Assembly: GCF_009498455.1 (NCBI RefSeq)
Contig: NZ_CP045644.1
Coordinates: 3,723,001-3,787,000 of the forward strand
Length of the DNA: 64,000 nucleotides
Direction of reading: 5' to 3'
Origin: Variovorax paradoxus
Lineage (GTDB): Bacteria > Pseudomonadota > Gammaproteobacteria > Burkholderiales > Burkholderiaceae_C
Shown: piece by piece, positions 1 through 64,000 of the stretch
How positions within the stretch are numbered: position 1 is the stretch's first letter
Layout: each line of letters opens with the position of its first letter
The notes under the pieces: generated by a model
What the model saw: the letters and a program-made list of their open reading frames with translations, nothing else
Told to the model about the DNA's origin: nothing
Databases searched by the model: none
Translations under genes and position numbers: made by a program

Positions 1-327
1 GCGTCGAGCTGCGAGGCGCTGCTGGCGAACGGCCTGCGCCCGCAAGTGATGGTCGACGTGTCGCACGGCAACAGCAGCAAGCAGCACCAGCGGCAGATCG
101 TGGTCGCCGAAGACGTGGCCGCCCAGATCGCGGCCGGCGAGCGGCGCATCACGGGGATCATGATCGAGAGCCATCTCGAAGAAGGCCGGCAGGACCTGAA
201 GCCCGGCGTCGCGCTGAAGCACGGCGTGTCGATCACCGACGCCTGCATCGGCTTTGCGCAGACGGTGCCGGTGCTCGAAGGGCTGGCGTCGGCGGTGAAG
301 GCGCGGCGGCGGCTGGCAACGGCCTGA
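1..327 (+). CDS. aroG: 3-deoxy-7-phosphoheptulonate synthase, class I (3' part)
   Basis: The reading frame is open from the first base and ends in TGA at 325-327, so only the last 108 residues are present. DAHP synthase condenses phosphoenolpyruvate with erythrose 4-phosphate, the first step of the shikimate pathway, in the cytoplasm. The visible part carries the C-terminal AroG signatures: MVDVSHGNSSKQ, then GIMIESHLEEG and the SITDACIG stretch near the end, with the usual family spacing. The allosteric N-terminal part is outside the window, so the feedback type (Phe, Tyr or Trp) cannot be read. The following 410 bases hold no gene. Confidence 0.93.
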   Translation, partial: ASSCEALLANGLRPQVMVDVSHGNSSKQHQRQIVVAEDVAAQIAAGERRITGIMIESHLEEGRQDLKPGVALKHGVSITDACIGFAQTVPVLEGLASAVKARRRLATA

Positions 328-434
328 GACCGGCGAGGCGCAGGGGCACTCGCGGCCGCTTCGGGCTGGGCTGCGGCCTGGCGCGCCCGTGAAGGCTGCG
401 CGCTTCGCATAGCCGGATCAAGGAGACGAGGGCG

Positions 435-462
435 CCCCGGCAGCCGCCGAGCCCCGCCGGGG
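435..462 (+). terminator. Possible hairpin terminator after aroG
   Basis: CCCCGGC at 435-441 pairs perfectly with GCCGGGG at 456-462 across a 14-base loop. It lies about 108 bases after the aroG stop, and only a weak T-containing stretch follows, so termination is a guess. Confidence 0.25.
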
Positions 463-662
463 TTGAAATTCACTTCGGCAACGGGCGTTCGGCCACGTCA
501 TGCACCCATTCCGTGCACGCATGCGACCCTTGAACTGTTGGCAAAATGTAAACAAAGCAAACAGTTTTCCAATTGTTACGAGAACTACATCACGAAACTT
601 GAGCCCGGCCTCCATGGATCTGAGGGCCAACGGACCGGTTGTGGGGCATCCTTGCGCCACTT

Positions 663-692
663 TGTAATCAAATAGTTTAAAAAATGATTACA
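663..692. promoter_or_regulatory. Perfect 8-bp dyad, candidate operator of the pilus operon
   Basis: TGTAATCA (663-670) and TGATTACA (685-692) are exact reverse complements separated by 14 bases of almost pure A/T. The pair sits 46-75 bases before the pilin start codon, where a regulator or a promoter would act. The outer flanks extend the symmetry only partly (TTTG against CACA). No regulator gene adjoins the operon, so the binding protein is unknown. Confidence 0.4.
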
Positions 693-737
693 CAAACCCG
701 GTTCACAGGTCTTATTCATTACATTTGGAGCGCCCTC

Positions 738-1262
738 ATGTTCAAGCACGCAGTCGCCGCGGCGGTTACCGCCACCCTCGCTTTCGCATCCGGTTCAGCC
801 TTGGCTGAGACGGCCGGTGCCAGCTTTCAGGTCAAGATGACCATCGTCAAGAGTTGTTCGGTGACGGCCGGCAGCGGCTCCGACATCAGCCTGGGCACGT
901 CCGTGCTGCCCACGGCCATCGACCAGACGGGCAACAACACCATCTCGGTCACCTGCTCCAAGACCACGCCGTACACCGTCGGTTTGCTGCCTTCGTCGGG
1001 CAACGGCGGAACGGCCAACGGCACGGGCGCCATGTCGTCCGTCGCCAATTCGGCCACCAACACCGACAAGGTGCCCTACGCGCTGTACGCCAACTCGGGC
1101 AACAGCACCGTGTGGGGCAACACCACCGGCACCGGCGCCAATGTCGTCGGCGGCTCGGGCACCGGTGCGGCGATCACCCACACGGTCTACGCCAAGAACA
1201 CCAACGCCAACTTCACGCCGGACAGCTACGCCGACACCGTGACCGTGACGGTCACGTACTGA
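738..1262 (+). CDS. Spore coat U domain pilin (chaperone-usher pilus subunit)
   Basis: This 174-residue exported protein is the likely major subunit of a Csu-like (archaic) chaperone-usher pilus. The start at 738 is chosen because TTGGAG at 725-730 lies seven bases before the ATG and it leads straight into a signal peptide (residues 1-22, cleavage after SALA); an in-frame ATG at 684 would add an unlikely N-terminus. The mature part has one SCPU domain with two cysteines (in KSCSV and VTCSK) that should form the usual disulfide, and it ends in the YADTVTVTVTY strand typical of the family, which is almost the same as the end of the tip protein of this operon. The chaperone gene follows after 14 bases. 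Confidence 0.88.
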   Translation: MFKHAVAAAVTATLAFASGSALAETAGASFQVKMTIVKSCSVTAGSGSDISLGTSVLPTAIDQTGNNTISVTCSKTTPYTVGLLPSSGNGGTANGTGAMSSVANSATNTDKVPYALYANSGNSTVWGNTTGTGANVVGGSGTGAAITHTVYAKNTNANFTPDSYADTVTVTVTY

Positions 1263-1276
1263 GCCCGCGCTGAATC

Positions 1277-2026
1277 GTGAGACGTGCACTTGCCATCGGG
1301 GGACTGTGGAGCGCATGCCTGCTCGGCGGCGGTGCGGTCCAGGCGGCCGGCCTGCAGGTCTCGCCTGTCACCCTGACGCTCGCGCCGACACGGCAGGGCG
1401 ACGGGCTCTGGCTGAGCAACACGGGGACGGCGCCGCTCGATGCGCAGATCCGCGTCTTCCGATGGACGCAGGTCGATGGACAGGACCGCACGGAGCCGGC
1501 GGACGGACTGGTCGTCAGTCCGCCCCTGCTGCAACTGCCCGTCAACGGACGTCAACTGGTGCGCGTGATCCGCAACGGCCCGCCGCCCGCGGGTGCGGCG
1601 GAAGAGGCCTACCGCGTGCTGGTGGACGAACTGCCCGTGCCCCAGGCGGCGGGCGCGGCGGCCGATGGCAAGAAGAGCAACCTGAACTTCGTGATGCGGC
1701 ACTCGCTGCCCATCTTCGTCGCGCCGGCAGGCGCAGAGCCGGTCCCCGCGCAGTTGCGCTGGAGCCTGCGCCGCGAGGACGGCAAGGCCGTGCTGGAAGT
1801 CAGCAACAGCGGCGGCGTGCATGCCCAGCTGGCTGACCTTGTATTCACCGGCGCGGACGGCCGTGCCGTCAGCGCCTACAACGGTTTGCTGGGCTATGTG
1901 CTGCCCGGCGCCACCATGCGCTGGCCGCTGAAGACACTGCCTGCCGCGGTGTCGGGCGCGGGTCGCTGGCAGGTCATGATCGATGGCAGAAACACAGCCG
2001 CCGATCTCGCGCCGCTGGCCAACTGA
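1277..2026 (+). CDS. Pilus periplasmic chaperone
   Basis: The product (249 residues, GTG start) is a PapD/FimC-type periplasmic chaperone that would fold pilin subunits by donor-strand complementation and deliver them to the usher. It starts with a signal peptide ending around VQAAG, followed by the characteristic first beta strands (LQVSPVTLTL) and two Ig-like domains. The G1-strand region contains the LPIFVAPAG stretch. The GTG follows the pilin stop by 14 bases, and the 3' end overlaps the usher gene by 44 bases in another frame, so translation is probably coupled. An ATG at 1306 is too late because it would remove the signal peptide. Confidence 0.88.
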   Translation: MRRALAIGGLWSACLLGGGAVQAAGLQVSPVTLTLAPTRQGDGLWLSNTGTAPLDAQIRVFRWTQVDGQDRTEPADGLVVSPPLLQLPVNGRQLVRVIRNGPPPAGAAEEAYRVLVDELPVPQAAGAAADGKKSNLNFVMRHSLPIFVAPAGAEPVPAQLRWSLRREDGKAVLEVSNSGGVHAQLADLVFTGADGRAVSAYNGLLGYVLPGATMRWPLKTLPAAVSGAGRWQVMIDGRNTAADLAPLAN

Positions 2027-4400
2027 GCAGGCCGTGCACGTCGCGAGGGCCTGGCTGGCCCCGTTCGCGCTGGCGCCTTTTGCGCTGGCCCTGACCGCCC
2101 TGGCCGCGCTGCCCGCGCTGGCAGCGCCCGCCGCCCAGGCCGTGCCGGGCGCCATGACGCTGTACCTGGAGGTCAGTCTCAATGGCATGGCGCGCGGGCT
2201 GCACCCGTTTCGTCTGGAAGCCGGCGCCTTGTGGGCTTCGCGCGCGGTGCTGCGCGAACTGAGCTTCTCCTTGCCCGACAACGGTGCCGAATGGCTGCCG
2301 CTGCGCGATCTGCCCGGACTGGCCGCGGACTACGATGCCGCGCGCCAGCAACTGACGCTCACCGCGCCGCTGGCGATGCTGCAGCTGCCCACGGCCACGG
2401 TGGGGCAGGCGGCCGTCACCGCGCAGCCGCTGAGCACCTCCACCGGCCTGCTGCTGAACTACGACCTCTATGGCACGCGGGGCGCGGGCGACAGCGCCAG
2501 CCTGAGCGCCTTCGGCGAGCTGCGCGCGTTCCGCGGCGCCAGCGTGCTCAGCACCACCTGGCTGATGCAGCGCACGCACGACACTCAGGGCTGGAAGGAC
2601 CAGTCGGTGCGCATGGACAGCACCTGGAGCATGGCCTTCCCCGACAGGATGCTCACCCTGCGCGTGGGCGACACGCTCACCGGCGCCGTGCCCTGGTCGC
2701 GCGCCACGCGCATCGGCGGCATCCAGCTGTCGCGCGACTTCGGCCTGCAGCCTTACCGGCAGACCGCACCGCTGCCCAGCTTCATCGGCTCGGCCACGAT
2801 GCCTTCGGACGTGGAGCTGTTCATCGACGGCATCCGCCAGTACAGCGGCCAGGTGCCGGCGGGGCCCTTCCAGCTCAACGCGCTGCCGCGCATCAACAGC
2901 ACCGGCACGGCGCAGGTGGTGGTGACCGACGCGCTGGGTCGCGCCGCCACGCTGAGCTTTTCGCTCTTCGACAGCAACCGCCTGCTGGCGCCCGGCCTCA
3001 CCGATTGGACGGTCGACCTGGGCGTGGTGCGCCGCAACTACGGCCTGCGCTCCTTCGACTACGGCAAGCAGCCGGTGCTGACCGGCACCTGGCGCAGGGG
3101 CCTCAGCGACAGCTTCACGATGGAGGCCCATGGCGAAGTGACACGCGGCCTGGCGCTGGCCGGCGCCGGCGGCGTGTGGCAACTGGGCGCCGCGGGCACG
3201 CTGTCGGGGGCGCTGGCGGGCAGCCGGCACGACGCCGACACCCCGGGTGGCAGCCGCAGCGGCACGCAGACCAGCCTGGGCTACCTCTGGCGCCAGGAGC
3301 GCCTGTCGGTCGGCCTGAACGGCACGCGCACGCAGGGCGACTACCGCGACGTGGCAACGGCCTACGGCTCGGCCCCGGCCAAGGGCAGCGCCAGCGCGAG
3401 CGTGGGCTACGACATGGGCGGCCTGGGCAACGTCAGCGTGAGCTACCTCTACCTGCGCCCGTTGGGGCAGAGCGCGTCGCGCTACGCCAGCGTCAACTGG
3501 TTCCGCTCGATCGGGCGCGCGTCCTCGGTCTCGGTGGGCATGAACCAGAACCTGGACAAGCGCAGCGACCGCGGCATCTTCGTCGGCCTGAGTTGGTCGT
3601 GGGACGCGCAGACCAGCGTGAGCGCCGGCGTGCAGCGCAGCGGCGACCAAGGCACGGTCGGCACCGTCAGCGCGCAGCAGTCCCCCCTCGGCGACGGTGG
3701 CTGGGGCTGGCGTGCCACCGCGCGCACGGGCGGCGGTACGACCGGCGGGCAGGCCGAAGTCAATTACCTGGGCCCCTATGGCCGCGTGCAGGCCGGCGTG
3801 AGCGAGATGGGCGCAGGCCGCGCGAGCCGCTACGCCTATGCGGGCGCCAGCGGTGCGCTGGTGCTGATGGGCGGCGGGGTGCTGGCCGCGCGGCGCATCG
3901 ACGACGCCTTTGCGGTGGTGGACACCGACGGCGTGGCCGGCGTGCCCGTGAAGCTCGAGAATCGACCGGTGGGGCAGACGAATGCGAGCGGGTTGCTGCT
4001 GGTCGTGCCGGTGAACGCCTACCAGAACAACAAGCTGGCGATCGACCCGATGGACCTGCCCGCCGACGTGCGCATCGCGCGCGCCGAGGCCCTCATCACG
4101 CCGGCCGGCCGGTCGGGGGCGCGGGCGCATTTCAGCATCACGCCCGTGCGGGCCGCCCACGTGGCCCTGATGGACGCACAAGGCCAGCCCTTGCCGCTGG
4201 GCAGCCGCGTGCAGGTGAACGCGCAGGGCGGCAGCGGGGCGGTGGTGGGCTATGACGGCTGGGTGTACCTGGACACGCTGGACGCGCGCAACACGCTGGC
4301 CGTTCGCACGCCCGACGGCGCGGTGTGCCAGGCAGGGTTCGACTGGCGGCGCCCCGAGGGCAGTGGTTTGCAGAAAGAGCGGTTGACATGCGTACGTTGA
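1983..4400 (+). CDS. Outer membrane usher of the spore-coat-U pilus
   Basis: This 805-residue usher forms the outer-membrane pore that assembles and secretes the pilus. After a long hydrophobic export signal (about residues 24-50) comes the N-terminal chaperone-binding domain, then a beta barrel of alternating strands (about 120-640) with the plug insertion around FIDGIRQYSGQVPAGPF (about residues 280-296), and C-terminal domains with the PVNAYQNNKLAIDP stretch shared by FimD/PapC-like ushers. The length fits the family. The gene begins inside the chaperone gene and its last bases overlap the tip-protein gene (ATG at 4388), so all four pilus genes are probably one transcript. Confidence 0.9.
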   Translation: MAETQPPISRRWPTEQAVHVARAWLAPFALAPFALALTALAALPALAAPAAQAVPGAMTLYLEVSLNGMARGLHPFRLEAGALWASRAVLRELSFSLPDNGAEWLPLRDLPGLAADYDAARQQLTLTAPLAMLQLPTATVGQAAVTAQPLSTSTGLLLNYDLYGTRGAGDSASLSAFGELRAFRGASVLSTTWLMQRTHDTQGWKDQSVRMDSTWSMAFPDRMLTLRVGDTLTGAVPWSRATRIGGIQLSRDFGLQPYRQTAPLPSFIGSATMPSDVELFIDGIRQYSGQVPAGPFQLNALPRINSTGTAQVVVTDALGRAATLSFSLFDSNRLLAPGLTDWTVDLGVVRRNYGLRSFDYGKQPVLTGTWRRGLSDSFTMEAHGEVTRGLALAGAGGVWQLGAAGTLSGALAGSRHDADTPGGSRSGTQTSLGYLWRQERLSVGLNGTRTQGDYRDVATAYGSAPAKGSASASVGYDMGGLGNVSVSYLYLRPLGQSASRYASVNWFRSIGRASSVSVGMNQNLDKRSDRGIFVGLSWSWDAQTSVSAGVQRSGDQGTVGTVSAQQSPLGDGGWGWRATARTGGGTTGGQAEVNYLGPYGRVQAGVSEMGAGRASRYAYAGASGALVLMGGGVLAARRIDDAFAVVDTDGVAGVPVKLENRPVGQTNASGLLLVVPVNAYQNNKLAIDPMDLPADVRIARAEALITPAGRSGARAHFSITPVRAAHVALMDAQGQPLPLGSRVQVNAQGGSGAVVGYDGWVYLDTLDARNTLAVRTPDGAVCQAGFDWRRPEGSGLQKERLTCVR

Positions 4401-5368
4401 GATTTGTGCTGGCGCTGGTGTCCGCGTGGCTGCTGTCCATGGGCGCGGCGCATGCCGACCCGAGCTGCTGGGTCGCCACCCAGCCGAGCTTCGCCTTCGG
4501 CACCGTCACGGCGTCGGCCGCGGCGGACACCACCGCCACGGTCGGCTTCGCCTGCCAGAACGACACCGGCCAGACGATGTACATGAACTACTGCGTGTAC
4601 GTCTCCCAGGGCAACGAGATCGCCGGCTACGCGCCGCGCTACATGACCAACTGGAACGGCGCGCAGATGGCCTACAACATCTATGCCGACGCGACCCGCA
4701 GCGGCATCGTCGGCCCACCGCCGGGCGGCGGCACCTATGCCAGCGCGGGGGGCTCGTTCGTGCTGCCGGCCGGCGGCGGCAACGTCGCGTTGAACATCCC
4801 GCTCTATGGCCGCGTGCCGTCGGGGCAATCGCTGCCGGCGGGCGGCTACCAGGCCAACATCTACAACTCCGAGGTCGTCTGGGGCATGAAGAGCGGCAAT
4901 GCGCCCGACAGCTGCACCGCGAGTTCGGCCAAGTACCTGGGCAGGACGACCTTCTACACGCAGGTCACGGCCGCCTATTCCAATGCCTGCACGGTCAGCG
5001 TGGCGGCCACCGACCTGGACTTCGGCAGCGCCAACTCGCTGGCGTCCGCGGTCAACGGCGCGGCGGCCATCACGATGCTCTGCCCGCCCAGCACGGCCTG
5101 GAAGGTGGGGCTGAGCAATGGCGCGAACGCGACGGGGACACAGCGGCGCATGGCGGACGCTGCAGGTGCTGGGGGCGACTACGTCCAGTACGAGCTGTAC
5201 CGCGATGCCGCGCGCTCGCTGCGCTGGGGCAACACCGTCGGCACCGACACGGTGGACGGCAGCGGCAACCCCGGCAGCAGCATCCCCGTCTATGGGCGGG
5301 TCCCGGCCCAGCCCAATGTGACGCCGGGCAGCTACAGCGACACGGTCACGGTCACGGTGACCTACTGA
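4388..5368 (+). CDS. Two-domain spore coat U protein, probable pilus tip adhesin
   Basis: The product (326 residues) carries a signal peptide (to about AAHA) and two SCPU domains: the first from about residue 25 to 190 with several cysteines (including SCWV, FACQN and NYCVY), the second from about 200 to the end with NACTV and MLCPP. This two-domain plan matches CsuE-like tip adhesins of archaic pili, with the N-terminal domain as binding head and the C-terminal one as pilin fold. The last strand (YSDTVTVTVTY) nearly repeats that of the major pilin. The ATG at 4388 overlaps the usher stop at 4400. An earlier in-frame ATG (4325) lies inside the usher and lacks a signal sequence. Confidence 0.85.
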   Translation: MRTLRFVLALVSAWLLSMGAAHADPSCWVATQPSFAFGTVTASAAADTTATVGFACQNDTGQTMYMNYCVYVSQGNEIAGYAPRYMTNWNGAQMAYNIYADATRSGIVGPPPGGGTYASAGGSFVLPAGGGNVALNIPLYGRVPSGQSLPAGGYQANIYNSEVVWGMKSGNAPDSCTASSAKYLGRTTFYTQVTAAYSNACTVSVAATDLDFGSANSLASAVNGAAAITMLCPPSTAWKVGLSNGANATGTQRRMADAAGAGGDYVQYELYRDAARSLRWGNTVGTDTVDGSGNPGSSIPVYGRVPAQPNVTPGSYSDTVTVTVTY

Positions 5369-5417
5369 ATCGACCGCTGCCGGCGGCCATCGCCCGGGGC
5401 CAGGCTGAGCATCGATT

Positions 5418-5888
5418 TCAGGCGCGCTTGGCGGAGGCGCCGTGCAGCGTGCCGTGCACATGGCCCGCGTGCTGGCCGAAGGGCTCGGGCGTGAGCGCGG
5501 CGGTGTCCAGCTCCTGCAGGATGCCGCAGGCGCTCGCCGATTCGGGGCCGCCGCACTGCAGGCGCAGCGCCTTCAGCTGCTTTTCGAGCGTCTTCAGCTC
5601 GGCGATGCGCGAGGCCACGTGGCCGATGTGGTCGTCCAGCAGCTGGTTCACCTCGCCGCAGTCGTCCTGCGGTGCATCGCGGAATTTCAGCAGGCTGCGG
5701 ATCTCGTCGAGCGTCATGTCCAGCGAGCGGCAGCGGCGGATGAAGCCCAGCCGCTGGGTGTGCTCGTCGTCGTAGATGCGGTAGTTGCCGTCGGTGCGCC
5801 CGGGCACGGGCAGCAGCTGTTCGCGCTCGTAGTACCGGATGGTTTCGACCGGCGTGTTCGTGGCCTTGGCCAGTTCACCGATTTTCAT
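5418..5888 (-). CDS. cadR: Cd(II)/Pb(II)-responsive MerR-family regulator CadR
   Basis: This 156-residue MerR protein would bind the cadA promoter and twist it open when cadmium or lead binds. The N-terminal winged helix begins MKIGELAKATNTPVETIRYYE; the dimer helix follows. The metal-site cysteines of CadR are all present: C77 (DDCGEVN), C112 (LQCGG) and C121 (ACGIL). The C-terminus carries a short histidine-rich tail (HAGHVHGTLH), as in Pseudomonas CadR, where it acts as a second metal site. The start at MKIGE is preferred over an in-frame ATG 30 bases upstream because MerR proteins begin here. It is divergent from cadA, with 70 bases between the two starts. Confidence 0.93.
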   Translation of the reverse strand: MKIGELAKATNTPVETIRYYEREQLLPVPGRTDGNYRIYDDEHTQRLGFIRRCRSLDMTLDEIRSLLKFRDAPQDDCGEVNQLLDDHIGHVASRIAELKTLEKQLKALRLQCGGPESASACGILQELDTAALTPEPFGQHAGHVHGTLHGASAKRA

Positions 5889-5921
5889 GATGCGGCATCT
5901 CAAGGAAGTGGCAATCAACGG

Positions 5922-5952
5922 TTGACTCTACACCTGCTTCAGGGTTTCCAAT
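5922..5952 (+). promoter_or_regulatory. MerR/CadR-type cadA promoter
   Basis: TTGACT (5922-5927) is followed after 19 bases by TCCAAT (5947-5952). The over-long 19-base spacer is the hallmark of MerR-family promoters. The spacer holds an imperfect dyad (CTCTACACCTG / CTTCAGGGTTT) that resembles CadR boxes. The predicted transcript start falls within a few bases of the cadA ATG at 5959. Confidence 0.75.
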
Positions 5953-5958
5953 GAATGC

Positions 5959-8286
5959 ATGACGAATCAGACCACCCTGAAACCGCCGGTGCCGCGTGCT
6001 GCGCCGCATGACCACGGTCATGACCACGGGCACAGCCATGGGCACGACCATGCACACGATCACGCGCATGCCCACGCTCCCGCAGCGCCGGAAACGGCCT
6101 GCTGCGGCAGCCCCGTGTGCGGCAGCACTCCGGCGTCGACCGAGCCCGCCGACCTGCCGAAGGGCGCCGTGCTGTTTCGCATTCCCACCATGGACTGCGC
6201 GGTGGAAGAGTCCGAGATCCGCCGCGCCCTCGAGCCCGTCGCGGGCGTGAAGGGCCTGCGCTTCCGTCTGGGCGAACGCACGCTGGCCCTCACGACCGAA
6301 AACGGCGCACTGCCCGCCGCGCTTGAAGCCATCCGCCAGGCCGGCTTCAAGCCCGAGCCCGTGGCCGCAACGGGTGCGCAGAAGGCGGAGCCCGCGCGCT
6401 TCGCCGGCATGTCGACCGGCCTCGCACGCCTCGTCGCCGCACTGGTGCTGGCCATCGCGGCCGAGACCGTGTCGTTTCTCGCGCTCGACGGCGTGGGCTT
6501 CATGGCCGCCGAGATGGGGCTCGCGCTCGCGGCCATCGCGCTGGCCGGCCTCGACACCTACAAGAAGGGTTTTGCCGCGCTGGTGCGCGGGCGCCTCAAC
6601 ATCAACGCGCTGATGGCCGTCGCCGTCACTGGCGCTTTCATCATCGGCCAGTGGCCCGAGGCCGCGATGGTGATGGCGCTGTACGCCATCGCCGAGCTCA
6701 TCGAAGCCCGCGCCGTCGACCGCGCGCGCAACGCCATCCAGAGCCTGCTCGCGCTCGCGCCCGAACAGGCCGAGGTGCGGCAGCCCGACGGCAGCTGGCA
6801 GACCGTGCGCGCCGACGCGGTGGCGCTCGATGCGGTCGCGCGCATCCGCCCCGGCGAGCGCGTGCCGCTGGACGGCGTGGTGCTCGAAGGCACCAGCGCC
6901 ATCGACCAGGCGCCGGTCACGGGCGAGAGCATTCCGGTCGACAAGGCCGCGGGCGATGCGGTGTTTGCCGGCACCATCAACCAGACCGGCGCGCTCGTGT
7001 TCCGTGTGACGGCCGTGGCGGCTAACACCACGCTCGCACGCATCATTCACGCGGTGGAAGAGGCGCAGGGTTCGCGCGCGCCCACGCAGCGCTTCGTCGA
7101 CAAGTTCGCCGCCATCTACACGCCCACCGTCTTCGTGCTGGCGCTGGCCGTCGCCGTGCTCACGCCGTGGCTCATGGACTGGACCTGGGTCGAAGCGATT
7201 TACAAGGCGCTGGTGCTGCTGGTCATCGCCTGCCCGTGCGCGCTGGTCATCTCCACGCCCGTCACGGTCGTGAGCGCGCTGGCCTCGGCCGCGCGCCGCG
7301 GCATCCTCATCAAGGGCGGCACCTACCTCGAAGAGGCACGCAAGCTCAAGGCCGTGGCGCTCGACAAGACCGGCACCATCACGGAAGGCAAGCCCAAGCT
7401 GGTCGAGTCGGTGCTGATCGACAAGGCCGGTGGCGATGAAGGCGCGGTGTACGCACTGGCCGCCAACATTGCGGGCCGCTCCGACCACCCGGTGTCGAAG
7501 GCCATCGCCCAAGGCTTGGGTGGGTCGGTCGAAGAAGTCGGCGACTTCACCGCGCTGCCCGGACGCGGCGTGCAGGCCACGCACGCGGGCCAGAGCTACG
7601 TGCTGGGCAACCACCGGCTGATCGAGGAGCGCGGCCTGTGCTCGCCGGAACTCGAAGCCGAACTCAAGCGGCACGAAGAAGCCGGTCGCACCGTGACGCT
7701 GCTCGCATCGGAGAAGTCGGTGCTCGCGCTGTTCGCGGTGGCCGACACCATCAAGCCTTCGTCGCAGGCCGCCGTGGCCGAACTGCGCGCGCTGGGCGTG
7801 ACGCCCGTCATGCTCACCGGCGACAACAGCGCCACCGCGAAGACCATCGGCGCGCATGCTGGCATCGACGACGTGCGCGGCAACCTGCTGCCCGAAGAAA
7901 AGCTCGACGCCATCCAGGCGATGCAGCAACGCTACGGCGCCGTCGCGATGACCGGCGACGGCATCAACGACGCCCCCGCACTCGCCAAGGCCGACATCGG
8001 CTTCGCGATGGGCGGCGCCGGCACCGACACCGCGATGGAGGCGGCCGACGTGGTCATCATGAACGACGACCTGCGCCGCATTCCCGAGACCATCCGCCTG
8101 TCGCGCCGCTCGCATGTGGTGCTGTGGCAGAACATCACGCTCGCGCTCGGCATCAAGGGCGTGTTCTTCTTGCTCGCGGTGTTCGGCAGCGCGACCATGT
8201 GGATGGCGGTGTTTGCGGACATGGGAGCGAGCTTGTTGGTGGTGGCGAACGGGTTGCGGTTGATGCGGACTGGAAAGCAGGAATAG
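5959..8286 (+). CDS. cadA: Cadmium/zinc/lead-exporting P1B-type ATPase
   Basis: The product (775 residues) pumps Cd2+, Zn2+ or Pb2+ out of the cytoplasm at the cost of ATP. The N-terminus has a histidine-rich run (about residues 17-40), a CCGSPVCG cysteine cluster and a heavy-metal-associated domain with TMDCAVEE. Core motifs are complete: CPC in the sixth membrane segment (C425, C427), the phosphorylation motif DKTGT (469-473), and GDGINDAP (666-673). The GESIPVDK actuator loop is also seen. It is divergent from cadR and driven by the MerR-type promoter at 5922-5952. No ribosome site is visible before ATG 5959; a GTG at 5989 is an alternative start, but it too lacks a clear site. Confidence 0.94.
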   Translation: MTNQTTLKPPVPRAAPHDHGHDHGHSHGHDHAHDHAHAHAPAAPETACCGSPVCGSTPASTEPADLPKGAVLFRIPTMDCAVEESEIRRALEPVAGVKGLRFRLGERTLALTTENGALPAALEAIRQAGFKPEPVAATGAQKAEPARFAGMSTGLARLVAALVLAIAAETVSFLALDGVGFMAAEMGLALAAIALAGLDTYKKGFAALVRGRLNINALMAVAVTGAFIIGQWPEAAMVMALYAIAELIEARAVDRARNAIQSLLALAPEQAEVRQPDGSWQTVRADAVALDAVARIRPGERVPLDGVVLEGTSAIDQAPVTGESIPVDKAAGDAVFAGTINQTGALVFRVTAVAANTTLARIIHAVEEAQGSRAPTQRFVDKFAAIYTPTVFVLALAVAVLTPWLMDWTWVEAIYKALVLLVIACPCALVISTPVTVVSALASAARRGILIKGGTYLEEARKLKAVALDKTGTITEGKPKLVESVLIDKAGGDEGAVYALAANIAGRSDHPVSKAIAQGLGGSVEEVGDFTALPGRGVQATHAGQSYVLGNHRLIEERGLCSPELEAELKRHEEAGRTVTLLASEKSVLALFAVADTIKPSSQAAVAELRALGVTPVMLTGDNSATAKTIGAHAGIDDVRGNLLPEEKLDAIQAMQQRYGAVAMTGDGINDAPALAKADIGFAMGGAGTDTAMEAADVVIMNDDLRRIPETIRLSRRSHVVLWQNITLALGIKGVFFLLAVFGSATMWMAVFADMGASLLVVANGLRLMRTGKQE

Positions 8287-8319
8287 CGCAGCGGGCGCGA
8301 GCGCTTGCCGATCAACGTC

Positions 8320-8703
8320 TCAGTCGGCACGCCAGACGAGGTGCAGGTCGCCATCCACGAATCCCAGGGACACAGCGCGAGCAGCCTTCAGGCGCGCAGC
8401 GCCCGCAGACGGGGCGTCCAGGTAGCGAAGAATCATCTGTGAGATGGCCTGCAGGCCTGCCTCCCAGTCCGGTCCCACCACTTCGCTCGCGATCTCGAAA
8501 CGTGGCGATGAGGACATGAAGATGTCGTCGCAGGCCCAGTCGGAATCTTCGGGGTCGTAGGTCGGCGCCCCCACGAGTTCGAGGTCGTAAGTCGTCGAAC
8601 TGTCGTAGAGGTTGAAGTGAAAAGCGGCGATGCCTTCAGGCAGCGGCGCAGAGATGGCGGCATCGATCCAGGTGGCCAGATCGGCGAAGAGAGAGTCGTT
8701 CAT
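8320..8703 (-). CDS. Small acidic cytosolic protein of unknown function
   Basis: I do not recognise this 127-residue protein. It starts MNDSLFADLATWIDAAI, has no signal peptide or membrane segment, is acidic (for example TYDPEDSDWACDD) and reads as a compact mixed alpha/beta domain with a central FHFNLYDSSTTYDLELVG strand pair. Size and composition recall single-domain immunity-like or SMI1-like proteins, but no signature residue supports that. It lies alone between the convergent cadA gene and the CMD-family gene, which is on the same strand. GC content and codon use match the surroundings, and the translation is protein-like rather than the Arg/Pro-rich output of shadow frames, so I take it as real. 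Confidence 0.65.
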   Translation of the reverse strand: MNDSLFADLATWIDAAISAPLPEGIAAFHFNLYDSSTTYDLELVGAPTYDPEDSDWACDDIFMSSSPRFEIASEVVGPDWEAGLQAISQMILRYLDAPSAGAARLKAARAVSLGFVDGDLHLVWRAD

Positions 8704-8772
8704 GAGGCTGAAGTGGCTGGGTTTCCGATCATGCGCATTCGGATTTCTAGCACGGCCACAAGGCGTCTGAAC

Positions 8773-9363
8773 TCACCAGCGCGCCGCCCACGTCTCCAGC
8801 GGCACCCGCGCCGCATTGCATACATAGCTCACCGCGTGGTACCACCCCGCGAGCATCATCAGCTCGATGAGTTGCGCGTGGCTCCAGTGCGCGTTCAGGG
8901 CTTCCCACAGCGCATCGTCGATGGTGCCGGTGTCGTGCAACTGATCGACCATTGCAATCAGCAATGCGTCTTTCGGCGCCAGCTGTGCAAGGTCCCCATC
9001 CATCGACGCCGTCGCGCGCCGCTCGGCTTCACCCAGGCCGGCCGCGTCGGCGAAGCCGGTCCAGTGCACGCCCCATTCGTATTCGGCGCCGCAGCGCGCA
9101 CAGGCCCGCAGGATGACCAGTTCGCGGTCGCGCAGCTCGATGGCGGCGTGGCGGCCCAGCAGGTAGCGGCCAAGGTCGAGCGTGCGCTCGGCCAGCGCGG
9201 GGTTCACGGCCAGCACCTTGAAGAGCGACAGCACCTCGGGCGCCTGCGGCGGTGTCATGCGTTTGAGCAGCGTGCCGATGGCGTCGGGGTAGGGCGGCTC
9301 GAGCGGCGCGATCCTCGGGGCCGGGATGGGCAGGGCAGTGGAAGGCACGGTGATTCCTTTCAT
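8773..9363 (-). CDS. Carboxymuconolactone decarboxylase / AhpD-like protein
   Basis: The 196-residue product belongs to the CMD family, all-helical proteins that include gamma-carboxymuconolactone decarboxylases and AhpD-like peroxidases. The family core is visible: RDRELVILRACARCGAEYEW followed by GVHWTGFADAAGLG, with the YEW and His of the active-site region. The second half has the helix DALLIAMVDQLHDTGTI. The ATG at 9363 is chosen because it begins directly beside the shared operator region; a longer frame would run into it. It is divergent from an HxlR regulator at 9459, a pairing common for redox- or quinone-responsive control. The substrate is unknown. Confidence 0.8.
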   Translation of the reverse strand: MKGITVPSTALPIPAPRIAPLEPPYPDAIGTLLKRMTPPQAPEVLSLFKVLAVNPALAERTLDLGRYLLGRHAAIELRDRELVILRACARCGAEYEWGVHWTGFADAAGLGEAERRATASMDGDLAQLAPKDALLIAMVDQLHDTGTIDDALWEALNAHWSHAQLIELMMLAGWYHAVSYVCNAARVPLETWAARW

Positions 9364-9379
9364 AGAATGCGGTGGAATC

Positions 9380-9396
9380 GCTACGGAATGCGTAGC
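9380..9396. promoter_or_regulatory. HxlR operator, copy 1
   Basis: GCTACG-GAATG-CGTAGC is an inverted repeat with 6-bp perfect arms. It lies 17 bases before the CMD-family start codon. The same arm sequence recurs in copy 2 at 9414-9430, centred 34 bases away. Confidence 0.7.
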
Positions 9397-9413
9397 GACC
9401 AATGCAGTCTATG

Positions 9414-9430
9414 GCTACGAAATTCGTAGC
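9414..9430. promoter_or_regulatory. HxlR operator, copy 2
   Basis: GCTACGAAATTCGTAGC is a perfect 17-bp palindrome around a central A. It repeats the GCTACG/CGTAGC arms of copy 1 and lies 29 bases before the HxlR start. HxlR/YodB-type dimers bind this kind of site, so both divergent genes are probably controlled by the neighbouring regulator. Confidence 0.75.
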
Positions 9431-9458
9431 GCAAGGCCTGCGTCAACGAGGAAGACAC

Positions 9459-9782
9459 ATGGATGACACTGAGGCCTCCGCACCCGCCCCGCGCCGACCC
9501 ATCATGCGGCTGCTGGAACAACTGGGCCGCAAGGGCACGCTGCGCCTTTTGTGGGAGCTGCGCGACGGCCAGCCGCAGAGTTTTCGGGTGCTGCGCGAGC
9601 ACGCCGACCAGATGTCGCCCTCGGTGCTGAACGACCGGCTCAAGGAGCTGCGCACAGCCGGCATCGTCACGCTGTCCGATGCGGGCTACGTGCTCACCGA
9701 GGCGGGCGGCGAGCTCGTCAAGCGGTTGACGCCGCTCAACCAGTGGGCCGACCGGTGGATCGAGCCCGGAGCGTCGAACTAA
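9459..9782 (+). CDS. HxlR-family winged-helix regulator
   Basis: This 107-residue protein is a MarR-like winged-helix repressor or activator of the HxlR family. The family pattern is clear: MRLLEQLGRKGTLRLLWELRDG, then the recognition helix region MSPSVLNDRLKELRTAGIV and the wing VLTEAGGELVKRL. The cysteine that YodB/HypR members use as redox sensor near the N-terminus is absent, so a small ligand is more likely than thiol sensing. The ATG at 9459 is used because MDDTEAS is a normal family N-terminus and a GAGGAAG ribosome site precedes it; an in-frame ATG at 9402 would place the start between the operators. Confidence 0.85.
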   Translation: MDDTEASAPAPRRPIMRLLEQLGRKGTLRLLWELRDGQPQSFRVLREHADQMSPSVLNDRLKELRTAGIVTLSDAGYVLTEAGGELVKRLTPLNQWADRWIEPGASN

Positions 9783-9821
9783 CATCGAGCGAGTTCTTTC
9801 GCCCTCACGGTTTTCCCGCCC

Positions 9822-11072
9822 ATGTCCGTCACCACCCTCCTGCTGCAACTCGTCGTCATCCTCACCACCGCGCGCCTGTGCGGCTGGGTGCTGCGCCATG
9901 TGGGGCAGCCGAGCGTGGTGGGAGAAATGGCCGCGGGGCTGATGCTCGGGCCGGCGGTGATGGGCACGCTCTTTCCGTCGCTGCATGTGCAGCTGTTCGC
10001 CAAGGAGTCGCTGCAGGGGCTGTCGTCGCTGGCGACGGTGGGGCTGGTGCTGTTCATGTTCGTCGTCGGCCTGGAGCTGCGGGCCACGCGCAACATGCGC
10101 GCGCAGCTCAAGGCGGCGGGGGCGGTGGGCGTGCTGAGCGTGGCGGTGCCGGTGGTGCTGGGCATCGCGATCTCGCCGATGCTGCATCCCACCCTCGCAC
10201 CGGCCGGCGTGGGCTTCTGGCCCTTTGCGCTGTTCATGGCGGCGGCGCTGTCGATCACGGCGTTTCCGGTAATGGCGCGCATCCTGAAAGACCGCGGCAT
10301 GACGCGCACGCCCTTCGGCCAGCTCTCGCTGAGCGCGGCGGCGGTGGTCGATGTGTTCGCGTGGATCCTGCTGGCCTTCGTGGTCGCGACCATCGGTGCG
10401 GGCGAGGGCTATGCCGGGCTGCTCAAGACCTCGGTCGGCGTGGTGGTGCTGCTGGCTTTCCTGTTCTTCGGGCTGAAGCCGGCCTTTGCGTGGCTGCTGC
10501 GCGTGAAGGCCCCCGACGGCGAGCCGTCGACCACGCTGATGGCCTCGCTCATGATCGGCCTCCTGCTGTGCGCGCTGCTCACCGAATGGCTGCACCTGCA
10601 TGCGGTGTTCGGTGCCTTCCTGTTCGGCGCCTGCCTGCCGCGCGACGACCGTCTGCTGCGCTCGCTGAGCGAGCGCATCGAACCCATCTCCATCGTCGTG
10701 CTGATGCCGCTGTTCTTCGCGCTCGCGGGGCTGGGCACCACGGCCAACGCGTTCTCGGGCGCGAGCCTGGGCGCGATGCTGCTGATCGTGGGCGTGGCCA
10801 CCGTGGGCAAGATCGCGGGCGGCGCGGCGGGCGCGCGCATCGCGGGCTACAGCTGGCGCGACAGCCTGGCCACGGGCTCGCTCATGAACGCGCGCGGGCT
10901 CATGGAGCTTATCGTCATGAAGATCGGCCTCGACGTCGGCCTGATTGGCCCCGAGCTGTTCACCATGCTGCTGGTGATGGCGCTCGCCACCACCGCGATG
11001 ACCGGGCCGCTGATGACGCTGTGCATCGGCCGCAAGGCCCGGGTGGCCGGGACGGCGCACGCCGAGTCCTGA
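9822..11072 (+). CDS. Monovalent cation:proton antiporter, CPA2 family
   Basis: The product (416 residues) is an inner-membrane Na+/H+ or K+/H+ exchanger with about twelve hydrophobic segments. The CPA2 pattern is seen in LCGWVLRHVGQPSVVGEMAAGLMLGPAVMG near the N-terminus (the first helix and loop), in VGLELRATR, and in SITAFPVMARIL. The C-terminal part contains the NARGLMELIVMKIGLDVGLI motif. At this length it lacks the cytosolic RCK/TrkA-N regulatory domain of KefB/KefC, so it is closer to the short NapA/GerN-like antiporters. It follows the HxlR gene after 39 bases and may be transcribed with it, but a functional link is not evident. Confidence 0.88.
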   Translation: MSVTTLLLQLVVILTTARLCGWVLRHVGQPSVVGEMAAGLMLGPAVMGTLFPSLHVQLFAKESLQGLSSLATVGLVLFMFVVGLELRATRNMRAQLKAAGAVGVLSVAVPVVLGIAISPMLHPTLAPAGVGFWPFALFMAAALSITAFPVMARILKDRGMTRTPFGQLSLSAAAVVDVFAWILLAFVVATIGAGEGYAGLLKTSVGVVVLLAFLFFGLKPAFAWLLRVKAPDGEPSTTLMASLMIGLLLCALLTEWLHLHAVFGAFLFGACLPRDDRLLRSLSERIEPISIVVLMPLFFALAGLGTTANAFSGASLGAMLLIVGVATVGKIAGGAAGARIAGYSWRDSLATGSLMNARGLMELIVMKIGLDVGLIGPELFTMLLVMALATTAMTGPLMTLCIGRKARVAGTAHAES

Positions 11073-11090
11073 GCCCGCACGTCGGCGTTC

Positions 11091-12416
11091 TCAGCCGTTG
11101 CGCCGCACGCTGAAGCCGATGCGCGTCTGCCCGTCCTGGCTCGATGCGAACACCTCGCCGCCGTGCATGCGCGCAATCGCTTCGACGATCGACAGGCCCA
11201 GCCCGTGGTGGCGCGTGGAACCGTCGCGTGCCTGTGCCGCGCGGTAGAAGCGCTCGAACAGGCGCGGCAGCGCTTCGGGGGCGATGGGCGCGCCGCGGTT
11301 GATCACGGTGACCGTGCTGTGTTCTGCGTCGACGGCCGCGATCTCGATGCGCACCGTCGAGGCCGGTTCGGCAAAGCGGATCGCATTGCCCAGCAGGTTG
11401 AACAGGGCGCGACGGATCAGCCCCGCGTCCGCCTCGACCGCACCTTCGCCATGCACCTCGGCGCGCAGGCCGGCCTCGTCGAGCATGGCGTCGTAGAAGT
11501 CGATCACGTCGCGCGCCTGGTCTGCCAGGTTCACCTGCGCCTTCGAGCGCGCCGAAGTGCCGCGGTCGGCGTTGGAAAGAAACAGCATGTCGGTCACGAT
11601 GCCCGACAGCCGCCCCATCTCTTCGAGGTTGGAGGCCAGCACGCCCTGCAGTTCTTCGTTGCTGCGCGGACGCGTCAACGCCACTTCGGTGGAGCCCAGC
11701 AGGTTGGCCAGCGGCGTGCGCAGCTCGTGCGCCACGTCGGCGTTGAACGACTCCAGCTGCACGTAGGCGCGCTGCACGCGCATCAGCAGCGCATTGAACT
11801 GCGTGATCCAGGGGCGAAGTTCTTCCGCGAAGGCGTCGGCGTCGATGGGCTGGTGAATGCGATCGGGCGTGATGGCCGCGGTGCGCTCGGCCAGCGCCTT
11901 CAGCGGCCGCAGCCCGCGCCGCACCAGCCACATGCCGGTGAGCGACACCAGCGCCGTGCCGAGCACCACCGCGCCCAGCAGCGTCCAGGCCAGCCGCTCG
12001 AGCAGCCGCGTGTCTTGCGCGATGTTCACGCCCACCTGCACCGAGAGGTTGGTGTGAAAGTCGGCGTGCTGCCAGGGCACGACGATGGCGCGCCGCAGCC
12101 AGTGGCCCTGCGGCGGCGGCGTGGACTGGAAGAGCGGCTTGCCGGCGTTCGCGATCGACAAGGTCACGTCGTCCTGCATCGAGAAGAAGTCGTCGAGCTT
12201 GTGGCGCAGAAAGACGAGGTCGCCGCCTTTCTCCGCCTCTTTGAGCAGGTGCTGCACGAGCACCGTCTTCTGGTCGAGCGCGTCGCGCTGCTTGGCACCG
12301 AAGCTCCAGGCCGTGACGAAGTAGATTGCCAGGCAGATGATGCTCAGGCCGAACAGCGTCTGCGCGGCGAACCAGAACGAGAGCCGGCTTTGGATGGAAT
12401 GCGGTTTCGGGCTCAT
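11091..12416 (-). CDS. czcS: Heavy-metal sensor histidine kinase (CzcS/CusS-like)
   Basis: This 441-residue inner-membrane kinase would sense periplasmic metal and phosphorylate the regulator encoded just upstream. It has a first membrane segment near residues 15-36, a periplasmic sensor of about 120 residues, a second segment near 165-187 with the HAMP linker [18 protein letters not shown], the H-box [19 protein letters not shown] and a catalytic domain with N-box [12 protein letters not shown] and [16 protein letters not shown]. The ATG overlaps the stop of the regulator gene as ATGA (12413-12416), so the two are translationally coupled. Divergence from czcICBA points to that operon as the target; by sequence alone it could also be CusS- or IrlS-like. 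Confidence 0.9.
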
Positions 12417-13090
12417 GCCCAGGAGCGGTCTTCCAGGACGTAGCCCATGCCGCGCACCGTGTGCAGCAGCTTCACGTCGAAGGGATCGTCGATCTTGCTG
12501 CGCAGGCGGCGAATGGCCACCTCGACCACGTTGGTGTCGCTGTCGAAGTTCATGTCCCACACCTGCTCGGCGAGCGTGGAGCGCGACAAGATCTGTCCGC
12601 GCCGGCGCAGCAGCACCACGAGCAGCGTGAACTCCTTGGCCGTGAGGTCCAGCCGCGTGCGGTTGCGCACGCACTTGCGGCTCACAAGATCAAGCTCCAG
12701 GTCGGCCAGCCGCAGCACCGTCGGCTCCTGCGTCTTGCCGCGCCGCAGCAGCGCCTGCACGCGCGCCAGCAGCTCCGAGAAAGAGAAGGGCTTCACCAGG
12801 TAGTCGTCGGCGCCTTGCTGCAGGCCCTGCACGCGGTCTTCGACCTTGTCGCGCGCGGTGAGCACCAGGACGGGCACGTTCTTCGTGCGGCGAATGGCCT
12901 GCAGCACGGCAAAGCCGTCGATGCCGGGCAGCATCACGTCGAGCAGCACCAGCGCGTATTCGCCCTCGGTGGCGAGGTAGCGGCCTTCGATGCCATCGCG
13001 GGCAATGTCGACGACGTAGCCGTTTTCCTCCAGCCCTTTTTTGAGGTAGTCGCCCAGTTTGGGTTCGTCTTCGATGACAAGAATTCGCAT
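12413..13090 (-). CDS. czcR: Heavy-metal response regulator, OmpR family (CzcR/CusR-like)
   Basis: The product (225 residues) is a two-domain transcription factor. The receiver domain begins [20 protein letters not shown], with the phospho-acceptor Asp in [10 protein letters not shown] and the lysine in DDYLVKPF. The C-terminal winged helix ends in [15 protein letters not shown] and [10 protein letters not shown], typical for CusR/CzcR/IrlR. The start is placed at MRILV; an ATG 18 bases upstream is less usual for the family. It is the first gene of the pair with the kinase and is divergent from czcI, with 162 bases in between that hold two dyads. Confidence 0.92.
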
Positions 13091-13140
13091 GGTACGGATC
13101 GTACCCAATGCCTCTCGGGACGCTGGTTACGATTTAGTAA
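13091..13140. promoter_or_regulatory. Two dyads in the czcR / czcI divergent region
   Basis: GGTACG-GAT-CGTACC (13091-13105) is a 6-bp perfect inverted repeat touching the czcR start codon. A second, TTAC-GATTTA-GTAA (13127-13140), has the half-site spacing seen for OmpR-family metal regulators. Either could be the binding site of the regulator; autoregulation is likely given the position. The remaining region up to 13252 shows no further clear element. Confidence 0.45.
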
Positions 13141-13252
13141 TCCTATTGAAAGACAAAGCGCCGACATGGCGTCGTACAGTGCGCCGGGCCCTCGGTTCGC
13201 AGGGCTTTTGTCGCTCGGCGCATCACGCGCCGTCGATATACTTTTGTCAACC

Positions 13253-13627
13253 ATGCGCCGCTGGCTTTTGATTTTCCTGCTGTTCCTCTTGCCTTTCCAG
13301 TACAGCTGGGCGGCATCGGCAGCCTATTGCCTGCACGAAGGCGATACCGGAAAAGGCCACTGGGGCCACCACGAAAGCGAGCCGCATGGCACCGACCGCA
13401 CCCACGCGGGCGACGGCGCCAAGAAAGACAGCACCCGCCAGCCCAACGCAGCGGTCGGCCATTGCATCGTGGCCCACTTCGGGCAGGCCCAGCATGCGGA
13501 CACCGCCGCCGCGCTGCCGGCCGACGCGCCTGTGGCCTCGCAGGTGCTGCGCGCCGTTTCCACCGAACGCTTCACCTCGCACATCGCCGAAGTGCCGGTG
13601 CGCCCCGACGGGTCTCTCGCCGCCTGA
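13253..13627 (+). CDS. czcI: CzcI-like small periplasmic protein of the cation efflux operon
   Basis: This 124-residue exported protein opens with MRRWLLIFLLFLLPFQYSWA, a signal sequence almost diagnostic for CzcI-type proteins, and the mature part begins SAAYCLHE and is rich in histidine (GHWGHHESEPHG). CzcI precedes czcC in Cupriavidus and is thought to modulate the operon or bind metal in the periplasm. The ATG at 13253 is chosen because it is the only start that gives the signal peptide; no strong ribosome site is visible. czcC follows 104 bases later, a gap that contains a long inverted repeat. Confidence 0.82.
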   Translation: MRRWLLIFLLFLLPFQYSWAASAAYCLHEGDTGKGHWGHHESEPHGTDRTHAGDGAKKDSTRQPNAAVGHCIVAHFGQAQHADTAAALPADAPVASQVLRAVSTERFTSHIAEVPVRPDGSLAA

Positions 13628-13694
13628 TTCGGCGAGAGCACCGCACCTTTTCTCTTTTCTGATTTCAACCATCAGCTGAGCGCTTCTCGCCGAA
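13628..13694 (+). repeat. Inverted repeat between czcI and czcC
   Basis: TTCGGCGAGA (13628-13637) and TCTCGCCGAA (13685-13694) are exact reverse complements, 47 bases apart, starting right after the czcI stop. In RNA they could form a long-range stem that closes the intercistronic region. No T-tract follows, so attenuation or processing is as plausible as termination. Confidence 0.45.
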
Positions 13695-13731
13695 TTCGTC
13701 CGTCCGTTGTTTTGCAACCCAGGAGAATTCG

Positions 13732-15060
13732 ATGCGCACGCTTTTCGTGCCGCTGGCCGTGTTGGCCTTGGCGGTACCCCCGGCCTTTTCACAGCAGAGC
13801 CCGCAGACAGCCGGTCCCTCGTCGTCCCTTTCGGCCGTCGCCCGCACGCTGGAGCCCGAAGGCCCGCTGACGCTGCGCGCCGCCGTTGCGCTGGCGCTGC
13901 AGGCCAACCCGGGCCTGTCGGCCGCGCGGCATGAGCAGGCGGCCGCCGACGGTGCCGTCGTGCAGGCCGGCGCCTGGCCCAACCCCACGCTCGACACGCA
14001 GCTGGAGGACGTGCGCCGCAACAACCGCACGACCACGCTGCAGCTGAGCCAGCCCATCGAGCTGGGCGGCAAGCGCGCCGCGCGCGTCACGGCGGCCGAG
14101 CGTGCGCGCGACCAGGCGGCGTCGGCGCTGTCGGCGCGGCGCGCCGAACTGCGTGCGTCGGCCGTCACCGCCTTCTTCGATGTGCTGACCGCGCAGGAGC
14201 GCCTGCGGCTGGCGCAAGACTCGGTGGGGCTCGCGCAGATCGCCACCCGCGCCGCGGCCAACCGCGTGGCGGCCGGCAAGGTGTCGCCGCTCGAGGAAAC
14301 CAAGGCGCGCGTGGCCGAGGCCGGCATCCGCGTCGAACTGCTGCAGGCCGAAGGCACGCTGCGCGCGTCGCGCCAGCTGCTGGCCGCGCTGTGGGGCAAC
14401 CCGGCGCCGCGCTTCACGCAGGTGGAAGGCGCGGTCGACCAGCTGCCCGCGCAGGCCGCTGCGCCCGAGGTGGCGCGCCGCCTGCCGGATGCGCCCGTGC
14501 TGCGCCAGGCGCGGCTCGAGGTCGAGCGCCGCCGCGCGCTCAGCGACCTGGAACAGGCCCGGCGCATTCCCGACGTGACCGTGTCGCTCGGCGTCAAGCG
14601 CGTGCCCGCGTCCGAAGGCGAGGGCGATGCCGTGAGCAGCAGCCGGCGCAACCAGGTGGTGGTGGGCCTGTCGGTGCCGCTGCCGATCTTCGACACCAAC
14701 CGCGGCAACATCACCGAGGCATTGAGCCGCGAAGACAAGGCGCGCGACGAGCTCGCCGCCGCCGAGCTGCAACTGGGCGCCGACGTGGCGCAGGCCAGCG
14801 AGCGCCTGCGCTCCGCGCGCGCCACCGCGCAGACGCTGCAGCGCGACGCACTGCCCGGCGCCGAGACCGCCTACCGCGCCGCCACCAAGGGCTTCGAGTT
14901 GGGCAAGTTCAGCTTTCTCGAAGCGCTCGACGCGCAGCGCACGCTGTTCCAGGTGCGCAACCAGTACCTCGTTGCGCTGGCCGACGCGCACCGCGCGGCC
15001 GGCGAACTCGACCGCCTGCTGGGCACCGAGGGCGACGACCCCTCCGCGAACGTGCGCTGA
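13732..15060 (+). CDS. czcC: Outer membrane factor of the Czc efflux system
   Basis: The 442-residue product is a TolC-like outer-membrane channel that would complete the CzcCBA export path. It has a signal peptide (to about PPAFS), then two outer-membrane-efflux repeats starting at GPLTLRAAVALALQANPGLSAARHE and, in the second half, TVSLGVKRVPASEGEGD. The long helical stretches contain many Ala/Arg/Glu residues as expected for the periplasmic tunnel. The CzcC-specific AWPNPTLDTQLED segment fits heavy-metal rather than drug efflux. CAGGAG precedes the ATG by six bases. It is followed by czcB after 27 bases. Confidence 0.9.
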   Translation: MRTLFVPLAVLALAVPPAFSQQSPQTAGPSSSLSAVARTLEPEGPLTLRAAVALALQANPGLSAARHEQAAADGAVVQAGAWPNPTLDTQLEDVRRNNRTTTLQLSQPIELGGKRAARVTAAERARDQAASALSARRAELRASAVTAFFDVLTAQERLRLAQDSVGLAQIATRAAANRVAAGKVSPLEETKARVAEAGIRVELLQAEGTLRASRQLLAALWGNPAPRFTQVEGAVDQLPAQAAAPEVARRLPDAPVLRQARLEVERRRALSDLEQARRIPDVTVSLGVKRVPASEGEGDAVSSSRRNQVVVGLSVPLPIFDTNRGNITEALSREDKARDELAAAELQLGADVAQASERLRSARATAQTLQRDALPGAETAYRAATKGFELGKFSFLEALDAQRTLFQVRNQYLVALADAHRAAGELDRLLGTEGDDPSANVR

Positions 15061-15087
15061 CGCCACCCCCTGAACCGGATTCCGACC

Positions 15088-16470
15088 ATGACCACACCAC
15101 ACAACCGCACCACGTCCTCCGGCCGCAAGCAGTGGATCGCCATTGCCGCCGTGCTGCTCGCCGGCCTCATCGCCGGCGCGCTCATCTTGCGCACCGCGCC
15201 GTCCAAGTCCGCAGCGGGCGGCCACTCGGAGTCCGCCGGCCATGCCGACGGCGAGCATCACGAGGAAGACAAGGGCCACGCCAAGGGCAAGGAAGACGAC
15301 CACGGCCATTCGCACGACGAAGGCCATGGCGACAAGGAACACCACGCGGAAGAGGGCAAAGAGGCCGGCAAGAACGCAGGCAAGGAAACGCCTGCACCGG
15401 CAGAGCCGCAGAAGGCCGCCGCCAACGCCCACAAGGAAGACGAAGAAAAGATTCCCTTCACCGACGAGCAGGTCAAGGCCGCCGGCATCGCGATCGACAG
15501 CGTCGGCCCGGCGCGCATCAAGACGTCGCTGCAGCTGCCCGGCGAGATCAAGTTCAACGAAGACCGCACGGCGCACGTGGTGCCGCGCGTGGCGGGCGTG
15601 GTCGACAGCGTGTCGGCCAACCTGGGCCAGGAAGTGAAGCGCGGCCAGGTGCTGGCCGTGATCTCCAGCCCCGCGCTCTCGGAGCAGCGCAGCGAGCTGC
15701 AGACGGCGCAGCGCCGGCTGGCGCTGGCGCGCACCACGCACGACCGCGAAAAGAAATTGTGGGAAGAAAAGATCTCCCCGCAACAGGACTACCTGCAGGC
15801 CGAGCAGGCCATGCAGGAAGCGCAGATCGCCGTCGCCAACGCCAACCAGAAGCTGCTGGCACTGGGCGCCACGCCCGGCTCGTCGGCACTGGGCCGCTAC
15901 GAGCTGCGCGCACCCTTCGACGGCATGGTGGTCGAGAAGCACATCTCGCTCGGTGAATCGGTGGGCGAGGCGGTCAACGTGTTCACCATTTCCGACCTGT
16001 CGACCGTGTGGGCCGAGATCAGCGTGCCCGCGAGCAGCCTGAACCTCGTGCGCGTCGGCGAGGCCGTGACCATCCGCGCCGGTTCCTTCGAGCAGGCCGC
16101 GCGCGGCACGGTGTCGTACGTGGGCTCGCTGCTGGGCGCGCAGACGCGCACCGCCACCGCGCGTGTCACGCTCACCAACCCGCAGCGCACCTGGCGCCCG
16201 GGCCTGTTCGTGAACGTGGAGCTGGTGGCGTCGGAAACCGATGCGCCCGTCACCGTGTCGGCCGAAGCGGTGCAGACCGTGGACGACCAGCCCACCGTGT
16301 TCCTGCGCGTGCCCGGCGGCTTCCTGCCGCAGCATGTGAAGACCGGCCGCAGCGACGGCCAGCGCATCGAGATCGTGGGCGGCCTGAAGCCGGGCGTGGC
16401 CTATGCGGCCAGCGGCAGCTTCGTCGTGAAGTCGCAGCAGGGCAAGAGCTCGGCCACGCACACGCATTGA
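15088..16470 (+). CDS. czcB: Periplasmic adaptor of the Czc efflux system
   Basis: This 460-residue membrane-fusion protein links the inner-membrane pump to the outer-membrane channel. After an N-terminal membrane anchor (about residues 16-33) it has an unusual His/Glu/Asp/Lys-rich region (about residues 47-115, e.g. GEHHEEDKGHAKG and DDHGHSHDEGHG), a probable metal-collecting segment. The adaptor core follows: barrel-sandwich half motifs around ARVAGVVDSVSANLGQEVKRGQ-like residues 165-190, a helical hairpin of about 70 residues, the second lipoyl half (LRAPFDGMVVEKHISLGE) and the beta-barrel domain. The gene ends in HTH and is followed by czcA after 10 bases. Confidence 0.9.
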   Translation: MTTPHNRTTSSGRKQWIAIAAVLLAGLIAGALILRTAPSKSAAGGHSESAGHADGEHHEEDKGHAKGKEDDHGHSHDEGHGDKEHHAEEGKEAGKNAGKETPAPAEPQKAAANAHKEDEEKIPFTDEQVKAAGIAIDSVGPARIKTSLQLPGEIKFNEDRTAHVVPRVAGVVDSVSANLGQEVKRGQVLAVISSPALSEQRSELQTAQRRLALARTTHDREKKLWEEKISPQQDYLQAEQAMQEAQIAVANANQKLLALGATPGSSALGRYELRAPFDGMVVEKHISLGESVGEAVNVFTISDLSTVWAEISVPASSLNLVRVGEAVTIRAGSFEQAARGTVSYVGSLLGAQTRTATARVTLTNPQRTWRPGLFVNVELVASETDAPVTVSAEAVQTVDDQPTVFLRVPGGFLPQHVKTGRSDGQRIEIVGGLKPGVAYAASGSFVVKSQQGKSSATHTH

Positions 16471-16480
16471 GGACCGACGC

Positions 16481-19688
<3,208 letters not shown>

Positions 19689-19699
<11 letters not shown>

Positions 19700-20609
19700 G
19701 CATTCACATGCCGTAAGTGGCAATGAAAAGGCGCTGCGCTGGGCGCTGGCGCTGACCTCGGCCTACCTCGTCGCCGAGGTGATCGGCGGGCTGGTGTCGG
19801 GCAGCCTCGCGCTGCTGTCCGACGCGGCCCACATGGCCACCGACACCGTGGCGCTCGCCATCTCGCTGGCCGCCATCTGGCTGGGCAAGCGGCCGGCCGA
19901 CAAGCGACGCACCTTCGGCTACTACCGCTTCGAGATCCTGGCGGCCGTGGTCAATGCGGTGCTGCTGTTCTTCGTCGCGATCTACGTGCTCTACGAGGCG
20001 TACCGGCGCATCGCGCAGCCGGCCGAGATCCAGTCGATGACGATGCTGTGGGTTGCAGTGGGCGGCCTCGTCGTCAACCTCATCGGCATGCGCCTGCTGG
20101 CCAGCGGCAAGGACAAGAGCCTCAACGTGAAAGGCGCGTACCTCGAAGTGTGGGCCGACATGCTCGGCTCCATCGGCGTGATCGTCGGCGCGCTCGTCAT
20201 CCGTTTCACCGGCTGGGCCTGGGTCGATTCGCTCATCGCCGTCGCCATCGGCCTGTGGGTGCTACCGCGCACCTGGCGCCTGCTGCGCGAGAGCCTCAAC
20301 GTGCTGCTCGAAGGCGTGCCCGACGAGGTCGACCTGCCCGAGGTCGAGCGCGCGCTGCAGGCCGAGGCGGGCGTCGCCGGCCTGCACGACCTGCATGTGT
20401 GGGCACTGTCCAGCGGCAAGGTGAGCCTGAGCGTGCACGTGGTGTGCACGCCGGAGGTGGGCGACCTTGTGCCGCTGATGCTGCGGCTGCGTGCGCTGCT
20501 GGCCGAGCGTTTCGACATCCACCATTCGACGGTGCAGGTGGAGCGCGTGCCTTGCGAGCAGGCGGGGGAGCGCCATGGGTTCGGGCCTGCGGTGACTGCT
20601 GTGGGTTGA
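19689..20609 (+). CDS. czcD: Cation diffusion facilitator, zinc/cadmium/cobalt exporter
   Basis: This 306-residue inner-membrane protein exports divalent cations from the cytoplasm to the periplasm in exchange for protons or potassium. It starts MAHEHSHAVSGNEKALRWAL; six hydrophobic segments follow, with the CDF metal site in SLALLSDAAHMATDTVALAI (HMATD: His and Asp of site A) and the second-half motif LEVWADMLGSIGVIVGA. A cytoplasmic ferredoxin-like domain of about 90 residues closes the protein, with HDLHVWALSSGKVSLSVHV. The ATG at 19689 overlaps the end of czcA; a frame-open extension upstream has no homology. It delivers cytosolic metal to the periplasm, from where CzcCBA can expel it. 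Confidence 0.92.
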
Positions 20610-20631
20610 CGAGCGCGCAGGCAAGCCACCA

Positions 20632-20670
20632 AAGAAAAACGCGACAGTCGCACGGGGCGGCTGTCGCGTT
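20632..20670 (-). terminator. Terminator of adhesin gene A (repeat copy 1)
   Basis: AACGCGACAG (20638-20647) pairs with CTGTCGCGTT (20661-20670); read on the minus strand the stem is followed by TTTTTCTTT, a good Rho-independent signal for the adhesin gene. It also ends the czc operon on the plus strand, although with a weak T-run. Near-identical copies lie after the other two adhesin genes. Confidence 0.8.
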
Positions 20671-20707
20671 CTTGGGGGCGGCGCGGTGTTTGCGCCGTGC
20701 TGCGGGC

Positions 20708-23700
20708 TTACATGATGGTCACGTGGACCTTGTCCTCGATCAGCAGCTCGGCGGTGCCGGCGAGGTTGGTGTAGACGCTGTAGGTCACGCCGCCCACCGT
20801 GGCATTGCTGCCCTGCGCCCATCCGTCGTTGCCGCCGCGCAGGTCGACATCGCCGTTGGCGCCGTTGACGAGCATCTGCACCTTGCCGTCGGCGGTGACC
20901 ATGTCGCGCACGCCACCGGCGAGCACGTCGCTCGCGCTCAGCGCCAGCGTGTTGCCGCCTGCACCGAGGTCGAACTTCTCGAAGCCTTGCACCTTCATGC
21001 CCAGGGCCGACAGGTCGATGTGCATCGACTTGCCGTCCATCACCAGCGTGTCGATGCCCAGGCCGCCGTCGAGGCGTTCGAAGTCGCCGCTGTTGATGCG
21101 GATGGTGTCATTGCCCGCGCCGCCATGCACCACGTCGGCAGTGCCGACGGTGGTGAAGGTGTCATTGCCGGCGCCGCCTTCGAGTCGGTCAGCGAAGCCG
21201 AGCCTGGCGATGAGGGTGTCGTCGCTGTCGGTGTACGTCTGCGTCGCGTGGTCGAGCACGTAGGCTTCTGCTTCGGGGTTGACGTGGAACGTGCCAGCCC
21301 CTGTGTTCTGCAGCGTGACGGTCACGCCCTGCTGCACGAGCAGGTCGGCGCCGAAGCCCGAATGCGCATACACCTCGTACACCACACCGTTGATCGTCAC
21401 GTTGGCGCCCTTGACCCAGTTGCCCGGGTCGGTGCCGTTGGGCAGCAGGTCGCTCAGCGTGACCTTGTCGCCGGCATTGCCCTTGACAAGCATCTGCACG
21501 CGGCCGTCGTCGACGAACAAGTTCTTCCCGCCGTTTTCCAGAACGTCGGCCAGAGACAGCTTGAGCGTGTTGTTGCCCGTGCCGGTGAGGTCGATGATTT
21601 CGACGGAGCTGACCTTGCCCCCGAGCGCGGTCAGGTCCAGCGTCTGGTTGGTGCCGGTCAGCTTCAGGGTGTCGAGGCCGCCGTTGCCGGAGATGGCCGA
21701 ATCGGCCAGGTGCGCGACGTTGGTGACGACGAATTCGTTGTTGTCCGAGCCGCCGTGCAAGGTGCCTGCTGATGCCTCCGTCAGGGTTTGCTCCAGCGGC
21801 GGTTCCTGGGGGATGCCGGCGCCATTCCAGCTCAGGTCGCCGATCAGGATGGCCTCGTTGACTCCCGGAGCCGTTCCACTGTCCAGGGCGAAGACCTTGA
21901 CATAGGCAATGGGCGTCTCGGAGGAGAACTCGATTTTCCCCAGCGGGGTCGGCGAGCCCGTGTTCAGGAGCATGTTCTTCGTGCCCAGCAAAACGCCTTC
22001 TGCCGAATAGAACTCGACCTTGCCGAAGGGCGCGCTGTGCGTGTTCGCGTATTCGATTTGAACCCATTTGGAAGCGGTAGGGATTTCGAATTTCACGATG
22101 CCGTTGGGCGAGAGAAAAAGCCGCGACCCTTCAAAGGGTTCGACGAAGCCTTCCATTACTTCAATTGCGACCCCGGCGGAGGTCGTGTGCAAGCCCCCCG
22201 TGTTGATCTTGGGCAGATTGTCCAGCGAATCCTTTGCGGGGAAAGATTGCGACGTGTAGGGCGATGAATTGCCTGCGGGATCGACGATGGCCACCGAGAC
22301 AGGGGACTGGTTCAGTGGCACTTCCCCCGCTTGCAAGTTGTCGAGAGCATAGCCGCCGTCATAGTCAAAGGTGATGTGTGTTGCGAAATGATCGATTTTT
22401 GTTCCAACGGGGGCTATGAAGGATATTTTTCGAAAATCTGACGGTTCGATCATTTCGATATTAATTCGTCCAATTTCTGCTCCGGACGCATCATAAAACC
22501 GGACATCCCCCTTGAGAAGATAGGCTGCTATGGTGAAGGAAACATACTCTTTTCCATTTGAAAATTGATATTTAATCGGAGCAAGTGTCGGACCTGCAGC
22601 TGCAAGATAGGATCCTTCCATTCCTTTGTAGGATGGCTCAATTGTGTCTCGAATTGCAAGAAGGCTGTATGGGTAGTTCTGTGAAACTGTCAGATCACCC
22701 ACGGTGATGGAACTCACATATCCATTGAGCGGAAGCCCGTCGAAGGTGGTTTTCGACAGCGATCCGGAATCCGCAACAAACACCTTTCCGGCAGCAATAT
22801 CCGCAGCCGTCAGTGCGTAATCGAAATGATCGCCACGCAGCACAAGGCTGAGCTTGTGGCCCACAGTCACATTGGCCGGATCGAATCGAATTTCTACGCC
22901 GCCAGTGACCACAGTCACCGAAGTCGGCGCGCCAGGCGCCACGGTGTCCATCGCCATCGCCTGTGATTCCACCGGGCCCGCATTGCCCGCCTCGTCCACG
23001 ACGCGCGTCTGCACCGCCCAGTCGCCGGTATGGCTGTTGTCGTCCTGCGCGCTCCACTTGTTGCCGTCCACGAAGGCCGTCGTCCAGGTGGTGCCGCCGT
23101 CGGTCGACACCTGCAGGGTGTCGCCTGCTGCCAGCGATGCACTCAGGGTGCCCATCATCAGGCGGCCTGCGCCGCCGTTGTTGGTCAGGTAGTCGTCCAC
23201 GCTGAAGCCGCTGTCCTTGCCGATGTCGACGAGCTCGGCGGTTTGCGTCGGTGCCACGGTGTCCACCACGAAGTTCCAGGCAGCGCTGGCGTCGCTGGTC
23301 TGGCCCACGGGGCTGGTGGAGGTGGCGGTGATGTGGTGCGCGCCATCGATGAGGTTGGCCTTGGGCGTGAAGCTCCACTTGCCGTTGGCGTCGGCCACGG
23401 TCTGGCCCAGGAAGGTGGCGCCGTCGTAGAGCTCGACGGTGTGGTTGGCCTGCGCGGTGCCCGCCAGCGTCGGCTTGGTGTCGTTGGTTTCTTCGCCCGG
23501 CTGCAGCATGTGCGGCGTGCCCACGTCGTCGAACACGCTGTCGATGACGGGAGCGCTCGGCTTGTCGGTGTTCACGTTGACCGTGTAGCGGCCGGTGGGC
23601 ACGGTCTCGTTGCCCGCTCTGTCTGTCTCGACGAGCATGAAGGTGTTCAGGCCCGCGGCCAGCGGCGAATCGACCTGGAAGGTCCAGTGGCCGTTCTCGC

Positions 23701-24262
23701 CAATGGCGGCCTGGCCCAGTGCACGCTCCCCCGAGGCGTCCTTGACGATCACGGTGACGGTGTGGCCGGGCGTGCCGGTGCTGATGCCGCTGAGCAGCGG
23801 ACGCGTGTCGTCGGTGGTGGCGTCGGGCATGACGTTGCCGGTGATGCCGCCCACGGCGTCCAGCACGCCGGTGACGGCCAACAGGCTGGCGTTCGGCGGG
23901 GTGACGTCGATCTCGAAGTTGAACGGGGCCGAAGCGGCGCTCTCATTGCCCGAAGGGTCGCGCGCGACGAGGGTGATGGCGTGCAGGCCCTCCGTCAGGT
24001 CGGTCGAGGGCGTGAAGCTCCAGCTGCCATCGGCTTCCACGGTGGCGGTGCCGATCTCGGTGCCGTTGTCCTTGATGAGGATCGTGTCGCCGGGCGTGCC
24101 CAGGCCGTGGAAGCCGGGCTGGCGGTCGTCGGTGACGCTGCCTGGCGCCATGGTGTTCTGGATGTCGCCCGCATCGTCGAAGGCACCGCTCAGGGTGGGG
24201 GGCTGCGAGGCAAAAGTCTGTGCGCTTGCGCTTCTTGCGTCGTCAATGTTCTCGGATGCCAT
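20708..24262 (-). CDS. Giant Ig-like repeat surface protein A with RTX-like C-terminus
   Basis: The product (1184 residues) is a large modular adhesin-like protein. It has no N-terminal signal peptide but begins MASENIDDARS, as its paralogues do. Three Ig-like domains of about 100 residues follow (residues 20-330, with recurring GTPGHTVTV and GRYTVNV patterns), then a VDIGKDSGF module (about 335-440), a lower-GC jelly-roll-like module (about 477-632), an EFYSAEGVLLG module, and a C-terminal part with leucine-rich strands (IIDLTGTGNNTLKLSLADVL) and two RTX-type GGAGND nonapeptides, ending in the hydrophobic VHVTIM. The absence of a signal peptide and this end suggest type I secretion, but no transporter genes are in the window. 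The start at 24262 is supported by AGGA five bases upstream. Confidence 0.82.
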   Translation of the reverse strand: MASENIDDARSASAQTFASQPPTLSGAFDDAGDIQNTMAPGSVTDDRQPGFHGLGTPGDTILIKDNGTEIGTATVEADGSWSFTPSTDLTEGLHAITLVARDPSGNESAASAPFNFEIDVTPPNASLLAVTGVLDAVGGITGNVMPDATTDDTRPLLSGISTGTPGHTVTVIVKDASGERALGQAAIGENGHWTFQVDSPLAAGLNTFMLVETDRAGNETVPTGRYTVNVNTDKPSAPVIDSVFDDVGTPHMLQPGEETNDTKPTLAGTAQANHTVELYDGATFLGQTVADANGKWSFTPKANLIDGAHHITATSTSPVGQTSDASAAWNFVVDTVAPTQTAELVDIGKDSGFSVDDYLTNNGGAGRLMMGTLSASLAAGDTLQVSTDGGTTWTTAFVDGNKWSAQDDNSHTGDWAVQTRVVDEAGNAGPVESQAMAMDTVAPGAPTSVTVVTGGVEIRFDPANVTVGHKLSLVLRGDHFDYALTAADIAAGKVFVADSGSLSKTTFDGLPLNGYVSSITVGDLTVSQNYPYSLLAIRDTIEPSYKGMEGSYLAAAGPTLAPIKYQFSNGKEYVSFTIAAYLLKGDVRFYDASGAEIGRINIEMIEPSDFRKISFIAPVGTKIDHFATHITFDYDGGYALDNLQAGEVPLNQSPVSVAIVDPAGNSSPYTSQSFPAKDSLDNLPKINTGGLHTTSAGVAIEVMEGFVEPFEGSRLFLSPNGIVKFEIPTASKWVQIEYANTHSAPFGKVEFYSAEGVLLGTKNMLLNTGSPTPLGKIEFSSETPIAYVKVFALDSGTAPGVNEAILIGDLSWNGAGIPQEPPLEQTLTEASAGTLHGGSDNNEFVVTNVAHLADSAISGNGGLDTLKLTGTNQTLDLTALGGKVSSVEIIDLTGTGNNTLKLSLADVLENGGKNLFVDDGRVQMLVKGNAGDKVTLSDLLPNGTDPGNWVKGANVTINGVVYEVYAHSGFGADLLVQQGVTVTLQNTGAGTFHVNPEAEAYVLDHATQTYTDSDDTLIARLGFADRLEGGAGNDTFTTVGTADVVHGGAGNDTIRINSGDFERLDGGLGIDTLVMDGKSMHIDLSALGMKVQGFEKFDLGAGGNTLALSASDVLAGGVRDMVTADGKVQMLVNGANGDVDLRGGNDGWAQGSNATVGGVTYSVYTNLAGTAELLIEDKVHVTIM
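22365..22830 (-). other. Low-GC module inside adhesin gene A
   Basis: Within the GC-rich gene this segment is clearly richer in A and T (for example around 22380-22420 and 22430-22500). It encodes about 155 residues with the pattern KEYVSFTIAAYLLKGDVRFYDASG, which resembles a sugar- or calcium-binding beta-sandwich. A related module sits at the matching place in adhesin gene B. Confidence 0.6.
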
Positions 24263-24512
24263 GAAATTCCTGTGCTCTGAATGAGGAAACAAGACCGGAT
24301 CGGCGTGCGAATGCGCACGGCGCGATCAAACAGTCGGGGGGATGGAGCACTCTAGGAAGAACACCTGTGCAAAGCCATCGGCCAAGTCCCAAACGTAAGT
24401 GCAAGGAAATAAGCCGGTACTGAAAGCACAAACAAAAACGTCGGCGACGTCACAAAGGAGAACGAAGCCTGTGTTCGACGCGCGCACAGGTGTGGCGGAG
24501 GGAAGGGGGATC
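24263..24512 (-). repeat. Leader region of adhesin gene A, repeated in front of genes B and C
   Basis: The 250 bases before gene A hold no gene. About 160 bases next to the start codon match the leaders of genes B (from 29554) and C (from 34439), including the shared ACTCTAGGAAGA core at 24350-24361. CGTGCG-AATG-CGCACG at 24304-24319 is a perfect hairpin kept in leader B but lost in C. Further upstream, leaders A and C still match while B diverges. I find no clear sigma-70 promoter. Confidence 0.65.
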
Positions 24513-24551
24513 AAAAAAAACGCGACAGCTGCACGGGGCGGCTGTCGCGTT
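24513..24551 (-). terminator. Terminator of adhesin gene B (repeat copy 2)
   Basis: The stem AACGCGACAGC (24519-24529) with GCTGTCGCGTT (24541-24551) is followed on the minus strand by eight T residues. It repeats the terminator of gene A with one loop-side change. Confidence 0.85.
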
Positions 24552-24588
24552 CTTGGGGGCGACGCGGTGTTCGCGCCGTGCTGCGGGC

Positions 24589-27500
24589 TTACATGATGGT
24601 CACGTGAACCTTGTCCTCGACCAGCAGTTCGGCGGTGCCGGCGAGGTTGGTGTAGACGGTGTATGTCACATCCCCCACCGTGGTGTTGCTGCCCTGGCTC
24701 CAACCATCGCTGCCGCCGAGCAGATCGACGTCACCGTTGGCGCCGTTGACCAGCATCTGCACCTTGCCGTCGGCAGTGACCATGTCGCGCGCACCGCCAG
24801 CCAGCACGTCAGCCGCGCTCAGCGCCAGCGTGTTGCCGCCCGCACCGAGGTCGAACCTCTCGAAGCCCTGCACCTTCATGCCCAGGGCCGACAGGTCGAT
24901 GTGCATCGACTTGCCGTCCATCACTAGGGTGTCGATGCCCAGGCCGCCTTCGATGCGGGTGAAGTCGCCGCTGTTGACGCGGATGACGTCGTCGCCTGCA
25001 CCACCATGCACCACGTCGCTCGTGCCCACCTGGGTGAAGGTGTCATTGCCAGCGCCGCCTTCGAGTCGGTCAGCGAAGCCGAGCCTGGCGATGAATGCGT
25101 CATCGCTGTCGGTGTACGTCTGCGTCGTGTGATCGAGCACGTAGGCCTCAGCTTCAGGGTTGATGTGGAACGTGCCAGCCCCTGTGTTCTGCAGCGTGAC
25201 GGTGACGCCCTGCTGCACGAGCAGGTCGGCGCCGAAGCCCGAATGCGCATACACCTCGTACACCACACCGTTGATCGTCACGTTGGCGCCCTTGACCCAG
25301 TTGCCCGGGTCGGTGCCGTTGGGCAGCAGGTCGCTCAGCGTGACCTTGTCCCCGGCATTGCCCTTGACCAGCATCTGCACGCGACCGGTGGCTACGAACT
25401 GGTCGACGGCACCGTTTTCCATCACGTCACCTAGCGACAGGTTGAGCATGTTGTTGCCCGTGCCGGTGAGGTCGATGATTTCGATGCCGCTGACCTTGCG
25501 GCCGAGGTCCGTCAGGTCGAGGATCTGGTTGGCGCCGGTCAGTTGGAGCGTGTCGAGGCCGCCGTTGCCTGCAATGGCCGAATCGGCCAGGTGCTTGACG
25601 TCGGTGACGGTGAACACGTTGTTGTCCGAGCCGCCGTACAGGGTGCCAGCCGATGCCTCGGTCAGGGTCTGCGATGCAGCCGGATTCTTCAGGCCTTCGC
25701 TGTCCCGGTATTGCGAGGCATTGCCAGCGGGGTCTACGATTGCAGCTGAAATTTCGGTAGACGCCAAAGGCCTTCCGATTTGGAAATCATCAATTGCCGA
25801 GCTATTCGAATCGCGTTCCGATGTAAATACAAACCCGCCAATCTCCGAGCCAATTGGGGCCGAGAATTGAATAATCTGAAATAGTTCGGGGAATTTGGAG
25901 TGATCCAGAACACGAATGCTTCCAATATTATTTCCTGCAACGTCATAAAAAACAATTTCACCCAGTCCATCGTGTCCACCCAAGTTGAATGACACATAGT
26001 CTTTTCCCTTTGAGAATTCGAATGTCGTTTTATAATGAGTCGAGCTTGTGCTACGGCCAAGAAGAAGCGAATTTCCCGTAGTTCCAAAGGAAGGTGTTCC
26101 GTCAGGGGTTTTATAACCAGAGAGGCCATCTTGACTGGTGATTTTCAAATCGCCCAAAGTTACTGACCCTACTGGTTGACTGGAGATGCTGTTGAAATTC
26201 AAAAAAGTCGGACTGTTCGGATTCGAAACAATCACCTTGCCCGCTGCAATATTCGATTCCGTCAAGATCTGATCGATATATTTATCGCCAAACTTCACGC
26301 TGATCTTGTGCCCTGCAACAACATTCGTCGAATTGAATTGAACCTCCACTCCACCACTGCTCACAACAACCTTGGTCGGAGCGTCAGGCGCCACGGTATC
26401 CATCGCCATCGCCTGTGATTTCACCGGGCCCGCATTGCCCGCCACGTCCACGACGCGCGTCTGCACCGTCCAGTCGCCGGTATGGCTGTTGTCGTCTTGC
26501 GCGCTCCACTTGGCGCCGTCCACGAAGGCGGCCTTCCAGGTGGTGCCGCCGTCGATCGACACCTGCAGGGTTTCGCCCGCGGCCAGCGATGCGCTCAGTT
26601 GGCCCATCATCAGGCGTCCTGCGCCCCCGTCGTTGGTCAGGTAGTCATCGGCGCTGAAGCCGCTGTCCTTGCCGATGTCGGTGACAGTGGCGGTCGGCCT
26701 GTTCAGGTCCACCGTCAGGTCGAACACCCCCGTCCTGGCGCTCTCACTGCCGCCCGCCGGGGTCACCGTGGCGCTCAGGTTGTGCAGCCCTTCGCTGAGT
26801 GCGGTGCCCGGCGTGAAGCTCCACTTGCCGCTGGCGTCGGCCACGGCCGAGCCCAGCAGCGTGGCGCCGTCGTACACCTTCACGGTGCCGCCCGCAGCCG
26901 CCTTGCCCTGCAGCGTGGGGGTCGTGTCGTCGGTGAAGCCACCCTTGTCGATGGCGCCGGTGATGGCGCCCACGTCGTCCAGCACGCGGTCGATGGTGAT
27001 CTGCAGTGTCACGGTCACGCCCTGCTGCACCAGCAGGTCGGCCTTGAAGCCCGAGTGCGCGTACACCTCGTACACCACGCCGTCGATGGTCACGTTGGCG
27101 CCCTTGACCCAGTCGCCCGGGTCGGTGCCGTTGGGCAGCACATCCAGCAGAGACACCGCATCGCCCGCATTGCCCTTGACCATCATCTGCACGCGACCGT
27201 TGGCGACAAACTGATCGACCGCGCCGTTCTCCAGCACCTCGGCCAGCGACAGCGTGAGTGCGTTGTTGCCCGTGCCGGTGATGTCGATGATTTCGATGGC
27301 GCTGACCTTGTGGCCGAGCGAGGTCAGGTCGAGCACCTGGTTGGCGGCGCTCAGCTTGAACGTGTCGAGGCCGGCGTTGCCCGACAGGGCCGAATCGGCC
27401 AGGTGCTTGACGTCGGTCACGGTGAACACGTTGTTCTCCGAGCCGCCGTGCAAGGTGCCCGCCGATGCATCGGTGAGGGTCTGGTATTGCGCCGAAGTGG

Positions 27501-29553
27501 AAGATTGGCCGCCTCCGCTCCACGTCAGGTCGCCGAGAAGGATCGCGTCGCTCACGCCGGGGGAGGTTCCGGCATCCAGGCTGTAAACCTTGATGTAGGC
27601 GATGGGGGTCTGCGAGGAGAGCCCCAGTTTCAGCATCGGATCGGGCGAACCCGGGCTGTAGAGCATGTTCTTCGTGCCCAGCAAGACGCCTTCTGCCGAG
27701 TAGAACTCGACCTTTCCGAAAGGGGCCGCGTGCGTGTTGCCGTACTCGATCTCGACGAATTTCGCGGGGTCGGGGAGCTTGAAGTTGACGATGCCCTTGG
27801 CCGAGAGATACAGGTGGGTTGCATCAAAGGGTTCTATATAGCCATAGACCATTTCAATTGCGACGCCGGTGCTGGTCGTGTGCTGCGGCGTTTCCACGCT
27901 GATCTTCGGAAGGTTGTCGAGCGTCTCCCTGCCCTGGAAAGGCGGCGAGATATAGGGCGATACGTTGCCCGCGGCATCCGAAATCGCCACGGAAAGACCA
28001 CCCGCATCCTGCGGCGTGAAGCCGGGGATCAACACCTTGCCGGCCGCAATGTCGGCCGCGGTCAGCGCGTGGTCGAAATGATCCTCTCGCACGATCAGGC
28101 TGACCTTGTGACCCACGGCCACGTTCGCAGGGTTGAACCGAACCTCCACGCCTGCACTGCTCACCGTGACCTGGGTCGCCGCGACGGGTGCGGCGGTGTC
28201 CATCGCCATCGCCTGCGATTGCACCGCGCCCAGGTTGCCGGCCGCGTCGATGACGCGCGTCTGCACGCTCCAGTCGCCGGTGTGGCTGTTGTCGTCCTGC
28301 GCGCTCCATGTGTCGCCGGCCACGAAGGCCGCCTTCCAGGTCTGGCCGCCGTCGGTCGAGACTTGCAGCGTCTCGCCGGCGGCCAGCGCTGCCGACAACT
28401 TGCCCTGCAGCAAACGCCCGGCGCTGCCGTCGTTGGTCAGGTGGTCGTCGGCGTCGAAGCCGCTGTCCTTGCCGATGTCGGTGACGGTGGCGGTCTGCGT
28501 CGGTGCCGTCGTGTCCACCACGAAGTTCCAGGCGCTGCTGGCATCGCTGGTCTGCCCCAGCGGGTTGGTGGACTCGGCGGTGATGTTGTAGGCACCGTCG
28601 GTCAGCGCGGTCAGGGGCGTGAACTCCCACTTGCCGTTGGCGTCGGCCACGGCTTGGCCCAGGAAGGTGGCGCCGTCATAGAACTTGACGATGTGGTTGG
28701 CCTGCGCCGTGCCCGCCAGCGTCGGCTTCGCGTCGTTGGTTGCTTCGCCAGGCTGCAGCATGTGCGGCGCGCCCACGTCGTCGAACACGCTGTCGATGAC
28801 GGGAGCGCTCGGCTTGTCGGTGTTCACGTTGACCGTGTAGCGGCCGGTGGGCCAGGTCTCGTTGCCGGCTCTGTCCGTCTCGACGAGCATGAAGGTGTTC
28901 TGGCCCGCGGCCAGGGGTGAATCGACCTGGAAGGTCCAGTGGCCGTTCTCGCCGATGGTGGCTTGACCCAATTCGTGCGTGCCGGTGCTGTCCTTCACGA
29001 TCACGGTGACGGTATGGCCGGGCGTGCCGGTGCTGATGCCGCTGAGCAGCGGACGCGCGTCGTCAGTGGCTGCGCCCGAGAGCACGTTGCCGGTGATACC
29101 GCCCACGGCGTCCGTGACGCCGGTGACGGCCAGCTTGCTGGCGTCCGGTGGGGTGACGTCGATCTCGAAGTTGAACGGGGCCGAAGCGGCGCTCTCATTG
29201 CCCGAAGGGTCGCGCGCGACGAGGGTGATGGCGTGGAGGCCCTCGGCCAGGTCGATAGACGGTGTGAAGCTCCACAGGCCGTTGTCGCCCACCAGAGCCC
29301 GGCCGATCTCGGTGCCGTTGTCCTTGATGAGGACCGTGTCACCGGGCGTGCCCAGGCCGTGAAAGCCGGGCTGGCGGTCGTCGGTGACACCGCCTGGCGC
29401 CATGGCGTTCTGGATGTCGCCCGCGTCGTCGAAGGCACCGCTCAGGGTGGGGGTCTGCGAGGCAAAAGTCTGCGCGCTTGCGCTTCGTGCCTCGTCAATG
29501 TGCTTGTTGTTCTTGTTGTCGTCGACGACGACATTCGTGTTCTCGGATGCCAT
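24589..29553 (-). CDS. Giant Ig-like repeat surface protein B (fusion-type paralogue)
   Basis: This 1654-residue paralogue begins MASENTNVVVDDNKNNK and carries the same three Ig-like domains and GKDSGF module as protein A, then the EFYSAEGVLLG module and a first leucine-rich strand block (about residues 690-850). Instead of ending, it continues through ITIDRVLDDVGAITGAI into another Ig-like domain, a second GKDSGF module, a low-GC module (about 1070-1273) and a second leucine-rich block with two RTX-like motifs, finishing VHVTIM. It therefore looks like two adhesins fused end to end. No signal peptide is present; type I secretion is inferred. Over long parts its DNA is almost identical to gene A. 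The start is supported by AGGAATTTC before the ATG. Confidence 0.82.
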   Translation of the reverse strand: MASENTNVVVDDNKNNKHIDEARSASAQTFASQTPTLSGAFDDAGDIQNAMAPGGVTDDRQPGFHGLGTPGDTVLIKDNGTEIGRALVGDNGLWSFTPSIDLAEGLHAITLVARDPSGNESAASAPFNFEIDVTPPDASKLAVTGVTDAVGGITGNVLSGAATDDARPLLSGISTGTPGHTVTVIVKDSTGTHELGQATIGENGHWTFQVDSPLAAGQNTFMLVETDRAGNETWPTGRYTVNVNTDKPSAPVIDSVFDDVGAPHMLQPGEATNDAKPTLAGTAQANHIVKFYDGATFLGQAVADANGKWEFTPLTALTDGAYNITAESTNPLGQTSDASSAWNFVVDTTAPTQTATVTDIGKDSGFDADDHLTNDGSAGRLLQGKLSAALAAGETLQVSTDGGQTWKAAFVAGDTWSAQDDNSHTGDWSVQTRVIDAAGNLGAVQSQAMAMDTAAPVAATQVTVSSAGVEVRFNPANVAVGHKVSLIVREDHFDHALTAADIAAGKVLIPGFTPQDAGGLSVAISDAAGNVSPYISPPFQGRETLDNLPKISVETPQHTTSTGVAIEMVYGYIEPFDATHLYLSAKGIVNFKLPDPAKFVEIEYGNTHAAPFGKVEFYSAEGVLLGTKNMLYSPGSPDPMLKLGLSSQTPIAYIKVYSLDAGTSPGVSDAILLGDLTWSGGGQSSTSAQYQTLTDASAGTLHGGSENNVFTVTDVKHLADSALSGNAGLDTFKLSAANQVLDLTSLGHKVSAIEIIDITGTGNNALTLSLAEVLENGAVDQFVANGRVQMMVKGNAGDAVSLLDVLPNGTDPGDWVKGANVTIDGVVYEVYAHSGFKADLLVQQGVTVTLQITIDRVLDDVGAITGAIDKGGFTDDTTPTLQGKAAAGGTVKVYDGATLLGSAVADASGKWSFTPGTALSEGLHNLSATVTPAGGSESARTGVFDLTVDLNRPTATVTDIGKDSGFSADDYLTNDGGAGRLMMGQLSASLAAGETLQVSIDGGTTWKAAFVDGAKWSAQDDNSHTGDWTVQTRVVDVAGNAGPVKSQAMAMDTVAPDAPTKVVVSSGGVEVQFNSTNVVAGHKISVKFGDKYIDQILTESNIAAGKVIVSNPNSPTFLNFNSISSQPVGSVTLGDLKITSQDGLSGYKTPDGTPSFGTTGNSLLLGRSTSSTHYKTTFEFSKGKDYVSFNLGGHDGLGEIVFYDVAGNNIGSIRVLDHSKFPELFQIIQFSAPIGSEIGGFVFTSERDSNSSAIDDFQIGRPLASTEISAAIVDPAGNASQYRDSEGLKNPAASQTLTEASAGTLYGGSDNNVFTVTDVKHLADSAIAGNGGLDTLQLTGANQILDLTDLGRKVSGIEIIDLTGTGNNMLNLSLGDVMENGAVDQFVATGRVQMLVKGNAGDKVTLSDLLPNGTDPGNWVKGANVTINGVVYEVYAHSGFGADLLVQQGVTVTLQNTGAGTFHINPEAEAYVLDHTTQTYTDSDDAFIARLGFADRLEGGAGNDTFTQVGTSDVVHGGAGDDVIRVNSGDFTRIEGGLGIDTLVMDGKSMHIDLSALGMKVQGFERFDLGAGGNTLALSAADVLAGGARDMVTADGKVQMLVNGANGDVDLLGGSDGWSQGSNTTVGDVTYTVYTNLAGTAELLVEDKVHVTIM
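25735..26345 (-). other. Low-GC module inside adhesin gene B
   Basis: A stretch of about 610 bases, far richer in A/T than the rest of the gene, encodes about 200 residues including KDYVSFNLGGHDGLGEIVFYDVAG. It corresponds in position and pattern to the low-GC module of gene A. Codon use differs from the flanks on both sides, and the edges are sharp. Confidence 0.65.
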
Positions 29554-29812
29554 GAAATTCCTGTGCTCTGAATAAGGAAACAAGACCGGATCGGCGTGCG
29601 AATGCGCACGGCGCGATCAAACAGTCGGGGGGATAGAGCACTCTAGGAAGAACAGCCGAGCGAGGCCATCGGACGAGTCTGAAAGCCAAGCTTGGAGGAA
29701 TAAGGCGGCGCTGAAAGTGAGAGAAAAGTCTCATTCGAGACAGTGGATGGATGCCGGGAAGCGCAGGAAAAGGCGAGGCATCCGCGGGACGCCGCGCCCG
29801 CAAGCACCAAAG
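29554..29812 (-). repeat. Leader region of adhesin gene B
   Basis: No gene lies here. Bases 29554 to about 29720 repeat the leader of gene A, including the hairpin CGTGCG-AATG-CGCACG (29595-29610); beyond that point the sequence is unlike the other two leaders. The conserved part presumably contains the untranslated leader and promoter. Confidence 0.6.
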
Positions 29813-29851
29813 AAAAACGCGACAGCTGCACGGGGCGGCTGTCGCGTTTTT
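29813..29851 (-). terminator. Terminator of adhesin gene C (repeat copy 3)
   Basis: AAAAACGCGACAGC (29813-29826) pairs with GCTGTCGCGTTTTT (29838-29851), the longest of the three stems, with U-runs on both strands. It separates gene C from the leader of gene B. Confidence 0.85.
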
Positions 29852-29884
29852 TTCATCCGACGCGCGTTGCGCCGGTGAGCCGGT

Positions 29885-32800
29885 TTACAGGATCGTCACG
29901 TGAACCTTGTCCTCGACCAGCAGCTCGGCAGTGCCGGCGAGGTTGGTGTAGACGCTGTAGGTCACGCCGCCGACATTGGCATTGCCGCCTTGGGTCCAGC
30001 CGTCGTTTCCAGCACTGCCGCCGAGCAGATCGACGTCGCCATTGGCGCCGTTGACCAGCATCTGCACCTTGCCGTCGGCCGTGACCATGTCGCGCATGCC
30101 ACCGGCGAGCACGTCGCTCGCGTGCAGGGACAGCGTGTTGCCGCCCGCACCGAGGTCGAACTTTTCGAAGCCTTGCAGCTTCAGGCCGAAGGCCGTCAGG
30201 TCGATGTGCATGGCCTTGCCGTCCATCAACAGGGTGTCGATGCCCAGGCCGCCTTCGACGCGGTCGAAGTCGCCGCTGAGGACGTGGATGACGTCGTCGC
30301 CCGAACCGCCGTGCGCCACGTCGCCCGTGCCGACGTTGGTGAAGGTGTCGTTGCCTGCACCGCCGCTCAGACGATCGGCGAAGCCGAGCCTGGCGATGAG
30401 TGCGTCGTCGCCCGCGGTGTAGCTGTGCGTCGAATGGTCGAGCACGTCATCCGATGCGACATCGTCGACGCTGAATGCCTTGAGCGCCACGTTGCTGAGC
30501 TTGACGTTCACGCCTTTCTGCACCAGCAGCTCGGCCGCGAGCGTGGAGAACTGGTACACGTCGTACACCACGCCCTGCACGGTGACGCTGGCCTTCTTGA
30601 GCCAGTCGCCCTGGTCGTTCTTGTTGGGCAGCAGGTCGCTCAGGTTCACGATGTCGCCGGCATTGCCCTTGACCATCATCTGCACACGGCTCTTGTCGCC
30701 CGTGTGGAACAGGTCGAGGCCGCCGTTGTTCAGCACTTCGGCCAGCGACAGGGTCAGGGTGTTGTTGCCGGTGCCGGTGATGTCGATGACTTCCATGGAA
30801 CTCAGCTTGCCCGCGGCCTTGGTCAGGTTGAGCGCATGCGCGGCGCCCACGAGCTTCAGCGTGTCGATGCCGCTGCCGCCATGGACGGCCGCCGTGGCCT
30901 GGTTGAAGTAGGTCGTCGCACTGATCTGCAGCGACACCACGTCGTCGCCCGCGCTGCCGTAGAAGGTCTCGGGTGCGTACTCGATGAGGTTCGGGTCGCG
31001 CGCCTCCGCCACGTGGTTCACCACGCGGTGGTTGAACGCGTCCAGGGTCACGCTCGGGCTCTGGGCGACGACCTTGAACGAGCCGATGTCCACCAGCGCG
31101 GCCGAGGTGTAGGTGAAGGTCTTGGTGTGGCGCGCGTCGGTGCCGCCGATGAAGTCCGCGGTGTGGATCAGGTTGCCCTTGACGTCGAACACCTGGATCC
31201 GGGCACCCGTGGCGTTGTCGATGCCGGTCAGGCGCAGCGAGACGTAGTTCGCGGGCTTGTCCAGGGTGAACAGGGCGTTGGCTTGTGCGCCATCGCTCAG
31301 GGTCAGCCCGGCCAGCGTGGTCGTGGTCACGGCCGTCTTGGCCAGCGTGCCGAAGGTCGTGACCTTGAAGCCGGTGCCGGTGTACACGTCGCCCACGGGG
31401 GTCTTCTGCAGGGTGTCGCCCACCATCGTGGTGGTGAAGGTGCCCACCACGTTGTACGGCTGGGACACCGCGCCGAGCGCGCCGTCCTTGCCGATGATCT
31501 GCGCGGTGACCGCGAAGTCCTTGGCCGCGCCCTGGTACGAGTAGGTCACGCTCGAAGGAACCTTGAGCGTGGCCGTGCCGTTGGTGATGTCCGCCTGCGT
31601 CAGCACCTGGTCGTAGGTGCTCGCGCCCCACTGGACGTGCACCTTGTCGCCGACCTTCGCGCCCGTGCCGGCGAGCGACAGCAGCACCTGCGAGCCGTCT
31701 TGCGCCTTGGTGGTGGTGTAGACGCCTTCGGCCTCCGCGATGCGCGTGATGGTCGGTGCTTCCGCGGCGGAGACCCAGGCCACGTCCTGGGTGGTCAGAA
31801 CGCCGCTGTTGTTGCCCTTGTCGTCGACGACACGGGTCTGGATCTTCCAGTCGCCGGGGTGTGCCTGCGTGTCGACGAAGGCCCAGTTCCCGCCGTTCAG
31901 CGCCGCGTTGTGCCAGCTGGCGCCGCCGTCGGTCGACACCTGCAGCGACAGGCCGTCGGCCAGCGCAGCCTTGAGGGTGCCGGCAATGAGGCGGCCGCCG
32001 CTGTTGTCTGCGGTGACGTAGTTTCCGGCTACGCCCTCGTCCTTGCCCATCTGGGTGACGGTCACCGAGTCTGTGCCGACCTGCGGCAGCTTGTCGGTGA
32101 TGTACAGCTTGGAGGTCTGGCTTTCGCCCTTGCTGTTGACGGCCGTGTAGCCGAACACGTACTCGATGCTGCCGCCCAGGGTCAGCTCGTCGTTCTCACT
32201 GGCATACGCGCGGAAGATGTAGTCGCCGGCGCTGTGGCCGATCGTGCTCTTCATGAACACGGTGAGCTGTCCCGCGTCGGTCTTCAGCGTGAGCACGCCC
32301 GACGCCTTGTCGTAGGTTGCGCCGACCTTGCCGCTGGCGTTGTCCACCGCCAGCTGGTCCGCGGCGGTGATGCGGAACACCTCGTTGCCCACGGTGAACT
32401 GGCTGATCTTCGCTTTGGCGTCCATGACCACCTGGGTGTCGTTCTTCAGCAGGCTGCCGTAGGCCCAGGACACGAACATCTGGTCGATCACCGCGTCCTT
32501 CAGATCGGCCGGATTGGCGACGGCCACCGTCGTTCCGCTGGTCGAGACCTGGTTCAGGGCGGACAGGCCGGCACTCGCGCCGATGGCCACGGTGGTGACC
32601 TCGATGGGGTTCGACGTCACCGACTTGCCGTCCGGGTCGTCCATCAGGGCCTGCCACTGCTTCAGCGTTGCGGCGCTGGTGGCGTAGGGGTAGGGGTAGC
32701 CATCCGACAGGAAGAACACCTGCTTCATCTTGAAGGGGTTGTTGCCCGCGGCGGCGTACTCGGCCTTGATGAGCTGGCTTGCCAGGGTCAGCGCGTTGTC

Positions 32801-34438
32801 GAAGTTCGTGTTCTGGTAGGCGGAGACCGTCGAGTTGATCGCCGCGATCAGCTTGGCGTAGTTCGGGTCCTTGTCGCCCGTGAACGTGAAGGTGCCCTTG
32901 TGGGTGGCGCTGCTGCCGAAGGCGATCAGGCTGAACGTGGCCGGCACGTTCATCTTGGCGTACGCCTCGGCGAGCGCCTTCATCGACTGGACCTGGTTGG
33001 CGCTCTTGGCCCCCGCCATGCTGTTGGAGATGTCGGCAATGAAGGTCACGCTGATCGACTTCTTGCTTTCAGCCAGGCTGGCGTGGTCATCGCCGCTGTC
33101 GTTCATGCTGAAGTCGATCACCTTGGAGGGCGCGCTGCTGTTGCCGGCGACGTCGATGACGGTGTGGCTGAAGCTGTGCAGGCCGATGGTCAGCGGCACG
33201 GTGGGCGTGAATGTCCAGTCGCCCGCACCGTTGGTTTGCGTGCGGCCGATTTCCTTGCCGTGGTCGTAGATGACGACGGTCGTGTTCGGCTCGGCGTTGC
33301 CTGCATAGGTCGGCGTGCTGTCATCGGTGACGGAGCCGTGGGCAATGGGCCCTTGAATCGGACCGACGTTGTCGCTCAGTACCGCGTCCGACGCGGCGGG
33401 CGCCGTGTAGTCGGTGGTCAGCGGGAACGCGCCCGAGGGCTCGCTCACGTTGCCGATCTTGTCGGTGGCCGTGGCGGTGATGTTGTGCGGGCCTTCGGGC
33501 AGCGCGACGCTGGGGGTGAAGCTCCAGTTGCCTCGGGCGTCGGCGACGGTCTCGCCCAGGTAGGTGGCGCCGTCGTAGAGCTGGACGGTGTGCTTCGCCG
33601 GTGCGGTGCCCGAGAGGGTGGGCCTGGCGTCGTCGGTCACTTCGCCCGGCAGCAGCATGTGCGGCGTGCCCACGTCGTCGAACACGCTCTCAATGATGGG
33701 AGCGGCCGGCTTTTCGGTGTTCACGGTCACGCGGTACGGCGCGGTCAGTGCGGTCTCGTTGCCGGCGACGTCCACTTCGTAGACCCGCAGCATGTTCTGG
33801 CCGGAGGCCAGCGGGGCGTCGACCTGCAGCGTCCAGTGGCCGTGCTCGCCGATGACGGCGCGGCCCAGTTCGCGTTCACCCGACGCGTCCCTGACCCTCA
33901 CGATGACGGTGTGGCCGGGCACGCCGGAGCTGGTGCCGCTGATCAGCGGGCGCGCGTCGTCGGTGGCTGCACCGGACGTGATGTTGCCGGTGATGCCGCC
34001 CACGGTGTCCAGCACGCCGGTGATGGCCAGTTGGCTGGCGTCGGGTGGGGTGACGTCGATCTCGAAGTTGAACGGGGCGGAAGGGGCGCTCTCGTTGCCG
34101 GAGGCATCGCGCGCGATGAGGGTGATGGCGTGAAGCCCTTCGCCCATGTCGGTCGACGGGGTGAAGCTCCACAGGCCGCTTGCACCGACCCTGGCCTTGC
34201 CGATCTCGGTGCCGTTGTCCTGGATGACGATGGTGTCGCCGGGCGTGCCCTGGCCGTGGAATTCGGGCTGGCGGTCGTCGGTGATGCTGCCGGGTGCAAG
34301 GTTGCCCTGGATGTCACCGGCGTTGTCGAAGGCCCCGTCCAAGACGGGCGGCTGCACCGTGAACGTCGACATGCCCGCACTCGCTGCGCGACCGATGTTC
34401 GTGTCGTCGACGGCGATGGTGGTTTTCTCTGATGCCAT
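29885..34438 (-). CDS. Giant Ig-like surface protein C with von Willebrand A domain
   Basis: The product (1517 residues) begins MASEKTTIAVDDTN and has four Ig-like domains (about residues 25-440). A von Willebrand factor A domain follows (about 455-650): KSISVTFIADISNSM contains a complete DxSxS metal-ion-dependent adhesion motif at about 468, and FFLSDGYPYP follows. Two GKD-type modules, a jelly-roll-like module (YVSLRLTGID), a leucine-rich block, one GGAGND motif and the end VHVTIL complete it. The vWA domain, which the paralogues lack, suggests metal-dependent binding to a host or matrix ligand. The start is taken at MASEK by analogy with A and B, since the ribosome site is weak; an in-frame ATG at 34486 exists. 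Confidence 0.82.
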   Translation of the reverse strand: MASEKTTIAVDDTNIGRAASAGMSTFTVQPPVLDGAFDNAGDIQGNLAPGSITDDRQPEFHGQGTPGDTIVIQDNGTEIGKARVGASGLWSFTPSTDMGEGLHAITLIARDASGNESAPSAPFNFEIDVTPPDASQLAITGVLDTVGGITGNITSGAATDDARPLISGTSSGVPGHTVIVRVRDASGERELGRAVIGEHGHWTLQVDAPLASGQNMLRVYEVDVAGNETALTAPYRVTVNTEKPAAPIIESVFDDVGTPHMLLPGEVTDDARPTLSGTAPAKHTVQLYDGATYLGETVADARGNWSFTPSVALPEGPHNITATATDKIGNVSEPSGAFPLTTDYTAPAASDAVLSDNVGPIQGPIAHGSVTDDSTPTYAGNAEPNTTVVIYDHGKEIGRTQTNGAGDWTFTPTVPLTIGLHSFSHTVIDVAGNSSAPSKVIDFSMNDSGDDHASLAESKKSISVTFIADISNSMAGAKSANQVQSMKALAEAYAKMNVPATFSLIAFGSSATHKGTFTFTGDKDPNYAKLIAAINSTVSAYQNTNFDNALTLASQLIKAEYAAAGNNPFKMKQVFFLSDGYPYPYATSAATLKQWQALMDDPDGKSVTSNPIEVTTVAIGASAGLSALNQVSTSGTTVAVANPADLKDAVIDQMFVSWAYGSLLKNDTQVVMDAKAKISQFTVGNEVFRITAADQLAVDNASGKVGATYDKASGVLTLKTDAGQLTVFMKSTIGHSAGDYIFRAYASENDELTLGGSIEYVFGYTAVNSKGESQTSKLYITDKLPQVGTDSVTVTQMGKDEGVAGNYVTADNSGGRLIAGTLKAALADGLSLQVSTDGGASWHNAALNGGNWAFVDTQAHPGDWKIQTRVVDDKGNNSGVLTTQDVAWVSAAEAPTITRIAEAEGVYTTTKAQDGSQVLLSLAGTGAKVGDKVHVQWGASTYDQVLTQADITNGTATLKVPSSVTYSYQGAAKDFAVTAQIIGKDGALGAVSQPYNVVGTFTTTMVGDTLQKTPVGDVYTGTGFKVTTFGTLAKTAVTTTTLAGLTLSDGAQANALFTLDKPANYVSLRLTGIDNATGARIQVFDVKGNLIHTADFIGGTDARHTKTFTYTSAALVDIGSFKVVAQSPSVTLDAFNHRVVNHVAEARDPNLIEYAPETFYGSAGDDVVSLQISATTYFNQATAAVHGGSGIDTLKLVGAAHALNLTKAAGKLSSMEVIDITGTGNNTLTLSLAEVLNNGGLDLFHTGDKSRVQMMVKGNAGDIVNLSDLLPNKNDQGDWLKKASVTVQGVVYDVYQFSTLAAELLVQKGVNVKLSNVALKAFSVDDVASDDVLDHSTHSYTAGDDALIARLGFADRLSGGAGNDTFTNVGTGDVAHGGSGDDVIHVLSGDFDRVEGGLGIDTLLMDGKAMHIDLTAFGLKLQGFEKFDLGAGGNTLSLHASDVLAGGMRDMVTADGKVQMLVNGANGDVDLLGGSAGNDGWTQGGNANVGGVTYSVYTNLAGTAELLVEDKVHVTIL

Positions 34439-34673
34439 GGATGTAATTTCTCTGCTCTGGACGGGGACAGGAAGCCGGACCGACACATGAACGCACGCGG
34501 TTCGATCAAGCGGTCTGGGGGATCGGGCACTCTAGGAAGAGCCGCCAGGCGAAACCATGGGACGAGTCTGAAAGTCAGGCATGAAGGAACAGAGGGGCGT
34601 TGAAAGTGCAAACAAAGCCATTGGCTACGGCACATAGAACACCGAAGCCGGCGTTCGTCGTGCGCGAGGGCGC
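34439..34673 (-). repeat. Leader region of adhesin gene C joined to the remnant gene
   Basis: This gene-free stretch matches the leaders of A and B near the start codon (ACTCTAGGAAGA core at 34529-34540) and matches leader A further upstream to about 34665. At 34674 it runs straight into the broken 3' part of the remnant copy, with no terminator between. A deletion has evidently removed the last codons and terminator of the fourth gene. Confidence 0.6.
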
Positions 34674-35057
34674 GCCGCCGACATTGGTGTTGCTGCCCTG
34701 GGTCCAACCGTCGCTGCCGCCGAGCAGGTCGACATCGCCGTTGGCGCCGTTCACCAGCATCTGCACCTTGCCGTCGGCCATGACCATGTCGCGCACACCG
34801 CCGGCCAGCACGTCGCTCGCGCTCAGCGCCAGCGTGTTGCCGCCCGCACCGAGGTCGAACTTCTCGAAGCCTTGCACCTTCATGCCGAGGGCCGACAGGT
34901 CGATGTGCATGGCCTTGCCGTCCATGACGAGGGTGTCGATGCCCAGGCCGCCGTCGAGGCTTGCGAAATCGCCGCTGTGGATGCGGACCGTGTCATCGCC
35001 GGAACCGCCATGCACCACGTCGGCCGTGCCGACGGTGGTGAAGGTGTCGTTGCCTGC
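34674..35057 (-). pseudogene. Truncated fourth adhesin copy
   Basis: About 128 codons match the C-terminal region of adhesins A-C, from AGNDTFTTVGTADVVHGG through LGIDTLVMDGKAMHIDLSALG and GNTLALSASDVLAGG to NVGG. Both ends are missing: upstream it stops abruptly at 35057 within the RTX motif, and downstream it lacks the last 22 or so residues and the terminator. The frame itself is intact, so the loss looks recent. It is probably not expressed as a functional protein. Confidence 0.8.
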
Positions 35058-35153
35058 GAGTGAGGACAAAGTCGTACGCGATGGCACAACGCAGGTCACG
35101 CAAGGCGCTCCAGGCGCCGTGCTGCTCGTTTTTGCGAGGCGGGCGGTGCCGCC

Positions 35154-35744
35154 TCAGCGCGCGGCGCGAATGGCCGACTTCGGCCGGAAGGCCTTGCAGA
35201 CCGTGTCGTCGGTCTCGAGGTACGGCCCTCCGATGAGGTCGATGCAGTAGGGCACGGCGGCGAAGATGCCGGGGACGATCTGCGTGCCGTCGGCGTCCTT
35301 CAGCCCTTCGAGCGTCTCGGCGATCGACTTGGGCTGGCCCGGCAGGTTGATGATGAGGCTCTGGTCGCGAATGACGGCCACCTGGCGCGAGAGGATGGCG
35401 GTGGGCACGAAGCGCAGGCTGATCTGGCGCATCTGTTCGCCGAAGCCTGGCATTTCCTTGTGGGCCACGGCCAGCGTGGCCTCGGGCGTCACGTCGCGCA
35501 GCGCGGGCCCGGTGCCGCCGGTGGTGAGCACGAGCGAGCAGCCGGCGTCGACCAGTTCGATGAGCGTGGCGCTGATGCGCGCGGTTTCGTCGGGGATGAG
35601 GCGGGCTTCGAATTCGAGCGGGTTCTTCAGCGCCCGGCCCAGCCACTCTTTCAGTGCAGGCAGGCCCTTGTCTTCGTAGGTGCCGCTGGAGGCGCGGTCG
35701 CTGATGGAGACGATGCCGATGCGGACGGAGTCAGGTGCGCTCAT
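35154..35744 (-). CDS. mog: Molybdopterin adenylyltransferase
   Basis: The 196-residue product activates molybdopterin with ATP to give adenylyl-molybdopterin, the step before molybdenum insertion in molybdenum cofactor synthesis. It begins RIGIVSISDRASSGTYEDKG and has the MPT-binding loop TTGGTGPALRDVTPEA and the later RDQSLIINLPGQPKSI segment, all typical for MogA. The length is usual for the family. The gene lies between the broken adhesin copy and a pair of palindromic repeats; no other molybdenum cofactor gene is in the window. Confidence 0.93.
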   Translation of the reverse strand: MSAPDSVRIGIVSISDRASSGTYEDKGLPALKEWLGRALKNPLEFEARLIPDETARISATLIELVDAGCSLVLTTGGTGPALRDVTPEATLAVAHKEMPGFGEQMRQISLRFVPTAILSRQVAVIRDQSLIINLPGQPKSIAETLEGLKDADGTQIVPGIFAAVPYCIDLIGGPYLETDDTVCKAFRPKSAIRAAR

Positions 35745-35760
35745 GGTGTTCTTGCTCCTC

Positions 35761-35801
35761 TTGCTCCCTCTCCCGCTTGCGGGAGAGGGCGGGGGTGAGG
35801 G
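35761..35801. repeat. REP-like palindromic element, left copy
   Basis: CCCTCTCCCGC (35766-35776) and GCGGGAGAGGG (35779-35789) form a perfect 11-bp hairpin with a two-base loop, followed by GGGGGTGAGGG. It is the reverse complement of the type of element at 35842-35880. Elements of this kind are scattered in many proteobacteria between genes. Confidence 0.75.
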
Positions 35802-35841
35802 TTGCTGGCGATGGACAGGGCGTGCGGGCGTACAGGCTCTC

Positions 35842-35880
35842 GGCCCTCACCCCGACCCTCTCCCGCGAGCAGGAGAGGGA
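35842..35880. repeat. REP-like palindromic element, right copy
   Basis: CCCTCACCCCGA leads into CCCTCTCC (35856-35863) pairing with GGAGAGGG (35872-35879). It is inverted relative to the left copy, so the two form a head-to-head pair in the mog-darP gap, as in bacterial interspersed mosaic elements. Confidence 0.7.
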
Positions 35881-35902
35881 GAAAGTCAAAAAGGCCGGAC
35901 GC

Positions 35903-36562
35903 TCATGCGTCTTCTTCGCGGTCCTGCGCCGCAGCCGCTTCGGCGTGGTCGGCGCCGCCATGCACCGCCAGCTGCGCACGCACAAGCTGAAAGATCTCGC
36001 GATACGCCTTGCCCTGGCGCGGCGCTTCGCCGGCGGGGCCGGACTTCAGGTCTTTGCGGGCCTGGCGCACGAGAGCGCGCAGCTGCTGCGAGTCGGTGGC
36101 GGGGTGGGTTTCGATCCAGCCGCCGAGGGCGTCGTCGTCGGCGATGAGGCGTTCGCGCCAGCGCTCGGCCTCGTGCAGCGCGGCGGCTTCGGCGGCCGGC
36201 ACGGTGTTCTGCTCGACCAGCGCGAGCTTGACGGCCTCGAGCGTGGGCTCGTCGAGCTTGCGCATCAGCTTGCCGATGAACTGCATCTGGCGGCGTTTGC
36301 CCTCGAAATTGGTGATGCGCTTGGCCTCGGTGATGGCATCGACGAGCTTTTCGCCCAGCGGCAGTGCATCGAACAGGGCCGCGCGCAGGCCGAGCAGCTC
36401 CTCGCCGAGCTTTTGTAGTTCGTCGCTCTCGCGCTTGAGTTCGGTACGGCTGGCTTCGTCGGTGCCGCCCTTGAGCTCGCGCTTGAGCTCAAGGTCGAGT
36501 TCGCTGCCTTCGGCAACGAAGTGGCCACGGACGAAATAGCCTTTTTTGGGTTTGCGGGACAT
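35903..36562 (-). CDS. darP: Ribosome-associated protein DarP (YjgA, DUF615)
   Basis: This 219-residue cytosolic protein belongs to the DUF615/YjgA family, shown in E. coli to help assemble the 50S subunit. The signature begins MSRKPKKGYFVRGHFV and continues with LGEELLGLRAALFDALPLGEKLVDAI and NFEGKRRQMQFIGKLMR, which match the family closely. The C-terminus has an acidic tail. The start is placed at MSRKPKK rather than at an upstream ATG. It is divergent from pmbA, the same neighbourhood as in E. coli (yjgA-pmbA), with 98 bases between. Confidence 0.92.
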   Translation of the reverse strand: MSRKPKKGYFVRGHFVAEGSELDLELKRELKGGTDEASRTELKRESDELQKLGEELLGLRAALFDALPLGEKLVDAITEAKRITNFEGKRRQMQFIGKLMRKLDEPTLEAVKLALVEQNTVPAAEAAALHEAERWRERLIADDDALGGWIETHPATDSQQLRALVRQARKDLKSGPAGEAPRQGKAYREIFQLVRAQLAVHGGADHAEAAAAQDREEDA

Positions 36563-36660
36563 GGGGTGGATTCTGGGCTGCGCCGTGCGGCGCTGCAACG
36601 CGCACAGGGGGCGCGGAAGGGAAAACGTGAAACAGGGGGCGCAAGTATCATAGCCACCAC

Positions 36661-38031
36661 ATGACGACATCCTCCTCGCGCGCCGATTCCGGCTTCGCCT
36701 ACAGCCGTTCCTTCTTCGAAAACCTGGTCGATTCGGCCCTGGCCCACGCCAAAAAGCTCGGGGCCACCGACGCCGGCGCCGAGGCCTCCGAGGGCTGCGG
36801 CCTGAGCGTCTCGGTGCGCAAGGGCGAACTCGAGAACGTCGAGCGCAACCGCGACAAGTCGCTGGGCATCACGGTCTACGTGGGCCACCGCCGCGGCAAC
36901 GCCAGCACCTCCGACTTCTCAGAGGCGGCCATCGCCCGCACCGTGCAGGCGGCCTACGACATCGCCCGCTTCACGGCCGAAGACCCGGTGAGCGGCCTGC
37001 CCGACGAAGACGACATCGCCAAGGTGCACCCCGAGCTCGACCTGTTCCACCCCTGGGCCGTGACCAGCGAGCAGGCCGCGGCCATGGCGCTGGAGTGCGA
37101 GGCAGCGGCGCTGTCGACCGACAAGCGCATCACCAACAGCGAAGGCGCCGGCGTCTCGGCGCAGCAGAGCCATTTCTTCAGCGCCCACACGCACGGTTTT
37201 CGCGGCGGCTACGCCAGCTCGCGGCACTCGATTTCGGTGGCGCCCATCGCCGGCAAGGGCGACGGCATGCAGCGCGACGCCTGGTACAGCTCGATGCGCT
37301 CGGCCGACGAACTCGCCAGCCCGCAGGCCGTGGGCCGCTACGCCGCCGAACGGGCGCTGAGCCGTCTCAAGTCGCGCAAGATCAAGACCACCGAATGCCC
37401 GGTGCTGTTCGAGTCGCCGCTGGCCGTGGGCCTCTTGGGCGGGCTGGTGCAGGCCGTGAGCGGCGGGGCGCTGTACCGCAAGAGCACCTTCCTGCTCGAT
37501 TCGCTGGGCAAGCCCGTGCTGCCCAAGCACGTCGACATTGCCGAAGACCCGCACGTGATGCGCGGCAAGGGCAGCTCGCCCTTCGACGACGAAGGCGTGG
37601 TCACCCGCGCACGCAAGGTGGTCGATGCCGGCCGCCTCGAAGGCTACTTTCTCTCGACCTACTCGGCACGCAAGCTGGGCATGAAGACCACCGGCAACGC
37701 CGGCGGCTCGCACAACCTGACGCTGAGCTCGCGCCTCACGAAGCACGGCGACGACCTCGACGCCATGCTGGCCAAGCTGGGCACGGGCCTGTTCGTCATC
37801 GAGCTGATGGGGCAGGGCGTGAACTACGTGACCGGCGACTACTCGCGCGGCGCGAGCGGTTTCTGGGTCGAAAAAGGCCGCATCGCCTTTCCAGTGGAAG
37901 AAATCACAATTGCCGGCAATTTGCGCGACATGCTCATGGGAATCGAGGCGATTGGCGCAGATGCTTACACTTTCGGCGCAAAAACCACGGGGTCGATCCT
38001 GGTCAACCGCATGAAGGTGGCCGGCGCCTGA
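36661..38031 (+). CDS. pmbA: Metalloprotease PmbA/TldE
   Basis: The 456-residue product is the TldE/PmbA subunit, which acts with TldD in peptide processing and in breaking down the CcdA antitoxin and maturing microcin B17 in E. coli. The middle contains SGGALYRKSTFLLDSLGK, and the C-terminal part has ELMGQGVNYVTGDYSRGASG, which is diagnostic for the family. TldE lacks the zinc-binding HExxxH of TldD, and none is seen here. Length is normal. TldD is not in the window. The ATG lies directly after a divergent promoter region shared with darP. Confidence 0.93.
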   Translation: MTTSSSRADSGFAYSRSFFENLVDSALAHAKKLGATDAGAEASEGCGLSVSVRKGELENVERNRDKSLGITVYVGHRRGNASTSDFSEAAIARTVQAAYDIARFTAEDPVSGLPDEDDIAKVHPELDLFHPWAVTSEQAAAMALECEAAALSTDKRITNSEGAGVSAQQSHFFSAHTHGFRGGYASSRHSISVAPIAGKGDGMQRDAWYSSMRSADELASPQAVGRYAAERALSRLKSRKIKTTECPVLFESPLAVGLLGGLVQAVSGGALYRKSTFLLDSLGKPVLPKHVDIAEDPHVMRGKGSSPFDDEGVVTRARKVVDAGRLEGYFLSTYSARKLGMKTTGNAGGSHNLTLSSRLTKHGDDLDAMLAKLGTGLFVIELMGQGVNYVTGDYSRGASGFWVEKGRIAFPVEEITIAGNLRDMLMGIEAIGADAYTFGAKTTGSILVNRMKVAGA

Positions 38032-38096
38032 CAGGCGCCGCCCCGGCACGGCGCTGGCTCGACGACCTCCGATTTCAAAGACAGGGGGGACAGGAA

Positions 38097-39041
38097 ATGA
38101 GCAAAACCAGCGCCGTGCGCAAGCCGGCCCTCGAACACGAACTCTTGCGCGACCCGCGCCTGGGCTTCGAGCCGGCGAGCCAGAGCTCGGTGCGCTGCCT
38201 GCAGCACGGCGTGCCCTGGCCCTTCGACTGCTGGCACTACCACGACGAGTTCGAGTTGCAGTGCATCAACCGCACCAGCGGCGACGCATTCGTGGGCAAC
38301 CACATCGGCCATTTCGAGCCCGGCTATGTGGCCCTGGTGGGCGGGCGTCTGCCCCACACCTGGATCTCGCACGACGTGCCGCCCGAAGGCGTGCCCCACC
38401 GCAGCATGGTGATCCACTTTCGCGACGAACCGCTGCGCAAGGGTGTCGACCTGTTCCCCGAACTCGAAGCGGTGCTGCCGATGCTTGATCGCGCCAGGCT
38501 GGGCATCGAGTTCTTCGGCATCGGCGACCTCGTGCGCGAGCGCTTCGTGCGCGTGCAGAAGCAGGAGGGCATGGCGCGGCTGTCGGAGTTCATCGGCCTG
38601 CTGCACGAGCTGGCGAACTGGAGCGACTGGCGCCAGATTTCCAGCAACGCCGAGCCCACCGACGAAGACCCCACGGCCAACACCCGCATGCGCCGCGTGC
38701 TCGACCATTTGCACGCGCACCTGGCCGAAGAGCTGTCGCTGCCCGCCGTGTCGGCCATCGCCAACATGGCCGAAAGCAGCTTCTCGCGCTACTTTCACAA
38801 GCACATGGGCAGCACCTTCACCGACTTCGTCACGCGGCTGCGCATCACGAAGGCCTGCGAGATGCTGCAGGTGTCCGACCGGCTGGTCAGCGAGATCTGC
38901 TACGAGGTGGGGTTTGCGAACCTGGCCAACTTCAACCGCCGCTTCCTGCAGCTCAAGGGCATGACGCCCTCGGCTTACCGGCAGCAGGCGCAGGGCCGCT
39001 TCGGCCTGCGCAGCGCGCACAACACCCCGCTCGCCGCCTGA
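38097..39041 (+). CDS. AraC-family regulator, probably of the polyol importer
   Basis: This 314-residue regulator has an N-terminal cupin-like ligand domain (FDCWHYHDEFELQCIN and the following GYVALVGGRLPH) and a C-terminal double helix-turn-helix (about residues 205-300) with ANMAESSFSRYFHKHMGSTF and the second helix YEVGFANLANFNRRFLQLKG. The AGGAAATG ribosome site and ATG at 38097 decide the start. It sits immediately before, and in the same direction as, the ABC importer and dehydrogenase, so control of polyol uptake is likely but inferred from position. A hairpin at 39063-39086 separates it from the importer. Confidence 0.88.
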   Translation: MSKTSAVRKPALEHELLRDPRLGFEPASQSSVRCLQHGVPWPFDCWHYHDEFELQCINRTSGDAFVGNHIGHFEPGYVALVGGRLPHTWISHDVPPEGVPHRSMVIHFRDEPLRKGVDLFPELEAVLPMLDRARLGIEFFGIGDLVRERFVRVQKQEGMARLSEFIGLLHELANWSDWRQISSNAEPTDEDPTANTRMRRVLDHLHAHLAEELSLPAVSAIANMAESSFSRYFHKHMGSTFTDFVTRLRITKACEMLQVSDRLVSEICYEVGFANLANFNRRFLQLKGMTPSAYRQQAQGRFGLRSAHNTPLAA

Positions 39042-39062
39042 TCCTGCCCTGATACGGGTTTG

Positions 39063-39086
39063 CCTCTCGGGCGAAACCCCGAGAGG
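39063..39086 (+). terminator. Hairpin after the AraC gene
   Basis: CCTCTCGG (39063-39070) pairs perfectly with CCGAGAGG (39079-39086) around an 8-base loop, 21 bases after the araC-type stop. There is no U-run, so termination would be weak or Rho-assisted. Confidence 0.5.
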
Positions 39087-39216
39087 GCTTGGCATCAAAG
39101 TATCAGGCGCCCGGTGGGCGTGTACGCAGCCCCCCGGAGCGGCCGCCTAACCTTCGTTTCGCTGCATTTGTCGACATTTCGTTGGCAATTTGCACCGACA
39201 ACGAAGGAGACACGAC

Positions 39217-40488
39217 ATGCCGCTTCCCCCCACGTACCGTCTGGCCGGCCTCGCGCTGGCGCTCGCCACGCTGGCGCCCGCCGCGTTGGCCCAGGTCTGC
39301 AAGGAGGACGTGCGCGTCCTGTCGCAGCCGCGCGAAGGCCTGACGCTGCTCGAGAAATCGAAGGACGAGTTCAAGCGCCTGAGCGGAGCCTCGTTCAGCG
39401 TGGACAACCTCAACGAGAACGACCGCCGCGCCAAGTCGCGCGCCGATGCGTCCACGGTCGGCAAGTACCACGTGTACTACGTCGACGAGGCCAACGTGGC
39501 GCAGTTCGTCCAGTCGAAGTGGATCGTGCCGCTCACGCCGTACTACCCGGCCAGCTACGACTACGCCGATTTCGACGCCGGCCGCCAGAAGGTCGCAACC
39601 TTCGCCGGCCAGACCTGGTTCGCGCCGCTCACCGGCGGCGGCGACCTCATGGTCTATCGCAAGGATTTGCTCGAGAAGGCGGGCATCAAGCCGCCGGCCA
39701 CGCTCGACGAGTTCGTGGCGGCCGTGAAGAAGCTCAACGACCCGGCCAACGGCATCTATGGCGTGGCCCTGCGCGGCCAGCGCGGCTCGGGTGCCAACGT
39801 GTGGCGCTGGATGCCGTTCTTCCGCGGCTACGGCGGCCAGTGGTTCGACGGCGACAAGCCGGTCTTCAACTCGCCCGCCGCCGTGAAGGCGACGCAGACC
39901 TACCTCGATCTCTTCAAGTACTCCGCGCCCGGCACCAAGACCGGCGGATGGGACGAATCGACCGGCGCCTTCCTGGCCGGCAAGGTCGCGATCCTGGTCG
40001 AATCCACGCCGCTCGCGGGCAACGCGCTCGACCCCAAGATGTCCACGGTGGTCGGCAAGATCGCCTACGCCGTGCCGCCCGCGCCGCTCACCGGTGGCGG
40101 CTACGGCCACGGCCTGGCCATCGGCGCACGCGCCAACAAGACCGAAGACGCCAAGAAGTGCGCGGGCCTGTTCATTGCCTGGGCCACGTCCAAGGAGAAC
40201 GAGCGGCGCCGCCTGGCGGAAGGCCAGTTCGGCGAACTCAACCGCACCAGCGTGCTCGGCAGCCCCGAGTTCGCCCAGCGCTACGGCGCCGACCTGGGCA
40301 AGGCGCTGGCCGACACCGGCAAGGTCACGGCCGTGAACTTCTGGCAAGACCCGGCCTGGCCCGATCTGGGCGACCGCTGGGGGATCATTCTTGAAGAGCT
40401 GATCACTGGCTCGCGCACCGACATCCAGGGCGGGCTCGACGAACTCGACGCCTACGCCAAGCAGCTGATCGCGCGTCGCAAGAAGTGA
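39217..40488 (+). CDS. ABC importer substrate-binding protein, sugar/polyol type
   Basis: The product (423 residues) is the periplasmic binding protein of a carbohydrate ABC importer. A signal peptide ends at AALAQ, and the mature protein begins VCKEDVRVLSQPREG. The region WFAPLTGGGDLMVYRKDLLEKAGI and the later AFLAGKVAILVESTPLAGNA place it in the extracellular solute-binding family 1, in the group that serves sorbitol/mannitol or xylitol systems. AAGGAGA seven bases upstream fixes the ATG at 39217. It is followed by two permeases and an ATPase in one run. The substrate is not readable from sequence; a sugar alcohol is inferred from the dehydrogenase downstream. Confidence 0.88.
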   Translation: MPLPPTYRLAGLALALATLAPAALAQVCKEDVRVLSQPREGLTLLEKSKDEFKRLSGASFSVDNLNENDRRAKSRADASTVGKYHVYYVDEANVAQFVQSKWIVPLTPYYPASYDYADFDAGRQKVATFAGQTWFAPLTGGGDLMVYRKDLLEKAGIKPPATLDEFVAAVKKLNDPANGIYGVALRGQRGSGANVWRWMPFFRGYGGQWFDGDKPVFNSPAAVKATQTYLDLFKYSAPGTKTGGWDESTGAFLAGKVAILVESTPLAGNALDPKMSTVVGKIAYAVPPAPLTGGGYGHGLAIGARANKTEDAKKCAGLFIAWATSKENERRRLAEGQFGELNRTSVLGSPEFAQRYGADLGKALADTGKVTAVNFWQDPAWPDLGDRWGIILEELITGSRTDIQGGLDELDAYAKQLIARRKK

Positions 40489-40490
40489 GC

Positions 40491-41360
40491 ATGCGTTCCC
40501 ACACCACACGGCTGCCGGCCGTGTTCATCGGGCCGGGGCTGCTCGTGCTGGCCGTGCTGGCGCTGGTGCCGACGGTGTTCGCCATCGCCATCTCGCTGCA
40601 GGACCGCGAGCTGGGCCAAGCCGACACCGGCTGGGTCTGGTTCAGCAACTACGTGCAGCTGTTCTCGGACCGGCGCTTTCTGAACTCGGTGCGCGTGTCG
40701 CTGGTGTGGGAGGTGCTGACCGTCAGCGCCACCATGGCGCTGGCCGTGCTCATGGGCACGCTGATGCACCGCTGCACCACGCCGCGCTGGCGCCAGGTGC
40801 TGTCGATGCTGTTCATCGTGCCGGTGCTGCTGCCGCGCGTGTCGGCCGCCTTCGTCTGGAAGTTCGCCTTCCATCCGCTGTTCGGCCTCGTGACCTGGCC
40901 GTACAAGGCGATCACCGGCGAGCCGCTCGACCTGTTCGCCGACCCGGTGCTGGCGCTGCTGACGGTGGCCTTCGTCGACGTGTGGCAGTGGGGGCTGTTT
41001 TTCGCCGTCATCGTGCTGAAGCTGCTCGAAACTTTGCCGCCGCAGCCCTTCGAGGCCGCGCGCCTGGACCACGCGACAACGTGGGAGGTGTATGCCTACG
41101 TGGCGCTGCCGATGCTGAAGGCGCCGCTCATCAGCCTGACCTTCGTGAAGATGGTGGAGTCGCTGCGCGCCTTCGACCTCATCTACGTGATGACGCGCGG
41201 CGGCCCCGGCATTTCGACCGAGACGCTCGACATGTACGCCTTCTCGCAGGGCTTCATCGAGTCGGGCCGCATCTCGTACGCGTCGAGCATGGCGGTGCTG
41301 ATGATGGTCGCCTCGACGGTCGCGTTCACCTACATCTGGAAATGGACCAAGCCGTCATGA
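40491..41360 (+). CDS. ABC importer permease 1
   Basis: The 289-residue product has six hydrophobic segments and the cytoplasmic coupling motif ARLDHATTWEVYAYVALP (the EAA-loop) expected of MalF/UgpA-type permeases. It lies at the 3' end of the binding-protein gene: the stop of that gene is two bases before this ATG, and a GTG at 40485 would give a start two codons longer. The next permease starts in its stop codon as ATGA, so the two would be made together as a heterodimer. The product lies in the inner membrane. Confidence 0.9.
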   Translation: MRSHTTRLPAVFIGPGLLVLAVLALVPTVFAIAISLQDRELGQADTGWVWFSNYVQLFSDRRFLNSVRVSLVWEVLTVSATMALAVLMGTLMHRCTTPRWRQVLSMLFIVPVLLPRVSAAFVWKFAFHPLFGLVTWPYKAITGEPLDLFADPVLALLTVAFVDVWQWGLFFAVIVLKLLETLPPQPFEAARLDHATTWEVYAYVALPMLKAPLISLTFVKMVESLRAFDLIYVMTRGGPGISTETLDMYAFSQGFIESGRISYASSMAVLMMVASTVAFTYIWKWTKPS

Positions 41361-42180
41361 AGAACCTTGCCATCGGAACCTTGCTGGCGCGGCTGGCGCT
41401 CATCGCTGCGGGACTTTCGGCGCTCGTGCCTGTGCTCTGGACCTTTCTCAATTCGTTCAAGAACCGGGTCGACATCGTCTCGTCGGTGCCGAAGTTCTTC
41501 TTCACGCCCACGCTGGACAACTACCTCTACGTGCTGAACCGCGAGGCCGTGGGCGCGGGGCTGCTCAACTCGATCGTGGTGGTCGGCGCGGCGGTGATCA
41601 TCGGCGCGCTGCTGGGCCTGCCTGCGGCCTACGCGCTGGCGCGCTACCCGCTGCGCTGGGGCAACGACATCCAGTTCTTCGTGCTGTCGATGCGCTTTTT
41701 GCCGCCGGTGGCCGTGGCGATTCCGCTCATGGTGATCTGGCTGCAGCTGGAGCTGTACGACACGCGCGTCGCGCTCATTGCCACGTACACGCTGCTCACG
41801 CTCTCGACGGTGATCTGGCTCGCCATTCCGGCCTTCAAGGCGGTGCCCAAGGAAGTGGAAGAGGCGGGCCGCGTCGACGGCTACGGGCCCTACGCGATCT
41901 TCTTTCGCATCGCGCTGCCGATTGCCGCGCGCTCGCTCGTGGGCGCCATCGCCTTCGGCTTCGTGCTGGTGTGGAACGAGTTCCTCATCGCACTGATGCT
42001 CACCACCTCGGAGGCCAAGACGCTGCCCATCGTGGCGTCGGAACTCAGCCAGCTCGGGCGCGATGTGCCGTGGGGCATCTTGAATGCCTCGGTCATCTTG
42101 CTGTCGCTGCCGCCGCTGCTCATGGTGGGCGTGCTGAGCGGCTTTCTCAATGCCGCGTTCAAGCGCAAGCGGGAGGCTGC

Positions 42181-42184
<4 letters not shown>
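41357..42184 (+). CDS. ABC importer permease 2
   Basis: This 275-residue inner-membrane permease pairs with the preceding one. Six membrane segments and the EAA-loop EEAGRVDGYGPYAIFFRIALP are present, together with SMRFLPPVAVAIPLMVIW typical of the MalG/UgpE class. The ATG overlaps the stop of permease 1 (ATGA at 41357-41360), and the ATPase gene overlaps its end in the same way (42181-42184). This tight packing shows a single translationally coupled operon. Confidence 0.9.
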
Positions 42185-43326
<1,142 letters not shown>

Positions 43327-43369
43327 GCCGCCGTTCCCTTCGTTTCACACTCCCTCACCGAAAGATTCA

Positions 43370-44419
43370 ATGAAAGCACTGGTTCTGGAAAAGGCGCACG
43401 AGATCACGCTGCGCGACATCGACGTGGCGCTGCACCTCGGCCCGCGCGACGTGAAGATCCGCATGCACACCGTGGGCGTGTGCGGCAGCGACGTTCACTA
43501 CTACCAGCACGGCGGCATCGGCCCCTACGTTGTCGATGCGCCCATGATCCTCGGCCACGAGGCCTCGGGCGTGGTGGCCGAGGTGGGCACTGAAGTCACG
43601 CACCTGAAGCCCGGCGACCGCGTCTGCATGGAGCCCGGCATTCCCGACATGGACTCGCGCGCCGTGCGCGAAGGCTTCTACAACCTCGACCCTGCGGTGC
43701 GCTTCTGGGCCACGCCGCCGATCCACGGCTGCCTCACGCCGTTCGTGGTGCACCCGGCGGCCTTCACCTTCCGCCTGCCCGACAACGTGAGCTTCGGCGA
43801 AGGCGCCATCGTCGAGCCGCTGGCCATCGGCCTGCAGGCCGCGAAGAAGGCGGCGCTGAAGCCGGGCGACGTGGCGGTGGTCATCGGCGCCGGCACCATC
43901 GGCGCGATGACCGCGCTGGCCGCGCTCGCGGGCGGCGCGGCGCGCGTGATCCTGGCCGACCTCGTGCCCGAGAAGCTGGCGCTGTTCGCGAACAACCCGG
44001 CGGTGACGACGGTCGACGTGCGCAGCGCCAGCCTCGCCGACACCGTGCAGGCGCTCACCGACGGCTGGGGCGCGAACGTGGTCTTCGAAGCCAGCGGCAG
44101 CACGCGCGCCTTCGACCACGTGTTCGACCTGCTGTGCCCCGGCGGCTGCCTCGTGCTGGTGGGCATACCCGCCGCGAAGGTGGCTTTCGACATCGTCGCG
44201 ATCCAGGCGAAGGAGGCGCGCATCGAGTCGGTGTTCCGCTACGCCAACATCTTCCCGCGCGCGCTGGCACTCATCGCGTCGGGGCAGGTCGACGTGAAGC
44301 CCTTCATCTCGCGCACCTTCGCGTTCGAGGACGGCATCGCCGCGTTCGAGGAGGCCGCGGCCGGGCGCGTCACCGATGTGAAGATCCAGATCGAATTTCC
44401 CGCCGCCGAAGCGGCCTGA
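43370..44419 (+). CDS. Zinc-dependent xylitol/sorbitol dehydrogenase-like enzyme
   Basis: This 349-residue medium-chain dehydrogenase would oxidise a sugar alcohol to a ketose with NAD(P)+. The catalytic zinc residues are present in [10 protein letters not shown] and GHEASGVV, and the Rossmann motif is [10 protein letters not shown]. The loop that normally holds four cysteines for structural zinc has none ([29 protein letters not shown]), as in bacterial xylitol dehydrogenases. Position after a polyol-type ABC importer supports the role. The exact substrate cannot be told from sequence. The gene starts at ATG 43370, after a 43-base gap from the ATPase gene. Confidence 0.85.
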
Positions 44420-44527
44420 ACGCCCCGCAAGGGCGCGGGGCAAGGGGAAACGCTGGGGATTGCAGCGGCAGGGCGCGGCTACAGTGGCTGCGCTTTGCCA
44501 CTCGCCGCCTTGCGCGCTTCTTTGCCC

Positions 44528-45355
44528 ATGCTCTTGCCGTTTCGCAATGTCGTTCTCACCGGTGCCTGCGGCGGCCTCGGGCAGGCGCTGGCGCGTGAGC
44601 TGATCGGCAACGGTGCGCGCGTCGCGCTGGTCGGGCTCGACACCGAACGCCTCGCGGCACTCGCTGCCCAAGGTGAAGGGCGCTGCAAGGCCTACACGCC
44701 CGACGTGTCCGACAGCCCCGCCATGCAGGCCATGGCTGCCGACTGGATGCAGCGCTTCGGCCCACCCGACCTCGTGATCGCCAACGCGGGCGTGGCCGGC
44801 GGCTACGACACCGCCGAGGCCGACGACCTCGCCGTGTTCCGCCGCATGCTCGAGATCAACCTGCTCGGCGCGGCCACCACCTTCCAGCCCTTCGTGCAGC
44901 CGATGCGCGCAGCGGGCCGCGGCGCGCTCGTCGGCGTGGCCAGCATCGCGGGCTGGCATGGCATGCCGGGCAACGGCGCTTACTGCGCGAGCAAGGGCGG
45001 CCTGATCCGCTACCTCGAAAGCCTGCGCGCCGAACTGCGCGGCACGGGGCTCACGGTGCACACGGTGAGCCCGGGCTACATCCGCACCGCGCTCACGGCC
45101 GGCAACCGCTTCGCGATGCCGGGGTTGCTCGAAGCCGACGCGGCCGCGCGCCAGCTGCTGGCGGGCTTGGCCGCACGGCGCGAAAAGATCGTGCTGCCGC
45201 GGCGCATCGGCTGGCTGTCGAAAGCGCTCGACCTGTTGCCCGCGCCGCTGCACGACCGCCTCTTGCGTGGCCAGCCGCGCAAGCCGCGCGTGGGCGAGGC
45301 CGGTGCCACGGCCATTCCCGGCCTGAACTCCCAGAAAGAACCTCCCCGCCGATGA
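44528..45355 (+). CDS. Short-chain dehydrogenase/reductase
   Basis: The product (275 residues) has the classical SDR pattern: NAD(P) motif TGACGGLG near the N-terminus, IANAGVAGG, the catalytic serine region GVASIAGW and YCASK (Tyr-x-x-x-Lys), then SPGYIRTAL. It belongs to the ketone/alcohol-interconverting class; the substrate is unknown. The ATG at 44528 gives a normal N-terminus (MLLPFRNVVLTGA); an in-frame TTG at 44495 exists. The end overlaps the flavin monooxygenase gene as ATGA, making it the first gene of a four-gene coupled set. Confidence 0.82.
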   Translation: MLLPFRNVVLTGACGGLGQALARELIGNGARVALVGLDTERLAALAAQGEGRCKAYTPDVSDSPAMQAMAADWMQRFGPPDLVIANAGVAGGYDTAEADDLAVFRRMLEINLLGAATTFQPFVQPMRAAGRGALVGVASIAGWHGMPGNGAYCASKGGLIRYLESLRAELRGTGLTVHTVSPGYIRTALTAGNRFAMPGLLEADAAARQLLAGLAARREKIVLPRRIGWLSKALDLLPAPLHDRLLRGQPRKPRVGEAGATAIPGLNSQKEPPRR

Positions 45356-46689
45356 CGCCTTCTGCTGCCGCCGCCGCCGTTCCCACGCACGAACAGATCG
45401 CCCTCATCGGCGCCGGACCCTCGGGCCTGGCGGGCGCCCGCAATCTGCAGAAGCTCGGCGTTCCGTTCCAGGGCTTCGAGGCGCACAGCGACGTAGGCGG
45501 CCTCTGGGACATCGACAACCCGCGCTCCACGGTCTACCACTCGGCCCACCTGATCTCGAGCAAGCGCACCACCGAGTTCGTCGAGTTCCCGATGGCCGAC
45601 ACCGTGGCCGACTACCCGAGCCACCGCGAGCTGCGCCGCTACTTCAGCGACTTTGCCGACCGCTTCGGCCTGCGCGCGCACTTTCGCTTCGGTACGCGCG
45701 TGCTGCGCGTGGAGCCGGTGAGCGATGCCCCCGACACGCGCTGGCGCGTGAGCGTCGAGGCGCCCGACGGCACGGTCGAGACCGAGGAGTACAAGGGCGT
45801 GGTGATTGCCAACGGCACGCTCTCGGAGCCCAAGCACCCGCAGTTCGAAGGCCACTTCGACGGCGAGCTGCTGCACACCAGCAGCTACAAGCACGCCGAG
45901 CTCTTCAAGGACAAGCGCGTGCTGATCGTCGGCGCGGGCAACTCGGGCTGCGACATCGCGGTCGATGCGGTGCACTACGCGCAGAGCGTCGACCTCTCGG
46001 TGCGGCGCGGCTACTACTTCGTGCCCAAGTACGTGTTCGGCAAGCCGGCCGACACGCTGGGCGGCAAGCGCCCGCTGCCGCCGTGGCTCAAGCAGAAGGT
46101 CGATGCCACCGTGCTGCAGTGGTTCACCGGCGACCCGGTGCGCTTCGGTTTTCCCAAGCCCAACTACAAGATGTACGAGTCGCACCCGGTGGTGAATTCG
46201 CTGGTGCTGCACCACGTGGGCCACGGCGACATCGGCGTGCGCGCCGACATCGCGCGGCTCGCGGGCCGCACCGTGCATTTCAAGGACGGCAGCGCGCGCG
46301 ACTACGACCTGATCCTCACGGCCACGGGCTATGCGCTGCACTACCCGTTCATCGACCGCGAGTTGCTCAACTGGCAGGGCATGGCACCGCGCCTGTACCT
46401 CAACATCTTTTCGCCGCGCTTCGAGACGCTGGGTGTGCTCGGCATGATCGAGGCGAGCGGCATCGGCTGGCAGGGGCGCTACGAGCAGGCCGAACTGCTG
46501 GCGCGCTACTTCCGCGCGCACGCGGCGGGCTCGCCCAAAGCGCCCGCACTGCGTGCTGCGGTGCAGGGGCCGCCGCCCGATCTGTCGGGCGGCTTCAAGT
46601 ACCTGCAGCTGGAGCGCATGGCGTACTACGTCCACAAGGACACCTACCGCGCGGCCGTGCGCCAGGCCGCTGCGTCACTGGCTGACTGA
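45352..46689 (+). CDS. Flavin-containing monooxygenase (FMO/Baeyer-Villiger type)
   Basis: This 445-residue enzyme has two dinucleotide motifs: GAGPSG at residues 20-25 for FAD and VGAGNSG near 193 for NADPH. Between them FEGHFDGELLHTSSYKH resembles the FMO fingerprint FxGxxxHxxxY, with extra residues in the loop, so a class B monooxygenase inserting or adding one oxygen atom is likely. It overlaps the upstream SDR gene as ATGA and is followed 34 bases later by a bile-acid:sodium-symporter-like gene. SDR plus FMO fits oxidation of a hydroxyl to a ketone, then to an ester or N/S-oxide. Confidence 0.85.
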   Translation: MTPSAAAAAVPTHEQIALIGAGPSGLAGARNLQKLGVPFQGFEAHSDVGGLWDIDNPRSTVYHSAHLISSKRTTEFVEFPMADTVADYPSHRELRRYFSDFADRFGLRAHFRFGTRVLRVEPVSDAPDTRWRVSVEAPDGTVETEEYKGVVIANGTLSEPKHPQFEGHFDGELLHTSSYKHAELFKDKRVLIVGAGNSGCDIAVDAVHYAQSVDLSVRRGYYFVPKYVFGKPADTLGGKRPLPPWLKQKVDATVLQWFTGDPVRFGFPKPNYKMYESHPVVNSLVLHHVGHGDIGVRADIARLAGRTVHFKDGSARDYDLILTATGYALHYPFIDRELLNWQGMAPRLYLNIFSPRFETLGVLGMIEASGIGWQGRYEQAELLARYFRAHAAGSPKAPALRAAVQGPPPDLSGGFKYLQLERMAYYVHKDTYRAAVRQAAASLAD

Positions 46690-46723
46690 CTGACCGATCG
46701 TCTTTCTTCACGAGGTTCTCCGC

Positions 46724-47626
46724 ATGCTGCCTGTCGACGAGATCCGCCTGCACTTCAACCCGGCCTCGCTGGTGCTGCTCAACGTGGTGCTGGGCTTTTT
46801 GATGTTCGGCATTGCGCTGGACACGCGCATCGACGACTTCAAGCGCGTCGCGCGCATGCCCGGCGCGATGGCGGTGGGCATCGGCGCGCAGTTCGTGGTG
46901 CTGCCGGCCGTGACCTTCGTGCTCACGCTGATCCTGCAGCCGGGGCCGAGCATCGCGCTGGGCATGATCCTCGTGGCCTGCTGTCCGCCGGGCAACATCT
47001 CGCAGATCCTCACGCACCGCGCGGGTGGCAACGTGGCGCTGTCGGTGTCGATGACGGCCATTTCGAATGCGCTCTCCATCGTGGTGATGCCGCTGAATTT
47101 CGCGTTCTGGGGCGGCCTGCATCCCACGGCCTCGCTGCTGCTGAAGACCATCGCACTCGACCCACTCGACATGCTGGGCCACATCGTGATGATCATCGGC
47201 ATTCCCTTCGTGCTGGGCGTGGCCTGCGCGCACCAGCTGCCCAGGTTCACGGCGCGCATCAAGAAGCCGGCGCGCATCCTGAGCTTCCTGGCGCTGATCG
47301 CTTTCATCGTCGGCGCCATCGCGGGCAACTGGCGCTACTTTCTCGACTACGTGGGGCTGGTGCTGCTGGCGGTCGTCATTCACGACGCGCTGGCCTTCGG
47401 CACGGGCTACCTGTGCGCGCGGCTCTCGGGGCTGGGCGACTACGACCGGCGCGCGGTGTCCATCGAAGTGGGCATCCGCAACGCGGGGCTCGGGCTGGTG
47501 CTGATCTTCAGCTTCTTCGGCGGGCTCGGCGGCATGGCCGTGGTGGCCGGCGTGTGGGGCTTCTGGGACATCATCGCGGGCCTGGCGCTGGCGAGCTGGT
47601 GGGGGCGCAAGCCTGCGACGCCATGA
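46724..47626 (+). CDS. Bile acid:sodium symporter-like transporter
   Basis: The 300-residue product is an inner-membrane protein with nine to ten hydrophobic segments of the BASS family, which imports or exports bile acids, keto acids and other organic anions with sodium. The family pattern ACCPPGNISQILTHRAGGNVALSVSMTAISN is present, as is FAWGG-type spacing around the second repeat. It lies in the SDR/FMO operon and overlaps the epimerase gene as ATGA (47623-47626), so it probably moves the compound that these enzymes transform. Confidence 0.87.
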   Translation: MLPVDEIRLHFNPASLVLLNVVLGFLMFGIALDTRIDDFKRVARMPGAMAVGIGAQFVVLPAVTFVLTLILQPGPSIALGMILVACCPPGNISQILTHRAGGNVALSVSMTAISNALSIVVMPLNFAFWGGLHPTASLLLKTIALDPLDMLGHIVMIIGIPFVLGVACAHQLPRFTARIKKPARILSFLALIAFIVGAIAGNWRYFLDYVGLVLLAVVIHDALAFGTGYLCARLSGLGDYDRRAVSIEVGIRNAGLGLVLIFSFFGGLGGMAVVAGVWGFWDIIAGLALASWWGRKPATP

Positions 47627-48621
47627 GCGAAACCTGGAAGGCGTCCGCGCGACGTGTGTTGATCACCGGCGGCGACGGGTTCCTCGGGCGCAGCGTGCTT
47701 GCCGCATTGGCCGCGCAAGGCACGTTCGAGACCCTGGTGGCGCTCGATGTGCGCGGGGTGCCCGCCGCGCGGCGGCTGCCCGGCGTGGTCTACCTGCAGC
47801 AGGACGTGCGCGACGACGGCATCGCCGACGTGCTCGCCGCGCACGCGATCGACACGGTGGTGCACCTCGCGTCGATCGTCACGCCCGGCAAGGACTCGAA
47901 CCGCGCCTTCGAGCATTCGGTCGACGTGGGCGGCACGCGCAACGTGCTCGACGCCTGCGTGGCGCGCGGCGTGGGCCACATCGTGGTGTCATCGAGCGGC
48001 GCGGCCTACGGCTACCACGCGGACAACCCGGCCTGGATCGCCGAGTCGCAGCCGCTGCGCGGCAACCCGGTGTTCGCCTATGCCGACCACAAGCGGCAGG
48101 TGGAAGAGATGCTGGCCGACTGCCGCACGCGGCATCCCGCGCTGGCGCAGACGGTGCTGCGCATCGGCACCATCCTCGGCGAGCGCGTCGACAACCAGAT
48201 CACCGCGCTGTTCGAGAAGAAGAAGCTGATCGCCATCCGCGGCAGCGACAGCCCCTTCGTGTTCGTGTGGGACGAGGACGTGACCGGCGCCATCGCCCAT
48301 GCGCTCGGCGGCGCGCCGCCCGGTTGCTACAACCTCGCGGGCGACGGCGCGCTCACGATCCACGAGATCGCCGCGCGGCTTGGCAAGCGCGCCATCGCCT
48401 GGCCGGCCGGCGTGCTGCAGGCGGCGCTGGCCGCGGGCTCGGCATTGGGCGTGAGCCGCTACGGGCCCGAGCAGCTCGACTTTCTGCGCTACCGGCCGGT
48501 GCTGCTGAACACCGCGTTGAAAAGCCAGTTCGGCTACGTGCCGCGCAAGACCAGTGGCGAGGCCTTCGAGGCCTTCATCGTGGCGCGTGCGCAGCAGGGG
48601 CGGCCGGTCACTTCCGCGTAG
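47623..48621 (+). CDS. NAD-dependent epimerase/dehydratase-family protein
   Basis: This 332-residue extended-SDR protein has the Rossmann motif TGGDGFLG at the N-terminus, the HLASIV strand, SSSGAAYGY with the active-site serine and YADHK with Tyr and Lys. Members act as nucleotide-sugar epimerases or as hydroxysteroid-type dehydrogenases; in this operon the second is more likely. The ATG overlaps the stop of the transporter gene. Its 3' end overlaps that of the convergent LysR gene by 14 bases. Confidence 0.85.
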   Translation: MSETWKASARRVLITGGDGFLGRSVLAALAAQGTFETLVALDVRGVPAARRLPGVVYLQQDVRDDGIADVLAAHAIDTVVHLASIVTPGKDSNRAFEHSVDVGGTRNVLDACVARGVGHIVVSSSGAAYGYHADNPAWIAESQPLRGNPVFAYADHKRQVEEMLADCRTRHPALAQTVLRIGTILGERVDNQITALFEKKKLIAIRGSDSPFVFVWDEDVTGAIAHALGGAPPGCYNLAGDGALTIHEIAARLGKRAIAWPAGVLQAALAAGSALGVSRYGPEQLDFLRYRPVLLNTALKSQFGYVPRKTSGEAFEAFIVARAQQGRPVTSA

Positions 48622-49519
48622 CGTCCGCTGCCGGCGGTGGCGCAATCAGGTAGTCGAGCATGCGCCGCGCATTGAGCGGCAGGTCTTCCGACGAGCGCAC
48701 GCAGGCCATCAGCGTGCGCTCGGCCCACGGGTCGGCGAGCGAGGCGCGCGCGATCTTCATCGAACGGGCGCAGCGCTCGGCCGCGGTCTGCGGCACGATG
48801 CCCACGCCGATGCCGTACTCGACCATGCGGCACACGGCCTCGAAGTTGCGCACCCGCACGCGGTAGGCCAGATGCTTGGCCAGCGCACGCGCATGCCCGG
48901 TGATCAGCTGTTGCAGTGCGCTGTCGGCGGGCAGGCCGACGAACTCGCTGTCGACCACCTCGGCCAGGTGCACGCGGCGCCGGCTGGCCAGCGCGTGGCC
49001 GCGTGGCATCACGAGCACGAGGTCGTCGCGGCGAAAGGGGTGGCATTCGAGGCCGTCGCTCTCGATGGCGTCGGAGACGATGCCGATGTCGCACAGGCCG
49101 CTGCGCAGGGCTTCCACGGTGTCGGGGCTGGCGCGCTCCTCGAGGTCGACCGAGATGCGCGGATGCTCGGCCAGGAAGCGGCTCAGCACCTCGGGCAGGT
49201 GCTCGGTGAGCGCCGAGGTGCCGCACATGAAGCGCACGTGGCCCTTGAGGCCCTGGCCGTACTCGCCGAGTTCGCCGCGCAGCCGCTCCATCTGCTGCAG
49301 CACGACGCGCGCATGGTGCAGCAGCGTGCGGCCGGCCTCGGTGGGGCGCACGCCCTGCGCGTGGCGCGTGAGCAGCGGCGTGCCGAGCGCGTCTTCCATG
49401 CCGCGCACGCGCTGGCTGGCCGAGGCCAGCGTCATGTGCGAGCGGCCGGCGCCGGCCGTGAGGCTGCCGGCTTCGACGACGTGGAGAAAGAGCCGCAGGT
49501 CGGTCAGGTCGAATCGCAT
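48608..49519 (-). CDS. LysR-family transcriptional regulator
   Basis: This 303-residue regulator has the LysR helix-turn-helix MRFDLTDLRLFLHVVEAGSLTAGAGRSHMTLASASQRVRGME near the N-terminus and a substrate-binding effector domain (about residues 90-295) with the usual VLVMPRGHALA and VEYGIGVGIVPQ patterns. The start at MRFDL is chosen because LysR proteins begin there. It is divergent from a TauE/SafE exporter, with a 10-bp perfect inverted repeat in the gap, and convergent with the SDR/FMO operon, so the exporter is the more likely target. Confidence 0.88.
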   Translation of the reverse strand: MRFDLTDLRLFLHVVEAGSLTAGAGRSHMTLASASQRVRGMEDALGTPLLTRHAQGVRPTEAGRTLLHHARVVLQQMERLRGELGEYGQGLKGHVRFMCGTSALTEHLPEVLSRFLAEHPRISVDLEERASPDTVEALRSGLCDIGIVSDAIESDGLECHPFRRDDLVLVMPRGHALASRRRVHLAEVVDSEFVGLPADSALQQLITGHARALAKHLAYRVRVRNFEAVCRMVEYGIGVGIVPQTAAERCARSMKIARASLADPWAERTLMACVRSSEDLPLNARRMLDYLIAPPPAADATRK

Positions 49520-49540
49520 GGTGGGCCGCAAGGTAGCACG

Positions 49541-49567
49541 CCAGCCTCAGCCTGTGCCTGAGGCTGG
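49541..49567. promoter_or_regulatory. Inverted repeat in the lysR / tauE divergent gap
   Basis: CCAGCCTCAG (49541-49550) and CTGAGGCTGG (49558-49567) are perfect reverse complements across 7 bases. The repeat lies between the divergent starts at 49519 and 49594, so it may be a regulator site or a leader hairpin. LysR boxes usually have T-N11-A, which this does not show clearly. Confidence 0.45.
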
Positions 49568-49593
49568 GTGCGCGAAAGCCGCATTTCCAGCCG

Positions 49594-50376
49594 ATGAACC
49601 CGTCGGCAGACTTCGCGGCGATGACGATGTTCAATGATGCGATGGGCCTGTGGGCGGCGGCTGCGGCGGTGTTCCTGCTGGCCGGCCTGATCAAGGGCGT
49701 GATCGGCCTCGGGCTGCCGACCGTGGCGATGGCGCTGCTCGCGCTGTGGATGTCGCCCGCACAGGCGGCGGCGCTGCTGATCGTGCCGTCGCTGGTCACC
49801 AACCTCTGGCAGACAGGGCCGCGTGCGAGCTTCGGCGCCGTGTTCCGCCGCATCGGTCGCATGCAGGCCGGCGTCGTGGTGGGCACGCTCGCCGGGGCGT
49901 GGTGGCTGGGCGTACCGGCCGGGGCTTGGGCCTCACTGGCCCTCGGTGTGGCGCTGGTGGCTTATGCGCTGTGGGGGCTGACGGGGCGGCAGCTGCACGT
50001 GAGCGAGGCGCAGGCGCGCTGGCTCGGTCCCGTGGTGGGCGCCGCGACGGGGCTGGTGACCGCCGTGACCGGCGTGTTCGCGGTGCCGGCCGTGCCGTAC
50101 CTGCAGGCGCTGGGTTTCCAGCGCGATGGGCTGATCCAGGCGATGGGGATCTCGTTCACGACCTCGACCGTGGTGCTGGCCCTGGGGCTGGCGGCCAACG
50201 GGAGCTACCCGGCGGCGGTGCTGGGCGGGTCGGTCGCGATGCTGGTACCGGCCGTCGGCGGCATGGTGCTGGGCACCTGGCTGCGGCAGCGTTTGCCGGT
50301 GGCCGTGTTCCGGCGCTGCTTTCTGATCGGGCTGGCGCTGCTGGGGGCGTACATGGCGCTGCGCGCCGCCATGTGA
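49594..50376 (+). CDS. TauE/SafE-family sulfite/organic anion exporter
   Basis: The 260-residue product is an inner-membrane protein with about eight hydrophobic segments. The family half-repeat pattern is visible: LAGLIKGVIGLGLPTVAM in the first half and ATGLVTAVTGVFAVPAVPYLQALG in the second, with the conserved glycines and prolines. TauE/SafE members export sulfite, sulfoacetate or other C2-type acids. The start is uncertain: ATG 49594, 49621 and 49627 are all in frame and none has a strong ribosome site; I keep the first. It is controlled, by position, by the divergent LysR gene. Confidence 0.82.
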   Translation: MNPSADFAAMTMFNDAMGLWAAAAAVFLLAGLIKGVIGLGLPTVAMALLALWMSPAQAAALLIVPSLVTNLWQTGPRASFGAVFRRIGRMQAGVVVGTLAGAWWLGVPAGAWASLALGVALVAYALWGLTGRQLHVSEAQARWLGPVVGAATGLVTAVTGVFAVPAVPYLQALGFQRDGLIQAMGISFTTSTVVLALGLAANGSYPAAVLGGSVAMLVPAVGGMVLGTWLRQRLPVAVFRRCFLIGLALLGAYMALRAAM

Positions 50377-50380
50377 TCGG

Positions 50381-50872
50381 TCAGCCTGCGGCCAGCAGGG
50401 CCTCGCGCACGCGCTCGATGGTCTGGCGGTAGGGCAGGGCGAAGTCTTCGATGTCCGCGTCGGCCTCGAGCCAGTAGAACGAGAACACCAGGCCTTCTTC
50501 TTCGGGGCTGCCCGTGGCCATGTGCTCGAAGGTCTCGGGCAGGTCGCGCTCGTCGCGCATCAGGAAGATGTGCCAGCGCTGCGGATGGCGGTGCGTGTTG
50601 CCTTCGACGCCGGCTTCGCATTCGCGCTCCAGCGTGCCCAGCGACTCGAGTTGGCCGGCGAACAACAGGCCCGATTCCTCGAGCAGCTCACGCCGCACGG
50701 CCGCCTCGGGCGACTCGCCGGGCTCGATCGTGCCCTTGGGCAGCTGCATGTTGCCGTCTTCGGGGTGACGGAACACCAGCAGCCGGCCCCGCGCATCGAC
50801 CAGGCAGGCGCAGGCCTTCGGGATCGTTGCGACGGGCGCGGCGCCGATCGCGCTGCTGCTGCCGTTCTTCAT
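50381..50872 (-). CDS. Nudix hydrolase
   Basis: The 163-residue product hydrolyses a nucleoside diphosphate linked to another group. The Nudix box is complete: GTIEPGESPEAAVRRELLEESGL, with the catalytic REL-EE-G pattern binding magnesium or manganese. The flanking HPEDGNMQLPKG strand is typical of the short MutT/Ap4A-type enzymes, while the C-terminal part WLEADADIEDFALPYRQTIER is not specific for any known substrate. It lies 13 bases after the YqeY-like gene on the same strand and may be co-transcribed with it and rpsU. Confidence 0.87.
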   Translation of the reverse strand: MKNGSSSAIGAAPVATIPKACACLVDARGRLLVFRHPEDGNMQLPKGTIEPGESPEAAVRRELLEESGLLFAGQLESLGTLERECEAGVEGNTHRHPQRWHIFLMRDERDLPETFEHMATGSPEEEGLVFSFYWLEADADIEDFALPYRQTIERVREALLAAG

Positions 50873-50885
50873 GGCGGTGGCCGCC

Positions 50886-51335
50886 TCAGGCGCCCGTGAG
50901 GGCGGCCTTGACCGCGGCGCTGACCTGGCCCATGTCGGCCTTGCCGGCCAGGCGCGTCTTGACCACGCCCATCACCTTGCCCATGTCGCCAGGGCCGGCC
51001 GCGCCGAGCTCGGTCACGATGGCTTTCACGGCGGTGGCGACTTCGTCGGCGCTCATGCGCTGGGGCTGGTAGACCTCGAGCACCTTGATCTCGGCGGCTT
51101 CCTTGTCGGCCAGGTCGCTGCGACCGCCGGTGGTGAACGCGGCGATCGAGTCCTTGCGCTGCTTGACCATCTTGTCGACGATGGCGATAACCATGGCGTC
51201 GTCGAGCTCCACGCGCTCGTCGACTTCCTTCTGCTTCAGGGCCGCGAGCAGCAGGCGGATGGTGCCCAGGCGTTCCGAATCCTTGGCGCGCATCGCCGTC
51301 TTCATGTCTTCGGTGATTTGTTCTTTGAGAGTCAT
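50886..51335 (-). CDS. yqeY: YqeY / GatB-Yqey-domain protein
   Basis: This 149-residue protein is the stand-alone YqeY domain that resembles the tRNA-binding tail of GatB. It begins MTLKEQITEDMKTAMRAKDSERLGTIRLLLAALKQKEVD and continues with the family strand AAEIKVLEVYQPQRMS and GDMGKVMGVVKTRL. It lies just downstream of rpsU, as in many proteobacteria, where this pair precedes dnaG or sits near it. The start is the ATG at 51335; a further in-frame ATG nine bases upstream is less likely. Exact function is not known. Confidence 0.92.
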   Translation of the reverse strand: MTLKEQITEDMKTAMRAKDSERLGTIRLLLAALKQKEVDERVELDDAMVIAIVDKMVKQRKDSIAAFTTGGRSDLADKEAAEIKVLEVYQPQRMSADEVATAVKAIVTELGAAGPGDMGKVMGVVKTRLAGKADMGQVSAAVKAALTGA

Positions 51336-51445
51336 TCTTCGCAACCTTTCGGAAAAAACAAAAGCCGCGGCAGGTTTCCCTGGCGCGGCTGGTGCAACGG
51401 GGCGCTGGCGGAGACTTTCGTCGGGCCAGCTGCCCTGGGCGTTGC

Positions 51446-51658
51446 TTAGTACAGCTTCTTGGGGAGCTGCATGCTGCGCACGCGCTTGTAGTGGCGCTTG
51501 ACCGCAGCTGCCTTCTTGCGCTTGCGCTCGGCCGTCGGCTTCTCGTAGAACTCGCGGGCGCGCAGGTCGGTCAGCAGGCCGAGCTTTTCGATGGTGCGCT
51601 TGAAGCGGCGCAGGGCGACGTCGAAGGGCTCGTTTTCTTTAACGCGGATGGTGGTCAT
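51446..51658 (-). CDS. rpsU: 30S ribosomal protein S21
   Basis: The 70-residue product is ribosomal protein S21, needed for recruiting mRNA to the small subunit. It begins [21 protein letters not shown] and has the basic C-terminus [23 protein letters not shown], matching the family over the full length. Only this short frame is real; the open frame extends upstream without homology. The yqeY and Nudix genes follow on the same strand. 233 bases separate it from the flavoprotein gene upstream. Confidence 0.96.
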
Positions 51659-51807
51659 TGATGAATCGTTGAAATGGATTTGGCCGGGGGAGATCGAGGC
51701 CCCAAGCCGGGGTTCCTCAACTGAACAATTTTGTGGCCGTTGAGGGAAGGCCAAAAGTTAGCCCGCGAGTATAGCACTCCCCCAGGCTGCGCGCACTTCG
51801 TGTCGCT

Positions 51808-51871
51808 TCTCCAACCCCCTCGCCGGGGGCGACACCTGAGGCCCGGCAAAGCCGGTTCCTCGGTGTCCTGG
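51808..51871 (-). terminator. Imperfect hairpin after the flavoprotein gene
   Basis: In the gap between the rpsU start and the stop of the flavoprotein gene (51892), ACACCTGAGGCCCGGC pairs imperfectly with GCCGGTTCCTCGGTGT around AAA. It could end the flavoprotein operon, which reads leftwards through it, or be a dispersed palindromic repeat. No U-run is present. Confidence 0.4.
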
Positions 51872-51891
51872 AAAAAACCTCAGGGGCGCCT

Positions 51892-53115
51892 TCAGAGTGC
51901 CTGTGCGCACGCATGTGCGCTCGCCCAGGCCCACTGGAAGTTGTATCCGCCCAACCAGCCCGTCACATCGACCACTTCACCGATGAAATACAGGCCCGGC
52001 TGCTTGGATTCCATGGTTTGTGACGACAGGTCGCGGGTGTCGACGCCGCCCGCCGTCACCTCGGCCTTCTTGTAGCCCTCGGTGCCGCTGGGCGTGATCT
52101 GCCAGCGGGCGATGCGCTCCGACAGCACCATCAGCGCCTTGTCGGTGGCTTCGTTGACCGGTCGCTGAAGGGCCGGGTCTTCGCCGACCCAGGCGTCGGC
52201 CAGCCGCGAGGGCACCAGCGCGGCCAGTTCGTTGGCGATGCGCTTCTTGGAGCGCAGCTTGGCATCGGCCAGCGATTCGGCCACGTTCACGCCGGGCGCG
52301 AAGTCCAGCGTCAGCGGGGCGCCGGGCTTCCAGTAGCTCGAAATCTGCAGCACCGCCGGCCCCGACAGGCCGCGGTGGGTGAACAGCAGGTCTTCCAGGA
52401 AGGTCATCTTGTCCTTCTTGCCGCCGGTCTCGATGCGCACCGGCAGCGCCAGCCCGGCCAGGCTGGCGTAGGGCGCCCAGGCGTCGCCGCCGAAGGTCAG
52501 CGGCACCAGCGCCGGGCGCGGCGTGACCAGGCGCAGGCCGAACTGCTCGGCGAGCCGGTAGCCGAAGTCGCTCGCACCAATTTGGGGAATCGACAGGCCG
52601 CCGGTCGCCACCACGAGCTTGGGCGTGTCGATCGGGCCGCGCGTGCTACTGATTTGATAGCGACCGTCGATGAAAGAGATGTCGCCCAGCTTGCACGGCT
52701 GCCAGCGTTCGACGTTGCCGGTGGCGCATTCGGCCAGGAGCATGTCGACGATCTGCTGCGAAGAGCCGTCGCAGAACAGCTGGCCCTTGTGCTTCTCGTG
52801 GTACGCGATGCCGTGGCGCTGCACCATGTCGATGAACTGCTGCGGCGAATAGCGCGAGAGCGCCGAGCGGCAGAAATTCGGGTTGTCGCCGACGAAATGG
52901 CGCTGCGGGGCGCGCACGTCGAGGTCGCGATTGGTGAAGTTGGCGCGGCCACCGCCCGAGATGCGGATCTTTTCGCCGACCTTCTCGCTGTGGTCGACCA
53001 GCAGCACGCGCAGCCCGCGTTGGCCCGCCAGCGCGGCGCAGAAGAGACCGGCTGCGCCGGCACCGACGACTACGACGTCAAAGGAAGAAGAAGGGGAAGG
53101 AGGAGAAGAGCTCAA
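51892..53115 (-). CDS. HI0933-family flavoprotein (BaiN/RdsA-like oxidoreductase)
   Basis: The 407-residue product is an FAD-dependent oxidoreductase. The FAD motif VVVVGAGAAGLFCAALAGQRG lies near the N-terminus, followed by GEKIRISGGGRANFTNRD and a central ATGGLSIPQIGASDFGYRLA; the C-terminal GLYFIGEVVDVTGWLGGYNFQWAWASAHA is diagnostic of the HI0933 family. The function is unknown in most bacteria; BaiN is linked to bile-acid transformation. The start is taken at TTG 53115, which overlaps the lipoprotein stop as TTGA (no ATG is available downstream before the FAD motif); an upstream start inside that gene is less likely. Confidence 0.82.
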   Translation of the reverse strand: MSSSPPSPSSSFDVVVVGAGAAGLFCAALAGQRGLRVLLVDHSEKVGEKIRISGGGRANFTNRDLDVRAPQRHFVGDNPNFCRSALSRYSPQQFIDMVQRHGIAYHEKHKGQLFCDGSSQQIVDMLLAECATGNVERWQPCKLGDISFIDGRYQISSTRGPIDTPKLVVATGGLSIPQIGASDFGYRLAEQFGLRLVTPRPALVPLTFGGDAWAPYASLAGLALPVRIETGGKKDKMTFLEDLLFTHRGLSGPAVLQISSYWKPGAPLTLDFAPGVNVAESLADAKLRSKKRIANELAALVPSRLADAWVGEDPALQRPVNEATDKALMVLSERIARWQITPSGTEGYKKAEVTAGGVDTRDLSSQTMESKQPGLYFIGEVVDVTGWLGGYNFQWAWASAHACAQAL

Positions 53116-53903
53116 GCGGGTCCGTCCGCCGCCAGCACGGGCGGCGGGTTGTATTTGAGGTGGCCCACGTAGCGCAGCGGCTGCGTGGCGGCAATCGAGG
53201 GCACGTCGCCCTCGCGCATGTGGAGCAGGTCGGCCGGGCTCACCCAGCGCGGGTCGGCGTCGGTGATCGGCGCGCCGGCCTGGCGGTAGGCCTCCAGCAC
53301 GAACTGCGAGCAGAAGAACTGGTCGTTGCGGCTGGCGCCCAGTTGCACCATCGCCATGCCGCTGATGCAGTACGCGCTGACGGCCGAAGGAATCAGCGGC
53401 AGCTCGCACAGCCGGCGGTTCAGCACGAAAGGCGCGTTCAGCAGCACGCCGGCCGTGTTGTAGCGCGTGCCGACCTTGGAATTTGCCCAGTCGCGCATCT
53501 TCTCGATGTGGTTCGACTCAAGGCCCGGCACGCGAAAGGCCACGACCATCTGTTCTTCGTCGACCACGTCGGCCAGCCGGCGCGCGCGCACGCCGGTGCC
53601 CACGGCTTCGGCGATGAGCCCGTCGCCCAGGTAGAGGACGGCATGGCTCACCGGCGAGAAGGTGCCCAGGCGGATGCCGAACGAGTTCACCGTGGCAATC
53701 GAGGTCAGCAGGATGTCGCCGGGCTCCAGCACCTCGGCGCCGATGAGTTCGCCGCCGTTGCCGGGGGCAATCACCGAGCTCTGCACGCGCAGGCGCAGGC
53801 CCGAGGTTTCGGACGGCATCTCGATGCGCGTGGCGCAGGCCGAGAGCAGCAGTGGCAGCGCGACCGCGAGCGCGGCAGCGCGAAGAAGGGAGGCCATGGT
53901 CAT
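53112..53903 (-). CDS. YiiX-like permuted NlpC/P60 lipoprotein
   Basis: This 263-residue protein begins [26 protein letters not shown], a lipoprotein signal with lipobox LSAC, so it is anchored to a membrane. The rest has the circularly permuted NlpC/P60 order: first FSPVSHAVLYLGDGLIAEAV with the active-site histidine, later NDQFFCSQFVLEAYRQAG with the nucleophilic cysteine. These thiol hydrolases or acyltransferases act on amide or ester bonds. The ATG at 53903 overlaps the desaturase stop as ATGA, and its end overlaps the flavoprotein start. A second ATG (53897) is two codons in. Confidence 0.83.
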   Translation of the reverse strand: MTMASLLRAAALAVALPLLLSACATRIEMPSETSGLRLRVQSSVIAPGNGGELIGAEVLEPGDILLTSIATVNSFGIRLGTFSPVSHAVLYLGDGLIAEAVGTGVRARRLADVVDEEQMVVAFRVPGLESNHIEKMRDWANSKVGTRYNTAGVLLNAPFVLNRRLCELPLIPSAVSAYCISGMAMVQLGASRNDQFFCSQFVLEAYRQAGAPITDADPRWVSPADLLHMREGDVPSIAATQPLRYVGHLKYNPPPVLAADGPA

Positions 53904-55024
53904 CCCTTCCAGATGAAAGGGAACTTCAGCTGCTTGAAGAAGCCGTTGGGCACGTAGTCGCCCAGCACGCCGTACTTCTCGGGCCAGAGCTTGGTGCTCT
54001 TCACCGCGGTGCCGAACAAATAGTCGAGGAAGGCGTAGTGCGCCGCATAGTTCTTGTCGAGCGCCTCGATGTCCTGGCTGTGGTGCCAGTGGTGGAAGTT
54101 GGGCGTCACGATGAGGTAGCGCAGCGGCCCCAGCCGCACGCTCACGTTGCAGTGGTTGAACACCGCCTGGAAGCCGACCACCACGATGTAGGCGTCGATC
54201 ACGTCCTTGCTGAAGCCCAGCACGTAGATCGGCGCCAGCACCAGCGTGCGCGTGATCAGCAGCTCCAGGATGTGCTGGCGCGAGCCCGCCATCCAGTCCA
54301 TGCTCTTCACGCTGTGGTGCACGGCGTGCAGGCGCCACAGCACCGGCACCTCGTGGTACGCGCGGTGCGTCCAGTACTGCACGAGGTCGGCCACCAGAAT
54401 GATCAGCAGGATGCCGGCCCAGAACGGCAGGTTGCCCACCCAGCCGCGGATGCCGTCGTTGGCGGCCCAGCCGAAGAGCTTGTGCACCATGAGGTTGGTG
54501 GCCAGCAGCACGAAGCCCACGATCATGTGGTTCACCACGAAGTGATGAAAGTCGGTCTGCCACTCTTCGCGGAACACGGGTTGGTCCTTGCGCAAGGCAA
54601 ACAGCTTCTCGATGAAGATGAAGATCAGCGACGAGCCCAGCAGGTCGAGGATGAACCAATCGAGCCCGATGTACGGCGTGTGATCGGCAAAGTCGTGCAC
54701 CGGCACCTTGTGCCCGCCGAGCAGCGCCGACACCACCACCAGCAGGAACGCGGCCGACGAGAGCCAGCGCGAGCGGTTGAAGATGATGTTGACCAGCGAG
54801 AGCCCGCCGGCAATGACCAGCGCCGTCAGCAGAATGACGCGCATCACGTCGACGTTGTAGCTCTTGCGCAGCTCGGGCGTGGTCAGGTACTGCGGGAAGT
54901 GGAAGGCCAGCACGCCCAGAAAGCACAGGGCCGCGAGGCTGAAGGCGATGGTGCCCGTGACCAGCCCGCGCCCGCGGCGCAGCTCGCCGTGGCTTTCGGT
55001 GAATTCGTTGAGTTTGTCGAGCAT
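53900..55024 (-). CDS. Fatty acid hydroxylase/sterol desaturase-family membrane oxygenase
   Basis: The 374-residue product is an integral membrane di-iron enzyme. The histidine boxes are present: HRAYHE and HAVHHS in the centre, and HHWHH towards the end, binding two irons with oxygen. Five or six hydrophobic segments surround them. The N-terminal cytosolic part ([20 protein letters not shown]) is not specific. Members hydroxylate fatty acids or desaturate sterols or carotenoids; a substrate cannot be read. It heads the coupled operon with the YiiX-like lipoprotein and the flavoprotein, a potential lipid-modification set. Confidence 0.88.
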
Positions 55025-55160
55025 CCCTGCCTCTTCCTTCTTGTTCGTTGGATCGGGCGGGATTTTAGGCGTCGCTCAGGCGAGCGCCTCGGTGGCTCGG
55101 CCTTCCCGGGCCGTTGCTGTCCGCAGCGGTCCCCGGCCTTGGGGCGCAGTACCGCCTTGC

Positions 55161-55220
55161 ACGACAGGACGACTGGCCGAAGAGTCCGGTGTGAACGTGG
55201 AGACGATCCGCTGCGACCAG
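55161..55220 (+). pseudogene. Remnant of a MerR-family regulator gene
   Basis: Twenty codons read [20 protein letters not shown], matching the helix-turn-helix start of MerR proteins ([20 protein letters not shown]). There is no start codon before it, and the similarity ends at once after CDQ. It lies just upstream of the bufferin promoter, so a divergently or co-oriented metal regulator probably once stood here. Confidence 0.65.
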
Positions 55221-55238
55221 CCGATTTTCTCGCCTGCT

Positions 55239-55264
55239 GTAACCAAGGCATCACGGGCCCCGAA
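55239..55264 (+). promoter_or_regulatory. ECF (SigF-like) promoter of the bufferin operon
   Basis: GTAACC (55239-55244), exactly 16 bases, then CGAA (55261-55264). This is the published consensus of SigF-dependent promoters of Caulobacter, which control bufferin genes there. The expected transcript start is near 55271, leaving a leader of about 50 bases before ATG 55323. The sigma factor gene itself is not in the window. Confidence 0.75.
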
Positions 55265-55322
55265 CTACCAAATGACCTCGCGTTCCAGCGTGGCAACCAC
55301 TTCAACCAACCGGAGTTCACTC

Positions 55323-55610
55323 ATGATCCATCGTCCTCTCGTCACCGCCGCCCTCGCGTTGGGTGCCCTTGCCGCCGGCTCCGCCATGGCCCAGGACAAA
55401 CCGATGGCCGACAAGGCGGTCAAGATGGAAAAATGCTACGGCGTTTCGATGGCCGGCAAGAACGATTGCGCCGCCGGCCCCGGCACCACCTGCGCCGGCA
55501 CGTCGAAGGTCGACTACCAGGGCAACGCCTGGAAGAACGTCCCGGCCGGCACCTGCGCCGCCATCAAGACGCCCAAGGGCATGGGCTCGCTGACACCCAT
55601 CAAGTCCTGA
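55323..55610 (+). CDS. bufA: Bufferin precursor peptide (DUF2282), copper-binding RiPP
   Basis: This 95-residue precursor has a signal peptide ([23 protein letters not shown]) and a mature part with four cysteines at positions 38, 49, 57 and 78, in [21 protein letters not shown] and VPAGTC. In Caulobacter the matching cysteines are converted by the MNIO enzyme to thiooxazole groups and the product binds copper in the periplasm. EKCYG-x-x-x-AGKNDCA is the family signature. CGGAG precedes the ATG by seven bases. It heads bufABCD under the SigF-like promoter. The role as a copper buffer is inferred from the family and from the adjacent cus genes. Confidence 0.88.
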
Positions 55611-55628
55611 TCGCCGCCGACCGCCGCC

Positions 55629-56471
55629 ATGCAAGGTCCGCTCACCGCCGGGCTCGGCCTCAAGCCCGAACACTACGCCGATGCACTGTCGGCCCGGACC
55701 GAAGGCTTGTGGTTCGAGGTGCATCCCGAGAACTACATGGTGGACGGCGGTCCGCGGCTCGGGTGGCTGGAAGCCATTCGGGCTCACCATCCGGTGTCGC
55801 TGCACGGGGTCTCGCTGTCGCTCGCGGGCGATGCGCCGCCGGACCCCGCACACCTGCGGCGACTGGCCGCGCTCGCGCAACGCATCCAGCCCGCGCTGAT
55901 CTCCGAACACCTCGCCTGGTCGAGGTGGGATGGCCGGTATTTCCCCGACCTGCTGCCCTTCGTGCGCAGCACCGAGGCGCTGCACCGCATCGCCGACAAC
56001 ATCGCGCGCACGCAGGATGCACTGCGCACCACCATCGCCATCGAGAACCCGTCCCACTACCTGCGCATCGAGGGCCACACATGGGACGAGGTCGATTTCC
56101 TCTCGGCGCTGGCGCGGCGCACCGGTTGCACGCTGCTGCTGGACATCAACAACGTGCATGTCTCGGCGTCCAACCTGGCGTACCCGGCGCAAGACTGGAT
56201 CGACCGCGTTTCGCAGGCGATGGTGAGCGAAATCCATCTCGCGGGCCATTCGAGTGATCCGGCGATGGGCGAGACCTTGCTGATCGACTCGCACGATGCC
56301 CCCATAGCACCGGTGGTCTGGCAGCTTTATCGCCGCTTCATCGAGCGCGCGGGGCCTCGCCCCACGCTGATCGAGCGCGACGGCAACCTGCCGGCCTTCA
56401 GCGAACTGATGGACGAGCGCCATCGGGCCGCCGCCGAACTGCAACGCGCGGCCTGGGAGGCCGTGGCATGA
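55629..56471 (+). CDS. bufB: MNIO (DUF692) bufferin-modifying oxidase
   Basis: The 280-residue product belongs to the multinuclear non-heme iron-dependent oxidases (MbnB/DUF692 family), which act on cysteines of RiPP precursors. It has a TIM-barrel plan starting GLGLKPEHY, with metal-ligand residues in WFEVHPENYM, VSLHGVSLSL, LISEHLAWS, IAIENPSHYL, LLLDINNVHVSA, EIHLAGH and LIDSHD. The length is typical. It is 18 bases from bufA and overlaps bufC as ATGA (56468-56471). A role in thiooxazole formation on BufA is inferred from the family. Confidence 0.9.
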   Translation: MQGPLTAGLGLKPEHYADALSARTEGLWFEVHPENYMVDGGPRLGWLEAIRAHHPVSLHGVSLSLAGDAPPDPAHLRRLAALAQRIQPALISEHLAWSRWDGRYFPDLLPFVRSTEALHRIADNIARTQDALRTTIAIENPSHYLRIEGHTWDEVDFLSALARRTGCTLLLDINNVHVSASNLAYPAQDWIDRVSQAMVSEIHLAGHSSDPAMGETLLIDSHDAPIAPVVWQLYRRFIERAGPRPTLIERDGNLPAFSELMDERHRAAAELQRAAWEAVA

Positions 56472-57280
56472 ACACGTCGCACGCACAGTTCCAGGCGGCC
56501 TTCGCCGATGCGCTTTTCGCGCCGCGAGAGCGGGTGGACCCGAGCCTGCGGCATCTGGCTGAGCAGCCGGCCTTCGCGGTCTATCGCAACACCGTGATGA
56601 AAGGCTGCGTCGATACGCTCGAAGCAAATTTTCCGGCGGTGGTGCGGCTGGTCGGCAGCCCGTGGTTCCGGGCCGCCGCCGCCGTGTACGTGGCCGCCGA
56701 GGCGCCGCGCGACGGCCGCATGCTGACCTACGGCAGCCGGTTTGCCGAGTTCCTGCGCAACTTCGGCCCAGCGGCGGAGCTCCCCTACCTGCCCGGCGTG
56801 GCGCAGCTCGACGCCCTGTGGCGCGAATCCCATGCTGCGCAGGATGCGCCGGTGCTCGACGCGGCCGGGCTGGCGCCTGTCGCACCCGAGGCCATTGCCC
56901 GCCTGAAGGCGAGTCCCCATCCGGCGGCACGGTGGGCGTGGTTCGATGCGCAGCCTGTCTTCAGCATCTGGTCGCGCAACCGCCAGGGTGCGGACCACAC
57001 CTTCGACGCAGATGCCACCGAGTCCCTCGAACTGCTCTGGAAGGGCGAGGGCGCGGTGCTGACGCGGCCCGCAGACGTGGTGCACTGGTGCGCCATCCCG
57101 CAAGCCGGTTGCACCTTCCTCGATGCCTGTGCGGTCGGACTGCCGCTGGCCGAGGCGGCCGAACAGGCGCTCGCCATCGATCCCGCCGCTGACCTTGCCG
57201 CGCTCTTCGGCACCTTGCTGCGCGCCGGCGCATTCACCGGCGGCACACTCCCGCTCGATCCCCCTGGAGGCGCCTCATGA
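56468..57280 (+). CDS. bufC: DUF2063 partner protein of the MNIO enzyme
   Basis: This 270-residue cytosolic protein has the DUF2063 N-terminal domain: [56 protein letters not shown], which is the part that recruits the precursor to the DUF692 enzyme in related systems. The C-terminal half ([21 protein letters not shown]) is less conserved. The ATG overlaps the bufB stop and its end overlaps the DoxX gene as ATGA (57277-57280), so the genes are coupled one to the next. No enzyme motif is visible, in agreement with an accessory role. Confidence 0.88.
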
Positions 57281-57762
57281 ACTCGCGTGCCGACACACCC
57301 AAGCCTGCCGCGGTCGCCCGCGGGAAAGATCTTCGCGCGCGCTGGAACGCGCTGGCCGACCGGCTCACGTGCATCGTTCCGCACGACTTGCTCGCCGTGG
57401 TCACGCGGATCGGCATTGCGGCGATTTTTCTCCTGTCGGGACGCACCAAGGTCGAGGGCTTCCTGACGCTGACCGACAGCGCCTACGAACTCTTTCGCAC
57501 CGAATACAAGCTGCCGCTCGTGCCCCCCGAGATCGCGGCACACCTCGCAGCCTATGCGGAGCACCTGTTTCCGGTGCTGCTGGTGCTAGGCCTGTTCACG
57601 CGGCTCTCGGCGCTCGCACTGCTGGGCATGACGCTGGTGATCCAGGTCTTCGTGTATCCCGATGCCTGGCCGACGCACCTGTCATGGGCGGCGCTGCTGC
57701 TGTACCTGGTCGGTCGCGGGCCGGGACGTCTGTCGCTGGACCGGCTGCTGGGCCTGCGCTGA
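57277..57762 (+). CDS. bufD: DoxX-family membrane protein of the bufferin operon
   Basis: The 161-residue product has four hydrophobic segments of the DoxX type, with the first-helix pattern [19 protein letters not shown] and later [33 protein letters not shown]. DoxX proteins are common last genes of DUF2282-DUF692-DUF2063 operons; their role is not known, though electron transfer or quinone binding is suspected. The ATG overlaps the bufC stop. 60 bases separate it from the next gene. Confidence 0.85.
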
Positions 57763-57822
57763 TCCGGCCGGCGTCGCGTGACGAAGCATCGCCCCCCGGC
57801 GCAGGACTAAACTCCACCGGCC

Positions 57823-58209
57823 ATGGTCCGCTGCCGTCATCTCCATCGCTGCCTGGTTGCGTTTTTCGCAGCCCTGTCGCTGCTGTTTTCGCAGCTGGCT
57901 CTGGCGGGCTATGTCTGTCCCGGTGCGCCGGATGCGGGTGCCATGCCCGAAATGATGGCTTCCGGCGAGCCCTGCGACAGCATGGACACGGTGCAGCCCG
58001 TGCTGTGCTTCCAGCACGCCGCCGACCTGTCGCTGTCCTTCGAACCGGTGAAGCTGACCACGCCCTCGCTGCCCGCCATCGTGCAGCTCGTGGTGATGCC
58101 CCTGGTGCTGGTGCCGGAAGGCCACGTGCTTCCGCCGCAGGCCGTGCCGGAGCGGCAGCATCCACCGCCCGATCCTGTTTTTCTTGCCACGCGCAGACTG
58201 CGCGTCTGA
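57823..58209 (+). CDS. Small exported Cys/Met-containing protein before cusCBA
   Basis: I do not recognise this 128-residue protein by family. It has a signal peptide (MVRCRHLHRCLVAFFAALSLLFSQLALA) and a mature part that opens with GYVCPGAPDAGAMPEMMASGEPCDSMD, holding several cysteines and methionines suited to soft-metal binding, then a more hydrophobic stretch (LPAIVQLVVMPLVLVPEGH) and an Arg/Pro-rich tail. Similar small proteins precede copper efflux operons. By position, between bufD and cusC, and by its composition, a periplasmic copper-handling role is likely but not proven. Confidence 0.7.
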   Translation: MVRCRHLHRCLVAFFAALSLLFSQLALAGYVCPGAPDAGAMPEMMASGEPCDSMDTVQPVLCFQHAADLSLSFEPVKLTTPSLPAIVQLVVMPLVLVPEGHVLPPQAVPERQHPPPDPVFLATRRLRV

Positions 58210-58284
58210 CACCTCCCTCGACTGACTGGTGCTGGTGCGGCGCGTCCGCTTGCCAGCGATACCTCGTTCGTTTGCGGAGTTCTC

Positions 58285-59517
58285 ATGTCCCTTCCTTTGT
58301 CGCGCGCGGCCGTCTGGGCCGTCGCGTTGCTGCCGTCCCTTGTGGCGGCGGCCCCCCTGTCCCTTGACGCGGCGCTTGAGCTTGCCGCCCGGCGTTCCGA
58401 AGCCACCCGCGCCGCCCGTGCCGGCGTCGCCAGCGCCACGGCGGCGGCATCCGCGGCCCCGGAGCTTCCCGACCCCACACTGCGCATCGGTGTCGACAAC
58501 CTGCCCGCGACGGGCGCGGATCGCTTCCACACCACGCGTGACTCGATGACGATGAAGCGCATCGGCATCAGCCAGGAATGGCTGTCCGCCGACAAGCGCG
58601 CCGCGCGGCAGGCCGCCGCCGATGCCTCGGTCGGCCGGGAAACGGTGCAGGTGCAGGCCGCAGCCGCCGACACCCGCCAGCAGACCGCGCTCGCGTACGT
58701 GGACGCGTTCTACCTCGGGGAGAGCCTGAAGCTCGCGCGGCTCATGGAGCTCCATGCGCATGAAGAGTGGGAGGCGTCGCGTGCGCGCCTGTCTTCGGCC
58801 GCGGGGAGCAGCCAGGACGTGCTGGCATTGGCTGGCGCCAGAGGCGTCTCGGAAGACGAGACGGCAGACTTCCTGCAGCAGCAGGAGGCCGCAAGCGTCG
58901 CTTTCCAGCGCTGGGTCGGGATACCGCCTGACGACCTGCTGCCTCCGGCTGCCATCGCCCTGCCATCCGAAGAAGCCTATGTGGCCGCACACCCCACGGT
59001 CGCGGCCATGCAGCGCGATGTCGATGTGGCCAGGCAGACGGCCGCCGTCACCGCGTCCAACCGCAAGCCCAACTGGACCTGGGAGCTCGCCTACGGCCAG
59101 CGCAGCGGCTATGCCGACATGGTGTCGGTCGGCCTGAGCATTCCGCTGCCCGTTGCCCCCGCGCAAAGGCAGGACCGGGACACCGCGGCCAAGCTGGCGC
59201 TGGTCGAGAAGGCCGAGGCCGACCTGGCCGAAGCCACCCGGGCCGCGACCGCCGAATACCGGGCGCTCCGCAGCGATGCGCAACGCCTGCTACAGCGCAT
59301 CGACCGCTACCGCGCCGGCGTCGTCGTTCCGGCCGGCCACAGAACGGCTGCCGCGACCGCGGCCTACCGCTCCAACCAGGGCAGCCTCGTCACGCTGTTC
59401 GAGGCACGGCATGCCGAAGTCGAAGCCCAGCGCAAGCTGTTGACGCTGCAGCGCGACCTGGCCAGGACCCACGTTCAACTGGCCTTCCGGCCGCTTGCTG
59501 CCGAGGTGGCCCCATGA
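58285..59517 (+). CDS. cusC: Outer membrane factor of the Cus efflux system
   Basis: The 410-residue product is a TolC-like outer-membrane channel. A signal peptide (to about LVAAAP) is followed by LSLDAALELAARRSEATRAARAGVASATAA, the first helical arm of the outer-membrane-efflux fold, then a membrane-strand region with DPTLRIGVDNLPATG and the second repeat from about residue 230, including YADMVSVGLSIPLPVAPAQRQ. The length is shorter than CzcC but normal for CusC-like proteins. The stop overlaps the cusB start as ATGA (59514-59517). Confidence 0.87.
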   Translation: MSLPLSRAAVWAVALLPSLVAAAPLSLDAALELAARRSEATRAARAGVASATAAASAAPELPDPTLRIGVDNLPATGADRFHTTRDSMTMKRIGISQEWLSADKRAARQAAADASVGRETVQVQAAAADTRQQTALAYVDAFYLGESLKLARLMELHAHEEWEASRARLSSAAGSSQDVLALAGARGVSEDETADFLQQQEAASVAFQRWVGIPPDDLLPPAAIALPSEEAYVAAHPTVAAMQRDVDVARQTAAVTASNRKPNWTWELAYGQRSGYADMVSVGLSIPLPVAPAQRQDRDTAAKLALVEKAEADLAEATRAATAEYRALRSDAQRLLQRIDRYRAGVVVPAGHRTAAATAAYRSNQGSLVTLFEARHAEVEAQRKLLTLQRDLARTHVQLAFRPLAAEVAP

Positions 59518-61013
59518 ACCGGACCCGAACGATCGGCGCAGCGCTGCTGGCCGCCTTGGTGCTCGCAGCGAGCGCTTTCTACCTGGGCCGCAGGACGGCA
59601 CAACCCACGGACGCGTCGATGGCCGTGCCGACCCACGCACCCACGGCCGACGGTCGCAAGGTTCTCTACTGGCACGACCCCATGGTTCCGGGCCCGCGCT
59701 TCGACAAGCCCGGCAAGTCGCCCTTCATGGACATGCAACTTGTGCCCATGTACGCAGACAGCGCCACAGGCACGGCCAACCAGGGCAGCGTGCAGGTGAG
59801 CCCCACGGTCCAGCAGAACCTCGGCATCCGGCTTGCGAGCGTGCGGCGCACACAAAGCGCCGCGTCCTTCGATGCGGTCGGCACCGTGCAGTTCGACGAG
59901 CGGCGCAACGTCGCCGTGCAGACGCGCGTCGCCGGCTACGTCGAGCGCCTGTCGGTCCGCGCGCCCATGGAGCGCGTGCGCAAGGGACAGGCGCTGGCGA
60001 CGGTCTTCGCGCCGGAGTGGCTCGGGCCGCAGAACGAGCTGCTGGCCCTCAAGCGATCGGGCGTCGCCCCCGATCTCATTGCAGCTGCGCGTGACCGGAT
60101 GCGGGCCCTGTCGATCCCCGCCGAGCTCATTCGCCGCAGCGAGGAGACCGGCACGGCGCAGGCGCGCTACGTGCTCACTGCGCCGTCCGACGGCGTGGTG
60201 GCCGAGCTGGGCGTGCGCGAAGGCGTCGCCGTCACGCCCGGCATGACGCTGTTCCGCATCGCGGGCCTGGAGAAGGTCTGGGCGGTGGCCGAGATTCCGG
60301 AAGCGCGGGCCGTGCGTCTCGCGCGCGGCCAGAAGGTCAAGGCGATCCTTCAGGCCGATGCGGCCCAGTCTTTCGAGGGGGCGCTCGACGAGATCCTTCC
60401 CGAGATCAACACGTCGACCCGCACCCTGAAGGCCCGTTTCGAGGTCGACAACAGGAACGGCAAGCTCACACCCGGCATGCTGCTGCGCCTGCAGGTGACG
60501 GGCCCCGCCAGCACCCGGTTGGTCGTGCCGTCCGAAGCCGTCATCCGCACCGGCAAGCGCGCGGTCGTCATCGTGCGCAAGGCAGACGGCGCGTTCGAGC
60601 CGCGCGACGTGTCGCCGGGCGCGGACCTGGGCGACGACACCGAAGTCGTCTCGGGCCTGAATGAAGGCGACCAGGTCGTCGCCAGCGGCCAGTTCCTCAT
60701 CGACTCGGAAGCCCGGCTGCGTTCGGTGCTGGGCACCATGGCACCTTCGCCGGCAACGACCCCTCCGGCCGCCGTGCTGCACAAGGCCGAAGGGAGGGTC
60801 GAAAGCGTGGAGCCAGACGGCCTCACGATCTCGCACGGCCCTGTCGCCACGCTCAAGTGGCCATCCATGACGATGGGCTTCGCCAAGACGTCGCCAGACG
60901 CCTTCGCCCAGATCAAGCCCGGTGACCAGATCCGCTTCGAGTTCAAGGAAGGCGGCCCCACGGGCTACGAACTGGTCTCCGTGCAGCGCATGCCACAGGG
61001 TGCGAAGCAATGA
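59514..61013 (+). CDS. cusB: Cus periplasmic adaptor with C-terminal CusF-like domain
   Basis: This 499-residue adaptor has an N-terminal anchor, then a heavy-metal-binding segment ([20 protein letters not shown], followed by MDMQLVPMY, about residues 50-80) typical of CusB-like proteins, the adaptor core with two lipoyl halves ([25 protein letters not shown] at 140-165; [12 protein letters not shown]), a helical hairpin and a beta-barrel. Residues from about 425 to the end form a CusF domain: [14 protein letters not shown] carries the Cu/Ag-binding Trp and Met residues. Fusion of chaperone and adaptor in one chain is known in other betaproteobacteria. The stop overlaps the cusA start. Confidence 0.9.
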
Positions 61014-64000
61014 TCGCCGCCCTCATCCGCTGGTCGGTCGGCAACCGCTTCCTGGTGCTGATCGCGACCCTGTTCCTGGTGGCTGCCGGCTGGTGGTCGG
61101 CCGCCCGCACGCCGCTCGATGCGCTGCCCGACCTGTCGGACACGCAGGTCATCATCCGCACGCCTTTCCCTGGCAAGGCACCCCAGGTGGTCGAAGACCT
61201 CGTCACCTACCCGCTGACCACCACGATGCTCAGCGTGCCCGGCGCCAAGACCGTGCGCGGCTACTCCTTCTTCGGCGACTCGTTCGTCTACGTGCTGTTC
61301 GACGACAAGACCGATCCGTATTGGGCGCGCTCGCGCGTCGTCGAGTACCTGAACCAGGTGCAGAGCAGGTTGCCGGCCGGTGCCAATGCATCACTGGGCC
61401 CCGATGCCACGGGCGTGGGCTGGGTCTACGAGTACGCACTGGTCGACCGCACGGGCACGCGCGACATCGGGCAGCTGCGCGCGCTGAACGACTGGTTCCT
61501 CAAGTTCGAACTCAAGACGGTGCCCGACGTGGCCGAGGTCGCCAGCATCGGCGGCATGGTGCGCCAGTACCAGGTGGTGCTCGACCCCGACCGCATGCGC
61601 GCACTCGGCATCACGCAGTCGATGGTCGTGGCGGCGCTGCAGAAGGCCAACCAGGCCTCGGGCGGCTCGGTCGTGGAACTCGCCGAGGCCGAATACATGG
61701 TGCGTTCGCGCGGCTACCTGCGTTCGCTGGACGACTTCCGCACCATCCCGCTGGCCCTGACGGGCGCGACGCCGGTGCTGCTGCGTGACGTGGCGACGGT
61801 GCAGATCGGCCCCGAGATGCGCCGCGGCATCGCCGAGCTCGACGGCGAAGGCGAGGTGGCCGGCGGCGTGATCGTCATGCGCTCGGGCAAGAACGCGCGC
61901 TCGACCATCGAGGCCGTCAAGGCCAAGCTGGAGACGCTCAGGCCCGGCCTGCCGCCGGGCGTCGAGATCGTGCCCACCTACGACCGCGCGCTGCTGATCG
62001 ACCGCGCCGTGGACAACCTGCGCGGCAAGCTGATCGAGGAGTTCATCGTCGTCGCGCTCGTCTGCGCGGTCTTCCTGTTCCACCTGCGCTCCGCGCTCGT
62101 GGCGGTGGTGGCGTTGCCGATCGGCGTGCTGGCGGCGTTCGTCGTCATGCACTGGCAGGGTGTCAACGCCAACATCATGTCGCTGGGCGGCATCGCGATC
62201 GCCATCGGCGCGATGGTGGACGGCGCCATCGTGATGGTCGAGAACGTGCACAAGCACATCGAGGTGTTCGAGACGGCGCAGGGCCGGCAGCCGACAGTGG
62301 GGGAACGGTGGCAGCTTGTTGCCGATGCGTCCGTGGAGGTCGGGCCTGCGCTGTTCTTTTCGCTGCTGGTGATCACGCTGTCCTTCGTGCCCGTGTTCTC
62401 GCTCGAGGCGCAGGAGGGGCGGCTGTTCTCGCCGCTGGCTTTCACCAAAACCTACGCCATGGCCGCTGCGGCGGGCCTGTCGGTCACGTTGATCCCGGTG
62501 CTCATGGGCTACCTGGTGCGCGGACGCATTCCGCACGAGGCGTCCAACCCCGTGAACCGCTTCCTGATGGCGGTGTACCGGCCCGCGCTGGAGCTGGTGC
62601 TGCGCTTTCCCAAGGGAACGCTCGCCGTGGCTGCCGTGGTGCTCGCGCTCACGGCCGTTCCGCTGATGCGGCTGGGCGGTGAGTTCATGCCGCCGCTGGA
62701 CGAAGGCGACCTGCTCTACATGCCCTCGGCACTGCCGGGGCTGTCGGTGTCGAAGGCCGCCGAGCTGTTGCAGCAGACCGACCGCCTGATCAAGACCGTG
62801 CCCGAGGTCGCGCGCGTGTTCGGCAAGGCCGGCCGCGCGGACACCGCGACCGACCCGGCGCCGCTCGAGATGTTCGAGACCACCATCCAGTTCAAACCGA
62901 AGGATCAATGGCGCGCCGACATGACGCCCGACAGGCTGGTCGAGGAACTGGACCGCGCCGTCAAGGTGCCGGGCCTGACCAACGTGTGGGTGCCGCCCAT
63001 TCGCAACCGCATCGACATGCTGGCCACGGGCATCAAGAGCCCGGTCGGCATCAAGGTGGCGGGGGCGGACCTGGGCACCATCGATTCGCTCACCACGCAG
63101 ATCGAGGTGGCGGTCAAGAACGTTCCCGGCGTGTCGTCGGCGCTGGCGGAGCGGCTCACCGGCGGGCGCTACATCGACGTCGATGTCGACCGGCTCGCAG
63201 CGGCGCGCTACGGGCTCTCGGTGGCGGATGTGCAGGCCGTGGTGTCCACGGCCATCGGCGGCGAGAACGTGGGTGAGGTCATCCTGGGCCGCGAGCGCTA
63301 CCCCATCAACGTGCGCTACCCACGCGAGATCCGCGATTCGCTGGAGCGGCTGCGGCAGTTGCCCTTCGTGACCGACAAGGGCGCGCAGTTGCTGCTCGGC
63401 GACGTCGCGCGCATCGCGATCGAAGACGGCCCGCCGATGCTGCGCAGCGAGAACGCGCGGCTCTCGGGCTGGGTCTACGTGGATGTGCGCGGGCGCGACC
63501 TGCGCTCCGCCGTCAACGACATGCAGGCGGCGGTCGAGAAGGTGGTGAAGATGCCCGCCGGCTATGCGGTGTCGTGGTCCGGCCAGTTCGAATACCTGGA
63601 GCGTGCGACCGAGCGGCTGAAGCTGGTGGTCCCGGCCACGCTGGCGGTCATCTTCGTGCTGCTGTACCTGCTGTTCCGCTCATTCGCCGATGCGGCCCTG
63701 GTGATGGCGGCGGTGCCGTTCTCGCTCGTCGGCGGTTTCTGGCTCATCTGGGCGCTGGGCCACTCGATCTCGGTCGCGACGGCGGTGGGCTTCATCGCGC
63801 TGGCGGGCGTGGCGGCCGAGTTCGGCGTGGTGATGCTGATCTACCTGAAGAATGCGCTGGCACGGCGCCTGGACGCCGGGGAGCCGATGAACGACGACAC
63901 CTTGTTGGCAGCGATCCGCGAAGGCGCGGTGCTGCGCGTGCGGCCCAAGGCCATGACCGTGGCCGTTGTGATGGCGGGGCTGCTGCCCATCCTGTGGGGC
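61010..64000 (+). CDS. cusA: Copper/silver RND efflux pump CusA (3' end outside the window)
   Basis: The first 997 codons of a heavy-metal RND pump are present; the frame runs off the end. It starts [20 protein letters not shown], with ATGA overlap to cusB (61010-61013). The class motif reads [16 protein letters not shown] (D404 and the following Glu), which matches the HME4, monovalent Cu/Ag class and differs from the DFGIIIDG of CzcA in this window. Methionine residues in the periplasmic loops ([19 protein letters not shown]) fit the Met-relay of CusA. About 40-60 residues of the C-terminus are probably missing. Confidence 0.93.

Follow-up and report, generated by a model that had tools for sequence, protein, structure and literature searches.

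Buf1 gene set in the window

The 64,000-nucleotide stretch of Variovorax paradoxus DNA analysed here (the window) carries on its forward strand four closely packed genes, bufA to bufD, with a candidate promoter in front of them and a set of efflux genes behind. The first gene, bufA (55323..55610), encodes a 95-residue DUF2282 (Buf1) precursor with cysteines at positions 38, 49, 57 and 78. After a gap of 18 nt it is followed by bufB (55629..56471), which specifies a putative MNIO bufferin maturase of 280 residues, by bufC (56468..57280), specifying a DUF2063 partner protein of 270 residues, and by bufD (57277..57762), specifying a DoxX-family membrane protein of 161 residues; the bufB/bufC and bufC/bufD junctions each overlap by 4 nt. 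Precursor, MNIO enzyme, DUF2063 partner and DoxX protein together form the core described for Buf1 clusters (PMC12452194), and the DoxX gene is counted as part of that core though it is missing from some clusters. The original prediction of a bufferin-type bufA-bufB-bufC-bufD set on one strand is borne out at 55323–57762, where the cluster is of the Buf1 kind and holds the full core gene set, with all four families above their curated cut-offs. Its start at 55239, by contrast, had to be revised: this is the first base of a promoter motif and no gene start, as bufA begins at 55323.

The family assignments are clear at the level of profile matches. In Pfam, BufA matches PF10048 (DUF2282) with 88 bits against a cut-off of 22.4, BufB the MbnB_TglH_ChrH family of MNIO enzymes with 316 bits (cut-off 25), BufC PF09836 (DUF2063) with 72 bits (cut-off 27.2), and BufD PF07681 (DoxX) with 66.7 bits (cut-off 23.6). 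Among the NCBIfam models, BufB exceeds MNIO_BufB (NF050167; 350.8 bits, cut-off 310) and falls under the respective cut-offs of the HvfB, MbnB, ApyH and ChrH models, while BufA scores 20.4 bits with the BufA2 model (cut-off 60) and BufD 47.2 with the HvfX model (cut-off 80), both under threshold. Identification of the locus as a Buf1 bufferin cluster is thus supported by sequence. Across the whole genome (7.29 Mb, one contig), searches at E ≤ 0.001 returned a single match each for MNIO and DUF2282, both at bufABCD.

Comparison with relatives shows which residues have been kept. When the window BufA is aligned with those of 79 relatives, the last three cysteines are shared by all 80 sequences and the first by 79; an alignment of 81 BufB sequences yields 26 near-invariant His, Asp, Glu or Asn positions, which are retained in the window BufB, and one relative's BufB match contains an in-frame stop. 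The N-terminus of BufA, judged by eye, has a basic start, a hydrophobic stretch and an AMA end, and so looks like a signal peptide. BufB shares conserved blocks with 3bww, a DUF692 structure. Among solved structures no relative was found for BufC, nor for BufA, which gave two weak LIM-domain matches (E 0.15 and 0.39).

Promoter motif upstream of bufA and the distant sigmaF genes

The sigmaF-type (ECF16) promoter motif GTAACC-N16-CGAA occupies 55239..55264 on the forward strand, 58 nt 5′ of the bufA start codon, and is an exact copy of the published binding sequence of Caulobacter sigmaF, a factor that controls CC3254-3257, an operon of DUF2282, DUF692, DUF2063 and DoxX genes (PMC3511200). Similar-looking promoters have been printed for RpoE7 of S. 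meliloti and its DUF692 operon (PMC6180224). To gauge conservation, the best site within 300 nt upstream of the bufA match was scored in 78 of 80 relatives, leaving out one locus without a bufA match (L039) and one at a contig end (L084). The motif is matched without a mismatch in 59 loci; a further 13 loci differ from it at one base, 2 at two, 3 at three and a single locus at four. It is therefore found with at most one mismatch in 72 of the 78, and both relatives with two mismatches fit exactly if given a 17-base spacer. The corresponding controls are close to empty, with 0 of 78 for the reversed pattern, 0 of 78 for an equal stretch within the coding region, and 1 of 3900 for shuffles. The motif is not enriched genome-wide (9 sites vs. 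11 for the reversed control), and in the window taken by itself a single match with no more than one mismatch is at chance level (mean 1.14). Given this lack of genome-wide over-representation, the argument for the motif draws on where it stands and on how well it is conserved.

The sigma factor gene itself commonly lies alongside. A sigF-nrsF pair is present within the fetched stretch in 68 of the 80 relatives, is divergent from bufA in all 68, and in 63 of these loci sigF, too, carries its own strict motif. Pair-bearing loci never show above two mismatches, and the four loci without a site (three or more mismatches; L043, L050, L072, L091) are all among the ten scored loci that lack the pair. 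This layout is common elsewhere and not a requirement. No such pair adjoins the window operon, where a fatty-acid hydroxylase gene stands upstream of bufA in its place, and six Variovorax relatives without an adjacent pair keep the exact motif (L019, L020, L023, L024, L025, L026). In the window genome NrsF matches occur twice at 2.82 Mb and once at 5.25 Mb, with the buf operon at 3.78 Mb. The two sigF genes of this genome, 86% identical, adjoin nrsF, and the motif stands at the head of each; at the 5.25-Mb copy the automatically called ORF begins within the motif, and its real start probably lies more internally.

The simplest reading is that bufA is a sigmaF target parted from its sigma gene and presumably still served in trans. 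At the level of the genus, NrsF is encoded less than 5 kb from DUF2282 in 29 of 46 genomes, and it occurs in all 46 DUF2282-bearing and in 48 of 55 DUF2282-free genomes (Fisher p 0.015). As almost every genome of the genus has NrsF, whether or not DUF2282 is present, sigmaF must serve further genes. The stretch at 2.80–2.82 Mb of the window genome (L096 and L097) holds GTAACC-N16-CGAA four times without mismatch, once upstream of a sigF gene, together with a second NrsF gene that has no obvious sigma partner, and these hint at a wider sigmaF regulon.

The motif also bears on a question left open in Cupriavidus metallidurans. As reported in PMC10304878, no start site was seen upstream of gigP under non-challenging conditions, RpoQ control of gig was assumed without evidence, and deletion of rpoQ raised gig expression, for which the authors propose compensation among sigma factors. 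In strain CH34 the exact motif is present at both gigP and the divergent rpoQ, a promoter pair on which we found no statement in open-licence papers. We consider it probable that in Beta- and Gammaproteobacteria ECF16 sigma factors (sigmaF, RpoQ) directly drive the Buf1 operons from GTAACC-N16-CGAA, that the ancestral arrangement was a divergon with sigF-nrsF, and that some operons of the Variovorax group left the sigma gene, kept a promoter controlled in trans, and settled beside cus more than once. Such a direct role of RpoQ or sigmaF must account for the raised gig expression after rpoQ deletion. If true, it would supply the missing gig promoter, the conserved sequence being a concrete answer to the C. 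metallidurans question; if confirmed, it would make bufferin operons and regulons traceable by promoter even where the sigma gene is distant.

The neighbouring cus unit

Beyond bufD the forward strand continues, after 60 nt, with orf128 (57823..58209), a gene for 128 residues that heads the cus unit, lies outside the bufferin core and has no Pfam match at E values up to 1. After a further 75 nt come genes for a cusC-like outer membrane efflux protein (58285..59517), a cusB-like adaptor with a C-terminal CusF domain fused to it (59514..61013), and a cusA-like RND pump that runs past the window end (61010..64000). The order is that of CusCBA, from an outer membrane factor through a CusB-type adaptor to an RND pump, and the unit is a putative copper efflux system. 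The cluster had been placed directly before cusCBA, and cus does follow on the same strand, with orf128 intervening after the 60-nt gap. The window contains a further RND pump gene (16487–19483), 37% identical to cusA.

The cus unit is duplicated in the genome. From position 57842, near the start of orf128, it is 92% identical (6309 aligned bases) to a unit at 4.16 Mb, and the 17-kb stretch around that copy gave no buf gene match. In all 29 loci compared, a set that includes one exact repeat (L026 = L106), orf128 heads the cus genes, and in 27 of the 29, the window included, a TANACT element is found shortly 5′ of its start (window 57800–57823). The element looks like a −10-like sequence and may represent a near-leaderless promoter; its presence in 27 of 29 loci suggests that cus probably has a promoter of its own.

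These features bear on whether bufABCD, orf128 and cusCBA form one copper operon, co-transcribed from the sigmaF-type promoter. The shared strand and gaps of only 60 and 75 nt would suit a single transcript, as would the finding that the sole terminator-like match in 57600–58400 falls inside orf128, at chance level. Set against this, the unit is a duplicate of a copy without buf genes, the TANACT element before orf128 is kept, and the gig transcript of C. metallidurans ended with gigT (PMC10304878). Co-transcription is thereby weakened, and we give it a modest chance at best; we favor a copper efflux unit that is duplicated, distinct from buf and equipped with a start-site motif of its own.

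Adjacency of buf and cus was considered as a conserved bufferin–efflux module and rejected. In twenty genomes of the genus DUF2282 occurs together with a cusA that is 83% or more identical, and the two lie within 15 kb in 8 of these, which amounts to 8 of the 46 DUF2282-bearing genomes; seven of the eight have them on opposite strands, the tandem layout occurs only in the window, and NrsF is beside bufA in none. Only three of the 80 nearest relatives (L021, L024, L026) have, within the stretch, a cusA that is 75% or more identical; in one of these, the Polaromonas locus L021, cus lies some 4 kb 3′ of bufD. In the family sample at least two genomes (G000 and G139; rows read by eye) have both within 15 kb. 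The recurrence of adjacency in differing layouts hints at joint use, yet there is no fixed module. In G139 (L125, about 7079–10572), bufA directly follows cusA on the same strand, and the bufferin is perhaps placed under cus control there; the strict motif is absent from this 14.5-kb stretch, which counts against a simple rule.

Kinship with known bufferins and proposed function

The cluster had been put forward as the most novel system of the window, on account of its betaproteobacterial setting and its link between a copper peptide and copper efflux. Both grounds give way. The gigPABT operon of C. metallidurans, likewise a betaproteobacterium, is now termed a bufferin (PMC12452194, PMC13192273) and is the same operon; its interplay with CusCBA was already probed genetically in 2023 through gig/cus multiple mutants (PMC10304878), and the buf–cus arrangement is, as set out above, confined to a minority of the genus. 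Within the genus, 46 of the 101 genomes encode DUF2282, and the family sample has it in 146 of its 250; the nearest relatives are mostly Variovorax. The claim of novelty was thus overstated: bufferin systems had been described before and are frequent among related bacteria. The operon is one more well-formed copy of a long-overlooked copper-tolerance system, and the regulatory lead offered by its promoter is the useful addition.

The likeness to known systems is close. The gig proteins of CH34 are 61, 65, 48 and 66% identical to window BufA, BufB, BufC and BufD, in the same gene order and with the same exact GTAACC-N16-CGAA upstream. The two loci differ in their neighbors: in CH34 gig is flanked by a divergent rpoQ-rsqA, and the 8.8-kb gig stretch gives no match to cus at E 1e-4, whereas in the window genome sigF-nrsF lies at a distance and cus follows buf. 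The Caulobacter Buf1 operon CC3254-CC3257 has the same four families and promoter motif (PMC3511200), but there sigF-nrsF (CC3253-CC3252) adjoins the operon, and Caulobacter has a second cluster, CC2907-2905. More distantly, Buf2, oxazolin/fontiphorin (EGKCG), methanobactin and chryseobasin have the MNIO enzyme in common with the window, and the first two also the DUF2063 partner; the window cluster is set apart from these systems by a DUF2282 precursor with four cysteines and without the EGKCG repeat.

Very probably, then, the window holds the complete operon of a Buf1 bufferin, like gigPABT and CC3254-CC3257 in kind, its maturation, copper buffering, sigmaF-type promoter served in trans and separation from cus included. 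In the Buf1 precursor the central two of the four cysteines are modified and the outer two are bridged by a disulfide (PMC12452194). For related thiooxazole products, PMC12668002 reports that each modified cysteine loses about 4 Da and that absorption peaks near 305 nm. By analogy we infer that BufA is likewise modified, exported, able to bind copper and protective. Transcription of bufA would start from the sigmaF-type ECF promoter GTAACC-N16-CGAA, at an estimated position near 55270, presumably under the sigmaF-NrsF pairs encoded elsewhere in the genome. In the cytoplasm, BufB with its partner BufC would oxidize the central Cys49 and Cys57 of BufA to thiooxazoles; the peptide would leave via Sec, Cys38 and Cys78 would join in a disulfide, and the mature BufA would buffer excess periplasmic copper, with BufD as an accessory membrane protein.

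It is conceivable that the cluster serves mainly against another metal or thiol stress, such as gold, chromate or cadmium. The C. metallidurans gig genes were named as gold-induced, Caulobacter sigmaF answers chromate and cadmium (PMC3511200), and roles beyond copper are discussed in PMC12452194. On the side of copper stand the data given for Caulobacter Buf1 in the same source, the induction of gig-lacZ by copper (PMC10304878), and the cus genes that neighbor buf in this genome, and we regard a chiefly non-copper role as unlikely. In C. metallidurans, gig is copper-induced and adds to copper resistance in multiple mutants, and deleting gig alone left copper resistance unaffected (PMC10304878). 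Since Caulobacter sigmaF answers chromate and cadmium, and the S. meliloti operon was uninduced by any stress tried as reported in PMC6180224, copper may not be the sole signal (PMC3511200, PMC6180224). That the buf genes are a decayed or silent copy without function, as the missing sigF-nrsF neighbor (present in 68 of 80 relatives) might suggest, is highly improbable, given that all four frames are open, the near-invariant positions are kept and the promoter motif is exact.
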